Assembly (NCBI GenBank): GCA_947305005.1
Contig: CAMZCM010000008.1
Span: 1-64,000, forward strand
Direction of reading: 5' to 3'
DNA from: an uncultured Prevotellaceae bacterium
GTDB lineage: Bacteria > Bacteroidota > Bacteroidia > Bacteroidales > Bacteroidaceae
Length of the DNA: 64,000 nucleotides
Every line of letters begins with the position of its first letter. The first letter of the stretch is position 1. This document shows, piece after piece, positions 1 to 64,000 of this stretch. The notes under the pieces were generated by a model. That model was given only the letters and a program-made list of their open reading frames with translations, ran no database searches and was not told the origin of the DNA. The translations under genes and the position numbers were made by a program.

Positions 1-172
1 TTTCCGTATAATGTGAAGTCTTGGCTTTTTTTATAGCAGGTGACTTTGAAGAGAAGACTATCTCACGGCTAATCCGATTACCGGCCTGGTCATAGCCGTA
101 ATGAACACTTTGGGCGGAAAGACGATTTGAAGAGAACAGCATCAAGACAATCGCTAACAATATGGCTCTCAT
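1..172 (-). CDS. Secreted YD-repeat (RHS-like) protein, N-terminal part only
   Basis: The frame opens at an ATG at 172 (minus strand) and runs off the left edge of the window without a stop, so only about 57 residues are visible. It begins with a charged residue, a hydrophobic stretch and a likely signal-peptidase site after LSAQ. The segment that follows, YGYDQAGNRISREIV, is the YD-type motif (Y-D-x-x-G-N-R) seen in RHS/YD-repeat proteins and in small Bacteroidetes proteins that accompany them. Whether this is a full RHS protein or a short accessory protein cannot be decided from the visible part. It is transcribed away from the glycan gene at 560. Confidence 0.6.
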   Translation of the reverse strand, partial: MRAILLAIVLMLFSSNRLSAQSVHYGYDQAGNRISREIVFSSKSPAIKKAKTSHYTE

Positions 173-559
173 GTGATTAATTTGTAGGTAAAATAGCCAG
201 GAGGTTCTCATAATTATAATGATTTTCCAATCTTAGTAATAAGATTATTAAGTTTTCTTGTCGCAAAGTAATAGCATTGCTCTGAAACCGCCAAATAAAT
301 ATCTAACAATTTTCATTTCTGACGTTTTGAAAGGCTCAATTTTGTATCATCTATATACTTCTGATACAACAACTTACAAACACTTTTTAAAGATTCTTTA
401 AAAATGGAAATTACCCATAAAAACGGCTTTATCTTCATGAGTATGCTCCCCTTTCTCTCACTTTTTCCCCGATTTTATGAGGGCTTACGGATTATTTGTG
501 TATCTTTGCAGCCGTAAAGCTGCGAACCTAAAACAACTAATAACAACTACAACAAGACT
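173..559. other. Intergenic region between divergent genes
   Basis: This stretch lies between the partial minus-strand gene and the plus-strand glycan gene. It is AT-rich. Apart from the -7 box at 501-508 on the plus strand I see no gene, repeat or clear operator in it. Confidence 0.5.
501..508 (+). promoter_or_regulatory. Bacteroidetes -7 box before the 1809-residue glycan gene
   Basis: TATCTTTG matches the Bacteroidetes -7 consensus TAnnTTTG and is followed by GCAGCCG. This places transcription start near 514, about 45 bases before the ATG at 560. No good -33 TTTG-type element is visible at the usual 19-21 base spacing, so activation by a regulator is plausible. Confidence 0.5.
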
Positions 560-3500
560 ATGGAAAAGAAGATATTCTTAATGCTTGCTCTGCTCTGCAC
601 ACTCCTGCAGGGGGCTTGGACGCAGGAGCAAAGCTCAGCAAATATTGTGGCCGAAGAGGGCGCTTGGTGCTGGTTTGCTGACCCGCGTGCACTGCATTAT
701 GAGAACTCCACAGGCACCATCAACGCTACTTACCTTGGCTACATCGATGTTCATGGAAACGTGAAAGCCACGCAGTATGACTGGATCAAGAAGCGTAAGA
801 CAGATGTGCTCATCCGCAGCTACTTCCAGCCTGACGACCATAACAATCCTACCTTTGTGGTGCTGCCCGACGAGCGTGTGATGATTTTCTACACCCGTCA
901 CACGGATGAGCCCAAGATATGGTATCGCGTCTCGCGTAAGCCAGGCGACATCACGGCATTGGGTGATGAGAAATATCTAGCGACAGCCAACAACACCACC
1001 TATCCCTCCCCCTTCATCCTTTCTGATGACCCGCAGCACATCTACCTCTGCTGGCGCGGCATCAACTGGCATCCCACTATCGCCCGCATCACAATTCCAG
1101 ACAGCGATGACAACTGCCACTTCGACTTCGGGCCCAAGCAGATTGTGCAAAGCACAGGTGCTCGTCCTTACGCCAAATATCAGAGCAACGGCAAGGACAA
1201 GATTTTCCTCTCCTATACCACAGGGCATCCTGACAACGAGATGCCTGATTGGCTTTACTTTAACGTCATCGACATCAACGAAGGCAACGGCCCCATCCTG
1301 CGTGACCTCAATGGTAAGCAGCTGAAAAAGATTGCCGACGGGACTTTCAGTGTCGAAAAGAGTGACAGCTATGCCAACAACTACGCCGCAACCATCGTGG
1401 ACAAAACAGCAGGCATCCGTAACTGGCTGTGGCAGGTGGCCATCGACACAGACGGCAACCCCGTCATCGCTTATCCTCATATCGATGATGCCAAGACGAC
1501 ACATGTCTATTGGTATGCCCGCTGGACAGGCTCGGCATGGAAGAATGTGAAGGTGGCCAGCGCAGGACATGCCTTCCACCAGAACTGGAACCAGACAGAG
1601 CGTTGCTATAGTGGAGGCATGAGTCTTGACCCAGACAATATCAATGATCTCTATTTGAGTATTCCCACAAAAGACGGCGCTTTCAACAAGGACGGCATCT
1701 ATGAGATCTGGCGCTACACCATTGCCGACGATGGTTCTGTCAGCGCTGGCGAACAGATTACACATAACTCCGTGAAGAACAATATCCGTCCCTTCGTCAT
1801 CCCTGGCTCCAAGAGCTCACCCATGCGTCTTGGCTGGATGAATGGTGACTACTACTATTGGATGGTCAACAAGAACTACCCAAAAGGCTACCCGACGGAC
1901 TTGCGTGTGGATTACGATTGGGAGGAGGAAAAAGATGAAAACTCTGCAGAGATTGTCAGCAGAAGCTTACCATCAAGTGGTGGCAGCATCTCCATCGGTT
2001 TATCCATGAACGCTGATCACTATGAAGGGATTTTGTGGAGCAGCGCAGATGAATCAGTGGTCTATGCTTTGAACAGTAGCACTTTATATCCGGAGCTTAC
2101 CATCAATGGCGTGACCTACAAGAGTCAGAACAAGTTGCTCACCAGTGACGGATGGGCTACAGCCAGCACAGGTACCAACGGTGATAATCACCCCACGAAA
2201 CTCACTACGTGGGTCTTCACCCTTACGTATGACGGCCACACCCTCACCACCTATCGCGATGGCTTTGTAGATCAAGTGATAGATCTTGAAGGGTTTAAAA
2301 TCGACCTCTTCTCGGCCCTCGCTGGTAGTCATGAAGCTCTTCTCCATAAAGCATACGAGCGTCCTCTTACTCCCCTGGAGGTGCAAAGTGTTGTGACGTC
2401 TCTTAAAGAGGGAATGCGCGAGAAACTCAACCTTCGTTTGCCTAAAGGAGTCCAGAATGGAGATTTCGAGGGTAGCTACAAGCCCATGGAGAATAGTGGT
2501 GTGAGCAATGACCGCGCTATCTATGTGCCAGAGGGTTGGAACATAGAGCGAGCCAGTAGCAATGAGAACGATCTTACGGCCCTGAAGACTGGCGATCTTT
2601 ACTTCAGCGACTTCTTTGGTTCTTTGGCCAAACCCGAAACCAATGGTGCGCAGACATATTGGATTCGCCAGAAATGGGGCACATCTACGCTCACCCTCTG
2701 GCAGAAGATGCTGCTACCAGAGGGCAAATACCAACTCACTTGCAATCTCTGGAAGAGCGGTCTCGGCGGCGATGCCAAAGTGAGCATCGTCACAGAGGGG
2801 GGAACCACTATCACCTCACCAACGCTTGAGAACATGACAGCGTGGCAGACCATCAGCCTTGACTTCGAGAGCGATGGTAACGCTGCTACAACCATACAGC
2901 TCATTGCGAACCATAACTCCGACGGAAGTGAGAAAATCATTGGCTGGGACAATGTCGTCATCACCAAAAAGGAAGGCACCGACCCGCAGCCGGGACCTTC
3001 AGAGTCTTTCAACTTCCGTCTGCGTAACAGCTTGGGCTTCGACCGTACAGCGGAGACGGTAGAGGTGACAGTCCCTGAAGATACCGACCCCACCGTTAGC
3101 ACACTGACCGATGAGGACGGAAATATCATACCTTTCGAAGTCGTGGGCACAACGGCAATACGTTTCCAAGCGAGCCTGACAGCAGGAACAACCAAGGGTT
3201 ATGCCTTAGCAGCAGGAACACCTATGACTCCTACGAAGCTTACATATGCTGCCGTGAAGTCACCGACATCACGAGCTGATATCGCTTGGGAAAACGACCT
3301 CTCAGCCTACCGAATGTACTCAGAGAAACTACTCTCCACAGAAGCCAATACAGCACAAGGTGTGGATGTCTGGTCGAAGAAACTGGCCACTCCCATCGTT
3401 GATGCGATGTACAATCTTTCCAACTATCACAACGAAAGCCAGTATGGCGTGGATGCTTACTCGGTCAACGGCAAGCGACTCGGCTGCGGAGGTGTGGCAG

Positions 3501-5989
3501 TAGTAGAGAATGGGCATCTCGTCATGCACAATCCTTATAATAAGTGCGATATCACCACCAATGGTGCCCTCGCCTCAGCCTTCACCCTTACATATAATAA
3601 CGTTAGTGCCGGCGGTCAGAGCTATACCGAGACACTGAGCGTGGAGACACAAGCAGGAGCATTGCTCAACCGTGGAACCGTTCGCCTTGATGGAGCCGCA
3701 GGAACGGTGCGCCTCGCGGTGGCTCTTTATCAACATACAGATATGAGTCATACCGTTGATGGAGTGGCATTTACAGGGGAACAAGGCCTCATCGGCTGGG
3801 CTGACAACAAAAGTGAGGGCAGCGTCACGAGCGCTAATGCCCGCTTCTTCCAGGGCGCTTACGTGCCAGCCGAGGCGAATCCCCGTACAGAGGTCATCGA
3901 CAACCATCTCTGTCTGACTTTCGACTACACCGTAGGCACGGAGCAGACCTTCTATTTCGGAGCAGGATGGAATATCTTCCCTGCCGGGAGTTATGCTACG
4001 GACGATGACTGGTTCGATGCCTTGGTGCAGTTCCGCGATAAGGTTCTCTCGCCGCTCAGCGCAACAAGCATGACAGAACTGCCCACGATGGCCAATGTCA
4101 TCAATATCCTCAATACCGTCAACCAGACATGGCAGGAGAAGAACCCCTCACACGGCGACTACTTCTGGAACAGAGCCGTATATCACATCGGAAATATGGC
4201 TGCTTACGAGGCCACAGGCGATGGCGTCTATCGTGACTTCTCCACAGCATGGGCTACCAAAAACAACTGGTGGGGAGCTACAGGAACCAACAAGGCTAAC
4301 TGGAAGTATAAGAACTACGGCGAAGGGGCTGATTATGTTCTCTTCGGTGACAATCAGGTTTGCTTCCAAGTGTATGCAGACCTCTATAACCTTGACGCTA
4401 CACCCGACGAGACCAAGCTCGCCCGTGTTCTTGAAGTCATGGACTATGAGATCTCTACCTCCGCTGTCGATTACCTCTGGTGGGTCGATGGCCTGTTCAT
4501 GGTAATGCCCATCATGACCAAGCTCTACAATATTACCGGCAACCAGACTTATCTGGACAAGATGTACCAGTATTGGCAATACGCCAACAGCATCATGTAT
4601 GACACAGAGACTGGACTTTACTTCCGTGATGCCAAGTATGTCTATCCTGCTCACAAAACGAATAGTGGCAAGAAGGACTTCTGGGCACGTGGTGACGGAT
4701 GGATCTTCGCTGCCTTCGCAAAGGTGCTCAATGAACTGCCGATAACCGATAGCCATCGCGATGAGTACATCGCCTATTACCGACGTCTCGCCGCCGCCCT
4801 CAAAGACTGCCAGCAGACGGAGGGCTATTGGACACGCTCGCTTCTCGATCCCGCACAGGCTCCAGGCTACGAGACCTCTGGCACTGCACTTAACACCTTT
4901 GCATACGCTTGGGGCATACGCAACGGCATACTTGATGAGGTGGAATACGGACAGACACTGGAGCGCGCTTGGCGTTATCTATCCACCATTGCTCTCCAAG
5001 CGGACGGCACAGTGGGTTATATTCAGCCCATTGGCGAGAGCGCAAGTCCTAACACCACTGTCAATGCGTCGAGCTATCACGACTTCGGCGTAGGCGCCTA
5101 CCTCCTCGCTGCTGCTGAGATGAGCCGTCTGGCTGTGGGCGAAGCTGTAAAACCGCACCTTCGTCTCTCTGGCGTCACTTTGGCCAACGCAACAGAAATG
5201 CTCATCCGCTTCAACCTTCAGCCTGATGCCACTGAGGCTGCCAATGTCGCCAACTATACCATCGACGGGCAACCTATTGCAGGACAGGCCGTCGTCAATG
5301 CCGACGGCTCCGTCACCATCACCCTCGACGAAGCGCTTGACTATGGTCGCTATACCATCGCTGCCGCCAATATTCACAGTGCCGACGGTGGCGAGATGCT
5401 GGCTGGCCAAGAGCGGCTGGTGATTCTCACGGTGCCCCTTGATGAACCTCAAAAAGGCATCACGATTACCGCCGAAGGTTCACAGTCAGGTAACCCATAC
5501 AGCAATGTCAACGATGGCTCGCTCAACACACGCTGGAGCTACGAAGGAAAGAACAAATGGATACGTTTTAACCTCGGAGAAATCAAGGAGGTTTATGCTG
5601 TAGATGTAGCCTTCTACAATGGTAGCGAACGTGTGTTCTATTTTAAGATTCAAACCTCCACGAATGGCAGCACATGGACGGATGCCACTGGCGATCTCGT
5701 ATCCAGTGGTATGACAAATGAGCTGGAGCGTTATGCCTTCACTCCCGTTAATGCACGTTATGTCCGTCTGCTCTGCTCAGGCAACTCCACCAACAACTGG
5801 AACAGCCCGACAGAGATTCGTATTCGCTATAATACGCCTGATGGCATCCTCCCAATCGACATTGCTGACTCCGATGCACCAGTCTTCGATCTCAGCGGAC
5901 GTCGAGTAGCCACTTCCACCAAAGAGTTGCATCAAGTCCATCGTAAAGGCATCTTCCTCATTTCAGGACACAAGGTCGTTGTACGTTAA
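560..5989 (+). CDS. Multidomain polysaccharide lyase-like / GH105 protein
   Basis: An 1809-residue exported protein with a signal peptide of about 21 residues (cut near GAWTQ). Domains in order are a BNR_4-type propeller (about 25-440); a LamG-like beta-sandwich (about 460-625) ending in a typical ERPLTPLEV segment; a carbohydrate-binding-like sandwich (about 628-800); a DUF4861-like domain (about 813-1145); a GH105-type alpha/alpha barrel (about 1170-1530); an Ig-like domain; an F5/8C discoidin domain (about 1630-1760); and a sorting-like tail (VFDLSGRRV ... GHKVVVR). GH105 marks are WWVDGLFM with the probable catalytic Asp1310, and FWARGDGW near 1381. GH105 enzymes remove the unsaturated uronic acid left by lyases. 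BNR_4 propellers include ulvan and rhamnose-glucuronate lyases and a rhamnosidase family. The protein may therefore combine cleavage with clearing of the product; substrate is inferred only (rhamnoglucuronan, rhamnogalacturonan or arabinogalactan side chains). Confidence 0.75.
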   Translation: MEKKIFLMLALLCTLLQGAWTQEQSSANIVAEEGAWCWFADPRALHYENSTGTINATYLGYIDVHGNVKATQYDWIKKRKTDVLIRSYFQPDDHNNPTFVVLPDERVMIFYTRHTDEPKIWYRVSRKPGDITALGDEKYLATANNTTYPSPFILSDDPQHIYLCWRGINWHPTIARITIPDSDDNCHFDFGPKQIVQSTGARPYAKYQSNGKDKIFLSYTTGHPDNEMPDWLYFNVIDINEGNGPILRDLNGKQLKKIADGTFSVEKSDSYANNYAATIVDKTAGIRNWLWQVAIDTDGNPVIAYPHIDDAKTTHVYWYARWTGSAWKNVKVASAGHAFHQNWNQTERCYSGGMSLDPDNINDLYLSIPTKDGAFNKDGIYEIWRYTIADDGSVSAGEQITHNSVKNNIRPFVIPGSKSSPMRLGWMNGDYYYWMVNKNYPKGYPTDLRVDYDWEEEKDENSAEIVSRSLPSSGGSISIGLSMNADHYEGILWSSADESVVYALNSSTLYPELTINGVTYKSQNKLLTSDGWATASTGTNGDNHPTKLTTWVFTLTYDGHTLTTYRDGFVDQVIDLEGFKIDLFSALAGSHEALLHKAYERPLTPLEVQSVVTSLKEGMREKLNLRLPKGVQNGDFEGSYKPMENSGVSNDRAIYVPEGWNIERASSNENDLTALKTGDLYFSDFFGSLAKPETNGAQTYWIRQKWGTSTLTLWQKMLLPEGKYQLTCNLWKSGLGGDAKVSIVTEGGTTITSPTLENMTAWQTISLDFESDGNAATTIQLIANHNSDGSEKIIGWDNVVITKKEGTDPQPGPSESFNFRLRNSLGFDRTAETVEVTVPEDTDPTVSTLTDEDGNIIPFEVVGTTAIRFQASLTAGTTKGYALAAGTPMTPTKLTYAAVKSPTSRADIAWENDLSAYRMYSEKLLSTEANTAQGVDVWSKKLATPIVDAMYNLSNYHNESQYGVDAYSVNGKRLGCGGVAVVENGHLVMHNPYNKCDITTNGALASAFTLTYNNVSAGGQSYTETLSVETQAGALLNRGTVRLDGAAGTVRLAVALYQHTDMSHTVDGVAFTGEQGLIGWADNKSEGSVTSANARFFQGAYVPAEANPRTEVIDNHLCLTFDYTVGTEQTFYFGAGWNIFPAGSYATDDDWFDALVQFRDKVLSPLSATSMTELPTMANVINILNTVNQTWQEKNPSHGDYFWNRAVYHIGNMAAYEATGDGVYRDFSTAWATKNNWWGATGTNKANWKYKNYGEGADYVLFGDNQVCFQVYADLYNLDATPDETKLARVLEVMDYEISTSAVDYLWWVDGLFMVMPIMTKLYNITGNQTYLDKMYQYWQYANSIMYDTETGLYFRDAKYVYPAHKTNSGKKDFWARGDGWIFAAFAKVLNELPITDSHRDEYIAYYRRLAAALKDCQQTEGYWTRSLLDPAQAPGYETSGTALNTFAYAWGIRNGILDEVEYGQTLERAWRYLSTIALQADGTVGYIQPIGESASPNTTVNASSYHDFGVGAYLLAAAEMSRLAVGEAVKPHLRLSGVTLANATEMLIRFNLQPDATEAANVANYTIDGQPIAGQAVVNADGSVTITLDEALDYGRYTIAAANIHSADGGEMLAGQERLVILTVPLDEPQKGITITAEGSQSGNPYSNVNDGSLNTRWSYEGKNKWIRFNLGEIKEVYAVDVAFYNGSERVFYFKIQTSTNGSTWTDATGDLVSSGMTNELERYAFTPVNARYVRLLCSGNSTNNWNSPTEIRIRYNTPDGILPIDIADSDAPVFDLSGRRVATSTKELHQVHRKGIFLISGHKVVVR

Positions 5990-6005
5990 GTAGATCTCGA
6001 ATGAC

Positions 6006-6040
6006 AAAGGAGCATCCGATGGGGTGCTCCTTTTGTTTTT
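6006..6040 (+). terminator. Rho-independent terminator after the 1809-residue gene
   Basis: AAAGGAGCATCC pairs with GGGTGCTCCTTT across a four-base loop, with one G-U wobble, and is followed by a T-rich run. It separates the first glycan gene from the symporter-led cluster, so the two are probably separate transcription units. Confidence 0.8.
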
Positions 6041-6126
6041 CCATTGATAAAATGGGCAAAAAGGGAAATGAGACATTTTTATAATAGTTTGAAACGACGC
6101 TGAAAAAGCTATTGCGCGATTAGCTT

Positions 6127-6134
6127 TACTTTTG
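6127..6134 (+). promoter_or_regulatory. -7 box before the symporter-led xylan cluster
   Basis: TACTTTTG fits TAnnTTTG and is followed by CCG. It lies 66 bases before the ATG at 6200. No convincing -33 element is present at 19-21 bases upstream. Confidence 0.45.
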
Positions 6135-6199
6135 CCGACGAAATCAGGTGCACACGTTGTTTTGGTGCACAATTATAAACTGGCTAATTAGCAATTACA

Positions 6200-7675
6200 A
6201 TGGTTCAAGAAAAAATCTCTTTGCGAGAAAAAGTCGGCTATTCATTGGGCGACGTAGCAGCGAATCTGGTTTTCCAGATGATGATGATTTTCCAGCTGAA
6301 GTTTTACACGGACATCTTCGGGCTGGACGGCGCAGTAGCAGGTTCCGTGCTGCTGATTGCTCGTATCGTGGACGCTTTTGTAGATCCCGCCGTAGGAATT
6401 ATTACCGACCGGACCCAGACCCGATGGGGTAAGTATCGTCCTTGGGTGCTCTGGACGGCCATCCCGTTCTGCGTGTTCTATGTGTTGGCTTTCTATAACC
6501 CCGGCATCGAGGATAAGGGGCTGGTGACCATCTACGCCACCATCTCTTATGTCCTGTTGATGTCGATGTACTCGTTCAACAACACACCCTATTCCGCTCT
6601 CGGCGGCGTGATGACCGGTGATATCCGTGAGCGCACCAGCATCACTTCCATCCGTTTCATCGGCAGCACCATCGCCCAGTTCGTGGTTCAGGGTCTGACA
6701 CTCCCCCTCGTGTCGAAGTTCGGAGGCGAGGATGAAGGTCGTGGCTGGCTCTGCACCATTGGTCTCTATGCTGCCATCTGCCTATTCTGTTTCATCGTCA
6801 CGTTCCTGTCTGCCCGTGAGCGTATCGCTCCACCGCCTCAGCAGGAGATGAATGTGAAAAAGGACGTGAAGGAGTTGTTGTCCAATGTGCCTTGGCGTGC
6901 TATGTTTATCCTAACACTCTTTGTGTTCATCACCTTGGCCATGTGGGGTTCTGCTATGAGCTTCTACTTTCAGAGCTATGTCGATCAAAGCGCACTCTTT
7001 GATTTTCTTGACAGCTTAGGTCTTGTCAAGCCCGAGGGCGAAGGTGCCGTACTGTTGACTACCTTCAACCTGATTGCCCACAGCGAGGCTGATGCCTATG
7101 CCATCGGTTTCTCCCTGTTCAACATGACGGGCGCTTTGGTACAATTCGCCGGCGTTATTCTCCTTTCCAATTTCCTGGCCAACCTCTATGGCAAGAAACG
7201 GACGTTCATCGTCTGTCTTTCACTGACGGTGATCTTCACTGCTCTCTTCTGGCTCCCCGGTCCTCAGGATGTGAGCTCGATGTTTGTGCTCTGCATCTTG
7301 AAGTCGCTGGCTTATGCGCCCACAGTGCCTCTGTTATGGGCCATGATTGGCGACGTAGCCGACCATATCGAGTATGTCAACCATCGCCGTGCCACCGGTT
7401 TCTGTTTCTCCGGTGTTGTCTTTGCGCTGAAAGCTGGCTTAGGCTTGGGCGGCGCTTTCGCAGGTCTCATCCTCTCAGGCTTTGGCTATATCTCAGGTTC
7501 CGGTCTCTTACAGAGCGAGACGGCTGTGACAGGCATCCGCCTCTCGGCCAGCCTCGTTCCCGCCGCACTCTTCGCAGTCGGTGTAATCGCCCTGTTGTTC
7601 TATCCCATTTCCAAAGACTTTAACGAACAGATGCAGGCAGAATTGGCTGCCCGCCGTGCAGAAGCTAAATCCTAA
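6200..7675 (+). CDS. GPH-family sugar:cation symporter (XynD-like)
   Basis: A 491-residue inner-membrane protein with about twelve hydrophobic segments, of the glycoside-pentoside-hexuronide:cation symporter family (MelB/XynP-like). The N-terminal part has the family layout: KVGYSLGDVAANLVF, then FVDPAVGIITDRTQTRWGKYRPW, where the Asp and the D-R-T-x-T-R-x-G-K-x-R-P-W loop are typical. It probably imports xylose, arabinose or short xylo-oligosaccharides with a cation. It is followed 51 bases later by a cytoplasmic GH43. A symporter next to a GH43 is the arrangement of xynD/xynB in Prevotella bryantii, as I recall it. An internal stretch around residues 255-310 is longer than in simple relatives. 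Family is firm; substrate is inferred from neighbours. Confidence 0.85.
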   Translation: MVQEKISLREKVGYSLGDVAANLVFQMMMIFQLKFYTDIFGLDGAVAGSVLLIARIVDAFVDPAVGIITDRTQTRWGKYRPWVLWTAIPFCVFYVLAFYNPGIEDKGLVTIYATISYVLLMSMYSFNNTPYSALGGVMTGDIRERTSITSIRFIGSTIAQFVVQGLTLPLVSKFGGEDEGRGWLCTIGLYAAICLFCFIVTFLSARERIAPPPQQEMNVKKDVKELLSNVPWRAMFILTLFVFITLAMWGSAMSFYFQSYVDQSALFDFLDSLGLVKPEGEGAVLLTTFNLIAHSEADAYAIGFSLFNMTGALVQFAGVILLSNFLANLYGKKRTFIVCLSLTVIFTALFWLPGPQDVSSMFVLCILKSLAYAPTVPLLWAMIGDVADHIEYVNHRRATGFCFSGVVFALKAGLGLGGAFAGLILSGFGYISGSGLLQSETAVTGIRLSASLVPAALFAVGVIALLFYPISKDFNEQMQAELAARRAEAKS

Positions 7676-7726
7676 ACTTTCCGCTCGAGCATGCTCGCTT
7701 GACACTTCAAGAACTTTCAACTAAAT

Positions 7727-8674
7727 ATGCGTTACCTATTTCCTTCCGATTTTATGGCAGACCCTTCGGGTCATGTCTTTGGCGACCGCCTGTATATTTA
7801 TCCTTCCCACGATCGTGAAAGTGGGATTCCCGAAAACGATAATGGCGACCATTTTGATATGCGCGACTATCATGTGCTTTGTCTGGACGATCCTGATCAG
7901 GCAGAGGCTACAGACCTCGGTAAGATTCTGGATGTAGATGATATCGCCTGGGCTGGCAGACAGCTGTGGGACAATGACGTCGTGGAAAAGAACGGACGTT
8001 ATTATCTCATCTATTGCCTGAAAGATAAGAACGATGTGTTCCATTTGGGCGTAGCCGTTGCTGATCGTCCCGATGGACCGTTCACTCCCTTTGCTGATCC
8101 CATCCGTGGCAGCTATTCCATCGATCCTTGTGCCTTCAAGGATGACGACGGTGAAGTGTATGTCTATTTCGGAGGTCTCTGGGGCGGACAACTGCAGCGC
8201 TATCGCGACAACCGTGCCTTAGAGAGCGCTATCCTACCGGAAGGTGGAGAAGACGCCCTTCCCTCACGTGTCGTAAGAATGACAGCCGATGTGACCCAGT
8301 TCGCTGAGGAACCGAAGCCCGTCGTCATCGTGGACGACGAAGGTAATCCTCTGAAGGCTAATGACCCGCACCGTTTCTTTGAAGCTTCATGGATGCACAA
8401 ACACAACGATATATATTATTTCAGTTATTCCACAGGTGATAGTCACTTACTCTGTTATGCGACAAGCAACTCTCCTTACGGACCTTTCCGTTTCCGGGGC
8501 GAGCTGTTGCAGCCTGTGGTCGGCTGGACAACCCACCATAGCATTGTTGAATGGCGTGGCCGTTGCTTCCTGTTACATCATGACAGCCAGCCTTCAGGTG
8601 GTCGTACCTGGCTGCGCAGCGTGAAGATTGCAGAGCTGGAATACGATACAGATGGAAGTCTAAAGCTGAAATAA
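7727..8674 (+). CDS. Cytoplasmic GH43 beta-xylosidase/arabinofuranosidase (XynB-like)
   Basis: A 315-residue single-domain GH43 five-bladed propeller with no signal peptide, so it should act inside the cell on imported oligosaccharides. The GH43 triad is readable: Asp12 in FMADPSG (general base), Asp133 in SIDPCAF (pKa modulator) and Glu219 in FFEASW (general acid). The N-terminal start MRYLFPSDFMADP and its size resemble the Prevotella XynB enzymes, which release xylose from xylo-oligosaccharides. It follows the symporter gene in the same direction. The 51-base gap contains a 12-base palindrome (CGAGCATGCTCG, 7686-7697) that could form a small hairpin. Activity as beta-xylosidase is likely; arabinofuranosidase activity is possible. 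Confidence 0.85.
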   Translation: MRYLFPSDFMADPSGHVFGDRLYIYPSHDRESGIPENDNGDHFDMRDYHVLCLDDPDQAEATDLGKILDVDDIAWAGRQLWDNDVVEKNGRYYLIYCLKDKNDVFHLGVAVADRPDGPFTPFADPIRGSYSIDPCAFKDDDGEVYVYFGGLWGGQLQRYRDNRALESAILPEGGEDALPSRVVRMTADVTQFAEEPKPVVIVDDEGNPLKANDPHRFFEASWMHKHNDIYYFSYSTGDSHLLCYATSNSPYGPFRFRGELLQPVVGWTTHHSIVEWRGRCFLLHHDSQPSGGRTWLRSVKIAELEYDTDGSLKLK

Positions 8675-8699
8675 TAATCTTTGAAAACATCACAGAACA

Positions 8700-10730
8700 A
8701 TGAAAAAGATATTCAACCTTTCCGCGATGGTGCGTGGCACCTTTATTTTAGCAACCGTTTTGTTATCCGGTTGGAGTCTTCAGGCCCAGAACCCTTATCT
8801 CCCCTTGTGGGAACACCTGCCCGACGGCGAGCCTCGTGTCTTTGATGACCCTGACAACCCCGGTCGCAAGCGTGTGTATATCGTCGGCTCTCACGACACG
8901 CATTACACAGAATACTGTGGTAATGATGTCCGTCTATGGTCGGCTCCCGTTGAAGACCTCAGCCGATGGCGTGATGAAGGTCCTATCTTCTCGTGGTTTG
9001 TCAATGGAAAATGGGACACGATGTATGCTCCTGACCTCGTTGAAGTAAAAGACAAGAAAACAGGAAAGAAGACCTACTGGCTTTATCCGCACTCCCGCGG
9101 ATGGCGACGTGTCGGCATGGTGTGCCGAGGTGAACGTCCCAGCGGACCTTTCACACCCGTGAACCTGAACGCCGATGGCACGGCGTGTGTAGAGGGTTCT
9201 CTCATTGACTTTGATCCTTCGGTCTTTGTGGAAAATATTACGAACAAGAAAGATCCTGACTTTGCCCGTGGATACAGAGCGTATGTCTTCTATGGTTTCC
9301 GTCATTCCACCGCCTACGAACTTGACCCGAACAATATGTATTCTGTACGTCCAGGGACCAAAGTACATGATTATTTCCTTCCTGCCAGTGAGCGTTATGG
9401 CGTTGTTCGCGACCCTGCAGGAACTACCTATCCCGCATTGTATGCCGGTCAGAACCCTGGAGACTTTAACTTCTTCGAAGCTTCGAGCATTCGTCAAGTT
9501 GGCAACAAATACGTAATGGTGTTCTCCGGATATAGTGGTCCTGACTATGGCCTTGGCTCCACCAACTCCGCTCTTCGCTATGCTTACGGTGACTCACCGT
9601 TAGGTCCTTGGCGTTCTGGTGGCGTTCTCGTAGATTCACGTGGTGTCGTTCCCAATGAGGATGGTACACATCTGACAACCACCAACGCAGGGCACAATAC
9701 TCATGGTTCCTTACAGGAAATCAACGGCCAATGGTATGTCTTTTATCACCGTCCGCCCCGTGGCTTTGGCAATGCCCGTCAGGCAATGGTAGCCCCTGTG
9801 AAGATTACATGGGATAAGAAGTCTGTTGCCAAGGGAGGTACCGTCCGCATTACGGGCTATAACCCTTATGCTGTTGGACAAGAATGGAAAGCTTCTGCCA
9901 GCGATGGAAAGACTTACAATGGCGCTGAAGTCACCAGTGAAGGCTTCCAGATCTATGGTCTGCCGCCCTATGCCTATTACAGCGCTGGTATTGCCTGTTA
10001 TATGACGGGCAATGAATGGCTGCAGGACAACCATGACATTTGGAACAACAGTATGACACTTGCCGGCATCGCCGATGGTGGTATTATTGGTTTCAAATAC
10101 TTTGGTTTTGGCGGTCTGGAAAAGAACACGAAAGGTGTCCGGGCATTCACGGGCACACGACATGGTGACGGCACACTGTTGAACCTGCATTTGGCCTCGA
10201 AAGGTCATGGCGCTTTCCGCATTCATGTGATGCTTGATGGCCCGTATCAGAATAAGGTATGGCGTGGCCGTGAGATTGCTGTCGTTGATATCCCCGGTGA
10301 TGCTTCAAGCGATGTCAGGAATTACACTGTTGCCGTTCCTGCCGTTGAAGGTCTCAAGGGCAAACACGCCATCTATCTTGTCGCAGAAAAAGGATTGACA
10401 GCAAACGCTTCACAACCGCTGTTTGACCTTTACGGTATAGGCTTTAGCAAGGCTGGAAAGACGTGCGATCGTCCGATTGTTCCTACAATCAGTATCACGG
10501 CTGACGGACAGGCTCTCAGTCTCCCTGCCACTCCTATCCATTCTTCCAATACCAATGGTTACACTGATGCTACCCGCTATCAGGTCTATGCCCCACTCAA
10601 GTCAAATTCTGTCTTGAAAGTCAATGCTTCAGATCCAGCAGTGCGCGTGGAAGTTAGCTCCATTGTTGATGGACGTGCTACTGTTCGTTGCTCCTATAAG
10701 GGCAAGGAGAAAATCTATCTGATCAATTAA
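8700..10730 (+). CDS. Secreted GH43 with C-terminal CBM6-like domain
   Basis: A 676-residue exported protein. The first 29 residues are a signal peptide ending in LQAQ. The GH43 catalytic domain covers about 35-385; visible residues are Asp172 in LIDFDPSVF and the probable general acid Glu260 in FNFFEASS. Residues about 410-595 (from GLPPYAYYSAG) form a beta-sandwich that looks like CBM6 but is diverged. The last 80 residues are an extra small domain (ISITADGQAL onward) I do not recognise. It has no lipobox, so it is periplasmic or secreted. It starts 25 bases after the upstream GH43 and ends 18 bases before the next gene start, so it is operonic. Subfamily and bond specificity cannot be read from the sequence; an arabinoxylan debranching role is inferred from context. 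Confidence 0.8.
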   Translation: MKKIFNLSAMVRGTFILATVLLSGWSLQAQNPYLPLWEHLPDGEPRVFDDPDNPGRKRVYIVGSHDTHYTEYCGNDVRLWSAPVEDLSRWRDEGPIFSWFVNGKWDTMYAPDLVEVKDKKTGKKTYWLYPHSRGWRRVGMVCRGERPSGPFTPVNLNADGTACVEGSLIDFDPSVFVENITNKKDPDFARGYRAYVFYGFRHSTAYELDPNNMYSVRPGTKVHDYFLPASERYGVVRDPAGTTYPALYAGQNPGDFNFFEASSIRQVGNKYVMVFSGYSGPDYGLGSTNSALRYAYGDSPLGPWRSGGVLVDSRGVVPNEDGTHLTTTNAGHNTHGSLQEINGQWYVFYHRPPRGFGNARQAMVAPVKITWDKKSVAKGGTVRITGYNPYAVGQEWKASASDGKTYNGAEVTSEGFQIYGLPPYAYYSAGIACYMTGNEWLQDNHDIWNNSMTLAGIADGGIIGFKYFGFGGLEKNTKGVRAFTGTRHGDGTLLNLHLASKGHGAFRIHVMLDGPYQNKVWRGREIAVVDIPGDASSDVRNYTVAVPAVEGLKGKHAIYLVAEKGLTANASQPLFDLYGIGFSKAGKTCDRPIVPTISITADGQALSLPATPIHSSNTNGYTDATRYQVYAPLKSNSVLKVNASDPAVRVEVSSIVDGRATVRCSYKGKEKIYLIN

Positions 10731-10748
10731 TACTAACGAATGATATTT

Positions 10749-13700
10749 ATGAAGAAGAGTCTTTTCTTAGGTGTTTTGGCCTGTATGATGGCCATCACCG
10801 CAATGGCTGCTCCCAAGCCATTACCTTCGCTCCATGTAGAGGGTAAGTGGATTGTTGACAGTCACGGCAACCATGTTGTCCTTCACGGTGTCATGGATAC
10901 GCCCAGTATGTACTTCAATGACAACCGCTGGGGCGGTGGCTATAATGAAACTGGAGCAAGAAACTGTCTCGCCTACTTCGAAAAAATATTCACGGGTCTG
11001 GAACAGGCTAACTGTGATGTCTTCCGTCTGCACCTCGACCCTGCCTGGACCAGTGACGGCAGCATCACTGCCGCTGGATTCACAAAGAATTCTGAAGGGA
11101 AGACCATAGACCCGTTAGGGAATGAGGTAGGCGGCGAAGCCGACATCTCCCATTTCAGTTCTGCGCGTTTATCCACCTTCTTGGATCAAGTCTATTGTCC
11201 GTTGATGGAAAAAGCCATGAAGCATGGAATGTATGTCGTGGTACGCCCACCAGGAGTCTGTCCTGGAGAGATTCGGGTAGATGGTTATTACCAAAAGTAC
11301 CTTATGGAAGTCTGGGACATTGTCACCAAGAAAGACTTTATCCGCAGGTATCCCGGACAGATTAGCATCGAGCTGGCCAATGAGCCAGTGAGTGTGAAGA
11401 ACAATCAGGGTGCTAACGACTCGAAAGCGCTCCGCGATTTCTTCCAACCCATTGTGAATAAGATTCGTGAAAACTGTTTCACGGGTATTATATGGGTGCC
11501 GGGTGCCGGCTGGCAGGCTAGCTATGCCGACTATGCCACCTATCCCATTGAGGATGTCAACTTCGGCTATGCTGTCCATGACTATGACGGTTGGTATGGC
11601 TGCGAGGACAAAAAATGGACTGCTGCAGATGTTCCTGCCAGAACACAAGCTAAGATTACCCAGTTCCACAATCAGGTTCCTGTGGTAGATACCAATCCCA
11701 TTATCATTACAGAGATTGACTGGAGCCCCAAAAATCCAGGATCTGGTCACTATAATGAACATGGTGATTGGGTGGAGTCCAATTATGGGACATGGGCAAC
11801 AGGACGAACATCCGTCTGGGGCCAGATCACGAAGAACGTACACGACCACTACGGGAATATCTCTATGACACTCTCAGGCACCCACTGTCTTCTGGATGTA
11901 GATACTCTCATCCAAAAAAACAAGGTCGTCCCATCCTTTGGTGGCTTGGAAGAAGCTTGTGGTAAAGCTTGCATGGACTGGTATGCAGAGTATGCAAAGG
12001 TCGATAATCCGTTGCCCGACTTCACCAGCGTACCTATCAGCGATTTGGGCACTACCTACGAAAATCCCATTGTGCGTGCTGATTTCCCTGATCCTGATGT
12101 GATCCGTGTAGGTGACACTTTTTATATGATCAGCACCACCATGCATCACTTCCCTGGCGCTACCATCTTGAAGTCACAAGACATGGTTAACTGGGAATAT
12201 TGTGCACAGCCACTTACACAGTTGGCAGACAACGACCGCTACAATCTCCTGAACGACAAGAATGCCTATGCCGCTGGCATGTGGGCCTGCTCCATGAAAT
12301 ATTATAATGGCAGATTCTACATACTCATCAACGGTAATGATGCAGGCGGATGGTTGCTCTCAACAACGAACCCTGAAGGAACTTGGCAGAAAAAGAAGCT
12401 TAGTCGTGGTTACTATGACCCGGGCATGCTCTTTGACAATGGCAAGGTTTATATTGCCTGCGGTATAGAGAATATCTATATGTGTGAGTTAGACGAGGAC
12501 TTCAACTTCATTCAGGATAAAAAAGTCATTAGTGACAAACCACAGCTCGAAGGCTGCCACTTGTATAAGAAAGGTGATTACTACTATATCTATGCCACCT
12601 ACGGCGGTTGGCCCAGTGGACAAGCTGTGTTCCGCTCGAAGGATATCTTTGGTCCTTATGAGGAGAAGATGCTCGTAGAAAGATATATCAATGATAAGCC
12701 TAACACCATCCATCAAGGTGCTCTCATTGAGGATATCGAAGGCAAGTGGTGGACCATCATGCAACAAGACCTCGGCTGTTTGGGACGTTTCCCGAACCTG
12801 CAACCCGTGAAGTGGAGTGACGGATGGCCTATCGTAGGTGACAATGGTGTGCCTTACGACACCTACACCAAACCTGCTGCTACGGGTGACATCAGCGTGA
12901 AGTATCTACCAACGACAGACAACTTCCGTTCCTACCCGCTTGGACAGCAGTGGGAATGGAACCACAATCCCGATAACAATGCATGGAGCCTCTTCGAACG
13001 TCCGGGATGGCTTCGTCTGAAGACAACAAATACCGTCACACGTCTCACCCAAGCACGCAACATGTTGACCCAGCGTGCATTTATGAAGAAAGATAAGGCT
13101 ACAACGGGATCTATCCGAATGGATGTTCGTCGTATGCAGGAGGGTGACCGCGCTGGTATCTGTGTGTTCCAGGATCCTTATGCTATGATTGGCGTGGAAG
13201 TGAAGAACGGCAAGTATCAGGTCTTCTGGCGTCAGGACACCTTGCGTGTCGATAATAACTTCACTCCGAATGAGACGAGTGCTTCTGTGGAAGTTGACAG
13301 CATCATTTATCTGCGCGCATCCGTCAACTACTCTACCAGTAAGACGAAATTCTACTATTCCCTTGATAACAAGCAGTGGACTGAATTAGGCAACGAGACC
13401 AAGCTGGGCTTTAACCTGACTGTTTTTGTCGGTGCACGTTTTGGGCTTTACTACTTCTCGACCAAAAACGCAGGCGGCATCGCTGACTTTGACTGGTTCA
13501 CCACAGAAGATGACTTTGACGAAGACACGCAATATCCACCATACAAGGCAACATTGGATGTCAACATGTTTACGGTCAAGAACATTGCTCCAGCCTCGCG
13601 AACTTTTTCAGCTATGGTCAGTAACTTCTGTTCACCGGGCATCACTGCTACTTTCCTTGATAAACATAAGGAGAATGTAACGACCCAGACCGACTTTGAA

Positions 13701-14441
13701 CCTGAAACAGAAGGTATTGTTGAGTTCCGCAACGGACAGATGGTTGGTATTGGACAGGGAAGCACCAGCGTTAAGGCAACCTATACCGATCCTTTCGGCA
13801 ATCAGGTAGAAACTTCATTTACTGTTACTTCCAGCTATTTCCCGCTCGATCCGCAATACATCACAACCAACTTAGACGGTTCAAATACTTATTCCAAGGG
13901 TTCGCTATATAGTACTTTTAAGTTTACTAAGTTGAATGAGGAATCAAGTCAAGTAGGATGGGTTTATCCAAATGCCGTTGATATGTCCGGATACAAATAT
14001 CTCGTTGTCAACCTCTATAAGAAGCAGACGGCAGATGTTCATCTGAACATTTACACGACAACTAATCTTTCTGGTCCATATCATTCTACAGAAGCGTTCG
14101 GTGATGAGACCCAGATTGTTGTGGATTTGGCGAAAACCAAATACACTTCCTGGAACAAAAAAGGACGAAAAGTGGATACAAAGAATATTCAAATGATTAC
14201 CTTTACGGGGGAAAAAGCCAATGGATATTTATACCTTCGCAACATGTTCCTCTCTAATGACAGTCAGTACGATCCTACAGGAGTGGTTGATTTCTCTGAC
14301 CAGACTGAAGAAGATGCCAACACTGACATCTATTCCCTCTCTGGGCAGCGCATACGTCAATCCGCTGGTCAGAACCTGTCAAAACGAGGACTGCCGTCAG
14401 GCTTCTACATTGTCGGTCGTAAAAAAGTCTTCGTGAAATAA
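10749..14441 (+). CDS. Bifunctional GH5-GH43 xylan-degrading protein
   Basis: I prefer the ATG at 10749 over the in-frame ATG at 10740, because MKKSLFLGVL starts a normal signal peptide (1230 residues). Domains are GH5 (about 25-415), with acid/base Glu212 in ELANEPV and nucleophile Glu322 in IITEIDW; GH43 (about 435-730), starting at ADFPDPDVIRVGD with Asp448 as general base; a beta-xylosidase C-terminal ConA-like domain (about 735-940); a Big-type Ig domain (about 945-1040); a sandwich domain (about 1050-1180); and a sorting-like tail (DIYSLSGQR ... GRKKVFVK). GH5 would cut the backbone and GH43 would remove arabinose or xylose. The GH43-ConA pair is of the same type as the separate protein at 17811. 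The tail suggests T9SS export or surface attachment. GH5 subfamily is not assigned. Confidence 0.85.
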   Translation: MKKSLFLGVLACMMAITAMAAPKPLPSLHVEGKWIVDSHGNHVVLHGVMDTPSMYFNDNRWGGGYNETGARNCLAYFEKIFTGLEQANCDVFRLHLDPAWTSDGSITAAGFTKNSEGKTIDPLGNEVGGEADISHFSSARLSTFLDQVYCPLMEKAMKHGMYVVVRPPGVCPGEIRVDGYYQKYLMEVWDIVTKKDFIRRYPGQISIELANEPVSVKNNQGANDSKALRDFFQPIVNKIRENCFTGIIWVPGAGWQASYADYATYPIEDVNFGYAVHDYDGWYGCEDKKWTAADVPARTQAKITQFHNQVPVVDTNPIIITEIDWSPKNPGSGHYNEHGDWVESNYGTWATGRTSVWGQITKNVHDHYGNISMTLSGTHCLLDVDTLIQKNKVVPSFGGLEEACGKACMDWYAEYAKVDNPLPDFTSVPISDLGTTYENPIVRADFPDPDVIRVGDTFYMISTTMHHFPGATILKSQDMVNWEYCAQPLTQLADNDRYNLLNDKNAYAAGMWACSMKYYNGRFYILINGNDAGGWLLSTTNPEGTWQKKKLSRGYYDPGMLFDNGKVYIACGIENIYMCELDEDFNFIQDKKVISDKPQLEGCHLYKKGDYYYIYATYGGWPSGQAVFRSKDIFGPYEEKMLVERYINDKPNTIHQGALIEDIEGKWWTIMQQDLGCLGRFPNLQPVKWSDGWPIVGDNGVPYDTYTKPAATGDISVKYLPTTDNFRSYPLGQQWEWNHNPDNNAWSLFERPGWLRLKTTNTVTRLTQARNMLTQRAFMKKDKATTGSIRMDVRRMQEGDRAGICVFQDPYAMIGVEVKNGKYQVFWRQDTLRVDNNFTPNETSASVEVDSIIYLRASVNYSTSKTKFYYSLDNKQWTELGNETKLGFNLTVFVGARFGLYYFSTKNAGGIADFDWFTTEDDFDEDTQYPPYKATLDVNMFTVKNIAPASRTFSAMVSNFCSPGITATFLDKHKENVTTQTDFEPETEGIVEFRNGQMVGIGQGSTSVKATYTDPFGNQVETSFTVTSSYFPLDPQYITTNLDGSNTYSKGSLYSTFKFTKLNEESSQVGWVYPNAVDMSGYKYLVVNLYKKQTADVHLNIYTTTNLSGPYHSTEAFGDETQIVVDLAKTKYTSWNKKGRKVDTKNIQMITFTGEKANGYLYLRNMFLSNDSQYDPTGVVDFSDQTEEDANTDIYSLSGQRIRQSAGQNLSKRGLPSGFYIVGRKKVFVK

Positions 14442-14477
14442 TAGATTCAACACTTAAGAACAGATATCCACCTCTTT

Positions 14478-17400
14478 ATGAAAAAGACAAAATCCATTTT
14501 CCTGGTTGCTATGCTGCTCATGGGCGGTAGTCAACTATTTGCTCAAGGCCTGAAGGATGTTTACAAGAAGTATTTCATGGTCGGCGTGGCCGTGAACCAA
14601 CGAAATGTATCCAACGCCCAACAGCAGGATCTTCTCCGTCAGGAGTTCAACAGCATCACAGCTGAAAATGATATGAAACCGGAACCGACTGAACCCAACG
14701 AGGGAGAATTCAGTTGGGAAAGGGCTGACCGTATCGCTGATTTCTGTCGGCAGAACGGTATCAAGCTGCGTGGACACTGCCTGATGTGGCATGCACAACT
14801 CGGCAAATGGATGCTGGAAGACAATCCCACCAAGGAGGTTTTTTATGCTCGCATGAAGAATCATATCCAGAATGTGGTTACACGTTACAAGGATATCGTC
14901 TATTGCTGGGATGTGGTCAACGAGGCCATCACTGACGACAAGAATGCTGAGGATCCTTATCGTCAGAGTCCTATGTATAAGCTCTGTGGCGATGAGTTCA
15001 TTGCCCGCGCCTTCCAGTATGCTCGTGAGGCTGACCCCAAGGCTCTGCTCTTCTACAATGACTACAACGAGACCGATCCCGTGAAGAGTCAGCGCATCTA
15101 TGAGATGGTAAAGAAGATGAAGGACAATGGGGTGCCCATCGATGGTATCGGTATGCAAGGCCATTACAACATCTATGGACCTACTGAGGAGGAAGTGGAT
15201 CGTGCATTGAATCTGTACAAGAAGATTGTCAAACACATTCATGTCACAGAACTCGATGTCCGTATCAATGAGGAAATGGGTGGTCAGCTGCGTTTCAGCC
15301 GTAAAGAGATCAAGGTGAGCGATAGCATCAAGCAGCACCTTGCTGACCAGTACGCCCGTCTCTTCCGTGTCTTCCGTAAACACAAGGATGTCATCGACTG
15401 CGTGACTTTCTGGAATCTCTCTGATCGCGACTCATGGCTGGGTGTAGCCAACTATCCCCTGCCCTTCGATTCCGACTATCAGCCTAAGTTGGCATACAAA
15501 TACATCCATGATATGAAGAAGCCGGCCTGGGGAATACCTGCAAAGCCCGCGAAAAAAGAAAGACCTGCCCGCCAGCCACGCTACCAGTCTTCAGGACGCC
15601 AACGTAATCCCATCGTGCAAACGTGGTTCACCACGGATCCGGCTCCTCTGGTCGTGGGTGACTCCATCTTGTACGTCTATACGGGTCATGACGAGGACAA
15701 CGCAGACTTCTTCTGGATGCAGGAATGGCGCGTCTATTCTACAAAGGATATGGTCAACTGGACCGATCATGGTTCCCCTCTGGCCCTCGAAAGCTTCTCG
15801 TGGGCTGATGACCGCGCCTGGGCTGCTCAGACCATAGAGCGCGACGGCAAGTTCTATTGGTATATCTGTGCTCACTCCAAAATTTCAAACGGTATGGCCA
15901 TCGGCGTTGCTGTCAGCGACTCCCCGACTGGCCCGTTCCGCGATGCCATTGGTAAGCCGTTGTTCGAGAACGGCTCCTGGGATCACATTGATCCGACAGT
16001 GATGATTGACGATGACGGTCAGGCATGGCTCATGTGGGGTAATCCTCGCGTCTATTATCTGAAGCTGAACCGTGACATGATCTCCTACGAGGGAGAACTC
16101 GGTATGTTGGAAATGACCGAACAAGCTTTCGGTTCACCCACCATGAAAGAGCGTGAGAAGGGAAAGGAATATAAGGATAGCTACGTGGAAGGTCCTTGGA
16201 TTCGGAAAGTGGATATCTCCAGATTCCAAGTTCCTGATTCTAAGAAGTATCAACTTCTCTATGCTGCCGGCGGTGTTCCTGAACACATCAGCTACAGCAC
16301 GGCTCCATCACCGACCGGTCCTTGGACTTATGCCGGCATTATCATGCCGTTGGGCGGTACCGAGTCTTTCACTAACCACTGCGGTGTAACCGACTTCAAA
16401 GGTCATTCCTATTTCTTCTACCATACGGGTAAGTTGCCCGGTGGCGGCGGTTTCGGACGCAGCACGGCCGTAGAGGAATTCCGTTACAATCCCGATGGCT
16501 CCTTCCCGACGATTCATCCTACAGACGAAGGCGTACAGCCCATCGGAACCCTTAACCCCTATACACGAGTTGAGGCTGAGACGATGGCATTCTCACGTGG
16601 TCTGAAGACCGAGCAGAACAGACAGATCGGTGTTTATGTCACCGAGATCCATAATGGTGATTATATCCGATTGGATGCCGTCGATTTCAGCGCCGGCGCT
16701 CCAAAGACTTTCACCGCCCGTGTGGCCAGCGGCTTGCGTGGTGGACAGATAGAAGTACGCATCGACAGCATTGGTGGTCCCCTGCTGACTCGTCTGGAAG
16801 TTCCTGCTACGGGTGGTTGGGAACAGTGGAAAACACTGAGTGCCGATATCGAAGGCTCGGTCACACCTGCCATTCATGACTTGTTCTTTGTCTTCACCGG
16901 CCGCAAAGGTCCCAAATTGTTCAACTTCGACTGGTGGGGCTTCAACCTGAAGAAACAACGCATCATCGAAGAAGGCGGCACAGGTCCTCATAAAGCTGTG
17001 ATGCAGGAGGTAGAAGGCTTGAAGGCTCACACCATCTTCGCCCCGCAAGACCTCTCTAAGTTCAATCAGAAGAACCCGCTCCCTGTTCTCGTCTGGGGCA
17101 ATGGCGCTTGTGCCAACTCTCCCTTTGAGCACGCCAAATTCCTCAACGAAATAGCCTCCTATGGTTATCTGGTCATCGCTACGGGTTATATCCCCATGAA
17201 CGATGACTGGTACAATGGTCCGATGTCAACAGCTCAGCAACAGATTGAGAGTATCGACTGGGCTTATGCGCAGAATGCAGATCCTGCCAGTCCCTACTAT
17301 CAGAAAATCGATCTGAAAAACCTGTGTATTTCCGGTATGTCCTGCGGTGGTTTGCAGTCGCTCTATAACTGTGCAGAGCCACGCGTCTCAGCGATGATGA

Positions 17401-17780
17401 TCTGCAACAGCGGCCTCTTCAAACCACAAAACGCTGCCCAGGCTGTGGGCGGTATGCCAATGCCCGACAAGACCAAACTGCAGGATATTCACACGCCCAT
17501 CATCTATATCCTCGGCGGCAAACCCGATATCGCTTATGAAAACGGTATGGATGACTTCCAACGGATTCAGCATGTTCCCGCCTATGCAGCCAACCTGCCC
17601 GTAGGTCATGGAGGTACCTATCTGCAGGCTCATGGCGGTGAGTTTGCCGTAGTAGCCCGTGCTTGGCTCGACTGGCAGCTGAAAGGCGACTCACAGGCAG
17701 CCCGTCAGTTCACTGGCAAGAATCCCGCTTTGGCCAGCCGACAAGGTTGGACGCTGGAGCGCAACAAGAAAGCAAAATAA
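14478..17780 (+). CDS. Trifunctional GH10 xylanase-GH43-CBM6-esterase
   Basis: An 1100-residue exported protein (signal peptide 1-23, cut after LFAQ). GH10 endo-xylanase covers about 25-350, with acid/base Glu149 in WDVVNEA and nucleophile Glu258 in HVTELDVR. A basic, proline-rich linker (about 355-375) leads to GH43 (about 376-690), with Asp387, Asp505 in HIDPT and Glu571 in YVEGPW. A CBM6-type sandwich follows (about 695-825, RVEAETMAF). Residues about 840-1100 are an alpha/beta hydrolase: nucleophile Ser955 in SGMSCGG, probable Asp1017 and His1044 in LPVGHGG. One chain therefore carries backbone cutting, debranching, binding and probably de-esterification. The esterase does not look like CE1 or CE6 at motif level; acetyl-xylan or feruloyl esterase activity is inferred. 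The gene starts 36 bases after the GH5-GH43 gene. Confidence 0.88.
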   Translation: MKKTKSIFLVAMLLMGGSQLFAQGLKDVYKKYFMVGVAVNQRNVSNAQQQDLLRQEFNSITAENDMKPEPTEPNEGEFSWERADRIADFCRQNGIKLRGHCLMWHAQLGKWMLEDNPTKEVFYARMKNHIQNVVTRYKDIVYCWDVVNEAITDDKNAEDPYRQSPMYKLCGDEFIARAFQYAREADPKALLFYNDYNETDPVKSQRIYEMVKKMKDNGVPIDGIGMQGHYNIYGPTEEEVDRALNLYKKIVKHIHVTELDVRINEEMGGQLRFSRKEIKVSDSIKQHLADQYARLFRVFRKHKDVIDCVTFWNLSDRDSWLGVANYPLPFDSDYQPKLAYKYIHDMKKPAWGIPAKPAKKERPARQPRYQSSGRQRNPIVQTWFTTDPAPLVVGDSILYVYTGHDEDNADFFWMQEWRVYSTKDMVNWTDHGSPLALESFSWADDRAWAAQTIERDGKFYWYICAHSKISNGMAIGVAVSDSPTGPFRDAIGKPLFENGSWDHIDPTVMIDDDGQAWLMWGNPRVYYLKLNRDMISYEGELGMLEMTEQAFGSPTMKEREKGKEYKDSYVEGPWIRKVDISRFQVPDSKKYQLLYAAGGVPEHISYSTAPSPTGPWTYAGIIMPLGGTESFTNHCGVTDFKGHSYFFYHTGKLPGGGGFGRSTAVEEFRYNPDGSFPTIHPTDEGVQPIGTLNPYTRVEAETMAFSRGLKTEQNRQIGVYVTEIHNGDYIRLDAVDFSAGAPKTFTARVASGLRGGQIEVRIDSIGGPLLTRLEVPATGGWEQWKTLSADIEGSVTPAIHDLFFVFTGRKGPKLFNFDWWGFNLKKQRIIEEGGTGPHKAVMQEVEGLKAHTIFAPQDLSKFNQKNPLPVLVWGNGACANSPFEHAKFLNEIASYGYLVIATGYIPMNDDWYNGPMSTAQQQIESIDWAYAQNADPASPYYQKIDLKNLCISGMSCGGLQSLYNCAEPRVSAMMICNSGLFKPQNAAQAVGGMPMPDKTKLQDIHTPIIYILGGKPDIAYENGMDDFQRIQHVPAYAANLPVGHGGTYLQAHGGEFAVVARAWLDWQLKGDSQAARQFTGKNPALASRQGWTLERNKKAK

Positions 17781-17810
17781 TCGCTGTCTCACCATTAAAC
17801 ATTTACCCTT

Positions 17811-19409
17811 ATGAGAATCAAGTCCTTTTTGCTGTCTCTGCTCTTCTCTGGCAGCATCTTTGCCCAATCCATAGAAAACCCCATGTTGTGGGCCGATGTT
17901 CCTGACCCCGATGTGATTCGCGTGGGAGATACCTTCTATTTGGTTTCAACGACGATGCATCTGATGCCTGGTGCACCGGTGATGCAATCCAAGGACCTGA
18001 AGAACTGGGAGACTGTGGGCTACGTCTTTGACCGACTCACCGACTCGCCCAAGTATGACCTTCAGGAGGGAACCGTCTATGGTCGTGGACAATGGGCCAC
18101 TTCCCTGAAATATCATGATGGAAAGTTCTGGGCTCTATTGGCTCCCAACGAGGCTGGTTCAATGGGTGATACCTACATCTTCACGGCTCCGAAGGCAGAG
18201 GGTCCTTGGACCATTCATTCTCGTTTGCGACATTTCCACGATGCGACATTGTTCTTCGATGAAGATGGCACGCCTTATGTGTTCTTTGGTACAGGTGAGA
18301 TGTGTCAGCTGACGCGCGACCTGAAAGGCGTCGTGGAAGGCTCACTCCGCCATTACTTCCAGCGTGAAGCCGATGAGCGCGGTCTGCTGGAGGGCACACG
18401 TGTTATCAAGCACAATGGCACTTACTACGCTTTGCTGATCTCGCATGTCTATGCCCCTGGTCGTCATCGTCGTGAGGTGTGCTATCGTACCAAGGACCTC
18501 AATGGCACTTGGGAAAAGAACACCGTTCTGGAGAGTGACTTCGGTGGCTTTGGCTATCTGGCACAAGGAACCATCGTTGATACCGAAGAGGGCGACTGGT
18601 ATGGCATTATGTTCCAAGACCGTGGTGGCGTGGGCCGTGTGCTGACGCTGTCGCCTGTTCGCTGGTTGGATGGCTGGCCCATGCTGGGTGACGAATATAA
18701 TAAGGTGCCCGAGGTGATGCGTCCTTATAAAAGCGGCCAGCCTGCAACGGCCATCGTGAAGAGCGATGACTTCTCTGGCGAGAACCTGGGCTTGCATTGG
18801 CAGTGGAACCACAATCCCATCGACAATGCCTGGTCGCTCACCGAGCGTCCCGGTTTCCTGCGTCTGAAGACCAATCGTGTGGTGCCCAACCTCTATCTAG
18901 CTCCCAACACGCTGACACAGCGCATGGAAGGGCCTATGTGCACTGGTGCCATCAGCATCGATATTTCCAAGATGAAGGATGGTGACTGTGCTGGCTTTGC
19001 AGCCTTTAATGGTGACTCTGGTGTACTGACCATCCGTAAGAACGGCAAGAAAATCACGCTTGATATGAGCGAGCAGTCCGTGCAGTTGACAGAGCGTGAA
19101 AAGGCCGTCAAGGAGGTGAAAGAGACGGTGGTAGAGACGGTGGAGTTGGCTCCCAAGACGAAAACCGTTTATCTGCGCATTGACGGCGACTTCCAACACG
19201 GCCACAACGATGCCGCCACGTTTGCCTATAGTCTCGACGGAACAACTTGGACGGCCATTGGTACGAAAGGCTATCGCATGATCTTTGACTATCGTCGTTT
19301 CTTCATGGGCTCTAAGTTCGCCATTTTCAACTATGCTACCAAGAAAGCCGGCGGTTATGTCGATGTCGATGCTTTCAATTATACAAAGATTACTCCAACT
19401 CATGAATAG
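17811..19409 (+). CDS. Exported GH43 with beta-xylosidase C-terminal domain
   Basis: A 532-residue protein with a signal peptide (1-19, SIFAQ). The GH43 domain (about 20-315) opens with ENPMLWADVPDPDVIRVGD; the probable base is Asp32, with Asp144 in HDATLFF and the probable acid Glu194 in GLLEGTR. Residues about 325-525 are the ConA-like beta-xylosidase C-terminal domain. It is closely similar in layout to the GH43 half of the 10749 protein, which points to duplication. Its last eight bases overlap the start of the GH31 gene (ATGAATAG), so the two are translationally coupled. Likely xylosidase or arabinofuranosidase on xylo-oligosaccharides in the periplasm. Confidence 0.82.
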   Translation: MRIKSFLLSLLFSGSIFAQSIENPMLWADVPDPDVIRVGDTFYLVSTTMHLMPGAPVMQSKDLKNWETVGYVFDRLTDSPKYDLQEGTVYGRGQWATSLKYHDGKFWALLAPNEAGSMGDTYIFTAPKAEGPWTIHSRLRHFHDATLFFDEDGTPYVFFGTGEMCQLTRDLKGVVEGSLRHYFQREADERGLLEGTRVIKHNGTYYALLISHVYAPGRHRREVCYRTKDLNGTWEKNTVLESDFGGFGYLAQGTIVDTEEGDWYGIMFQDRGGVGRVLTLSPVRWLDGWPMLGDEYNKVPEVMRPYKSGQPATAIVKSDDFSGENLGLHWQWNHNPIDNAWSLTERPGFLRLKTNRVVPNLYLAPNTLTQRMEGPMCTGAISIDISKMKDGDCAGFAAFNGDSGVLTIRKNGKKITLDMSEQSVQLTEREKAVKEVKETVVETVELAPKTKTVYLRIDGDFQHGHNDAATFAYSLDGTTWTAIGTKGYRMIFDYRRFFMGSKFAIFNYATKKAGGYVDVDAFNYTKITPTHE

Positions 19410-22047
19410 CAAATACTGCTTTCTGCTGGCGCTGTTGCTGACGTGTTTGTCCGCCAGAGGCGAGGAAGTGCCGTTCGGAAAAGGGCGGCTCAGCACTACC
19501 ATGCTGACACGCAATGCCGTTCGGATCCGATATACCGAAGGTGTGGCTAAGGACTCCCTCCCCGATTGGGTGTATGTTAAGCATGATGCGGTGTCTGATG
19601 CCGACATCAGCGTGAAGGTGAACAGCAAGAAAGGCAGCATTGTTATCCTTGATCGCTCAGGTCGTGCCGTTTTCACAGCCACCGAGCATCAGTTGAAATC
19701 CTCCCAAGTGGCTGGAGAAGCTACCCAAACAGCCCGGTTGACTTTTCTATCCCCCAAGGATGAATTTCTCTTTGGTTTAGGACAGTTCCAAGACGGTTAT
19801 GCCAATGTTCGTGGCCTCACGCGCCGACTGACACAGGTCAACACCCAGATATCCATTCCCATGGTCATCTCCAGCAAGGGCTATGGCGTGTTGTGGAACA
19901 ACTATGGCCTGACCAACTTCAATCCCTGCAACCAGTCTGTTCTCATGGAGAAGACGGCCGCAGCCGGAACCAAGGAAGTGGTCAACGTCACTTCCACAGA
20001 AGGAGGCAAACAGGAGGTGCGTCAAAGCAACGTCTTTAGCGCTACGCTTCAAGTTGCCCAGGAAGGCGATTACTCCCTTATGCTGGATGTAGGACAGAAG
20101 ATGGCGCGAAGACATAACCTCGTCATCGACGGCCAGACAGTCATCGACATGCAGAACCTGTGGCTGCCCCCAACGGCTTCCACCATTGTGCATCTGAAGA
20201 AAGGGAAGCACACCCTCACGGCTCAGCTGACCAACGATGACCGTCCCGTCATCTATTATAAAAAGGTGTCAGACTCGACCACTTTCCAGTCTCCTGTCGC
20301 CGATGCGGTTGATTACACCGTATTCATCGGCTCTCCCGATGAAATCATCGCGGCCTATCGCGAGGTCACAGGTCCTGCACCCCGTATTCCCTCATGGGCG
20401 CTTGGTTACATCCATTGTCGCGAACGTTTCCATTCCTCTGCCGAGATTCTCGAGACAGCTAATCGGTTCCGTCGTGAGAGGCTGCCTGCTGATGTTTTTG
20501 TGCAAGACTGGCAGTACTGGGGCCGTCATGGATGGAACGCGATGCGCTTTGATGAACAGTTCTACCCCGATCCCAAAGCGCTCACCGACAGTCTCCATGC
20601 GATGGGCTATCATTTGATGCTCAGCGTATGGTCTAAGATTGATAAGAGCAGCGAGGTTGGCCGTGAGATGGAACAGCAGGGCTATTATATCCCTGGCACC
20701 GACTGGATTGACTTCTTCCATCCGGAAGCGGCATCAGCCTATTGGCATAGCTTCCGTGAACGCCTCGTTCCACTGGGCATTGATGCCTGGTGGCAAGATG
20801 CTACCGAACCAGAGAACGATGATCTTGTAGGTCGTCGTGTTGGCGGTGGACGATGGGCTGGTGAGCGAGTCCGTAATATATATCCGCTCATGGTCTGCAA
20901 GACCGTCTATGAGGGCCTCTGTGAGGCTCAGTCTTCCTCGCCTTTCATCCTCACCCGTTGCGGCTTTCCTGGTATCCAGCGTTATGGTGCAGCCCTGTGG
21001 TCGGGCGATGTCGGCAATGACTGGGAGACTTTCCGTCGGCAGCTGACCGCTGGCCTCGGACTTCAGGCAGCAGGCATCCCTTGGTGGACCTACGATGCTG
21101 GCGGCTTCTTCCGCCCGCAGGACCAATACACCAATCAAGATTATATTGAGCGGATGCTTCGTTGGATAGAGACATCCGTCTATCTCCCCCTGATGCGTGT
21201 TCATGGTTACATGAGCAATACTGAGCCTTGGAACTATGGGCCTGAGGCACAGGCAATCATCGCCGAGTGTCTGAGAGAGCGCTATCGTCTGAAGCCTTAT
21301 ATCGACTCATGTGCCGTGGCCGTCAGTGAGCACGGCTCTACGCTGATGCGTCCTCTTGTCTTTGACTTTGCAGATGATACAGAAGCTTTAAAACAGAAAC
21401 ACGAATATATGTTTGGCCCAGCCCTTCTCATTAGTCCCGTTACAGAAGCTGGAGTCACTGAATGGCGTACCTACTTGCCCAAACAGGAAGGTGGCTGGTA
21501 CGATTTCCGAACAGGGCAGCACTATGAGGGTGGACAATACGTCACCACGAAGGTCACTAAAGCCCAGATTCCCGTTTTCCGTCGTGCCGGCTATCGTGTT
21601 CAGACGGTAGAGCCTACAGGCCCTGAGACATCGTTTGTGATGCAATTACGTGTAACGTTAGGCGAGGCTTACTCCGATGGTGAAGGTCCAGAAGGTAAGC
21701 GCACTGTCATTCCCATCACGGGTGGAACATTTGAGGGTCCCTTGCTACGTGGTACCATCATCCCAGGTGGAGGAGACCATCAGGTTACCAATGACCAGCG
21801 TACAACCCTTGAAGCCATTTATTCCATTCAGACCGACGATGGCGTTGTCATCCACGTCTGCAACCGTGGCATTATCTCTGACCGTCCCGATGAACATGGG
21901 CGCCCCTCCTTCTACTTCAAGGCTGCTCCTCAGTTTGAGGCTCCAAAAGAGAGTCGCTACGCTTGGCTCAACCGCGCCCTCTTCGTCTGTGCCCCCGCTC
22001 CCTCGCAGCCAGGAGAAATCACCTTAAATGTCTGGAAAGTTAAATAG
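19402..22047 (+). CDS. GH31 alpha-xylosidase-like glycosidase with PA14-like insert
   Basis: The frame is open from 19285, but the ATG at 19402 starts a proper signal peptide (NSKYCFLLALLLTCLSARG) and overlaps the upstream stop by eight bases, giving 881 residues. GH31 signatures are WWQDATEPEND with nucleophile Asp466 and LWSGDVGNDW with acid Asp536. Between the N-terminal sandwich and the barrel (about 215-310) sits a PA14-like insert (EGDYSLMLDVG ... LKKGKHTLTAQL), a feature of xyloglucan-type alpha-xylosidases. It would remove alpha-linked xylose, or possibly glucose or galactose, from branched hemicellulose. It is the last gene of the cluster; a stem-loop follows at 22176. Confidence 0.82.
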   Translation: MNSKYCFLLALLLTCLSARGEEVPFGKGRLSTTMLTRNAVRIRYTEGVAKDSLPDWVYVKHDAVSDADISVKVNSKKGSIVILDRSGRAVFTATEHQLKSSQVAGEATQTARLTFLSPKDEFLFGLGQFQDGYANVRGLTRRLTQVNTQISIPMVISSKGYGVLWNNYGLTNFNPCNQSVLMEKTAAAGTKEVVNVTSTEGGKQEVRQSNVFSATLQVAQEGDYSLMLDVGQKMARRHNLVIDGQTVIDMQNLWLPPTASTIVHLKKGKHTLTAQLTNDDRPVIYYKKVSDSTTFQSPVADAVDYTVFIGSPDEIIAAYREVTGPAPRIPSWALGYIHCRERFHSSAEILETANRFRRERLPADVFVQDWQYWGRHGWNAMRFDEQFYPDPKALTDSLHAMGYHLMLSVWSKIDKSSEVGREMEQQGYYIPGTDWIDFFHPEAASAYWHSFRERLVPLGIDAWWQDATEPENDDLVGRRVGGGRWAGERVRNIYPLMVCKTVYEGLCEAQSSSPFILTRCGFPGIQRYGAALWSGDVGNDWETFRRQLTAGLGLQAAGIPWWTYDAGGFFRPQDQYTNQDYIERMLRWIETSVYLPLMRVHGYMSNTEPWNYGPEAQAIIAECLRERYRLKPYIDSCAVAVSEHGSTLMRPLVFDFADDTEALKQKHEYMFGPALLISPVTEAGVTEWRTYLPKQEGGWYDFRTGQHYEGGQYVTTKVTKAQIPVFRRAGYRVQTVEPTGPETSFVMQLRVTLGEAYSDGEGPEGKRTVIPITGGTFEGPLLRGTIIPGGGDHQVTNDQRTTLEAIYSIQTDDGVVIHVCNRGIISDRPDEHGRPSFYFKAAPQFEAPKESRYAWLNRALFVCAPAPSQPGEITLNVWKVK

Positions 22048-22175
22048 AGAAAACACGTCCAGACGATTTTCATTTTTATCCGAACATATTGTTTTTTCTT
22101 GATACGTCAAGTATTTTAACATTTTTCCGTCCTCTTCTCTTTTTGCCCATTCAAATCCCTATAGAGAGAAAATTT

Positions 22176-22197
22176 ATTCCCACGTGAGGGAATTTTT
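22176..22197 (+). terminator. Probable terminator after the GH31 gene
   Basis: ATTCCC and GGGAAT pair across a six-base loop and are followed by TTTT. It lies 128 bases past the GH31 stop. The stem is short, so it may be weak. Confidence 0.5.
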
Positions 22198-22368
22198 GCG
22201 GAGCTACTGTTCCGATAATCGGATGGTTGATATCTCACTATCGCTCTGATTGGATGGTATCTTTTTCATATATTATTTACTATTATCAAAGGTTTAGATT
22301 CTCGGGGGCAATCACAAGAACAAAAGGAAATATTTAACGAGAGCATCAAGAATCACAAAAAATGTTTG

Positions 22369-22376
22369 TAACTTTG
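22369..22376 (+). promoter_or_regulatory. -7 box of the RIC-LuxR / ruvB / sufS operon
   Basis: TAACTTTG fits TAnnTTTG and is followed by GCAGCCG, the same downstream context as the box at 501. It lies 27 bases before the ATG at 22404, giving a very short leader. Confidence 0.55.
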
Positions 22377-22403
22377 CAGCCGTAATCAAATGATGATAGG
22401 AAA

Positions 22404-23381
22404 ATGAGGTTTACGGAAGATGCTCACATGAGCGATTTGATTCATGACGACTATCGGTTGTTGCAGGTCATTTCTCGCTTCGGCGTGAACTTAGGTTTTG
22501 GCGACCAAACGGTTGCAGCGGCGTGCAAGGGTAGCGGCGTGGATGTCCCTACCTTCCTGGCTGTGGTCAACTTCGTGTTGAGCGGTGGCCGAACAAATGT
22601 CGATGAGCTGGTGGATCAGGTGTCTGTCAGCGCACTCATGAAATACCTGCAACATTCCCACTCTTACTTCGTGGATTTCCGCTTGCCGGCTATCCGACGT
22701 AAGCTGATAGAGGCCATCAACTGCTCCGCACGCAATCAGATTACTTTCCTGATTCTGAAATTCTATGATGAGTATGCTGCCGAGGTACAGCGACACATGG
22801 AATATGAGAACACTCACATCCATGTCTATGTACAACAGCTCCTCGACGGGAAAGTGCCGGCCAACGCTTCTAACTATGCAGCGCTGGCTCACCAGCATGA
22901 GGATAACCACTCCAGCCTTTCCAAGAGCTCCGAGGAGCTGAAGAGCATTATCATCAAATACTATCCGAGCGATTCAGACATGCTGCAGCTCTCTGACACG
23001 CTGATGGATATCTATATTATGGAGGAGGACCTCTTCAGCCATTGTCTGCTGGAGGATACGTTGTTTGCACAGGCTATAGAGCAATTGGAACAGGAAATCC
23101 GTTCACGCTCCACCAGACATCACACGGACAGCACCAGCAATAGCGAAGACAACCGTAGCAATGGCCCCGAAGAGATATCAGAACGCGAGAAAGAGGTGAT
23201 CAGACTTGTCGTGCAAGGCCTCTCCAATAAAGAGATTGCAGAGAAGATGTTTATCTCCACCAACACGGTGATGACACACCGAAGGAACATCGCCCGAAAA
23301 ACCCAAATCCACTCACCGGCAGGACTGACCATCTACGCGATTGTCAATGGCTTAGTAAACCTAGAAGACGTACAACTCTGA
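22404..23381 (+). CDS. RIC/hemerythrin-like di-iron domain fused to LuxR HTH
   Basis: A 325-residue cytoplasmic regulator. Residues about 8-60 resemble the ScdA N-terminal (DUF542-like) helical domain. Residues about 80-230 form a hemerythrin-like bundle: His84/His86 ([14 protein letters not shown]), His131 and Glu135 (HMEYENTH), His163/165/169, His213 and Glu217 ([10 protein letters not shown]). This spacing is very close to the di-iron ligands I recall for YtfE (84, 129, 133, 160, 204, 208), the repair-of-iron-centres family. Residues 257-325 are a LuxR/GerE helix-turn-helix ([35 protein letters not shown]). It may sense nitric oxide, oxygen or iron-cluster damage and switch transcription; this is inferred. 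Its TGA overlaps the ruvB ATG by one base, so it is cotranslated with DNA repair and Fe-S genes. Confidence 0.82.
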
Positions 23382-24406
23382 TGGAGCAAGAATTTGACAT
23401 ACGAGAACAAAGCCCCGAACGCGACTTTGAGAATGCCTTGAGGCCATTACGCTTCGACGACTTCGCGGGTCAGACGCAGGTGGTGCAGAACCTGAAGGTG
23501 TTCGTGGAGGCTGCCCGCTACCGTGGCGAGCCTCTGGACCACACGCTCTTACACGGCCCTCCTGGCTTGGGTAAGACCACACTTTCCAATATCATTGCCA
23601 ATGAGTTGGGTGTAGGTTTTAAAGTGACCAGCGGCCCCGTTCTGGACAAGCCGGGCGATCTGGCGGGTATCCTGACCTCGCTGGAGCCACAGGATGTGTT
23701 GTTCATCGACGAGATTCACCGTCTCTCCCCCGTCGTGGAGGAATATCTCTACTCGGCAATGGAGGACTATCGCATCGACATCATGATAGATCGCGGCCCC
23801 AGTGCCCGTTCCATACAGATTGACCTGAATCCCTTCACGTTGGTGGGCGCTACGACACGAAGTGGTCTGCTGACCGCTCCCTTGCGTGCCCGCTTCGGCA
23901 TCAATATGCATCTGGAATACTACGATGCACAGACCCTGCAGGGCATTGTCCTGCGCTCGGCCTCTATCCTGAACCAGCCCATTGACAAGGCTGCTGCGGC
24001 AGAAATCGCAGGCCGCTCTCGCGGTACGCCACGTATTGCCAACGCCCTGCTACGACGTGTACGTGACTTCGCCCAGGTGAAGGGAAATGGCCGCATCGAC
24101 CTATCCATCGCGAAATATGCGCTAGAGGCATTGAACATCGACCGCCACGGTCTGGACCTCATCGACCGTAAAATCCTGTTGGCCATCATTGATAAGTTCA
24201 AGGGCGGCCCTGTCGGCATCACCACGATAGCTACTGCCGTAGGCGAAGACCCTGGCACGCTGGAAGAGGTGTATGAGCCGTTCCTCATCAAGGAAGGCTT
24301 CATCAAACGTACACCCCGTGGCCGCGAAGTGACAGACCTGGCCTATGAGCATCTTGAACGCTCCCGCTATGCACAACCCGGGAACCAACCCAGCCTTTTT
24401 GATTGA
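23381..24406 (+). CDS. ruvB: Holliday junction branch migration helicase RuvB
   Basis: A 341-residue AAA+ motor that works with RuvA on Holliday junctions. Walker A is [12 protein letters not shown], Walker B/DEXH is [10 protein letters not shown], sensor 1 is in the VGATTRSG region and the arginine finger lies in [11 protein letters not shown]. The C-terminal winged helix holds the DRKIL and TPRGREVT segments. Length and domain order are normal for the family. The start codon shares one base with the stop of the RIC-LuxR gene, and sufS starts eight bases after the ruvB stop, so the three genes are an operon. Confidence 0.97.
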
Positions 24407-24413
24407 TTGAGAC

Positions 24414-25667
24414 ATGCAGAATATCCAAGAGATAAGACAAGCTTTTCCCATCCTCGGTCGCACCGTTTATAACAAGCCGTTGGTGTATCTTGACAACGGC
24501 GCTACGACGCAGAAGCCACAATGCGTCATCGATGCCATCACGGAGGAATATGTGAACGTGAACGCCAATGTGCACAGAGGTGTACACTATCTTTCGCAAG
24601 AGGCAACACGACTATATGAAGAAGCCCGCATGACTGTTCGTGACTTCATTCATGCCCGCTCCACATCGGAGATCATCTTCACCCGAGGCACCACAGAGAG
24701 CATCAATCTGGTGGCTGCCAGCTTCGGCGAAGCCTTTCTGAACGAGGGCGACGAGGTGATTGTCACCGAGATGGAGCACCACTCGAACATCGTGCCTTGG
24801 CAGTTGCTCCGTTCACGCAAGGGAATTGTCCTCAAGGTCTGCCCCATCACCGACGAGGGGCGGCTGGATCTCGCGGCGCTGGAACAATTGTTCTCCCCCC
24901 GAACACGCTTGGTGGCTTGTGCCCACGTCTCCAATGTGCTTGGCACTGTCAATCCCGTCAAGCCGATTATTGAGATGGCTCATGCTCACGACGTCCCTGT
25001 GCTCATCGACGGTGCACAGAGCGTTCCTCACTTGGCGGTCGATGTGCAGGCGTTGGACTGCGACTTCTATGCTTTCAGCGGACACAAGGTTTATGGTCCC
25101 ACGGGAATAGGCGTCTTGTACGGCAAGGAGAAATGGCTGGAGCAGATGCCCCCTTACATGGGCGGCGGCGAAATGATTGGTAAGGTCAGCTTCGAACATA
25201 CAACCTTCAATGACCTGCCCTACAAATTCGAAGCCGGAACGCCTGATTATGTGGCCGCTCACGGCCTTGCCGTAGCTCTCGACTTCGTCAGCAGTATCGG
25301 CTTTGAGGCCATAGAGGCTCACGAACAAGACATTACCCACTACGCTTTAACCCGCCTGCGCGAGATTCCCGGCATGAGAATTTTTGGCCATCCGCAGCAG
25401 GTTTCTACTCCCCTCCTTGATAGGGAGGGGCAGGGGGGTGAGTCTTCTGTCATCAGCTTCCTTGTAGGCAATATCCACCACCTCGATCTCGGCACGCTCC
25501 TGGATCGTCTCGGTATTGCCGTTCGCACGGGCCATCATTGCGCTGAGCCTCTCATGCATCGTCTCGGCATCGAAGGAACCGTTCGCGCCAGTTTCGCCCT
25601 CTACAATACAAAAGAAGAGGTCGATGCCCTTGTGGCAGGCATCGACCGTGTTCGTCAGATGTTTTAA
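24414..25667 (+). CDS. sufS: SufS cysteine desulfurase carrying an in-frame repeat insert
   Basis: A 417-residue PLP enzyme of the group II cysteine desulfurases; it takes sulfur from cysteine for the SUF Fe-S assembly system. Lys225 in SGHKVYGPTG should bind PLP, and Cys376 in RTGHHCAEP is the persulfide cysteine. Residues 332-344 (TPLLDREGQGGES) are encoded by a 38-base palindromic element at 25407-25444 and look like an insertion in a surface loop just before the conserved SVISFLVG strand. The gene sits with ruvB and the RIC-LuxR gene and not with sufBCD; sufB is at 54726. It ends four bases from the convergent protease gene. Confidence 0.95.
   Translation: MQNIQEIRQAFPILGRTVYNKPLVYLDNGATTQKPQCVIDAITEEYVNVNANVHRGVHYLSQEATRLYEEARMTVRDFIHARSTSEIIFTRGTTESINLVAASFGEAFLNEGDEVIVTEMEHHSNIVPWQLLRSRKGIVLKVCPITDEGRLDLAALEQLFSPRTRLVACAHVSNVLGTVNPVKPIIEMAHAHDVPVLIDGAQSVPHLAVDVQALDCDFYAFSGHKVYGPTGIGVLYGKEKWLEQMPPYMGGGEMIGKVSFEHTTFNDLPYKFEAGTPDYVAAHGLAVALDFVSSIGFEAIEAHEQDITHYALTRLREIPGMRIFGHPQQVSTPLLDREGQGGESSVISFLVGNIHHLDLGTLLDRLGIAVRTGHHCAEPLMHRLGIEGTVRASFALYNTKEEVDALVAGIDRVRQMF
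25407..25444 (+). repeat. Palindromic element copy A, inside sufS
   Basis: A 38-base element starting ACTCCCCTCC and ending TGAGTC. CCCCTCC pairs with GGAGGGG around a short loop, followed by a second G-run. It is nearly identical to copy C at 29817-29854 and related to copy B at 29696-29730. It keeps the sufS frame open and encodes TPLLDREGQGGES. Confidence 0.85.
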
Positions 25668-25671
25668 TTCG

Positions 25672-27294
25672 TTACTTTTTCTTGGCTGAAGGATCTTCAG
25701 CGGCCAAGACCTCTAAGGCTTTTATGACCACCGGATCTTCCTCGTAGATAATCTGGAAGTATTCGCTGAGGTCCCATAGGTCGCGAGCTACCAGGCCCTT
25801 GAGAATCAACCGCATATTCTGCTTGGTCTTCTGCAGTTCCTCGTCATCACGAGCCCGCAGACTGTCTTTTGCAGCTGCTTTCTCCAACACTTCATCAAGA
25901 ACTTCCTCAGGCATTGTAAATTTCGCATTGAATGACTTGAAGTCCTTATAGTTCTTCTGAAGCTGCTTGCGGTGGCCGTCCATGTAATGCAGGTTGGCAT
26001 TATTGATATAGCTACGGGCGGTGAGCTCACGATAGAGCTTGGTAAAACGGGTTGTGTCCAAGGGCACAAAGATATCAGGCATAATACCACCGCCACCATA
26101 GACGGTACGACCTTCCTTCAGAGTCTTGTAACGTAAAGAGTCAGGGAAATGAATGCTGTCCGCATTCGTCAGTTCGCCACGATTGTAGCGTTCAATGACG
26201 TCGCGAGCATAGGACTTGGAATCGCCTTTCTCATAAGGTTTCTGAATGCAACGACCGGATGGTGTGTAGTAACGGGCGATGGTGAGACGGATCATGGAGC
26301 CGTCATCCAACTCTATAGGACGCTGGACAAGGCCTTTTCCGAAGGTGCGACGGCCGATGATGGTACCGCGATCATGGTCCTGAATGGCGCCAGCCAAAAT
26401 CTCTGCAGCTGAGGCTGATTGCTCATCGACCAACACTAACAAACGATCTTTTGTGAACAGGCCTCCGCCAGAGGAACGGTATTCGCCCATATTGATGCCG
26501 CCACGCCCACGCGTATAAACAATCATCTCACCTTTTTGGATGAATTCACTAGCTATCTCTGCAGCAGCTCCCAAATAACCGCCGCCATTACCCTGTAAAT
26601 CCAGAATGAGTGATGTCATCCCTTGTTTCTTCAGTTTGTTGATGGCTTCAATGATTTCATCGTGAGTTGTGGCAGAGAAGTTACTGAAACGAATGAACCC
26701 GATGCCGGGACGGATTAAAAAGGCGGCATCCACCGAGGTGACGGGTATCTTGTCACGTTTCACGGTAAAGGGCAACACACCATTGATGCCACGACGGATA
26801 ACACCCAACTGGACAATAGTACCTCGAGGGCCACGCAAACGTCCCATGATGTCCTCGCGACTCATCTTCACACCTGCGATAGCGGTATCGTTCACGCTAA
26901 CAATGCGGTCACCAGCCAGAATGCCCACCTTTTCTGAAGGGCCTTTAGCAACAGGTTGAATGACGACGAGCGTGTCATCAAGCATATTGAACTGAACACC
27001 GATTCCATCGAAGTTACCTTTCAATGGTTCATTCATCTTCTTCGTGTCCTTGGCATTGGTGTAGGTGGAGTGAGGATCCAGTTTGGAAAGCATACCCGTG
27101 ATGGCATCTTCCACTTGACGGCCTATATTGACAGTATCTACATAGAACTGGTTAATCATCATCGTAGATTGTATCAACTTACGTAGCGCCACATCACGCG
27201 GATCAGTAGGGCCTTGAGCACTGATGGAGGATTGATGATGGAGGATGAATGATTGCAAAATAATAGCAATCGCTATACTTAAGATTCTTTTCAT
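25672..27294 (-). CDS. S41 C-terminal processing peptidase (CtpA/Prc family)
   Basis: The frame is open upstream to 27528, but the ATG at 27294, one base after the coaD stop, starts a signal peptide (MKRILSIAIAIILQSFIL), giving 540 residues. A PDZ domain (about 95-185, GIGVQFNMLDDT ... GDRIVSVND) precedes the S41 fold with LDLQGNGGG, the serine in VDEQSASAAE and the lysine in GRRTFGKGLVQ, a Ser/Lys dyad. The protein should cut periplasmic substrates at C-termini. The signal peptide stretch FILHHQSSIS is encoded by a 14-base tandem repeat (27223-27250). It is the last gene of the parE-coaD-ctp set and converges on sufS. Confidence 0.92.
   Translation of the reverse strand: MKRILSIAIAIILQSFILHHQSSISAQGPTDPRDVALRKLIQSTMMINQFYVDTVNIGRQVEDAITGMLSKLDPHSTYTNAKDTKKMNEPLKGNFDGIGVQFNMLDDTLVVIQPVAKGPSEKVGILAGDRIVSVNDTAIAGVKMSREDIMGRLRGPRGTIVQLGVIRRGINGVLPFTVKRDKIPVTSVDAAFLIRPGIGFIRFSNFSATTHDEIIEAINKLKKQGMTSLILDLQGNGGGYLGAAAEIASEFIQKGEMIVYTRGRGGINMGEYRSSGGGLFTKDRLLVLVDEQSASAAEILAGAIQDHDRGTIIGRRTFGKGLVQRPIELDDGSMIRLTIARYYTPSGRCIQKPYEKGDSKSYARDVIERYNRGELTNADSIHFPDSLRYKTLKEGRTVYGGGGIMPDIFVPLDTTRFTKLYRELTARSYINNANLHYMDGHRKQLQKNYKDFKSFNAKFTMPEEVLDEVLEKAAAKDSLRARDDEELQKTKQNMRLILKGLVARDLWDLSEYFQIIYEEDPVVIKALEVLAAEDPSAKKK
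27223..27250 (-). repeat. 14-base tandem repeat in the S41 signal-peptide coding region
   Basis: On the plus strand GATGGAGGATTGAT is followed directly by GATGGAGGATGAAT and a partial third unit. It codes for part of the exported protease's leader (FILHHQSSI). Confidence 0.6.
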
Positions 27295-27295
27295 A

Positions 27296-27754
27296 TCACA
27301 ATTTAAATTTGTACCCTGTGGGTAGGAATGCCGTGATATCCTTACCGAAATGAGCAAGCTCACGGACAAGAGAGCTGGAAACACTAGCCAGCTGGGGCTC
27401 AGTGAAGAGACAGACAGTTTCAATACCTGTGAGTTGTCGATTGACATCGGCCATCTGCATCTCATATTCAAAGTCTTTGAAAGAACGAACACCTCTGAGA
27501 ATTGCATTCGCTCCGATGGAATGAGCAAAATCAGAGGTTAGGCCGCTATAACTCTCTACACGTACGCGTACATCCTCTTTATAATACTCTCGTAAAGCAC
27601 ATAACCGTTCCTCCACAGGAATCCACCCTGATTTCTGTTCATTGATGCCTATGGCAATAACTACCTCATCGAACAATACTAAAGCACGTTCAACGAGATT
27701 GGCGTGACCAAGTGTGAAAGGGTCAAAGCTTCCGGGAAAAAGGATGGTTTTCAT
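27296..27754 (-). CDS. coaD: Phosphopantetheine adenylyltransferase
   Basis: A 152-residue cytoplasmic nucleotidyltransferase that converts 4'-phosphopantetheine and ATP into dephospho-CoA, the fourth step of CoA synthesis. It starts [12 protein letters not shown], containing the T-x-G-H nucleotide-binding motif, and ends with the SSSLVREL segment of the family. Length is normal. The start overlaps the parE stop by four bases (ATGA), and the S41 peptidase start follows its own stop by one base, so translation is coupled through all three genes. Confidence 0.96.
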
Positions 27755-29787
27755 TGCACTTCCTCCAATTCCTTATATTCTTTCTCCTCTTCCTCGTCCT
27801 CTGGACGATCCTCCTCAATGACAAGGTTGTCGATGATGAAGTTCTGGCGCTCCATGGTGTTCTTACCCATATAGTATTCCAAAAGTTCGGCCACCTGGTC
27901 ACTCTTATGAAGGCTGACCTGTTCGAGACGAATATCATCGCCGATGAAACCACGGAATTCGTCGGGACTAATTTCACCAAGACCTTTGAATCGCGTGATC
28001 TCGGGTTCTGGCCCTAAGAGCTCAATGTTCTGTTGACGTTCTTCTTCACTATAGCAATAGCGCGTGATGAAATCGCCCTTCGTATCTTCCTCACCCAATG
28101 CCTTCAAACGATCCTTACTGATGCGCTTGCGACGTTGGCGTACACGGAAAAGAGGTGTTTGGAGAATATACACATGACCTTTCTTGATGAGTTCTGGGAA
28201 GAACTGCAAGAAAAAGGTGATCATGAGCAGACGGATATGCATACCATCCACATCAGCATCAGTAGCCACAATCACTTTGTTGTAGCGAAGTCCATCGAGA
28301 CCTTCTTCGATATTGAGAGCTGCCTGCAGGAGGTTGAACTCCTCGTTCTCATAGACAATCTTCTTCGTCAGACCATAGCAGTTTAGCGGCTTACCGCGCA
28401 GGCTGAAGACGGCCTGTGTGAGCACGTCGCGGCTCTTGGTAATACTTCCGCTGGCACTGTCGCCCTCCGTGATAAAGATGCTGGAGTCCTCCTTGCGGTC
28501 ATTCTTGACATCGTTGAAGTGAATCTTGCAGTCACGTAATTTACGATTGTGCAGGTTGGCTTTCTTGGCGCGCTCGCGAGCCAGCTTCGTGATGCCGGCC
28601 ATCGCCTTGCGCTCACGTTCGCTGTCTTTGATCTTGTTCTCGATAACTTCGGCCACGTCGGTATGGATGTGCAGATAGTTATCGACCTCCTGCTTGATGA
28701 AGTCGCCGATGTATTTGTTGATGCTCACACCGTCGGGAGCCATCTGCGTAGAGCCCAGCTTGATCTTGGTCTGACTCTCGAAGATCGGCTCTTCCACATT
28801 GATGGCTATGGCACCTACCATACCTGTTCTAATGTCACCATATTCATATTTTCCGAAATACTCCTTGATGGTTCGGGCAATATGCTCTTTGAAGGCGCTC
28901 TGATGGGTGCCGCCCTGAATGGTGTGCTGGCCGTTGACGAAAGAGTAATACTCCTCGCCGTACTGGTTAGCATGAGTGAAGGCCACCTCAATATCCTCAC
29001 CCTTCAAGTGGATGATGGGATAAAGCCCATCGTTAGTCATGCGGTCGTTGAGGAGATCTTCCAGGCCGTTACGTGAAAAGATGCGACGGCCGTTGTACAT
29101 GATGGCGAGGCCAGAGTTCAAATAGGTATAGTTGCGGAGCATGTTCTCCACGATGTCGTCGTGGAAGGAGTAGTTCTTGAACAGCTCCACGTCGGGCTCG
29201 AAGAAGATATAGGTGCCGTTCTCATCTTGTGTCGGCTCCGTGACATCGCTCTGGAGAATACCTTGTTCAAAGATGACCTTGCGTACTTGTCCGTCACGAT
29301 AGCTGCGTGCCTCAAAATGGGAACTCAGGAAGTTGACGGCCTTGATGCCGACGCCGTTCATACCCACTGACTTCTTGAACGCCTTGGAGTCGTATTTACC
29401 ACCGGTGTTCAACTGGCTGACAGCCTCGATGATTTTTCCCTGTGGGATACCACGGCCGTAGTCCCGGACACTTACGCGCAAGTGCTCGTCGATGTCTATC
29501 TCTATGCGCTTGCCGGCATTCATGCGGAACTCGTCGATAGAGTTGTCAATAGTCTCCTTCAACAGCACATAGATACCATCCTCTGGATGTGAACCATCAT
29601 CAAGCCTACCGATATACATACCCGGACGTGTACGGATATGTTCTACGTCGGACAGGTGCTTGATATTATCTTCGTCGTAAGACACTCCCCCAACGGACTC
29701 TTCCCCCGCCCTCCCTAACAGGGAGGGAGTGGTCACTTCTTCCATTTGACCACTAACCTTCGTGTCTTGCTTATTATTTTCTTGCAT
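27751..29787 (-). CDS. parE: DNA topoisomerase IV subunit B (ParE) with N-terminal repeat insert
   Basis: A 678-residue GHKL ATPase/topoisomerase subunit. ATPase marks are [19 protein letters not shown] and [11 protein letters not shown]; the TOPRIM region has ITEGDSASG and [12 protein letters not shown]. The sequence around [18 protein letters not shown] fits the Bacteroidetes ParE group better than GyrB. Residues about 20-36, before the conserved [13 protein letters not shown] start, are encoded by repeat copy B and read [17 protein letters not shown], an extension not expected in the family. No gyrA/parC lies nearby in the window. It overlaps coaD by four bases. Confidence 0.92.
29696..29730 (-). 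repeat. Palindromic element copy B, inside parE
   Basis: Minus-strand element starting ACTCCCTCCC and ending AAGAGTC, with CCCTCCC pairing to GGGAGGG around a short loop. A further G-run and AGTGTC follow to 29681. It is read in the same frame as copy A and gives [12 protein letters not shown] in ParE. Confidence 0.8.
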
Positions 29788-29816
29788 TCGAAATGTTCTC
29801 TTCTTAAAAGGTAATT

Positions 29817-29854
29817 ACTCCCCTCCTTTTATAGGGAGGGGTAGGGGGTGAGTC
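29817..29854. repeat. Palindromic element copy C, intergenic
   Basis: A 38-base copy starting ACTCCCCTCC and ending TGAGTC lies between parE and the GNAT-like gene, one base beyond the stop of the latter. It matches copy A except in the loop (TTTTATA for TTGATA) and one base of the G-run region. Confidence 0.85.
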
Positions 29855-29855
29855 C

Positions 29856-31007
29856 TTACAATTCTTTCTGATAGCAGCGTCTGCGTTTATGAATAGAACA
29901 ATCAAGATGAGCCCATTGACCTTGGCTTTTCTCGTTGGTTTCTAACTGTGGATGCGTCTCTGCCCACACAAAACCTATCTTTTGGGCAGCAGGTATAATC
30001 TCTGCAAAAAGGAGAGCGTTCACACCTTTATTCTGGTATTCAGGCAACACGCCTACCAAGAGAAGGTCGATGACCGGTGCCGGCTTGAAATAAATGGCTT
30101 TCAACAGATGCCACCAGCCGAAGGGGAGCAGTTTTCCGTGTGCCTTCTGCAAAGCGTATGATAGTGAACCGATACCGACACCCATTGCAATAGGTTCGTT
30201 GTCCTCGTTCTCTACGACAGCCAGCAGACGCATATCCAGGAACTGGAGATAGGTATTAGCATATTGCATAATCTGTCGCTCATTCATTTCGGAATAACCA
30301 TACAGATCGGCATAAGCCTTATTGATGACATCAAAAACTTTCAAGATATATTTCCCGTTGTCTGCAGCAAGAATCTCTCGATGATTCTTGAAACGACGCA
30401 TGTGCAGGTGGTAGCGTTTCATACTCATCTCAGCCACACGCATATATTTGGCAGAATCGGCTTGTGCCTCTGTCGTAGGTACCATCACCTTGCGTTCTAC
30501 CCAATCAACCTCTTTCTCGTAGCCCAGCTGTTCCACCAACTTGGGGTAATAGGGATAGTTATAGATGGTGCTCATCGTTGAGAGCTGGTCATAACCGTCA
30601 ATCAACATGCCTTCAGGATCCATATCCGTAAAGCCTAACGGTCCTACTATTTTATTCATGCCGCGTTCGCGTCCCCACTGTTCGACCGTTTCAAGAAGGG
30701 CCTTGACAACTTCTATATCGTCGATAAAATCTATCCATCCAAAACGGACATTCTTGGTGCTCCACGTCTTGTTTGCCTTGTGGTTTATAATCGCTGCTAC
30801 GCGTCCTACAAGCTTATTGTCTCGATAAGCTAAGAACAAATCAGACTCACAGAATTCAAAAGCTGCATTCTTTTTACGGTTAAACGTATCAAGCATGTCT
30901 TCCAGAAAGTCAGGAACAGCATAAGGATTTCCTTTGTACAAATGATAGTTGAATCGAATGAAGGCGTGCAAATCACGTTTACCTTCCACTTTCTTAATAG
31001 AAATCAT
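29856..31007 (-). CDS. GNAT-fold N-acetyltransferase-like protein
   Basis: A 383-residue soluble protein with no signal peptide. The N-terminal part (about 1-180) has a GNAT-like pattern (NKLVGRVAAIINHKANK, VGPLGFTDMDPEGMLIDGY). The C-terminal part has a second GNAT-like core with a Gly/Asn CoA-loop segment (LLLVGVLPEYQNKGVNALLF, about 315-335). Large duplicated-GNAT proteins of this size are common in Bacteroidetes without a known substrate. It is transcribed from its own promoter at 31034 and precedes parE on the same strand, separated by repeat copy C. Substrate unknown. Confidence 0.7.
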   Translation of the reverse strand: MISIKKVEGKRDLHAFIRFNYHLYKGNPYAVPDFLEDMLDTFNRKKNAAFEFCESDLFLAYRDNKLVGRVAAIINHKANKTWSTKNVRFGWIDFIDDIEVVKALLETVEQWGRERGMNKIVGPLGFTDMDPEGMLIDGYDQLSTMSTIYNYPYYPKLVEQLGYEKEVDWVERKVMVPTTEAQADSAKYMRVAEMSMKRYHLHMRRFKNHREILAADNGKYILKVFDVINKAYADLYGYSEMNERQIMQYANTYLQFLDMRLLAVVENEDNEPIAMGVGIGSLSYALQKAHGKLLPFGWWHLLKAIYFKPAPVIDLLLVGVLPEYQNKGVNALLFAEIIPAAQKIGFVWAETHPQLETNEKSQGQWAHLDCSIHKRRRCYQKEL

Positions 31008-31033
31008 AAGAGCAAAGCATTATAGATTTTGTG

Positions 31034-31041
31034 CAAAGGTA
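31034..31041 (-). promoter_or_regulatory. -7 box for the GNAT-like gene
   Basis: TACCTTTG on the minus strand, followed by CAC, 27 bases before the ATG at 31007. A TTTG lies about 22 bases upstream, close to the -33 spacing. Confidence 0.55.
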
Positions 31042-31221
31042 ATCATTTTTTATTTTGAGAAATCAAAAACAACACCTTTTTAGCTAATTATAAGGACGAA
31101 AGTTAAAAAAACTACATAAATAAAGGTGTGAATACGATAAATTGCGGGTTCTCTCTCATAAATAATCATATTCGTTAACATTGTTTAACTATCTATCGCA
31201 AGAACAATTAAGGATTCTTAG

Positions 31222-31229
31222 TACCTTTG
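31222..31229 (+). promoter_or_regulatory. -7 box for the CHASE2 module
   Basis: TACCTTTG followed by CCCCG. It would start transcription near 31235, leaving a leader of about 170 bases before the ATG at 31405, unusually long for this window. Confidence 0.55.
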
Positions 31230-31295
31230 CCCCGTCTTCTCATCCAAACAACTACTTCTGAGCGAGATTGTATAGGAGAGAGGTGCATACATTTC

Positions 31296-31330
31296 AAGCG
31301 TTTACTCATTCAGTAAAGTCTCCGACGCTT
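31296..31330 (+). other. Stem-loop in the leader of the CHASE2 module
   Basis: AAGCG and CGCTT enclose TTTACT and AGTAAA (five-base loop), giving a two-part stem with an internal bulge in the presumed 5' leader. No T-run follows, so it is not a terminator. Role unknown. Confidence 0.4.
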
Positions 31331-31404
31331 CTCTGTGTGCTATCATACACCAATAAACTAACGAAGCCTGCAAAGGGGACTTGTCAGGCAGAACTTATGA
31401 AATC

Positions 31405-32028
31405 ATGAAAAAGTATTTGGTATTGGCACTTGTATGTGCTTTTACATGGGTATCTAATTCTTCTGCTACTGTTACTGTTAGTGAAAAGCAGATTGCCAAA
31501 GAAGTCAAAAAGGAAGTGAAGGCCTTGAAAAAGGAAGGCTGGAAAGTTCTTCCTGGTTCCTTACCTTTTGAGCGCCAAATGACTGATGTTTATCTCAAAC
31601 TGTATGATCGCGATGAAGTAGGTCGTACTAACTTTATCATCGGCACTTCTCAGGCTGTAGGTCAAAACATTGATGCAGCCCGCATTCAGGCTCAGTCACT
31701 TTGCAAGTTTGACATTGTTCAACAGACATCTACACAACTGACAGGTCTTATCGAAGAGAATGTAGCCAATAAGCAACTTTCTCCGAATGAGGCTGTCTCG
31801 ATTTCCGACGCTTTGGCAAAGAGCAAAGAGCTTATTTCTGGCAAATTGGGCCGCACGATTCCTTTGTTAGAATGCTACAAGCAACTCCCCAATGGTAATG
31901 TTCAGCTTTTAATCCGTGTAGGCTATTCCTCAGACGATGCTATCACCAAGGCTAAGGAGATTATCCGCGAACAGATGGGCGAAGAGCTGAAAGACCTGGG
32001 CAAAAAGCTGGATCTTCTTACAAAGTAA
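31405..32028 (+). CDS. Exported LPP20-like small protein (paralog 1)
   Basis: The ATG at 31405 begins a signal peptide (KKYLVLALVCAFTWVSNSSA), giving 207 residues. After it comes a basic helical stretch with KKEGWKVLPGSLPFE, then an alpha/beta segment (NFIIGTSQAVGQNIDAARIQAQ) resembling LPP20-type domains. There is no lipobox cysteine, so it should be a soluble periplasmic protein. The layout LKKEGWK, a short gap, a helix, then I-I-G-x-x-Q/S and a helix rich in alanine is shared with the 172-residue protein at 35193, so the two are paralogs bracketing the module. Function unknown. The CHASE2 gene begins 31 bases downstream. Confidence 0.7.
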   Translation: MKKYLVLALVCAFTWVSNSSATVTVSEKQIAKEVKKEVKALKKEGWKVLPGSLPFERQMTDVYLKLYDRDEVGRTNFIIGTSQAVGQNIDAARIQAQSLCKFDIVQQTSTQLTGLIEENVANKQLSPNEAVSISDALAKSKELISGKLGRTIPLLECYKQLPNGNVQLLIRVGYSSDDAITKAKEIIREQMGEELKDLGKKLDLLTK

Positions 32029-32059
32029 ATAGCAATTATCCACCTTATTCGTAAAGGAT

Positions 32060-33241
32060 ATGGCGGACGGCAAGATTAGATACTGGCTATATCAATGGTT
32101 ACAACGAGGTAAAGTCCTCGTTGTGACCATTATGGCTTTTATCGTATTGGGGGTCATGTTGTTCTTTACATACAACTTCACCTTCCTGAGTCCTGTAAAG
32201 AAGGCAGTCCAAGAGTTTTCAATGACAGATATCTATTATCAGATTCTACAAGAAACAGGAAAGCCTGATACTAGTCCATTGATTACTATTGTGGATATGA
32301 CAGAGATGACAAGCCGACGTGATTTGGCACGAGCACTTGAAGACATTGAGGCCTGTGGACCAAAGATTATCGGTGTAGATATCATTCTCGAAGGACGTAA
32401 GGACGATGTTGAAGGCGACGACATGATAACACAAGTGGCAGCCAACTACCAGAATATCATCTGGTCCATGAAGTTGACAGATTTTGTAGATGATGAATTA
32501 GAATATGGCGATGTCATCCGTTCTTTCTTCACAGATTCTTTGGAAGTGCAGGAAGGAGTCACGAACATGCAACGCAGGTTGTATGGAGGCGTCAAACGCA
32601 GACTCGATCAAGGTTGGTTGTTGAGAGGCCAACTAATGCCATCCTTCTCAACACGTGTTCTCAATGGTTATGCTGATAAAACTATTTACGATACAGAAAT
32701 ACAGTCCATTGATGTTAACTTCACACCGACAAATTTCACTGTTATCGATGCCGATTCTGTTTTGATGCACCCCGAATTAATAGCTGACCGCATCGTACTC
32801 TTTGGCGCAATGAACGAGGAAGCAGATATGCACTATACCCCTTTGGGTAAAATACCTGGCATCGTGCTGCTGGCCTATTCCATTCAGACACTATTAAGCC
32901 AAAATCAAATCGTTGAAGTCAAAGGCTTCACTTTATGGGCCTGTTCTTTCATCCTTATTATGCTTACCTACTGGGAACGAGTGAAACGTAAAAAATGGAT
33001 TGTCCATCATGCACATCCTATCGTCCAGTTAATCATTGGCTTTCCCATCGTCAGTTCTATCATTTCCTTCTTGTGGATGGCTTTGGCATTGTGGTTTGCC
33101 TTCCTCCTTTTCTGCGGTTATGATATTAGCTTTAACCTTGGTATCTCATTCTCTGCCATAGCATTTCTTACAACGGCAGAATATTCATATTTAACCTTAT
33201 TAGATTATTTAAAGTTAACGGATTTCAGCAATGAACAATAA
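32060..33241 (+). CDS. CHASE2-domain membrane protein without an output domain
   Basis: A 393-residue protein with one N-terminal membrane segment (about 19-41), a large extracytoplasmic CHASE2 domain (about 45-285) and three closely spaced C-terminal membrane segments (about 292-312, 325-347, 350-375). CHASE2 marks are LITIVDMTEMT, ACGPKIIGVDIILEG and ADRIVLFGAMNEEADMHYTPLG, ending in PGIVLLAYSIQTLL. CHASE2 proteins usually continue into a cyclase, kinase or similar after the three helices; here only about 15 cytoplasmic residues remain. It probably signals through a partner in this module. It overlaps the next gene by 11 bases. Confidence 0.82.
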   Translation: MADGKIRYWLYQWLQRGKVLVVTIMAFIVLGVMLFFTYNFTFLSPVKKAVQEFSMTDIYYQILQETGKPDTSPLITIVDMTEMTSRRDLARALEDIEACGPKIIGVDIILEGRKDDVEGDDMITQVAANYQNIIWSMKLTDFVDDELEYGDVIRSFFTDSLEVQEGVTNMQRRLYGGVKRRLDQGWLLRGQLMPSFSTRVLNGYADKTIYDTEIQSIDVNFTPTNFTVIDADSVLMHPELIADRIVLFGAMNEEADMHYTPLGKIPGIVLLAYSIQTLLSQNQIVEVKGFTLWACSFILIMLTYWERVKRKKWIVHHAHPIVQLIIGFPIVSSIISFLWMALALWFAFLLFCGYDISFNLGISFSAIAFLTTAEYSYLTLLDYLKLTDFSNEQ

Positions 33242-35174
33242 ATCATGGTTGGTAACGGTCATTATGTTATGTCTGACCGTTTCTTTTTCTCACGCTCAGC
33301 GTCTTGTGGTCTTCTCAGTAGCCGGAGGTCCAAAATTAGTAACTCCAGAAGGCAATACGCCTATTAAGGCTTATGATAATCTGACGATGTCATCTGTCGT
33401 TTCTATTCCCTATGATGCTTCTTTGGAACTCATTGACGAGGCAAATAGAAAGCAATATATTATCAAGACTCCTGGTAGAGACAAAATCAGTGCTTTCGTC
33501 AGTAACCGCAAAAATAGTGCTGTACAATTGACACAGCGTTTCATGGAGTATATCCAAAAACAGGTTACCAGTGGAACGAAGATATCTGCACGCCGCTTCA
33601 GCGATGCTGCTACTGTCACACGTGAAACACAGACCTATCAGAAAGAGGAGGAAGAAGAATTGGATGAATTTGCCAAAGAGTTTGCTGATTTCGACAAACA
33701 GGCAAAAGAAGAATATGAGACATTCCGCAATCAGTGTAATCAGGAATACGCTGATTTCATGGAAGAAGCTTGGTCTCAATTCCGCAGTGAAAAACCTATC
33801 CCTGCTCCCAAAGAGGAGGAAGTGAAGCCGTTGACTTTACCAGAGAAAGAACGTGGACAACAATTTAAAGGTAAACCCGTTGTCATTCAAGAGTTCGTGG
33901 CTCCTTTGATTCCTACGCCTCAACCTCTTCCTATCAATTATACGATACAAACGATTCCTGATGAAGTCGTGGTTGTAGATCCTCAACTGCCTACAGTACC
34001 TATTTTGATTAATAACTCAAATATTTCTGTTGCTCCTATCGAGCTTTTGAGAATCGATTCTGTCGTGCGTCCCAAGCCCGTTGGACAAGAACTCGCTTAT
34101 TATGGAACCAAGGTATTCGTACGTTATACGCCCAATCCTAACTTTAAGCTTCCTGACCTGAGCGAAAGAAGTATTTCAGAGGCTTGGACGGCTCTGTCAT
34201 CTGAGAGTATGGAGAATACCCTGATTGACTGTCTGAATATCCGCAAGCAACTACGCTTGAGCGATTGGGGCTACTTACTGCTGTTGGAACAAGTAGGACA
34301 AGCTTGTTTGGGTAAGGGCAGCAACGAAGCAACACTTCTGTCAGCCTATCTGTTCTGTCAGTCGGGTTATAAGATGCGTTTAGGTAAGTCAAAGACTCAG
34401 ATGATCCTGTTGTTTGGTAGCAGACATCTTATCTATGATAAATCATATTTTACCCTGAGTGGCGAGAACTTCTATCCACTTCACACAGACGAAGAGGAGC
34501 TGAGTATTTGTAACCTTCCTTATCCTGAGGAACAAGGTCTCTCATTGCTGTTGGTCAACGAACCTATCCTCAAAGAAGTTCGCTCTGATAAACGCACCCT
34601 CTCTTCTACCAATCAGCCTCAACTGAAAGTATCTGTTGACGTCAACAAGAACCTGTTAGATTTCTATTCCGATTATCCTGCTTCACAGATTGGTGGCGAT
34701 ATGCTCTCTCGCTGGGCCATGTATGCAAATACACCTCTTGACGTGAAAGTCAAAGAACAGCTCTATCCTGCTTTGAAGGAAAAGCTGAAAGGTAAAAGCG
34801 AGAAAGAGGCTGTTAGCATCCTTTTGGATTTCGTACAGTGGTCATTGACCTACAAATATGATGAGGATATCTGGGGTTATGATCGTGCATTCTTCGCTGA
34901 AGAAACCTTGTTCTATCCTTATGCTGACTGTGAGGACCGCAGTATCCTCTTCTCTCGTCTCGTGCGTGATTTAGTCGGTTTGAAGGTCGTGTTGGTTTAT
35001 TATCCTGGCCACTTGGCATCAGCTGTACATTTCAATGAAAATGTAGAAGGTGATTATCTGGAACATGAAGGCAAACGTTTCGTGATCTGTGATGCCACCT
35101 ATTTTGGTGCACCCATTGGCAAGACAATGTCTGGCATGGATAATAAAACCGCAAAAGCAGTTCTATTGGATTAA
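33231..35174 (+). CDS. Exported FecR-like / transglutaminase-like protein
   Basis: A 647-residue exported protein (signal peptide 1-22). Residues about 25-85 look like a FecR/SH3-type beta domain (VVFSVAGGPKLVTPEG ... SSVVSIPYDASLELID). Residues about 125-190 are a very acidic, aromatic helical stretch (EELDEFAKEFADFDKQ ... EEYETFRNQ ... EYADFMEEAW), followed by a proline-rich link. The C-terminal third carries a transglutaminase/papain-like core with Cys567 (YADCEDRS), His594 (YYPGHLASAVH) and Asp621 (VICDATYFG), a full catalytic triad. It could act as a peptidase, transamidase or crosslinking enzyme in the periplasm. Substrate unknown. Starts inside the CHASE2 gene and ends 18 bases before paralog 2. 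Confidence 0.8.
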   Translation: MNNKSWLVTVIMLCLTVSFSHAQRLVVFSVAGGPKLVTPEGNTPIKAYDNLTMSSVVSIPYDASLELIDEANRKQYIIKTPGRDKISAFVSNRKNSAVQLTQRFMEYIQKQVTSGTKISARRFSDAATVTRETQTYQKEEEEELDEFAKEFADFDKQAKEEYETFRNQCNQEYADFMEEAWSQFRSEKPIPAPKEEEVKPLTLPEKERGQQFKGKPVVIQEFVAPLIPTPQPLPINYTIQTIPDEVVVVDPQLPTVPILINNSNISVAPIELLRIDSVVRPKPVGQELAYYGTKVFVRYTPNPNFKLPDLSERSISEAWTALSSESMENTLIDCLNIRKQLRLSDWGYLLLLEQVGQACLGKGSNEATLLSAYLFCQSGYKMRLGKSKTQMILLFGSRHLIYDKSYFTLSGENFYPLHTDEEELSICNLPYPEEQGLSLLLVNEPILKEVRSDKRTLSSTNQPQLKVSVDVNKNLLDFYSDYPASQIGGDMLSRWAMYANTPLDVKVKEQLYPALKEKLKGKSEKEAVSILLDFVQWSLTYKYDEDIWGYDRAFFAEETLFYPYADCEDRSILFSRLVRDLVGLKVVLVYYPGHLASAVHFNENVEGDYLEHEGKRFVICDATYFGAPIGKTMSGMDNKTAKAVLLD

Positions 35175-35192
35175 TATAAAACGGAAAACAAT

Positions 35193-35711
35193 ATGCGACT
35201 GTTGAACAACATAACGATTGCTTTTATAGCGCTTTTCTTCACAGGGAGCGCCTTCTGCTGGTCTGCTAATCCCTTAAGCAAGGCCATGCAGAAAGCATAT
35301 AAAGCAGAATGTAAGCAGTTGAAGAAAGAGGGTTGGAAGCTTGATAACAACACTCTATCTGTCGAAGATGCTATGCTAGAATATTATCAGCAATTGGATA
35401 AAGGTGGGCAGAATGTCATGCACATCATTGGTTTTGGTCAGAGCAAAACAGCTAACATTGCGCTCCAAAAAGCGATGACCAATGCAAGGGCACAATGGAC
35501 TGCCACACAAGGAAGTAATGTGTCAGGCTCAACGACCATTCAAATATCCAATGAACAGTCAGCTTCTCCTACAAGCAAACAGGAATCCGAAAGCACCATC
35601 CGCTCCAGCTCTGAGCAAGTGGTGAAGGGCTTTCATCCTACTGTGAATCTTTCGCGCACTTTGCCCGACGGTACCATAGAAGTAAGATTGTATTACATTA
35701 CTGCCCGCTAA
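35193..35711 (+). CDS. Exported LPP20-like small protein (paralog 2)
   Basis: A 172-residue exported protein with a signal peptide to about residue 22. It repeats the pattern of the 31405 protein: KQLKKEGWKL, a helix, then HIIGFGQSKTANIALQKAMTNARAQ. Residues about 110-145 are a Ser/Thr/Gln/Glu-rich stretch before a C-terminal beta strand (LSRTLPDGTIEVRLYY). No lipobox. It ends the four-gene module; a strong terminator follows. Function unknown. Confidence 0.7.
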   Translation: MRLLNNITIAFIALFFTGSAFCWSANPLSKAMQKAYKAECKQLKKEGWKLDNNTLSVEDAMLEYYQQLDKGGQNVMHIIGFGQSKTANIALQKAMTNARAQWTATQGSNVSGSTTIQISNEQSASPTSKQESESTIRSSSEQVVKGFHPTVNLSRTLPDGTIEVRLYYITAR

Positions 35712-35736
35712 CCTTCAACGTCTAACCTTATACTTA

Positions 35737-35769
35737 GGGCTGGCACCGAGCAATGGTGTCAGCCCTTTT
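35737..35769 (+). terminator. Rho-independent terminator of the CHASE2 module
   Basis: GGGCTGGCACC pairs with GGTGTCAGCCC over a seven-base loop (one G-U pair) and is followed by TTTT. It lies 25 bases after the stop of the last gene. Confidence 0.9.
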
Positions 35770-35783
35770 GGTTATCTTTGTTG

Positions 35784-35996
35784 TTAACTAGACAAACACT
35801 CGGAATAGAATTGACGGACTACCTGTTGCATATCCTTCGGTACATAATTCAAGACCTCTTTCTTCAAGTTTTCAGGGATTCCCAAAATCGCCTCGGCTAT
35901 ACTCCCCACGATGGCACCAAGTGTATCTGCATCTGCGCCCAGACACACCGCCCTGCGGACAGCGTCCTCAAATCTCACCCGAGCGGGATTAATTAT
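35784..35996 (-). pseudogene. ADP-ribosylglycohydrolase, C-terminal remnant
   Basis: The open frame covers only about 70 residues after an in-frame TAG at 35997-35999. It reads RFEDAVRRAVCLGADADTLGAIVGSIAEA, the end of an ADP-ribosylglycohydrolase fold with the D-A-D-T metal-binding motif, and continues to a plausible natural C-terminus. The N-terminal three quarters of the enzyme are absent from the window. It is therefore a fragment left by a rearrangement at the border of the accessory region. Confidence 0.75.
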
Positions 35997-36134
35997 CTAA
36001 GTTGCTTTTCAGTAACTATCCCCAGTATTATTCATACAAGGGAGATTATCTGCGACAAAAATAGGAAGAAATGTTGAAGCCACCAATTATTTTGGAATTA
36101 TTCTTCTATGCCCCTACGTTTTATTCGAGATTAG

Positions 36135-36165
36135 TTGGATTATTCGTATTGTATGCTTACTTTTG
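36135..36165 (+). promoter_or_regulatory. Promoter of the kinase-like gene
   Basis: TTGG (36135-36138) and TACTTTTG (36158-36165) are separated by 19 bases, the usual Bacteroidetes -33/-7 spacing. The -7 box is 24 bases before the ATG at 36190. Confidence 0.6.
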
Positions 36166-36189
36166 CAGCGGAAGTAATAAAAAACAAGA

Positions 36190-36831
36190 ATGAATCATGA
36201 CATTTCTCAACCAGTTTCACAAGGAAGTGACGGAGCGCAAGATGCGGAAAATCGCCGCATCGCAGCAGTCGCCGATGAACTCGAACGACTTTGCGCAGTA
36301 CATGAAGCGCAATCTGGAAATCGCCTCCAAAATGTAAATCGATTCGAAAAAGAACAGCGTGCCGCTGAACATATGGCGAAGAGCCAAGGTTTTTGGATTC
36401 CAATGATGGATATCTTCAATCTTGGCGTACCTGGTCCCTGCGGCAACGAAAACGACACCTACGTAGGCGAGAAAGTTATTTATAAAGTAAACAACCTGTT
36501 TAATAGCGGAAGCATTGTGGCATTGCTGCGTAAGATCTTCATGCACAATGCTATATTCCCTGATACTGCTTATTCTTTCTATGGTTTTGCTGGGTTCGAT
36601 GGACGCACCATCCAACCTGTTATTATTCAACCAAGGATTGCCAATGCCCATCCAGCCACAAAGATTATGATTGATACCTATATGGCAGCCCTTGGTTTTG
36701 AGAAGACAGCCGAAGAGGGCCGCTTTAGGAATGGCCAATACGAGGTCTGGGACATCGTGCCTCGCAATGTCCTTGTTGATGACGAAGGAGACGTCTTTGT
36801 TGTTGATGCAGAGATTAAGCATATTGAATAG
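36190..36831 (+). CDS. Kinase-like protein of the polyvalent-protein type
   Basis: A 213-residue soluble protein. Residues 1-70 are helical and charged. From about residue 80 it has an N-lobe/hinge pattern like the Ser/Thr/Tyr kinase domain of polyvalent proteins: GNENDTYVGEKVIYKVNN with a candidate ATP-binding lysine, later VWDIVPRNVLVDDEGDVFVVDAEIKH, where the catalytic loop is D-x-x-x-R-N-V (Asp then Asn) and VVDAE takes the metal-binding DFG place. Such domains are known mostly as parts of large proteins on phages and conjugative elements; here it stands alone. It lies beside a defence-like cassette on the opposite strand. Kinase activity and target are unproven. Confidence 0.65.
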   Translation: MNHDISQPVSQGSDGAQDAENRRIAAVADELERLCAVHEAQSGNRLQNVNRFEKEQRAAEHMAKSQGFWIPMMDIFNLGVPGPCGNENDTYVGEKVIYKVNNLFNSGSIVALLRKIFMHNAIFPDTAYSFYGFAGFDGRTIQPVIIQPRIANAHPATKIMIDTYMAALGFEKTAEEGRFRNGQYEVWDIVPRNVLVDDEGDVFVVDAEIKHIE

Positions 36832-36853
36832 TCTCGTTTAGTATTTCCTTCTA

Positions 36854-36988
36854 CTATTTTGCTTGCTTGTCCCATCTTAATTCGTACTCTTCTTGCGTAA
36901 AAGGTGGAGTTGGGTCAATGATGAGGACCTCATCGTAAGTCAGGCCGTAGAGGGGATAGATGATGATGTCGATTTCTTTATTCTTCAC
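36854..36988 (-). pseudogene. Spare C-terminal fragment of an Eco57I-type methyltransferase
   Basis: In the minus frame shifted by one from the end of the methyltransferase gene, 44 codons read from a GTG at 36988 to a TAG at 36854. They include IDIIIYPLYGLTYDEVLIID, matching the ending of the intact gene next door (IDDYIGPLYGLTEEEISFI). This second ending overlaps the intact stop by eleven bases. It is probably left from replacement or duplication of the specificity/C-terminal part. Confidence 0.65.
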
Positions 36989-39968
36989 CTGACATTCTGA
37001 ATTCTATTTCATAGTTCTTTATGAAACTTATCTCTTCTTCTGTCAATCCATAGAGCGGACCTATATAATCATCAATCTTGTCAATTATAGATTTCGATTT
37101 GCCTATCTTATACTCCTTGAATGAGTCCACATTATAACTTGATGTTCCACTAGATACACGTACATTGGCATTACGTTCTATATCTTTAAGGTATTCAATG
37201 TATAATCTATTGAGAGCTTCTACCGCACTCTGATGTAAATTTGGAATTACAAAAGAGAGTATTTCGCATGACTTCCAATCTAGGTTGTTTGAATAAATTT
37301 GATAAAACCAAAAACTGAGATTACTTGATAAAAGGCATCCAATAGCATCTCTATACTTTTCCTTGACACAGAATGACTTTTCCTTAGTTGAACCAGTACT
37401 ATAGTTTGTTACGACCTTAAAATATCTTCCTCCACTTGTTCTATAATAAATCTTACCACCTTCATCATCAAGATATTCATTTATCTCTTGATGAGATAAT
37501 AATTTAGATAGTATTCTTCTTTCAATGTTAGAAGATATTTTGGGGATTCTTCCAAACTTCATAAAGTCCTTGACCTCTGCAAAATGCAGGTTGTCAATTA
37601 GATTCTGAAGATTGAAGGTTTTTCCCTTACGATGCATCTTTGTAGATAGTACTTGTCGACATTCAGTATCAGTTCTTTGACACTGAAAAATAGATGTGTT
37701 TACAACAGCATTTTCAAATACAGGCTGGGGTCTGACAGCATAAGAGGAAACACGTAGGGTTTCACATGATTTCATTATTAAATTATGAATGCCTGAGAGC
37801 GAATCGCTGGATGTGAAAGATATCGGAACAATAAATGTTAGACTCCCACCTTTACGAAGTATCGAAAAACTTTTTTCAATAAACAACGTATAAGAGTCCA
37901 TTGACCCCTTTTGCAAATTCCGTATAGTTTTTGTTGTATTATATATTTGCTTGAAGGTCCTTTTTTCTTCTTCTGTGAACTTAGCCCCATATGGTGGATT
38001 TCCTATTACAATATCGAATCCACCTTGCGAGAAAACATCATAGAACCATGTGTGCCAAAGCATGAATTGATTGTTGCCAGACAAATCAGGGTCTCCTTCT
38101 TCATAAGTTACACCTTGCTCATCAAGTTGCTTAACCACATTATTAATAATAGTTTTTCGTAGTTTCTGCTTTTCTTCATGATCTGTACAATCATAATAGT
38201 TGGAGAGCAGCTCACAAAGATTTTTGCGATATATATCTAGCATGTCATCAAAGATTGTCAGCATCCCTGATTCATCGACTTTCTTCTCTGTCATTGTAGA
38301 GAGATTAATACCCGCATACTGTTCCAACAACGAGTTGCCTTGCATAATCTTGAAATCGAGGTTTGGCAGAGCCTGTGGCGTTTCTTCATCGACAATCAGG
38401 GAGAGCCAGAAGCGGAGGCGAGCAATGTCAACAGCACCACGTTCGATATCAACGCCATAGATGTTCTGCTGAATGATATGCTTCTTGATTTCTGCGGCTT
38501 TGCTTTGTTCTATGCCTTCAAGAACCGTACGACAAAGGAAGAGTTCTTTTAACAGGCCCATGGGGAATGCACCAGAGCCAATGGCTGGGTCGCAAATCTT
38601 CACATCACAAAGGGCTTGGTCCACTTGCTGGCGGAACTTGTTGTTTGTACCAAGTGCCTCTACATCATGGGTAGTTACAAATTGACGGATGGCTTCTTTT
38701 GTTGCTTCGTCTTCAATATCCGTCTGCAGGTAAGCAATCAAGCTCTCACGGCACATATAACTGACAATTTCCTTAGGAGTATAGAAAGCTCCTTTATCCT
38801 TATTGTCTTCCAACAAGTTCTCGAAGATGCGGCCCAACATTTCTGGGTCAACGCCAACCTCTGCGTCATTAGGATCATTTTCGTCAATGGTGAAGTTGTA
38901 ACTGCTGAAGAAGTCGAGCAGCGACTGCATATATTGTGCAGGCAATGGGAAAGCTGTTTCATCAGCGGCTTCACGCTCAAAGAGACCACCATTTAAATAA
39001 GGTACGCGTATATTGTGACCAACGGCTGGCGACACAAGATCATTGGTACGTTCTGTGTTGAGGTCATTGAACAAGGGCTCCAGAACATTATCAATGAAAT
39101 GGTCTTTATCGGCGCAATGCGTAAAGAGATTCTGGGTGAATTCCCCATCGCCTGTACCCCATGGTTCTCCAACAGGAACACCCAACCAACCTTTCTTCTG
39201 TAAGAATTGGAGGAATACAAGTCGTCCCATCAGTTTCTTCACATAGTCACGAACAGCCTTCTCAGGATCAAGGAATGACGCGAACTCATGCATGATTTCC
39301 TCGCATGGGTCATTGATCACTTTCTCTTCCCACTTATTGGCAACCTTTACCATTCGCTTGCCAGTGATGAATTGGATGATGTCCTCATAGTGTTTCTTGT
39401 ATTTGTCAAAGAACTCTTTGGACAACGCTTCCACAGAAAATGCATGTTCAATGTCAGACATCATCAGCGATCCTCTTTTGTTGAACAGATTGACGAAATT
39501 GTCAGCAGCTGTTCGGCAAGACTGCCCTGGGCCAAGAAGGAACGTGTAGCGTTTTCTATCTGTGGCATCATTGTTGCTCCCCAACTTTTGGCAGAACGTA
39601 AAACGCCAGTCCCAGCGCTTCCCATCCTTGTAATGGAACAACATAAAGGACAATGAATAGACATCCATTGCCCTTCGTATCAACTGTTGAATGCCAACGC
39701 GGTTCCTCTGCATGAGTACTCGGTCCGAGACTGTGATATCAAAGATTTGCAGAGGGTCATCCACATAGATGGTGCCAATCTGTTTCACGCTATTGATACC
39801 TGATTCCTTTGCAAGCGCTTGCAGTTCAGGCTGTGTCTCAAGCAGTTCTGTTTCGTAAGCGTCATCAAAAGACTCTTCACCGAAAATAGGGAAGATGATG
39901 TTTTCGAGAAACGATTGTGGCCCCTGATAGGCAGTACTGAGATATTGTTTGAGTGATGCTGTATCCAT
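36978..39968 (-). CDS. Eco57I-type N6-adenine DNA methyltransferase
   Basis: A 996-residue protein. The N-terminal 330 residues are a helical/beta region with no PD-(D/E)xK motif I can identify (FDITVSDRVLMQRNRVGIQQLIRRA near 85). The gamma-type methyltransferase core follows: FYTPKEIVSYM near 410, motif I DPAIGSGAFPMGLL near 460 and motif IV IGNPPYGAKF near 655. The last 220 residues are a target-recognition-like region ending in PLYGLTEEEI. It should methylate adenine in double-stranded DNA. The gene follows the PLD-helicase gene by 12 bases, so both are made together: the methylase may mark self DNA while the partner attacks unmodified DNA. Related to PglX/DrmMI-like enzymes by architecture only. 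Confidence 0.85.
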   Translation of the reverse strand: MDTASLKQYLSTAYQGPQSFLENIIFPIFGEESFDDAYETELLETQPELQALAKESGINSVKQIGTIYVDDPLQIFDITVSDRVLMQRNRVGIQQLIRRAMDVYSLSFMLFHYKDGKRWDWRFTFCQKLGSNNDATDRKRYTFLLGPGQSCRTAADNFVNLFNKRGSLMMSDIEHAFSVEALSKEFFDKYKKHYEDIIQFITGKRMVKVANKWEEKVINDPCEEIMHEFASFLDPEKAVRDYVKKLMGRLVFLQFLQKKGWLGVPVGEPWGTGDGEFTQNLFTHCADKDHFIDNVLEPLFNDLNTERTNDLVSPAVGHNIRVPYLNGGLFEREAADETAFPLPAQYMQSLLDFFSSYNFTIDENDPNDAEVGVDPEMLGRIFENLLEDNKDKGAFYTPKEIVSYMCRESLIAYLQTDIEDEATKEAIRQFVTTHDVEALGTNNKFRQQVDQALCDVKICDPAIGSGAFPMGLLKELFLCRTVLEGIEQSKAAEIKKHIIQQNIYGVDIERGAVDIARLRFWLSLIVDEETPQALPNLDFKIMQGNSLLEQYAGINLSTMTEKKVDESGMLTIFDDMLDIYRKNLCELLSNYYDCTDHEEKQKLRKTIINNVVKQLDEQGVTYEEGDPDLSGNNQFMLWHTWFYDVFSQGGFDIVIGNPPYGAKFTEEEKRTFKQIYNTTKTIRNLQKGSMDSYTLFIEKSFSILRKGGSLTFIVPISFTSSDSLSGIHNLIMKSCETLRVSSYAVRPQPVFENAVVNTSIFQCQRTDTECRQVLSTKMHRKGKTFNLQNLIDNLHFAEVKDFMKFGRIPKISSNIERRILSKLLSHQEINEYLDDEGGKIYYRTSGGRYFKVVTNYSTGSTKEKSFCVKEKYRDAIGCLLSSNLSFWFYQIYSNNLDWKSCEILSFVIPNLHQSAVEALNRLYIEYLKDIERNANVRVSSGTSSYNVDSFKEYKIGKSKSIIDKIDDYIGPLYGLTEEEISFIKNYEIEFRMSGEE

Positions 39969-39980
39969 AACCTGCGATAG

Positions 39981-42900
39981 TTATCTGACGGTTCCTAATA
40001 AGATGCTTGCTTGCTCTTGCTTGGCTTCTACTTTGGCAACGAGTTTGGCAATTTCTCGTTCTATCAATTGATTGATATCTTCATTTCCGAGTTCAAATAG
40101 TTGTCGTTGGGCGTCATTGATGTATTCCTTGAGTGTAAGAATCTTCTTGATAAGGTCATAGTTCCCTTGATCAACCAATCGGCGAGCAGAAATCAACAAG
40201 GATTTTGTCTCTGCTGTAAGATTGGAGTTTTGTTGAAGCCTATGGAGAACCTCTTTAGCCTCAGCTCCCTTGCTTCCAGTTCGTGAACTATTAATTCTTA
40301 TGAAATACTGGTTGTAGGCGAGTAAGGCGGCTTTTGAAAGTTCTGCCCAGTTTTCGGGTAGAGGAGTACTTTGTGTGTTTTCTGCAACCTGAAATGCCTC
40401 CAACATCTCAATAGAAGAGATGATTCGAGGCTTCTCACCTGCGACGTTCGGCACCATTACGGCCAGGCGTGAGGAACGTGGAGCCTTGATGAGGAAATAG
40501 GCGTTACCATTCAGGTAGGAAGCGATTTCCCATTGGCCTTCTGTGGCTTCAATTTGCTCAAAGCGTTGGGGATGCTCTTCTCTGTATTGCTTGAGTTCAA
40601 AGATATATTGCTCCATCGAAGACTCGCCGTCATCGATGATTGCTGTTTGTTCATATTGCATTACTTCCTCCTCGTCCGTAAAGACTTTATTGTCTTCTCC
40701 AAATAGGATGTGGAAAGACTGGAGTTTTGTGTAGGCTTTCTGAACGAGACTGATTTCTGCGTCACCTTCTGCGCTGGGGAAGAAGTTATAGACATAGACA
40801 AAGGATTCCTTGGAACCAACTCTATTTACACGCCCTATGCGCTGCATCAGTCGAGTGGAGTTCCACGGGGTATCATAGTTAATAATCACATTAGCTCTAT
40901 GCAGATTGATGCCTTCTGCCAAAACTTCTGTGGTGATGATTACATCATAGTCATTCTTTTGTTTGTTTTCATCATAGTTGGCGTCGAAGTTGGCAGCAAT
41001 CGTCTCTTCCATCTCATGCCGGTTCTTGGCTGTTATCTCCAGTACGCGATATCCTTTTGCCTGTACAGCACGCGTAAGGGCTTTCACCGTATCAATAGCC
41101 TCAGAGAAGATAACGAGTTTGCCAGAAGTGTTGGTGTCGGCATTGAAGAACACTGGTCTCAAATTTTCCTTAAAGGCGTCGAACTTGGGGTCTTCGGTAT
41201 TCCTTGCCCATCGTTCGCAAAGTTGGTTGATGAGCTCGAAATCATTGCGAAGGTGCTCTGCATATTCCGCATCGAAATCATTGCGGGTATATTCTGCATT
41301 CTGCCCTCGCTCGTTCCGTCCGCTTTCGTTTAATTTGGCTATTTTCTTGCGAATATCCTCAAAGCAATCTTCAAGCTTCACATGCTTTCCACGCTTCTCG
41401 GTTTTTGCTATTGTGTCTAGTTCATTGTTTATATCTATGTCTGGGCATACAAAGATGATGTTTTTCTCCCACATGCGAATCATATTCTCTGTGTAGCGTC
41501 GTAAGTTCAGCAAAGACTGGGTAAAAGCAGCGAAGGAACTTTCCAGACGTTTAACAAGGAGCATCTGCATAATGTCTGCCAGCTGTTTAGCAACAGCCTC
41601 AGCACTACGATTACCACGGCCCTCATACTTCTTTTTCGAATCCTCGTCCTTAAAGAATTCGATAGCTCGATAACGGTAATAGCCTAAATAATCAGCACCT
41701 CGCATCATTTCTTCCTCACTAGGAGCTACGAGTGTCATCGTATCTGAGAAAAGGTGCGAAAGTTCAGAATCCAAAATGTATTCTAGTTTCTTTGGCCCAA
41801 TCGTTCTGGGGAATTTAAGGCCTTTTGCCTCAATATCCTCGGCATAGTATTTCTCCACATCAGTTCGAGTCCTGCGAACAAGGATGTCGCTAAGCACACA
41901 ATCACGGATTTGTCGAGAGAGTTCTTTCAGGCGGGTACGTCGTTCTTCCTTAGGAATATCACTATCCTTTCTAATCAAAAGGCGGTATTCACTATCTGCA
42001 TCCGCAAAGAATGATTCAATGTTGCCGCTTCGAGCCTTCTTCAACGTACTGTCTGTGTGGTTGCGTTCGAAGAGATAGATTTGATTCTTCAAATCGTTGG
42101 GACGGTTGTTCTGTGGAGTAGCAGAGAGAAGGCCAATATAAGGATATGTACCTGTCTCGGCTCCGATAAGGCCTATGAGATCGTCTAGCGCCTGATACAT
42201 CAAGGTGTTGCTGTTGCGGAACTTGTGACTTTCATCGATGATGATGAGGCCGTAATGAGTATTAGACAATTCATCTGCAAATTCGCCAGAATCATGACCT
42301 TCATCTTCATCGGCCTCTTCGTTTTCTGCATCATCAAGCATTCCACCTATTCGACCTGTTGTGATGAAATCTATTTTAGGCATCATTCGGTCATCGGAGT
42401 CTTTGTCGAAGGATTCAATCGTCTTGACCCAAGCAGATTTAATAGCTGGGGGTGTAACGATAAGCACACGTCGTTCGCGGTCATCATCCTCTGGAACAGT
42501 GAGGAAACGTTTGATTACCAATGTGCCGATAATGGTCTTACCCAAACCTACGACATCAGCCAACATAAACCCTCCATGTTCATGCATGATGGAGAGGCAA
42601 CGTTTTACTGCTTCAATCTGGAACTGGAGACAGATCATCTTCTGAGGCAGATAAGCCTCTATCTGTTCTCCAAGGTTTTTGTCGATGATGTCGCCAAAAT
42701 ATGTTTGTAGTAGTTTGATATAAAGTTCGTAAGGCGTGAAGGGCTGCTCTGCATCTGTTGCTTCGGGCTCTGGTATAGTTATGTCAGTAGCCATCTTTGA
42801 CAGGGTAATCTGGAGCAGGAATTCTTCCTCCCATGAAATGGAATTCTCCCACTTCTCATTGAACCAAAGAAGATGAGTTTTATCTCTCTTGAACTCTGGG

Positions 42901-43481
42901 TCGAGTGAGATGACATCACGAGCATTTACTTCGAGTGTATTCAACTCGGAGTTGCCTTCCAACCCTTTTTGTGTAAAATTAGTGCTACCAATTATGCCAT
43001 AACCTACATGACACTCATCTTCGTGGTCATAACCTTTGAATATGTAGCATTTAGAGTGGAGGAATTGATCCTTCAAGTTTCCATCTGGGTTATAGATGTG
43101 AATCTGGAACTTCTCGCTGTTCTTATCCTTCAGATTATCAACCAGCATCTGAACAACCTTGACATATTGTTCTTGTGCGAAAAATTTATCGAGGTCAACA
43201 CGCCATGCCTGTTCTTGCTTGTCGTACCTGCCCTTGGTGAAACTTTCAGTATCTGAGGAATATAGATAGGGGTCTTTACCGATGAGCAAGCGAAACTTGC
43301 TGCCTTCACGGGAAAGGAATTCTACAAGTTCATCATAGACGAGTGCTGTACCACGTAAATCCCAGAAGCCCGTGGCGATATATACTTCTGTAACATTCTT
43401 GTCCTTCAAACACTCTTTGAGGACTTCTGTCATGTTATAACCCTCTGGAGAGTTGTCAATAAGTGTTCTTCTAAGTTTCAT
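39981..43481 (-). CDS. PLD nuclease-SNF2 helicase fusion, defence-like
   Basis: I choose the ATG at 43481 (MKLRRTLIDNSPEG, 1166 residues); the frame is open ten codons further. Residues about 1-220 are a phospholipase D-type nuclease domain with H-x-K in FLHSKCYIFKG (near 140) and GSTNFTQKGLEGNSELN. The helicase has Walker A DVVGLGKTI (near 310), DESH in IIIDESHKF (near 414), SATP (near 452) and motif VI RLMQRIGRVNRVG (near 870). Residues after about 980 are a helical C-terminal region. The fusion would translocate on DNA and cut it through the PLD domain, probably as a dimer. It is upstream of and cotranscribed with the methyltransferase. Parts resemble DISARM components, but drmA, drmB and drmC are absent here. 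Confidence 0.85.
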   Translation of the reverse strand: MKLRRTLIDNSPEGYNMTEVLKECLKDKNVTEVYIATGFWDLRGTALVYDELVEFLSREGSKFRLLIGKDPYLYSSDTESFTKGRYDKQEQAWRVDLDKFFAQEQYVKVVQMLVDNLKDKNSEKFQIHIYNPDGNLKDQFLHSKCYIFKGYDHEDECHVGYGIIGSTNFTQKGLEGNSELNTLEVNARDVISLDPEFKRDKTHLLWFNEKWENSISWEEEFLLQITLSKMATDITIPEPEATDAEQPFTPYELYIKLLQTYFGDIIDKNLGEQIEAYLPQKMICLQFQIEAVKRCLSIMHEHGGFMLADVVGLGKTIIGTLVIKRFLTVPEDDDRERRVLIVTPPAIKSAWVKTIESFDKDSDDRMMPKIDFITTGRIGGMLDDAENEEADEDEGHDSGEFADELSNTHYGLIIIDESHKFRNSNTLMYQALDDLIGLIGAETGTYPYIGLLSATPQNNRPNDLKNQIYLFERNHTDSTLKKARSGNIESFFADADSEYRLLIRKDSDIPKEERRTRLKELSRQIRDCVLSDILVRRTRTDVEKYYAEDIEAKGLKFPRTIGPKKLEYILDSELSHLFSDTMTLVAPSEEEMMRGADYLGYYRYRAIEFFKDEDSKKKYEGRGNRSAEAVAKQLADIMQMLLVKRLESSFAAFTQSLLNLRRYTENMIRMWEKNIIFVCPDIDINNELDTIAKTEKRGKHVKLEDCFEDIRKKIAKLNESGRNERGQNAEYTRNDFDAEYAEHLRNDFELINQLCERWARNTEDPKFDAFKENLRPVFFNADTNTSGKLVIFSEAIDTVKALTRAVQAKGYRVLEITAKNRHEMEETIAANFDANYDENKQKNDYDVIITTEVLAEGINLHRANVIINYDTPWNSTRLMQRIGRVNRVGSKESFVYVYNFFPSAEGDAEISLVQKAYTKLQSFHILFGEDNKVFTDEEEVMQYEQTAIIDDGESSMEQYIFELKQYREEHPQRFEQIEATEGQWEIASYLNGNAYFLIKAPRSSRLAVMVPNVAGEKPRIISSIEMLEAFQVAENTQSTPLPENWAELSKAALLAYNQYFIRINSSRTGSKGAEAKEVLHRLQQNSNLTAETKSLLISARRLVDQGNYDLIKKILTLKEYINDAQRQLFELGNEDINQLIEREIAKLVAKVEAKQEQASILLGTVR

Positions 43482-43596
43482 ATAGTATAGTCGTACGATA
43501 AATGATGGCAATCAGACTATATCTTCAGGTTGCTTACAGGTAAAAACACAAGAGACCTCAGGACACAAAAGAAGCGCGAACAATGGCCCTTCTCTT

Positions 43597-43720
43597 GCAT
43601 CCTGTGGTCCTCGGAATGTACCTGTAACGCTAAGATATAAGTCATGCCCGCGCTATCGCACGGGCATCGGCTGACTTATTCAAGCGTTACATCTTTGAAA
43701 TTTCCGAGGTTTCAGGATGC
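43597..43720. repeat. 124-base imperfect inverted repeat (long hairpin)
   Basis: Five nested stem blocks pair in order: GCATCCTG with CAGGATGC, CCTCGGAA with TTCCGAGG, GTAACGCT with AGCGTTAC, ATAAGTCA with TGACTTAT, and TGCCCG with CGGGCA, around a ten-base tip. Bulges of 2-11 bases lie between blocks. Confidence 0.9.
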
Positions 43721-43763
43721 TCTGAATAAATAGCTGATGCTATTGTTAGTTTCCAATAAGATT

Positions 43764-43821
43764 GATCAGGCACCTTCGCTAAGGTTGAAAGCGCATCGGA
43801 TGAAGTGTTTCGTGCCTAATC
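43764..43821. repeat. Imperfect inverted repeat
   Basis: GATCAGGCAC (43764-43773) pairs with GTGCCTAATC (43812-43821) with one mismatch; CTTC and GAAG extend the stem inward. Confidence 0.7.
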
Positions 43822-43827
43822 ACGCCA

Positions 43828-43835
43828 CAAAGATA
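43828..43835 (-). promoter_or_regulatory. -7 box facing the PLD-helicase gene
   Basis: TATCTTTG on the minus strand lies at the edge of the 31-base inverted repeat. A TTTG is 16 bases upstream, shorter than the usual 19-21, so strength is uncertain. Confidence 0.4.
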
Positions 43836-43897
43836 CTAGTGCTCGGAAATGCAAAGAAAAACAAGCTTTTCTTTGCATTTCCGAGCACTAGTATCTT
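43830..43897. repeat. Perfect 31-base inverted repeat with six-base loop
   Basis: The left arm (43830-43860, AAGATACTAGTGCTCGGAAA... ) and right arm (43867-43897) are exact reverse complements around ACAAGC. The core CTCGGAAAT followed by CAAAGA also occurs in the long hairpin at 43597. No gene ends here, so it is not an ordinary terminator. Confidence 0.95.
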
Positions 43898-43960
43898 CGA
43901 CGAAGTCAAATGTAGCGATTAAGCGAGTGAAGCGCCAAAGAAATGGCGGAAAAAGTTCAC

Positions 43961-44059
43961 TTAAGGTTTCTAGATATAAAAGGTTAAGGTTTCTAGGTAT
44001 AAAAAGTATACTTTTTTATATCAGATTACTTAAGGAAAATGGGTCAGATTACTTAAGGA
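43961..44059. repeat. Two pairs of short direct repeats around a palindrome
   Basis: TTAAGGTTTCTAG(A/G)TATAAAA occurs at 43961 and 43984. TCAGATTACTTAAGGA occurs at 44021 and 44044. Between them AAAAAGTATACTTTTT (44001-44016) is a perfect palindrome. Confidence 0.8.
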
Positions 44060-44106
44060 TGGAAAAAGCGAATGATTAGCAGCCGAAATAGCAAGGTGTT
44101 TCACAG

Positions 44107-44164
44107 GTATATACCTTTTGGGCTACAAGTATATACCTTTTGGGCTACAAGTATATACCTTTGG
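44107..44164. repeat. 22-base tandem repeat, about 2.6 copies
   Basis: Units start at 44107, 44129 and 44151 (the last partial). Each begins GTATATACC, and with the preceding base(s) gives a GGTATATACC-type palindrome, followed by TTTTGGGCTACAA. Confidence 0.9.
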
Positions 44165-44198
44165 AATCATAGGTATATTCACACCATAAGTTGGTTTT

Positions 44199-44507
44199 TT
44201 TATTCACCGCTAAGGCGCCATGACGCAAAGATTTTTTCATTGCAGTTTGTCCTGCGGAAGCTCGCTGAGCCAGCCAAAACGCTTCGCGAGGTTTTGGCTT
44301 AGGCGAAGAGCGCAAAGGAGCTTTTTCTCTTCTTCCTTAATCCCCTCATTTTTTTATTCTTTAATTTTTTAATTCTTTCATAGCGTTAGCCTTTGCGCTC
44401 TCTGCTCAGCATGAACCTCGGCATAGCCGTTCATGCGGCTTTGCGGTATCGCATAGCACAGCAGCTCAGAAAATCTTTGCGGCTCCGTGTACTCTGCGGT
44501 GAATAAA
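44199..44507. mobile_element. MITE-like repeat, copy 1
   Basis: Bounded by inverted ends TTTATTCACCGC (44199-44210) and GCGGTGAATAAA (44496-44507). Inside is a hairpin GCATGAAC/GTTCATGC (44409-44436). No coding sequence. Homology with copy 2 extends past both ends, from the GCCGAAATAGCAAGGTGTTT block near 44085 to GCTTGCGTTGAATAAA near 44537. Copy 1 has extra internal sequence (about 80 bases). Confidence 0.7.
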
Positions 44508-44554
44508 TAAAACACAAATAGCTTGCGTTGAATAAAAATATGGGGAGTATTGAG

Positions 44555-45481
44555 TTAATCTACTTTTTTATACACTAACGTATCATCACCAGACTTTTCT
44601 GTGAGAGATTGGTTAGAATAACCGAAGATGCCATAAGATCCTTCTTTATAGAAAACCAATTGATTACCATGGAAGGTATAGCTACTTTCCCAAGTTTCTT
44701 CTGCATATCCACCCGAATTCGTCATACAATAATATATCACAATGGGAGAACCATTAACAGTGTATGTTTCTGTTGCCCATACATGGGCATCCTGGTCTCT
44801 AGTGGGTTGAGTCGTTGTAGCATATTCGTAAACTCGGTATATGTTTTGGCCATCCACTATGCGATATCCAAAATCCCAAAAACCATTAGCGGTTTCTTGC
44901 CATTTGGTTATTCTGGAATCTCCATATGCAGCAAGTGTATTGAATGAAGAAGACAGTTCCTCACGTAGGAAACCACGATTATAGAATCCTGTCATGTCGG
45001 ATGATACTTCTGTTGCAGAAGGTAAATTCTTGATAGTCTCGTCTGTAGCGGTCATCTTATATCCCTCCAAACCGTCATTCGATAGGGTTACGGAGAAGGT
45101 AGATTGGTATTTTAATTTATTGATGGTGATTGTTTTGTCCGAAACATTATAGTAGGAAACCGTCCACCCGCGATCATAAGGTTCTGTTGTCTTCGTTCCA
45201 TTGATATTAAGTTTTTCTTCTGAACCCCATTCTCTCACCATGCAGTGGGGAGTAGGTAGAAAAACAATACTAATATTCTCCACTGTCTGTACTCCATAAT
45301 CACCAACGGTTGTTGTGGTTTTGGTAAATGTCTTGCCCAGTAATGAAGAGGCTGTAGGTTCTGGAGGTGTTGGTGATTCCTCAGAAGAACTGCTGCCATC
45401 ATCGCTTTCACAAGAAGCAAAGGTGATGACGAATACTGATGCCAGAAGTAGAGTAGCAAAGGTAAATATTTTCGATTTCAT
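44555..45481 (-). CDS. Surface-type lipoprotein of unknown function
   Basis: A 308-residue lipoprotein. The signal ends in VITFASC (lipobox cysteine at residue 24), and the next residues ESDDGSSSSEES are acidic, like the export signal that sends Bacteroidetes lipoproteins to the cell surface. A proline/threonine linker leads to a beta-rich body in two halves, the first with LLGKTFTKTTTTVGDYG and the second with NGFWDFGYRIVDGQNIYRVYEY. I do not recognise the family. It stands alone and is flanked by the two MITE-like repeat copies, which suggests the repeats arrived or moved with it. Codon use does not look odd by eye. Confidence 0.75.
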   Translation of the reverse strand: MKSKIFTFATLLLASVFVITFASCESDDGSSSSEESPTPPEPTASSLLGKTFTKTTTTVGDYGVQTVENISIVFLPTPHCMVREWGSEEKLNINGTKTTEPYDRGWTVSYYNVSDKTITINKLKYQSTFSVTLSNDGLEGYKMTATDETIKNLPSATEVSSDMTGFYNRGFLREELSSSFNTLAAYGDSRITKWQETANGFWDFGYRIVDGQNIYRVYEYATTTQPTRDQDAHVWATETYTVNGSPIVIYYCMTNSGGYAEETWESSYTFHGNQLVFYKEGSYGIFGYSNQSLTEKSGDDTLVYKKVD

Positions 45482-45685
45482 ATTTGTTGAGTTTAGTTAT
45501 ATATTTTTTTTTAAAAAGCTCTAACTTATTCAATAACAGGCTTTATTGGGAGCAAAATAACGAAATATAACTGATACGAACAAATAAAATAATAATTAAT
45601 TTATACCCCATAGGTGGCAAGTGTGGTTGTTTTTGCCGAAATAGCAAGGTGTTTCATAGGAATAATCACACCGCAAGTTGGTTTT

Positions 45686-45913
45686 TTTATTCACCGCGAA
45701 GGGCTTAGGCGAAGGGCGCTAAGGAGCTTTTTCTCTTCTTACTTAATCCCCTCATTTTTTATTCTTTAATTTTTTAATTCTTTCATTGCGCCAGCCTCTG
45801 CGAGCTTAGCTTAGCATGAACCTCGGCATAGCCGTTCATGCGGCTTTCGTGAGCTCGCTTAGTCTAGCAGCCCAGAAAATCTTTGCGGCATTGCGACCTC
45901 TGCGGTGAATAAA
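45686..45913. mobile_element. MITE-like repeat, copy 2
   Basis: Same inverted ends as copy 1 (TTTATTCACCGC at 45686 and GCGGTGAATAAA at 45902) and the same inner hairpin GCATGAAC/GTTCATGC (45814-45841). It is in the same orientation as copy 1 and about 80 bases shorter. Shared outer blocks run from about 45632 to 45946. Confidence 0.7.
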
Positions 45914-46064
45914 TTAAATACATGGGGCTTGCGTTGAATAAATTAAATGAAACACTGGCTGCTTTTAGTTATAGTTGATATTGCTACAATAACTTTTTTG
46001 CTGATAATGGATGATGGGAATCCTTGGATTTTGGAGGCTTTGCTTTTGGGGCGTAAAAACGGCC

Positions 46065-46116
46065 AATCGATTCAAACGATCGAGTGAGTTAATTCACTGG
46101 ATCGATTGAATCGATT
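46065..46116. terminator. Long hairpin at the end of the nadA-trmH unit
   Basis: AATCGATTCAAACGATCGAG and its reverse-complement arm ending TTGAATCGATT pair over 21 of 24 positions. It lies 25 bases beyond the trmH stop. A T-run is only partial, so it may be a terminator or an unrelated palindrome. Confidence 0.5.
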
Positions 46117-46141
46117 CACTGGATTTTCGCTATCAAAATAA

Positions 46142-46678
46142 CTATGCCATTTTTGCATTGGCAAAATGCCAAATAACAATACCAGCTGTGACGCTAACAT
46201 TCATAGAGTGTTTTGTTCCGTATTGAGGAATCTCAAGACAGCCATCACAAGCATCAATCACCTCCTGTTGTACTCCTTTTACTTCGTTTCCAAGAATTAC
46301 CGCATACTTTTTTTCTTCATTAGGCCGGAAATTCTGTAACATTGTGCTATCCACACATTGTTCAATGGCTAAGGGTGTATAACCTTCTGAACGGAGGCTT
46401 TTGACTGCCTCCATTGTATCCTTGAAATAACGCCAATTGACACTATCTTCTGCTCCTAAGGCTGTCTTATGAATTTCTGAATTGGGAGGAGTTGCTGTAA
46501 TGCCACAAAGAATGACTTCTGAGACACGAAAAGCATCAGATGTACGAAAGACACTTCCAACATTATATAATGACCGCACACCATCGAGCACTACCACTAA
46601 AGGTAATTTCTCTGCCTGATGGAACTGATCAACACTGATGCGTCCCATCTCAGTTATCTTCAACTTACGATAAGACAT
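46142..46678 (-). CDS. TrmH/SpoU-family RNA 2'-O-methyltransferase
   Basis: I choose the ATG at 46678 (MSYRKLKITEMGRI, 178 residues), four bases after the nadA stop; longer starts would run into nadA. SPOUT motifs are readable: LDGVRSLYNVGSVFRTSDAF (motif 1, with N and R), AVILGNEVKGV (motif 2) and IPQYGTKHSMNVSVTAGI (motif 3, knot). It should methylate a ribose in tRNA or rRNA using S-adenosylmethionine; the exact site cannot be told. It is the second gene of the nadA unit. Confidence 0.88.
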   Translation of the reverse strand: MSYRKLKITEMGRISVDQFHQAEKLPLVVVLDGVRSLYNVGSVFRTSDAFRVSEVILCGITATPPNSEIHKTALGAEDSVNWRYFKDTMEAVKSLRSEGYTPLAIEQCVDSTMLQNFRPNEEKKYAVILGNEVKGVQQEVIDACDGCLEIPQYGTKHSMNVSVTAGIVIWHFANAKMA

Positions 46679-46682
46679 GGAA

Positions 46683-47651
46683 TTATAGTCCGAGCACAGA
46701 AGATATTTCCAACATACGATTGATGGATACAATCGCTTTTCTCGCTATTTGAGGATCTACAGTAACAATAGGTTGTTCATCACGGAGACAACGATACAGT
46801 TTCTCCAATGTGACCATTTTCATGTATTCACACTCATTGCAAGCACAAGTGTGACTACCTGACTCAGAGAACGATTCTTCTGGTGGAGCAGGGATAAAAG
46901 TTTTTTGAGGTGCCTTTTTCTGCATCTCATGAAGAATACCACTTTCCGTAGCTACGATAAATTCTGTAGCCTTATCGGCAATCGCATATTTCAATAAAGC
47001 AGCTGTGCTACCCACTTTATCTGCCAACTTCACCACAGGTCCTTTACATTCAGGATGTACCAATACTTTGGCTCCAGGATGTGCTTTCTTTAACTCAATG
47101 ATTTTTTCTACACTGAAACGAGCATGAACATGACAAGCACCGTTCCAAAGCAACATATTACGGCCTGTAATAGAGTTGATATAGTTACCAAGATTTTGGT
47201 CAGGACCAAAAATGATAGGTGTTTCCTCTGGCAAAGACTCAACAATCTGACGAGCATTGCTACTGGTTACAACGATATCTGTCACTGCCTTGGTAGCAGC
47301 TGTAGTATTGACATAACTGATAACTGTATGGTCAGGATGTTCAGCTACGAATTTAGCAAACTTATCAGCCGGACAACTCTCAGCCAAAGAACAAGTAGCT
47401 GCAGGATCTGGAATCAGCACTTTTTTATCAGGACAGAGAATAGCAGCTGTCTCACCCATGAAATGAACACCACAGAGCACAATAATATCTGCATCTGTCT
47501 TGGCAGCTTCCTGTGCCAGTGCCAGACTGTCACCAATAAAATCTGCTATATCCTGTATTTCGCCATCAACGTAGTAATGTGCCATAATAACAGCATTCTT
47601 TTCTTTGGCGAGTCTCCGTATCTCTTGTTTTAAATCCATAGTTTTCGACAT
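46683..47651 (-). CDS. nadA: Quinolinate synthase A
   Basis: A 322-residue 4Fe-4S enzyme that condenses iminoaspartate with dihydroxyacetone phosphate to quinolinate, in NAD synthesis. Conserved features are VIMAHYYVDGEIQDIADFIGD, the cluster cysteines Cys60 (VLCGVHFMGE), Cys173 (WNGACHVH) and one of the group 269/271/274 (CACNEC), and HPEC near 200. Length is normal. No nadB or nadC lies in the window. It has its own promoter at 47737-47771 and is followed by trmH. Confidence 0.96.
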   Translation of the reverse strand: MSKTMDLKQEIRRLAKEKNAVIMAHYYVDGEIQDIADFIGDSLALAQEAAKTDADIIVLCGVHFMGETAAILCPDKKVLIPDPAATCSLAESCPADKFAKFVAEHPDHTVISYVNTTAATKAVTDIVVTSSNARQIVESLPEETPIIFGPDQNLGNYINSITGRNMLLWNGACHVHARFSVEKIIELKKAHPGAKVLVHPECKGPVVKLADKVGSTAALLKYAIADKATEFIVATESGILHEMQKKAPQKTFIPAPPEESFSESGSHTCACNECEYMKMVTLEKLYRCLRDEQPIVTVDPQIARKAIVSINRMLEISSVLGL

Positions 47652-47736
47652 CTTATTATTATATGTATTTATTTCTTTTTTTCGAAAAAGCGTTTATTAT
47701 GATGATAATTACCTGTTCATTCTGTTAATAACTTTG

Positions 47737-47771
47737 CAAAGGTACAGTTTTTCAATGAAATAGATTGTCAA
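47737..47771 (-). promoter_or_regulatory. Promoter of nadA
   Basis: On the minus strand TTGACA (47771-47766) and TACCTTTG (47744-47737) are 21 bases apart, a good -33/-7 pair, 86 bases before the nadA ATG. The plus strand also shows TAACTTTG at 47729-47736, making a symmetric TAACTTTGCAAAGGTA, but nothing is encoded in that direction. Confidence 0.65.
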
Positions 47772-47925
47772 TAATTAAATAAATATTGTTGAAAAGTATT
47801 TGAAAAGTTATTTGTAACTTATTTGGAAATATCTGACATTTGACAGATAGATAAGAATAAAAACGTAATAAACAGTTATTGAAACTTGTTATTCCTTTGT
47901 AAACAAAGTTATCAACAAATAAATA

Positions 47926-50331
47926 CTAATGAATAATGGAAATTCGTGTAATAACAGCTTCATTGCCATCAGTAGTATTGGCAATGACAGAATACACTCC
48001 AGAGGCTACACGACGACCGTTACGATTGCAACCATTCCAAGTGAAAGTGCCACCATGAGAAGTGCCACTTGTAATAAGCTGACCGGTAGGAGAAATAATC
48101 TTTACTTCACAGTCCTTGACAAGACCACGAATGGCGATAGGTCCAGAATAATCAGGTCTTACAGGATTAGGGAAAGCATAGATATTTTCTTCTTCTAACG
48201 TTTCAGCTGCTTCTGTGGCATCAGAGAGATAGGAACAGAGACCTTTGTCTGTGGCTATGAAAACTCGTCCAGTAGTGGGATGAATAGCAATATCCCAGAT
48301 AACGTTTGAGGGTAATGGAGAATTGTCTGTCGTGAAATGAGCCAGTTCTTCCTGACAATCCTCACTGATAAGAAAGACACCATTTTCTGCTGTTCCAAAC
48401 CATTTACGACCTGCTCCGTCAAAAGTGACACATTGAATAGGAAGACCTGTGAGAAGATAGTCAGCCAGGCCGCTTCCATCATTGCGCGATACTTTGACTT
48501 GTTCGTAAGCGAAGCTGTTGGAAGCGAAATTATTTGGATCTGTTATACGGAAGGGTCCAAGATTTGTGCAAATCCAGATACTTCCATCTATATCTTCATT
48601 GATATAATAGAATTCATCAGGCGAGTAACTGACACCATCCTGATTGACCATCTTGGATGACAGCCAACGTTGGTCGTCTTTCCTATTGCCAATAGTTCCG
48701 TTATAATTGAGCAGGAAGACACCACGTTCATCCATACGACGGCTGTTGAGCCAAGCCCAGCCGCGACTGTCAAAGAAGATATTATCTACAGTAGAAGCGT
48801 TTTTGATTTCAGGACAAGGAATACCTGTCCATGTGCCGTTTTTCTGAAGAATACGAATCGTAGTGTCTTGTGCTCCTTCCGTACAGTTCAATACCCACAG
48901 ATTTCCTTCTTTATCATATTGTAAACCATCTGCAACAACGAACCATTGAGGATGAGCATTATCAGGAAGAATGGATTTCAGGGGACTATTATCTAAACTG
49001 TAATGGCCTGTACATTTTTCTTCCGTAAATTCATAAATTCCATTTCGTGCTGTACCTACGTAATAATGATTATCATTGTCTGGATCCTGAGCTATATTAG
49101 TGACATCCAGCCATCGATCATTAGAATAGTTATTTGTAACTGAAGTACCATCAAAGTTATTCCAAGTACCATCAGGATTCAAAATCATGGCAGTACCTTC
49201 ACGTGAAACACTTGAGTAATTTCTGTTACCGCCAGCCACCATCAGACGATCTCCTACAAAACGAAGGTGATAGCTGAAATCATGAAGCGGACTATTAGGA
49301 TGAATCTTAGATATTTTCAGTGAAAAAGTTCCATCATCATTCAGCTGATAGGCTTGTAAATGACTATTTCCATCACTAGCCCAATACGTATTACCTTTCT
49401 TAGTAAGACAATTCCACGAAAAAGTTCCTGTTATTTCCTTGGGTGCTTCGTCAGCATTATTGTATATGATAATTTTATTATTATTACCAATGATCAACTG
49501 TTGATCACATACGTTCATATAAGTTGGTGCTGGCTTCAAAGTACTTGCCTGAATAGTAGTCCATGTGTTTTCATTTTCATACATCAAAATAAGAGATTTA
49601 TCCATATGAATCCATATCCGACCACTAAAAAATTCCATGTGTTGTGCCTGGAAATTGGTATTGAGCTGTGTCCAATTGGATTTATCTTTAAGATTAGTAT
49701 CTAATGGAGCGCGCCAAAGTCCACTCAATGCTTGATTCTCATTTTTACAACTGATGAAGAAATTCTTGTTACTCAAGGCACAAGACATAACATTTAATCC
49801 CAATTCATAGCTATCACGAATAATACCTTCTGACAAATCTACAACGACAATTCCGAAGCCCGTGCAGAGATAAGCTGTGCTACCTGATATCTGAACATTT
49901 GTAACTGCTTTATTCTGTTTAGTACTGTTTTTTAGTTGGGCTAAATTGATGACATCGTTATCGTCCTGTGTAGAAAGCAGATCAATATTGCCATTGTCAT
50001 AGACGATGATGATGCGTTTAGCATCAGCGCTGTAGCGAATAAACGAAATGGTGACATCGCTCAACTGCTGCATCCAGTCGAACGTAGTGATACTGCCATC
50101 CTCGGTGTCATAAGCCATTAGCTTACCGTCCATCAACGAATAAACACGTTGTCCCACTGGGATATTGTAGGTAGCAACAGTATATGAGGGATAGATTTTC
50201 CAAGTACCGATCTGTTCAGCCGAAAGCCAAGAATGAAAAATGAAAAATGAAAAAGTGAAAAATACAATAATCTTTCGCAGCGTACAACATCTGTGAATAG
50301 AAATATGATATTTGTAACTTATATTTTTCAT
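47926..50331 (-). CDS. porZ: PorZ-like type IX secretion protein
   Basis: I choose the ATG at 50331 (801 residues); a GTG five codons upstream is also possible. After a signal peptide (hydrophobic stretch VFFTFSFFIFHSW, cut near LSAEQ) come two beta-propeller regions with repeated WDV/NIWF-like blades (about 40-370 and 380-715; GNLWVLN, GWAWLN, GSIWICT, RKWFGTAENG) and a C-terminal sorting-type domain (NIYAFPNPVRPDYSG ... NGRRVASGVYSVIA). This is the PorZ layout, an attachment-complex part of the type IX secretion system at the cell surface. The leader is encoded by a repeat element (see 50229-50352). Last gene after rdgB. Confidence 0.85.
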   Translation of the reverse strand: MKNISYKYHISIHRCCTLRKIIVFFTFSFFIFHSWLSAEQIGTWKIYPSYTVATYNIPVGQRVYSLMDGKLMAYDTEDGSITTFDWMQQLSDVTISFIRYSADAKRIIIVYDNGNIDLLSTQDDNDVINLAQLKNSTKQNKAVTNVQISGSTAYLCTGFGIVVVDLSEGIIRDSYELGLNVMSCALSNKNFFISCKNENQALSGLWRAPLDTNLKDKSNWTQLNTNFQAQHMEFFSGRIWIHMDKSLILMYENENTWTTIQASTLKPAPTYMNVCDQQLIIGNNNKIIIYNNADEAPKEITGTFSWNCLTKKGNTYWASDGNSHLQAYQLNDDGTFSLKISKIHPNSPLHDFSYHLRFVGDRLMVAGGNRNYSSVSREGTAMILNPDGTWNNFDGTSVTNNYSNDRWLDVTNIAQDPDNDNHYYVGTARNGIYEFTEEKCTGHYSLDNSPLKSILPDNAHPQWFVVADGLQYDKEGNLWVLNCTEGAQDTTIRILQKNGTWTGIPCPEIKNASTVDNIFFDSRGWAWLNSRRMDERGVFLLNYNGTIGNRKDDQRWLSSKMVNQDGVSYSPDEFYYINEDIDGSIWICTNLGPFRITDPNNFASNSFAYEQVKVSRNDGSGLADYLLTGLPIQCVTFDGAGRKWFGTAENGVFLISEDCQEELAHFTTDNSPLPSNVIWDIAIHPTTGRVFIATDKGLCSYLSDATEAAETLEEENIYAFPNPVRPDYSGPIAIRGLVKDCEVKIISPTGQLITSGTSHGGTFTWNGCNRNGRRVASGVYSVIANTTDGNEAVITRISIIH

Positions 50332-50352
50332 TCTTTCACTTTTCACTTTTCA
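50229..50352 (-). repeat. GTGAAAA-rich inverted element over the rdgB end and porZ start
   Basis: Two A-rich arms face each other: AAGAATGAAAAAT (50229-50241) and ATTTTTCATTCTT (50323-50335), with more GTGAAAA-type words at both sides. The right arm carries the rdgB stop (SEK-stop) and the porZ ATG; the left arm, read in reverse, encodes the porZ signal-peptide core. The spacer word GTGAATAGAAAT recurs in the element at 59245-59360. Confidence 0.7.
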
Positions 50353-50929
50353 GGAATTCCACCAGCTTCTTGGTTGCTCGTCCACGATGACTGATGGCGT
50401 TTTTCTCTTCAGCACTCATCAGGGCGAAGCAGCGGTCGTAGCCCTCAGGCTGAAAGATAGGGTCGTAGCCAAATCCTTCGTGGCCGTGACGTTCCTTCAG
50501 AATATTACCTTCTACGATGCCTTCGAAGAGATTTTCTTGTCCTTTATAAAGGAACGCAATGATCGTGCGAAATCTTGCACGACGGTCTGTTATATTTTCT
50601 AAATTTTTCAATAACAGATTCATATTGGCGTCTGAATCGTGTGTATTGCCCTCACCAAACAGTTCTGCATAACGGGCAGTATGAACACCTGGTGCTCCAT
50701 CTAAGGCCACCACTTCAAGACCTGTGTCATCAGCAAAGCAATCGAAGCCGTAGTGCTCTTTTACATAGCGCGCCTTCTGTAAGGCATTGCCCTCAAGCGT
50801 TTCGGCTGTCTCTGGAATATCTTCCGTACAGCCGATATCCTTGAGGCCTACCACCTCAAAGCTTTCTCCGAGGATCTGACGAACCTCGGAGAGCTTATGC
50901 TGGTTGTTTGTTGCAAAAACGATTTTCAT
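50336..50929 (-). CDS. rdgB: RdgB/HAM1 non-canonical purine NTP pyrophosphatase
   Basis: A 197-residue house-cleaning enzyme that hydrolyses ITP, dITP and XTP. Family marks are [12 protein letters not shown] at the N-terminus, [23 protein letters not shown] and [16 protein letters not shown], ending in [10 protein letters not shown]. Length is normal. Its start shares one base with the yitT stop (TAATG). The last residues SEK and the stop codon lie inside the GTGAAAA-type repeat that continues into porZ. Confidence 0.96.
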
Positions 50930-51837
50930 TACGTCTTGATTCGGTCAAATCCTTCACCATAGACTCCCACGACTTTGGATTGGGATACGAAAGCCTGGTT
51001 ATCGATGTATTTAATGAGTCGGAAAATCTGTGGACTTTCTCTACGACGGGCCATCACAATCAATACAGGACGTTCTGTCTTGGAATACCAACCCTGACCA
51101 GTAAGTACGGTCACTCCACGTCCAACTTCTTGATTGATGGCTTTTGCGATTTCATCATACTTGGTGGAAATGATGGTGAACTGCACGCTTTGGGTGGCTG
51201 AGTTCATCGTGTAATCCAACATGATCATAGAGATGATGAGCACACAGTAACCGATTACCACCTTATGCCAGTCGTGAAGTACGAAGAAACCGCTTGTGAC
51301 AATCATGAAGTCCATATACATTAAAATACGACCCATTGACACCGATTTATATTTGTTCACGATGCTGGCGATTATATCTGTACCGCCGGACGAACCGTTG
51401 TTCAGAAACACCAGTGCTAAGCCGCTACCTTCGATGGTACCGCCCAATACCGCTGCCATGAATTCCTCATCATTGGCCAGGCGAGGCAGTGTCCCATCAG
51501 GAAGCATGATCGCGTTCTGGATGACGCCTAATAGGATGGTGATGACGAGAATGGCGTAAATGGTTTTGGTGAAGTACTTAAAGCCCAACACCTTTAATCC
51601 TACGGCCAACAGCAAGGCGTTGATGAAAAAGTAACTGTACTGTGTGGGAATGCCTGTTCCATAATAGATGAGGGCTGCGATACCAGTACATCCACCAGGG
51701 ATGAACTGATAAGGCAACATGAAGAAACAGAAGCCGACACAATACATGGCGCAGCCAAGGGTGATGAACAAATAGTCCTTGACTTCATCCCAGATATGTA
51801 TTTTACGGATGACTTCAGTAGGTTTTACCGGTTTCAT
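50929..51837 (-). CDS. YitT-family membrane protein
   Basis: A 302-residue inner-membrane protein with five to six hydrophobic segments (about 25-195), including [15 protein letters not shown] and [18 protein letters not shown], which are typical of YitT (DUF161). The C-terminal soluble part (about 215-300, DUF2179) has [21 protein letters not shown]. Function is unknown in general; members are often called putative transporters. It overlaps leuS by three bases and rdgB by one base, so expression is coupled with both. Confidence 0.9.
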
Positions 51838-54680
51838 TTGACAACGATATTAATCATTCGTTTGGGAACAATGATGACTTTCACAATCTGCTTGCCTTCG
51901 AGGTACTTGGGCGTGAGCTCATGGCCACGGGCAGCAGCTTCGATGGTTGCATTGTCAGCATCGGCAGGGAAGTCGATACCGAAGCGGGTCTTACCGTTGA
52001 AGGCCACCATCATCTTGACGGTATCTTCCACGAGATATTTCTCTTCGAATTTGGGCCACTGGGCATCGCAGACGCTGGTGTTATGACCCAGCTTCTCCCA
52101 CAATTCCTCAGCGATATGCGGAGCGAAGGGAGCGATGAGGACAACCATCGGTTCCAGGATAGCGCGCTTGTTGCACTTGAGAGAAGTCAGCTCATTGGTA
52201 GCAATCATGAAGGCAGGGATAGAGGTGTTGTAGGAGAAGACCTCGATATCTTCAGTTACCTTCTTAATGAGCTTGTGCAAAGCCTTCAGCTCTTCCTTCG
52301 TGGGCTCCTCGTCGGTGACAGCAAAGTCCTCTTTGTTCCAGAACATATTCCAGAACTTCTTGAGGAAACGGTGGGAGCCGTCGATGCCGTTGGTGTCCCA
52401 GGGCTTAGCCTGTTCCACAGGACCCAGGAACATCTCGTACAGACGCAAGGTGTCAGCACCAAACTTCTCCACAATCATATCCGGATTGACCACGTTGAAC
52501 ATGGACTTTGACATCTTCTCAACAGCCCATCCGCAGATGTATTTACCGTCTTCGAGGATGAACTCGGCAGAAGCATATTCCGGACGCCAAGCCTTGAAAG
52601 CTTCAATGTCAAGGACATCACCACTGACGATGTTCACATCCACGTGAAGAGGAGTCACATCATATTGGTCTTTCAAGTTAAGGCTGACGAAGGTATTGGT
52701 ATCCTTGATGCGATAGACGAAGTTGGAACGGCCTTGGATCATGCCCTGATTCACGAGCTTCTGGAAGGGCTCTTCCTTGCGGCTGATGCCGAGGTCGAAG
52801 AGGAACTTGTTCCAGAAACGGGAATAGATCAAGTGGCCTGTAGCGTGCTCGGAACCGCCGACATAGAGATCTACGTTCTGCCAATATTCATCAGCCTTAT
52901 CGCTCACCAAAGCCTGATCATTGTGAGGATCCATATAACGCAGATAATAAGCAGAAGAACCGGCAAAGCCAGGCATTGTGTTCAGTTCGAGGGGGAAGAC
53001 AGTCTCATGGTCGATTGCAGAACAATCCACGACATTGTTCGTCTTTGTATTCCAAGCCCATTTCTTGGCATTACCGAGGGGAGGTTCACCCGTTTCAGTG
53101 GGTAAGAACTTATCCACTTCAGGCAACTCAAGCGGCAAACATTCCTCAGGAATCATCTGAGGCATTCCGTCTTTGTAATAGACAGGGAAGGGCTCGCCCC
53201 AGTAGCGTTGGCGACTGAAGATGGCATCGCGCAGACGGTAGTTGACCTTTACGCGGCCAAGGCCTTGTTCCTTCACATATTTCTTGGTAGCTGCAATGGC
53301 TTCCTTGATGGTCAGGCCATTCAGGGAGAAATCGATATAAGGTGTAACGCCAGCCTTCGGAGAGTTGCAGACAATACCTTCCTTGGCATCGAAGCTCTCT
53401 TCGCTCACATCACAACCTTCCACCAACGGAACGATAGGCAAGTTGAAATGCTTGGCGAAAGCATAGTCACGACTGTCGTGAGCAGGCACAGCCATGATGG
53501 CACCTGTGCCGTAGCCGGCCAATACATATTCAGAGATCCAGATGGGGTTGGTCTCGCCTGTGAAGGGGTTGATGGCATAGCTGCCGGAGAACACGCCCGT
53601 CACCTTGCGGTCGCTGATGCGATCACGCTCCGTGCGCTTCTTCACATAAGCCAAGTATTCATCCACAGCAGCCTTCTGTTCTGGTGTTGTCAGCTCCTTC
53701 ACCAATTCGCTTTCAGGAGCCAGCACCATGAAAGTTACACCGAACATGGTATCAGCACGGGTGGTGAAGATGGTGAAAGATTTTTCACTTTTCACTCCAT
53801 CACTTTTCACTTTAAACGCTATCTCAGCACCTTCGCTGCGACCAATCCAGTTGCGTTGTGTCTCTTTCAGAGACTCTGTCCAGTCAATGGTCTCGAGACC
53901 GTCGAGCAGACGCTGAGCATAAGCTGAAACGCGCAAGCACCACTGCTTCATCTTCTTCTGCACCACGGGATAGCCGCCACGTTCGCTGACGCCATCCACC
54001 ACCTCGTCGTTGGCCAACACTGTTCCCAGCTGCGGACACCAGTTCACCATCGTCTCGCCCAGATAGGCGATGCGGTAGTTCATGAGCACCTGTTGTTTCT
54101 CCACATCGCTCATCGCCTTCCACGCTTCTGCCGTGAAGGAGAGCTCTTCGCTCTGTGCTACGTCCAAGTCGGCAGTGCCTTCCTTCTCAAAGTGCTTGAT
54201 GAGTTCTTCGATAGGCTGTGCGCTCTGGCACTTGTTGCAGTAGAAGCTACCGAACATCTTCTGGAAAGCCCATTGTGTCCAATGGTAGTAACCCGGTTCA
54301 CAGGTTCTGACCTCACGGCTCCAGTCGAAGGAGAAACCGATCTTATCCAGCTGTTCACGATAGCGATTGATATTATCCTCGGTGGTGATAGCGGGATGCT
54401 GACCTGTCTGGATAGCATATTGTTCTGCAGGCAGACCATAGGCATCATAGCCCATGGGGTTCAGCACGTTAAAACCTTGCAGACGCTTGTAGCGTGCATA
54501 GATGTCAGATGCGATGTAACCGAGAGGGTGTCCCACGTGAAGGCCGGCACCGCTGGGGTAAGGAAACATATTCAGCACGTAAAACTTCTTACGGGTTTCG
54601 TCTTCCGTAACCTTATACGTCTGCATGGCCACCCAACGCTGGTGCCATTTCTGCTCAATGTCTCTGAAATTGTATTCCAT
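51834..54680 (-). CDS. leuS: Leucyl-tRNA synthetase with repeat-derived insert
   Basis: A 948-residue class I synthetase. HIGH motif is in [12 protein letters not shown], the editing domain has [15 protein letters not shown], and KMSKS is in [15 protein letters not shown]. The first editing-domain strand is interrupted: [18 protein letters not shown], where residues about 290-300 are encoded by a GTGAAAA-type repeat (53781-53813). The insert lies just before the conserved threonine-rich editing motif and keeps the frame open. It is followed by yitT with overlapping stop and start. sufB ends 45 bases upstream. Confidence 0.95.
53781..53813 (-). repeat. GTGAAAA-type repeat inside leuS
   Basis: On the minus strand AAAGTGAAAAGTGATGGAG is followed by TGAAAAGTGAAAAA. 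The same words occur at 50323-50352 and 59245-59360. It codes [12 protein letters not shown] in LeuS. Confidence 0.75.
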
Positions 54681-54725
54681 TATTTAGCTAATTATTTCTT
54701 GTTTGACGAATTGATATGGTGTGGT

Positions 54726-56168
54726 TTATCCTACGGTGTTCTCTAAGGAGACACTGAGGAGTTTTTGGGCTTCGACGGCGAACTCCATAGGGAGTTTGTT
54801 GAGGACATCTTTGGCATAGCCGTTGACGATGAGGCCGACCGCTTCTTCCTGTGGGATGCCACGTTGCTGGCAGTAGAAGAGCTGATCCTCGGAAATCTTT
54901 GAAGTCGTGGCTTCATGTTCCACCACAGCCGAAGGATTCTGGATATCCATATAGGGGAAGGTGTGAGCGCCGCAGGTGCTACTCAGCAACAGACTGTCGC
55001 ATGAGCTGTAGTTGCGACAACCCTCAGCCTTCGATGCTACGCGGACGAGACCGCGATAGCTGTTCTGTGAACGTCCGGCACTGATACCTTTTGAGATAAT
55101 CGTGGAACGTGTATGGGGTGCCAGATGAATCATCTTTGTTCCGGTGTCGGCTTGTTGGAAGTTATTGGTGACAGCGACACTGTAGAACTCGGCTTGAGCG
55201 CCTTCGCCTGCCAGAACACATGAGGGATATTTCCAGGTGATGGCAGAGCCCGTCTCCACCTGTGTCCAAGAGAGTTTGGAATCAGCTCCGCGCAGCAGTC
55301 CGCGTTTGGTGACGAGGTTCAGGACGCCTCCCCTACCCTCTTTGTCGCCCGGGTACCAGTTCTGGACGGTGCTATATTTCACCTCTGCCCGGTTCTCCAC
55401 CACAATCTCTACGATGGCAGCGTGTAGTTGGTTCTCATCGCGCATGGGAGCTGTGCAGCCTTCAAGATAGCTGACATAAGCGTCTTCATCGGCCACAATC
55501 AGTGTGCGCTCGAATTGTCCCGTTCCTTGGGCATTGATGCGGAAATAGGTACTAAGTTCCATTGGACAGCGCACCCCCTTGGGAATATAGACAAAGGAAC
55601 CGTCAGAGAAGACGGCGCTGTTCAGGGCAGCAAAGAAATTGTCGCGATAAGGAACCACAGAGCCAAGGTATTTCCTGACCAGTTCCGGGTGCTCCTTCAC
55701 CGCTTCGCTGATGCTACAGAAGATAATCCCCTGTTCGGCCAGCTTTGCGCGGAAAGTGGTCTTGACGCTGACAGAGTCCATGACAGCATCTACGGCCGTG
55801 CCGCTCAGCGCCAATCGTTCTTCCAAAGGAATACCCAGCTTGTCGAACGTCTTCATCAGCTCAGGGTCTATCTCTTCCAGATTCTTGGGGCCGCTTTTCT
55901 TCTTGGCCGTAGGATCTGCGTAGTAAGAGATGGCCTGATAGTCTATAGGTGGCATCTGCAGGTGTCCCCATGTGGGTTGCTCTTGCGTCTGCCAGTAGCG
56001 GAAAGCCTTCAGGCGAAACTCCAACAGCCAGTCCGGCTCGCCTTTCTTCTGCGAGATCAGTCGCACCGTCTCTTCTGTGAGGCCGTGCGCAATGATCTCC
56101 GTCTCCACATCTGTCGTGAAGCCGTACTCATAGGACTTGGAGATTACCTCATGGATTTCGTTGTTCAT
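54726..56168 (-). CDS. sufB: Fe-S assembly protein SufB
   Basis: The ATG at 56168 ([17 protein letters not shown]) gives 480 residues, the normal size; the open frame further upstream lies within the cvpA gene. SufB is part of the SufBCD scaffold for Fe-S clusters. Conserved stretches include [36 protein letters not shown] and [20 protein letters not shown]. The gene overlaps the end of cvpA by 20 bases. No sufC or sufD follows: leuS starts 45 bases downstream. sufS is 29 kb away at 24414. Confidence 0.96.
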
Positions 56169-56442
56169 CTGTTTCACTATTGCTTTTCTCCCAAAAATCC
56201 ATCGCCAGGTCGATGACAATGCCCAACGTGGCTTTGATGGGTTGATAGAGAATGCTGTTCTGTTGGGCCTTTTCATTGATCAAACCGAATCGGCACAAAG
56301 CATTCACGATCACACTCAGGAGAAGTACATACTTGACGAACCCGATGACAGCACCTAATACACTCTTGCCACTGCCCCGCGTCCAGCCTTTCCAGACGCC
56401 GTAGGCAATGACAATAAGGAATAGGATGTCAAAACGGTTCAT
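56149..56442 (-). CDS. CvpA-family protein, internally shortened
   Basis: A 97-residue membrane protein. The start ([22 protein letters not shown]) and end ([24 protein letters not shown] ... SILYQPIKA) match the two ends of CvpA (colicin V production) proteins, which are usually about 160-180 residues with four membrane segments. The middle, with two of the segments, is missing: GWTRG joins directly to [16 protein letters not shown] with no frameshift. It overlaps infB by one base and sufB by 20 bases. Either a functional short form or a deletion derivative. Confidence 0.7.
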
Positions 56443-59234
56443 TACAGTTTCGCTTTGACTTCAATCTCTTGGAATGTCTCGATGGTATCGCCTTCGCGGA
56501 TATCGCTGTAGTTGACGAGCGAGATACCGCACTCGAAGTTCGTAGATACCTCCTTGACATCGTCCTTGAAACGTTTGAGGGCATCGATCTGTCCCGTGTG
56601 AATGACGATACCGTCGCGGATGATGCGAGCTTTGTTGGTGCGGCTGACTTTTCCATCGACCACATAGGCACCGGCCACCGTTCCGACCTTGGAGATATGG
56701 AATACCTGACGTACTTCCAGCTGGGCAGTGACCTCTTCCTTGAGCTCGGGAGCCAACATACCTTCCATGGCTTCCTTTACCTCCTCGATGGCATCGTAGA
56801 TGATGCTGTAGGTACGGATTTCCACGCCCTGCTGCTCTGCTGCCTTGCGTGCTTGTGCAGAAGGACGTACTTGGAAGGCTACGATGATAGCATCTGAGGC
56901 AGCGGCCAGCGAGACATCGTTCTCGGAGATCTGACCCACAGCCTTGTGGATGACGTTGACGGCAATCTTCTCGGTCGAGAGCTTGATGAGGGAGTCGCTG
57001 AGGGCTTCGATAGAACCATCCACGTCGCCCTTGACAATAACATTGAGCTCTTGGAAACCGCCTTGTTCGATGCGGCGACCGATCTCGTCGAGGGTGAGGT
57101 GATGCTGTGTGCGGATGCCTTGCTCACGCTGCAGCTGTTCACGCTTCGTAGCTATCTCGCGGGCTTCCTGGTCGCTATCCATTACGTGGAAGGTGTCACC
57201 AGCCTGGGGAGCACCGTTCAAACCAAGCACGGTGGCAGCCTGTGAAGGACCTATCTCCTTGATACGCTGGCCACGCTCGTTGAACATCGCCTTGATACGA
57301 CCGAAGTTGGTACCTGCCAACAGGATATCGCCCATCTTCAAAGTACCGTTGGAGCAGAGCAGCGTAGCCACATAGCCACGTCCCTTGTCCAAACTGGATT
57401 CAATGATGGAACCCGTAGCTTTGCGGTTGGGGTTGGCCTTGAGGTCAAGCATCTCAGCCTCTAACAGCACTTTCTCCATCAGTTCAGGCACACCAATACC
57501 CTTCTTGGCGCTGATGTCCTGACTCTGGTACTTACCGCCCCAGTCCTCGACCAGGAAGTTCATCTGTGCCAGATGTTCCTTGATTTTTTCGGGGTTAGCG
57601 GCAGGTTTATCAATCTTATTGATAGCGAAGACAATAGGTACACCGGCAGCCACAGCATGGTTGATGGCTTCCTTCGTCTGCGGCATGATATCATCGTCTG
57701 CAGCGATGATGATGATGGCGATATCCGTTACCTGAGCACCACGGGCACGCATAGCGGTGAAGGCCTCGTGACCAGGAGTATCCAGGAAGGTGATATGACG
57801 ACCGTCATCGAGCTTTACGTTGTAAGCACCGATGTGCTGGGTGATACCACCGGCCTCACCGGCGATGACGTTGGTCTTGCGGATATAGTCAAGCAGTGAG
57901 GTTTTACCATGGTCAACATGACCCATGACTGTTACAATTGGAGCGCGTGGAACGAGATCTGACTCATCGTCCTCTTCTTCGTGCACAGCCTCGGAGACAT
58001 CTGCACTCACATATTCTGTCTGAAAACCGAACTCATCAGCTACCAGGTCAATCGTCTCCTTGTCCATGCGCTGGTTGATGCTGATCATCACGCCCAGACT
58101 CATACATGTTCCGATGACCTGTGTGACAGGCACGTTCATCATGCTGGCCAATTCATTGGCGGTCACGAACTCGGTGAGCTTCAGGATCTTTGACTCTTTT
58201 TCCAGTTCTTCCAACTCAGCCTCCATGCCGGCACGGATGTTCTCGCGCTTCTCACGACGATACTTCGCACCCTTTCCGAGTGTCTTGTTCTTACCAGCTG
58301 TCAGGCGGGCCAATGTCTCGCGTACCTGCTTAGCCACCTCTTCCTCGCTCTGTTCAACGGGGAGGATAGGCTCTTTCGGCTGGTTCTTGCGCTTGTTCTT
58401 CTTGCCGCCTTGGTTCTGCTGCTGGTTGTTCTGGTTCTGCTGGTTGTTGCCTTTGTTCTTCTTGTTGTTCTGGCCACCACCATTGTTATTCTGCTTGGCA
58501 GCTTCTGCGTTGATATCTACGCGTTCGCCTTTTTTCTTGTTATGACCTTGACCACCTTGTACACCGTCTTGTGCACCGTTGCCGCCTTTCTTACGTTTTT
58601 TGTTGCGCGGGGGACGGGTGCTTTGGTTCAGGGATTCGAGGTCAATATGTCCTTTGATGTTCAGAGTGAGAGGCGGTTCTGTGGGACCTTTTACGCGGAA
58701 GACACCATCTACCTCTTCCAGCTCCACACCTTTCTTTTTCTTGGTGGGTGCTTGTTCAGGAACTTCTTCTTCCAACTTAGCTTCTATTGTTTCTTCTGTC
58801 TCAGGAGCTTGTTTGGGTTTCTCAGCAGGCTTTTCAACCACCTCAGCTGCGGGTGTTTCCTCTTGTTTCTTTTCCTCTGCAGGTTTTTGTGCAGGTTCTG
58901 TAACAGGGTTACCCTTGCTGTCGAGGTTGATATGTCCAACCAGTTTCGGTTTCTTCACCTCTACTTCCGTGATGGGTAAAGCCTCATCGTCCTCAGTGAG
59001 TACGATGGTTTCTTTCTTTTCTTTCACCTTACGGGCGGTAGAGATCTGCTGAGCTTTGTCACGCATTCCCTTGTCCTTGTTGAACTCCGCCTGCACGAGC
59101 GCGTACTGCTCGTCAGTGATGGTTGCATTGGGGTTAGCTTCCACGTCGGTATATCCTTTCTTATTCAGGAAATCGACAAGTGTCTGCAAACCTACGCTGC
59201 ATTCTTTGGTTACTTTATTTATTCTGATAGGCAT
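56442..59234 (-). CDS. infB: Translation initiation factor IF-2
   Basis: A 930-residue GTPase that brings initiator tRNA to the ribosome. The N-terminal 330 residues are a charged, low-complexity region rich in Lys, Glu, Asn and Gln ([19 protein letters not shown]). The G domain has GHVDHGKTS (G1), DTPGHEAF (G3) and NKIDK (G4), followed by the usual domains II-IV. It belongs to the rimP-nusA-infB order. The 115-base gap after nusA holds an inverted repeat element. The next gene, cvpA, overlaps its stop. Confidence 0.97.
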
Positions 59235-59244
59235 AACGTATGTT

Positions 59245-59360
59245 TAAATGAAAAGTGAAAAGTGATAGAGTGAAAAATATATTTTACTTTGGATAGTATG
59301 GTGTGAATGAATAGAAATGAGTGATATTTATTTTTCACTTTTCATTCTATCATTTTTCAC
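59245..59360. repeat. GTGAAAA-rich inverted element between nusA and infB
   Basis: Two inverted arms made of GTGAAAA(G/A)TGATAGA(G/A)TGAAAA-type words flank a spacer with GTGTGAATGAATAGAAATG, similar to the porZ element. The right arm contains the nusA end (SEK-stop), as at rdgB. Confidence 0.7.
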
Positions 59361-60636
59361 TCTCATTATCTTCTTCATCAGCGAACTCCTGACGCAGGAC
59401 ACGGAGCACCTCATCTACGGTCTCCTCTTCCAGGTCGGCATTCTTGATGAGCATCTCACGCGGAGCTTCCAGCACGGCACGTGCTGTTGTCCAACCGCTC
59501 TTCTTGAGTTCTTCGATCACCCATTCATCGATTTCATCTTTGAAGTCGTCGAGATAGATATCGTCCTCCAACTCCTCTTCTTCGCCTTCGGGCACCTCAC
59601 GATAAACGTCAATCACAGTGTCGGTGAGCATGGAAGCCAGACGGATATTCAAGCCGCCCTTACCAATAGCCAGGCTGACCTGATCGGGATCCAGATATAC
59701 TTCGCAGTGTTTGCTTTCCGGGTCTAAATTGATACTGTTCACCTGAGCGGGACCTAAGGCACGAGCGATGAGCAGCTGCGGGTTGCTGGTCCACTGGATG
59801 ACGTCGAGGTTCTCACCCTTTAACTCACGAACGATACCATGTACGCGGCTACCACGTACACCTACACATGCTCCTACGGGATCCACGCGGTCGTCGAAGC
59901 TCTCGACAGCAATCTTAGCACGCTCACCCGGTACGCGGGCAATTTTGCGGATAGCGATGATGCCTTCGGCAATCTCGGGCACCTCAGCTTCCAGCAGACG
60001 CTGCAGGAACACGGGGCTGGTACGTGACAGGATGATCTTGGGGTTACCCGTGCTGTTATCTACGCGGGCTACCACGGCGCGAGCAGGCTCGCCCTTGCGG
60101 AAGAAGTCGCCTGGAATCTGTTCGTTCTTCGGCAGCAACAGCTCGTTGCCTTCTTCGTCCAGCAGCAGCACTTCCTTGTGCCACACCTGATAGACCTCAG
60201 CGGAGATGATGTCACCCACCATTTCCTTGTATTTATTGTACAGAGCGTCGTGCTCCAGTTCCAAAATACGTGAAGCCAGTGTCTGGCGCAGGGTCAGGAT
60301 TGCGCGACGGCCGAACTTGGAGAAATCCACAGGTTCGGACACATCCTCGCCTACCTCGTAGTCATCAGCAATCTGTTGAGCCTCAGTCAGCGAAATCTCC
60401 ATGTTGGGGTCTGTCACTTCGCCATCAGGCACAACGGTACGGTTGCGATAGATCTCGAAGTCGCCCTTGTCGGGGTTCACGATGACATCATAGTTCTCGT
60501 CCGTACCCTGCATCTTGGCGATGACGTTACGGAAGCTCTCTTCGAGCACGCTCACCAAGGTGGCGCGGTCGATGTTCTTTGTTTCCTTAAACTCAGCGAA
60601 AGTGTCGATGAGTGCGTTGTTTGCTTTTTTTGCCAT
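59350..60636 (-). CDS. nusA: Transcription factor NusA
   Basis: A 428-residue elongation/termination/antitermination factor. The N-terminal RNA-polymerase-binding domain (about 1-125) is followed by S1 (KEMVGDIISAEVYQV on), KH1 and KH2 (GSRVHGIVRELKGENLDVI, DQVSLAIGKGGLNIRLAS), then an acidic tail with a helix-hairpin-helix-like part (KKSGWTTARAVLEA). The last residues NESEK come from the repeat element downstream. It starts 43 bases after rimP. Confidence 0.96.
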   Translation of the reverse strand: MAKKANNALIDTFAEFKETKNIDRATLVSVLEESFRNVIAKMQGTDENYDVIVNPDKGDFEIYRNRTVVPDGEVTDPNMEISLTEAQQIADDYEVGEDVSEPVDFSKFGRRAILTLRQTLASRILELEHDALYNKYKEMVGDIISAEVYQVWHKEVLLLDEEGNELLLPKNEQIPGDFFRKGEPARAVVARVDNSTGNPKIILSRTSPVFLQRLLEAEVPEIAEGIIAIRKIARVPGERAKIAVESFDDRVDPVGACVGVRGSRVHGIVRELKGENLDVIQWTSNPQLLIARALGPAQVNSINLDPESKHCEVYLDPDQVSLAIGKGGLNIRLASMLTDTVIDVYREVPEGEEEELEDDIYLDDFKDEIDEWVIEELKKSGWTTARAVLEAPREMLIKNADLEEETVDEVLRVLRQEFADEEDNESEK

Positions 60637-60679
60637 TTGATATATTAACTTTAATCCTTAATCCTTAATCCGTCATTGA

Positions 60680-61147
60680 CTACTTGAAGTCAATGACATA
60701 CTTCCCGCTCTTAACGCTGGTCATCGGCAGATTGAGCGCCACGTCCTGCATTTCAGGACGTTTCTTGCCTTCTACCTGCACCTTTTGTTTTACGGTGATT
60801 ACGATATGGTCTTCTTCAGCCTCGGCCAGTGTTCCTTTCAGTTTCTTGCCGTCAGTGGTGATGATCTCCACCTGCTTGCCGATATGGTTTTGCCATTGGC
60901 GCAGCACCTTGAAAGGTTGTCCCAGACCAGCGCTGCCCACTTCCAGTTCGTAGTCCTCCTCGTCGCGTGAGAGGTGTTCTTCGATGAAGCGTGAGAGCTG
61001 CACGCAGTCCTCAATCCATACCCCGTCTGCCTGGTCTATTTCCACCGTGATGCAGTTGTCCGGAGTCACTGTCAAGTCCGTCAGGAAATACTCTTTGCCG
61101 TCGAGCCATTGGCCGACCAATTCGTTCACCTTTGCTTTGTCAATCAT
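60680..61147 (-). CDS. rimP: Ribosome maturation factor RimP
   Basis: The ATG at 61147 (MIDKAKVNELVGQWL) gives 155 residues and fits the family; the frame is open further upstream but would run through the promoter. RimP helps 30S subunit maturation. Seen: VTVEIDQADGVWIEDCVQLSRFIEEHL-type N-domain features and YELEVGSAGLGQPFK followed by an SH3-like C-domain. First gene of the rimP-nusA-infB unit, with a good promoter at 61227-61257. Confidence 0.94.
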   Translation of the reverse strand: MIDKAKVNELVGQWLDGKEYFLTDLTVTPDNCITVEIDQADGVWIEDCVQLSRFIEEHLSRDEEDYELEVGSAGLGQPFKVLRQWQNHIGKQVEIITTDGKKLKGTLAEAEEDHIVITVKQKVQVEGKKRPEMQDVALNLPMTSVKSGKYVIDFK

Positions 61148-61226
61148 GAGCGTTTGAAGATTTGTTTTTGTCCTAAAAGCGAAGCGAAGAACCTGTGCGG
61201 CTCCTCGCTTCATCTCTTTTGCGCTG

Positions 61227-61257
61227 CAAAAGTACTGCTACTTTCGCATATATGCAA
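61227..61257 (-). promoter_or_regulatory. Promoter of the rimP-nusA-infB unit
   Basis: On the minus strand TTGC (61257-61254) and TACTTTTG (61234-61227) are 19 bases apart, a standard Bacteroidetes arrangement. It lies 80 bases before the rimP ATG. Confidence 0.7.
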
Positions 61258-61310
61258 GAAATTCAATGACTTTTTTCATTTCTTCCCTCCTATTCTCGTT
61301 CCTTGTCACC

Positions 61311-64000
61311 TCACTTGAAGATGAACTTCTTTCCGTTACGGAGATAGATGGAGTTAGGCTGCAGATGTGTAACTTTGCGACCAAAGAGGTCATAATATTT
61401 ACTATTTGACGATTTACTATTTACGATTTCTTCATCCATTTCGGTTGACTCGATGGTTGTGAGCATGTCTTCGTAGTCGTCGAGGTCGCCGACAATTGTT
61501 CCGTATTCTGCCCAACCTGATGCCTGATAGTCAGCCAATGCGCTGGCATAGACATGGATGGTAGGATTGCTGCTGAAGACATAGCTGCTCAAGTTGGGGG
61601 GCGTGAGTGACTTGATATACACATCCTTGACCTTAGAATCATAGAATGCACCTTTTGACAACGTCAGTTTCTTCGCATTCTCGCCGATGATGACGGTTGT
61701 CAGATTGTTGCAATAGGCGAAAGCATCCTCGCCCACGCTCGTCACCTTGTCAGGAATATCTATCATCCTGAGGCCGGATTTGGAGAATGCATTCGAGCCG
61801 ATGCTGGTAATTGTCGAAGGCAGGCGCATCGAAATCAGCTTTCTGAAACCTTGGAAAGCGTAGTCACCCAGCGTATTGGCAGAAGTGCTATACGATGTGC
61901 CGTTGTTCGTGTAATAAGCTATGCCGCCAGTGGTGATTTGCGCCTCTGTGAGGTCTATGGAAGCCAGGTGTTTCTCCGTGATGAGCTTGCGCATATACTT
62001 GATGTCCGTACCATGTATCTTTCCGCTGAGAATCAGTTTGATGGTCAGCTCTGACATATTTTTGGAGAGTTGACCTGCTTTGCTGAGTGCCACATGCTCT
62101 ATGCCCTCACCACCCTTGGGGATTTCGCGCAGCGAGCCGTCGGCATCGTAGGAATAGATCGTGAAATTGTGGTCAACGCTCATCGGGATGCAGACATCCT
62201 TGGCGTTGGCAGCATACTTGATATTTCCGTCTGCATCAAGCATCAGGAAGCCCAAACCTCCGGAACCCTCCATCGCATAGAGGCTGTCGGCTTTCTCATA
62301 GACATAGTTGGAGGGTTCGCAAGCCCCGGGCAAGTAGCTGGTAAATTGCCCGACGTCTCCCCACATCCAGTCATCCTGTCCTAATCGCTTCTTTCCTGCC
62401 GCCGTGACGAAATTTGTAGTCGGGAAACTCTCCACGCGATCTTCTATGAAGATAATCCCACGGTTCTTCACGGGATATTGGGCTATGATTGCCTTTGTGT
62501 TGTCAATGTCGGACTGTTTTGTTGTGACATAATGGTCACCATAATCCTGGACGTAGAGGTTCGTTGTGGGTTCGAAGAAGCCATAGACGGTGAAGAAGTC
62601 CGTGAGGTCTTCCTGAGCAACCTCGCACACCTTGCGGACGAATTTCAGGGTAGATTTATTGTTGTCGATGGCGCCATTGCCCATTGACTCCATCCTGTCT
62701 GCACGCAGCGCCTTGAAGAGCTCGGGGTAGAAGGAGGTGTTCTTCTGTGCCTGATGGTAGTAAAGGTAAAGAGAGAAGAACAGGCGCAGGCAGCTGTTGT
62801 TGACGTTACGAATGTTGAAGGGCACATGGCTCGTAAACTCCTGCATGGTGACGTTCAGCGGGTATCCCGAAGTGATTCTGTGCCCCATATGGAACCGGCA
62901 ATAGTTGGAGAAGAGGTCGTTGGTGCCCTCGGTAAAACCGCACAGCATGATAGGATACTGCATCTGATGTCCAAACTCGTGTGCCGTACCATTTTCGTCA
63001 TAATTCGACACATACGGGTTCAGGAAGGTCTTTGTTGCGTCAAACGAGATGTGTATGCCGTAAGTGGTGGCATGGGCAACGGAACCCGGCGAGTCATTAT
63101 CTGCATAAGTGGGATTGTTGAAATAGCCCGGATAGAAAGCGTCGCCACCCGTGAGATAATAAGGAGCGCCTGCTTTCTCCCCGTTAGCCACAGCCTCAGT
63201 CAAGCCAGAGAGATCCTTTTCCCATACAGAAAGGCTGTCGAGACATGCTACGGCTTTGGCGATTTTGTTCGGGTATGTCTCCTTGAGGATTGACGTCCTG
63301 ATGTTCATGACGGAATGCTTGCCCTTGCATACAAACGTGGAGTTGGCAGCAGCATTCAGCAGCTTCTTGTAGTCGGTGTCGGTGTGGCGGGAAGCATCGA
63401 AGTAGCCATCTACTTTGCCGCCTTCGATGTGTATCTTCATCTCAGGCCATTCTTCGAGGCGCTTGGTCATGGACTTCGTGTTGGCGGTATATAAGATGTA
63501 ATACAGTTTGTCGGCCTCCCCGTCGATGATGTTGAGGCCCTTCACAAGCTTCTGCCCTGTCTTGCCTGAAGTGAACATCTGGTCAACGCCTGAGCCGGCA
63601 ATGTAGAGTGTCGCGTCGGAGGGCACATCCTCATCCACAAAGACATAGAGTTGTTCGCCCCCGCTCTGGACATAGATGCCTGTCGGGTTGCCCATATAGG
63701 AAGCACAACGTACCCAGAGCTTCTCATTCCAGTCATTCGCATCACTATAGGCTTTGTACGAGTGGATGCGGAACTCCTGTTCGTACTCAGCCCAAGAGTT
63801 GTTCTTCACCTTCAGGACGATTGTATTGAAGGTTGAGAATTGAGCGTTGAAAGTTTCATCGTCAATGGTCTCTCCCATCAAACTTTCAACTTTTACCTTT
63901 ACACTTTCAACTATTCCGTCATCGCTCATGGTCTGATACTCGGTTTTCAGCTGCGTGCAAGCCGCATCCTCAAAGAATAGGCCACACAGCTCCTTGACAA
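61311..64000 (-). CDS. M60-like metalloprotease with BspA-type repeats (5' end outside window)
   Basis: The frame is open to the right edge, so the start lies outside; at least 896 residues are visible. Gluzincin motif HEFGHQMQ with a downstream glutamate in GFTEGTND fits M60/enhancin-type (mucin-targeting) metalloproteases. An LRR_5/BspA-like repeat region follows (LGDYAFQGFRKLISMRLPSTITSIGSNAF on), then a sorting-like end YYDLFGRKV ... GKKFIFK, suggesting T9SS export. Two segments come from simple repeats: an early stretch (ESLMGETIDDETFNAQFSTF) and a late one (EIVNSKSSNSKYY). It may cut host or dietary glycoproteins; the substrate is inferred. Confidence 0.8.
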   Translation of the reverse strand, partial: VKELCGLFFEDAACTQLKTEYQTMSDDGIVESVKVKVESLMGETIDDETFNAQFSTFNTIVLKVKNNSWAEYEQEFRIHSYKAYSDANDWNEKLWVRCASYMGNPTGIYVQSGGEQLYVFVDEDVPSDATLYIAGSGVDQMFTSGKTGQKLVKGLNIIDGEADKLYYILYTANTKSMTKRLEEWPEMKIHIEGGKVDGYFDASRHTDTDYKKLLNAAANSTFVCKGKHSVMNIRTSILKETYPNKIAKAVACLDSLSVWEKDLSGLTEAVANGEKAGAPYYLTGGDAFYPGYFNNPTYADNDSPGSVAHATTYGIHISFDATKTFLNPYVSNYDENGTAHEFGHQMQYPIMLCGFTEGTNDLFSNYCRFHMGHRITSGYPLNVTMQEFTSHVPFNIRNVNNSCLRLFFSLYLYYHQAQKNTSFYPELFKALRADRMESMGNGAIDNNKSTLKFVRKVCEVAQEDLTDFFTVYGFFEPTTNLYVQDYGDHYVTTKQSDIDNTKAIIAQYPVKNRGIIFIEDRVESFPTTNFVTAAGKKRLGQDDWMWGDVGQFTSYLPGACEPSNYVYEKADSLYAMEGSGGLGFLMLDADGNIKYAANAKDVCIPMSVDHNFTIYSYDADGSLREIPKGGEGIEHVALSKAGQLSKNMSELTIKLILSGKIHGTDIKYMRKLITEKHLASIDLTEAQITTGGIAYYTNNGTSYSTSANTLGDYAFQGFRKLISMRLPSTITSIGSNAFSKSGLRMIDIPDKVTSVGEDAFAYCNNLTTVIIGENAKKLTLSKGAFYDSKVKDVYIKSLTPPNLSSYVFSSNPTIHVYASALADYQASGWAEYGTIVGDLDDYEDMLTTIESTEMDEEIVNSKSSNSKYYDLFGRKVTHLQPNSIYLRNGKKFIFK
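61396..61428 (-). repeat. TTTAC(T/G)ATT-type repeat in the M60-like gene
   Basis: Words TTTACTATTT and GATTTACTATTTACGATTT follow each other on the plus strand. They encode IVNSKSSNSKYY before the sorting-like tail. Confidence 0.55.
63846..63890 (-). repeat. Inverted repeat of TTGAAAG words in the M60-like gene
   Basis: GTTGAAAGTTT (63846-63856) and AAACTTTCAAC (63880-63890) are perfect inverted copies, with further TTTCAAC words to 63911. They encode an insert-like part of the protein (VKVESLMGETIDDETFNAQF). Confidence 0.6.

Follow-up and report, generated by a model that had tools for sequence, protein, structure and literature searches.

CHASE2 proteins without an output domain are encoded with a FecR-like protein and exchangeable, putative export-type cysteine peptidases in Bacteroidales

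The four genes and their products

The locus described here lies in a window of 64,000 nucleotides (that is, the whole stretch of DNA that was analysed) and comprises four genes on one strand, followed by an intrinsic terminator:

31405..32028, + strand: gene A, open reading frame of 207 aa with an N-terminal hydrophobic segment; A/D family, weakly LPP20-like
32060..33241, + strand: gene B, 393 aa, CHASE2 protein without an output domain
32195..32959, + strand: CHASE2 domain of B (PF05226 match), predicted to be periplasmic
33231..35174, + strand: gene C, open reading frame of 647 aa; fused CN and transglutaminase-like (TG) parts, export-type
33231..33644, + strand: CN domain of C (residues 1–138), signal segment and FecR-like beta domain
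34653..35171, + strand: predicted TG-like (LapG-like) fold of C (residues 475–647), triad C567-H594-D621
35193..35711, + strand: gene D, 172 aa, export-type paralogue of A
35736..35766, + strand: intrinsic terminator, 13-pair stem and then a short T tail

The genes are overlapped or tightly spaced, as the initial annotation had described (31 nt between A and B, an 11-nt overlap of B and C, and 18 nt between C and D; the start of A was set at the ATG at 31405 rather than at the alternative TTG at 31381 of the open-reading-frame call), and the set is closed by a strong terminator (−24 kcal/mol, z −4.6). A 16-pair hairpin within the first codons of the CHASE2 gene (32094–32131) may be a regulatory RNA element or may have arisen by chance, the hairpin scan having returned about as many terminator-like sites as in shuffled sequences. 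On the reverse strand, positions 36978–39968 hold a 996-aa open reading frame that by eye resembles an N6-adenine methyltransferase/restriction protein.

CHASE2 domains are generally taken to be sensors whose signal goes to kinases or cyclases in the cytoplasm. In protein B, CHASE2 is the sole Pfam match (77.6 bits against PF05226; cut-off, 26.3), hydropathy gives three membrane segments, and in the structure model (pLDDT 89.5) the domain is preceded by one long helix and followed by three. As the chain stops 7 residues past the last modelled helix, B has no output domain, in agreement with the earlier description; neither Pfam nor the model reveals a cytoplasmic kinase, cyclase or similar domain. 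The Pfam search likewise gave no cyclic-di-GMP-binding domain in B, so the cue must arise in the periplasm or membrane. CHASE2 is present in 15 of 61 related genomes (the genome under study included), with 0 of the 24 that belong to other families having it, so the module is dispensable.

Protein C (model pLDDT 86.2) is predicted to have a beta domain (CN) at its N-terminus, joined by a helical linker to a large C-terminal part. Given that 10 of the 40 Bacteroidales loci with TG encode CN and TG separately, C is a fusion of two parts. The model places the Cys-His-Asp triad (C567-H594-D621) in a transglutaminase fold whose closest structural match is LapG, a protease known to release biofilms; a Foldseek search with the TG model found nothing at E ≤ 0.001 (best, 2.2e-3), and a fold common to TG and LapG does not amount to a common function. 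The triad, already reported as intact from the sequence, proves to be invariant together with the motif D-C-E-D (D566-C567-E568-D569) in 76 of 76 aligned TG homologues; acidic residues beside the catalytic Cys, which in LapG belong to the calcium site, also occur in other transglutaminase-core proteins. Among the 67 TG genes of the collected loci, 64 carry C-H-D, one has Ser (L109) and two do not cover the site. Against PF01841, C scores 15.2 bits (below the cut-off of 23) and 17 of the 76 homologues match at E ≤ 0.01, and Peptidase_C93 (PF06035) matched none of the four proteins at E ≤ 1 and nothing genome-wide at E ≤ 0.001.

Two labels of the initial annotation, FecR-like and LPP20-like, hold as resemblances but not at Pfam thresholds. 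FecR (PF04773) matched neither C nor 10 separate CN proteins at E ≤ 1, and hhalign of CN against three FecR-type proteins gave a probability of 82% with a broad CN set (a match that includes the signal peptides) and 7% with a narrow one. Profile comparison thus points only weakly to CN as the counterpart of FecR, a reading that also fits L191, where a true FecR protein is encoded close to a long CHASE2 protein. CN of protein C contains SDAATVTR at residues 124–131. LPP20 (PF02169) gave no match for A and 12.3 bits for D (cut-off, 25.9), and 4 of the 34 members of the A/D alignment matched it at E ≤ 0.1 (best, 0.0021). A and D are paralogous (blastp, 27% over 166 aa, E ~5e-9, comparing only the four window proteins), and hydropathy finds a single N-terminal hydrophobic segment in each of A, C and D, so that the picture of two paralogous exported proteins bracketing B and C is upheld.

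Conservation of the CHASE2–CN pair and exchange of the effector

A scan of GTDB species genomes gave 47 loci, 45 of them from Bacteroidales (L094 and L095, non-Bacteroidota loci with short matches, are excluded). Searched with profiles seeded from the window proteins, these loci show CN beside CHASE2 in 45/45, TG in 40/45 and A/D in 29/45; L071 and L093 count in this domain tally and are missing from the gene-order tally within 6 kb because of the gene caller, and L121 (genome G029, a short match) has no CHASE2 gene in the latter. One of the five TG-less loci (L069) stops inside CN at the end of its contig, and the other four carry CHAT or caspase: TPR-CHAT stands in place of TG in L085 and L086, and Sel1-caspase C14 in L091 and L092. 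In 23 of the 45 loci, mostly ones with TG, the fetched stretch also includes a caspase C14 gene. The TG module is present in the records Prevotella sp. tf2-5 (L062) and P5-50 (L063).

Five loci (L049, L051, L053, L058 and L059) hold a longer array in the order A, TG, CHASE2, CN/TG, D, DUF4384-like, unknown and caspase, and in the CHASE2 tree the window's CHASE2 falls in a seven-row clade with these five and L050 (support 100/99). Because its CHASE2 is nested among long-array loci, the window locus is best read, on this phylogeny, as a reduced form of the longer array.

Replacement of the effector recurs within the genus. CHASE2 is encoded with TPR-CHAT in L112–L120, with CN in between (CN was not detected in L115), and L111 has neither a CN nor a peptidase match within 6 kb of CHASE2. 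CHAT occurs in 9 of the 13 same-genus CHASE2 genomes, eight with a single match and G034 with two pieces on two contigs, and all nine have a match 2.9–3.5 kb from CHASE2 (0.05 such cases expected, a guide and not a test, the genomes being related). On the CHASE2 tree, four effector labels require 4 changes, compared with a minimum of 3 and with 13.1 for shuffled labels (L090, with CHASE2 split in two frames, was omitted; L111 was labelled 'none', and L069 TG though its contig ends inside CN and no TG gene is seen). A CHAT clade (L116–L118 and L120) lies among TG rows of this tree, weakly placed.

In a sample of Bacteroidota, the CHASE2 profile matched in 87 of 394 genomes; 31 stretches were fetched, mostly the best-scoring, and contained 26 loci with a CHASE2 protein of ≤500 aa. 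CN lies within 6 kb of CHASE2 in 21 of these output-less loci and has no match in 5; a caspase-like or CHAT gene lies within 6 kb in 9 (the caspase-like genes of L193 were detected only by a profile built in this analysis), and in 17 the same-strand genes within 6 kb include no match to C14, CHAT or TG. CHASE2–CN may accordingly have another job in those loci. C14 was found in 16 of 26 searched genomes of this sample, and in 7 of the 16 it lies no more than 6 kb from CHASE2 (0.125 expected). This expectation is again only a guide and too low by some factor, as the C14 search misses copies and its per-genome counts are lower bounds (for the genome under study it listed one, and hmmscan of locus L096 found another).

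Individual loci show how far the arrangement varies. L163–L165 encode CHASE2, CN, a 450-aa protein, a small protein and a caspase; the 450-aa protein is papain-like by Pfam scan in L163, and the versions in L164 and L165 are similar by eye. In L166 (8633–10885), a single open frame of 750 aa joins CHASE2 and CN with a hydrophobic stretch between them. Basic residues ahead of such a stretch orient the part that follows it to the outside (the positive-inside rule), and since basic residues precede the stretch in L166, the CN of this fusion is probably outside. L171 (4758–6704) combines CN, caspase C14 and an outer-membrane beta-barrel in one chain, which apparently fixes the caspase to the outer membrane.

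An N-terminal hydrophobic segment is present in 68/69 TG, 59/59 CN, 38/40 caspase, 11/12 CHAT and 54/54 A/D genes, in a tally, made from plain hydropathy instead of a signal-peptide predictor, that covers loci up to L126 and leaves out genes cut at the locus start. Both the His and the Cys motif are kept in 33 of 39 caspase genes of more than 300 aa; together with the conserved triads, this makes most candidate effectors look catalytically intact.

The initial annotation had treated the four genes as a set. They do co-occur in many genomes, but judging from the gene content of these loci they are not the natural unit: CHASE2 and CN are the constant pair (that is, an output-less CHASE2 protein and CN form the core), and the effector position is swappable. 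Counting A/D genes within 6 kb and in the same orientation, 29 of the 42 CHASE2 loci that have TG and 0 of the 11 CHASE2–CHAT loci possess them. Of 17 fetched TG stretches that lack CHASE2, 11 contain A/D, one of these on the opposite strand. As they accompany TG rather than CHASE2, the A/D proteins are likely TG partners.

A proposed periplasmic mechanism and its alternatives

We suggest, at roughly even odds (a probability of about 0.5), that CHASE2 and CN gate an exported LapG-like protease entirely within the periplasm, the window encoding the transglutaminase-type version of a Bacteroidota module. The proposal draws on gene order, conservation, fusions, effector replacement and the intact triad, and on the predicted TG fold. 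CHASE2 would perceive an envelope cue and relay it to the exported cysteine peptidase by direct contact with CN; in the window, where a LapG-like domain appears to be fused to CN, enzyme and adaptor would share one chain, tethered to the receptor. An envelope protein would then be cut by the peptidase, or spared because the peptidase is held back (CHASE2–CN may activate or restrain the enzyme), and the A/D proteins could serve the peptidase as substrate, inhibitor or chaperone. Wholly periplasmic signalling had been proposed for this locus before, and the replacement of TG by other export-type cysteine peptidases, together with the L166 fusion, gives such an output better support; the signal, the contact of CHASE2 with CN, the direction of control, proteolysis and the substrate are what we infer. 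A broader claim, that output-less CHASE2 proteins and FecR-like adaptors switch interchangeable exported cysteine peptidases (caspases, CHAT and LapG-like proteins) in a cytoplasm-free pathway throughout the phylum, is one that we advance tentatively and with less than even confidence.

The closest known logic is that of LapD–LapG, an inner-membrane receptor with a periplasmic transglutaminase-fold cysteine protease (accessible part of PMC4359373), in which LapD loaded with cyclic-di-GMP restrains LapG (PMC13090378, in the portion available). The module resembles this pair in its membrane receptor and putative periplasmic cysteine protease, in the C-H-D triad and in LapG being the best structural match, and the acids on both sides of the catalytic Cys (here D566-C567-E568) recall D316-C317-E318 of DvhG from the Desulfovibrio DvhD–DvhG system (same portion of PMC13090378). 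It differs in that the receptor is CHASE2, so the signal cannot enter through a cyclic-di-GMP domain, in giving no Peptidase_C93 match, and in having an effector that, unlike LapG, is fused to CN and replaced by caspase or CHAT in relatives. The Burkholderia BiofilmReg operon, as far as the available text of PMC5192318 describes it, similarly has an adjoining FecR-domain protein with a CHASE2 histidine kinase and a response regulator; the window also encodes a CHASE2 receptor beside an exported FecR-like protein, but a Pfam search detected no histidine kinase or response regulator among its four proteins. CHASE2 is likewise linked to a caspase-family peptidase in the cyanobacterium Trichodesmium, where a metacaspase–CHASE2 fusion has a caspase predicted to act in the cytoplasm (accessible parts of PMC2853523 and PMC3501461), and is one of several variable C-terminal domains in caspase proteins (PMC8195603, in part); unlike the Trichodesmium single chain, the module has separate export-type peptidases. 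Neither output-less CHASE2 with exported peptidases nor the window gene set is described in the open-access literature searched, in line with the initial annotation.

It is unlikely, in our estimation, that the output is instead cytoplasmic and in trans, with the CHASE2 helices controlling a kinase, a cyclase or a sigma/anti-sigma pair from separate genes, while the enzymes that are exported would be no more than regulated targets. Such an arrangement would suit a longer Bacteroidota CHASE2 protein that carries a cyclase domain (L189), the long CHASE2 protein of L191 near its FecR protein, and an A/D–TG pair of the same genome that lies beside a very weak sigma-70 match and a membrane-type protein (L096, below). 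B itself, however, has no cytoplasmic domain, the extra domain of L166 comes after a further hydrophobic segment, which probably puts it outside, and the Pfam-scanned neighbours include no separate kinase or cyclase.

We also doubt that the TG-like domain, rather than being a protease, works with A/D to cross-link or remodel proteins of the envelope or peptides of the cell wall while CHASE2–CN acts as a scaffold, because its best structural match, LapG, is a protease and because relatives fill the TG position with caspase, CHAT or, in L163, a caspase and a papain-family protein. Other bacterial caspase systems have been proposed to act in regulated self-damage or in the response to phage; a module of that kind is suggested here by the export-type caspases and CHAT proteins among the alternative effectors but is highly improbable, as PADLOC gave no match to the four proteins at E ≤ 1 and CHASE2 was matched by no phage record.

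If the periplasmic gating proposed above is correct, exported bacterial caspases and CHAT proteins gain a receptor and an adaptor, and the LapD–LapG principle (that is, a receptor gating a periplasmic cysteine protease) extends to another sensor and another phylum. Constant partner and candidate effectors alike seem to lie outside the inner membrane, the presumed CHASE2–CN contact would be a compact one between two proteins, and C567 offers a clear allele.

Related genes elsewhere in the genome and in relatives

On a second contig of the same genome, an OmpA-like gene, an export-type caspase and a DUF4384-like gene lie together, and on a third an A/D–TG pair lies near a small caspase; a search of the genome found no CHAT. 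Locus L096 (contig C11, 4938–9383) encodes, in turn, C14, a protein with a very weak match to sigma-70 region 4 (E 0.043, below cut-off), a small membrane-type protein, A/D and TG. Genes of similar sizes are also seen in L097 and L126, and the array may be a version linked to an ECF sigma/anti-sigma pair. In L068 (350–6513), four export-type caspase-family genes follow one another just upstream of CHASE2, and two of them are without one or both of the usual catalytic motifs, which raises the possibility of active and inactive sets.
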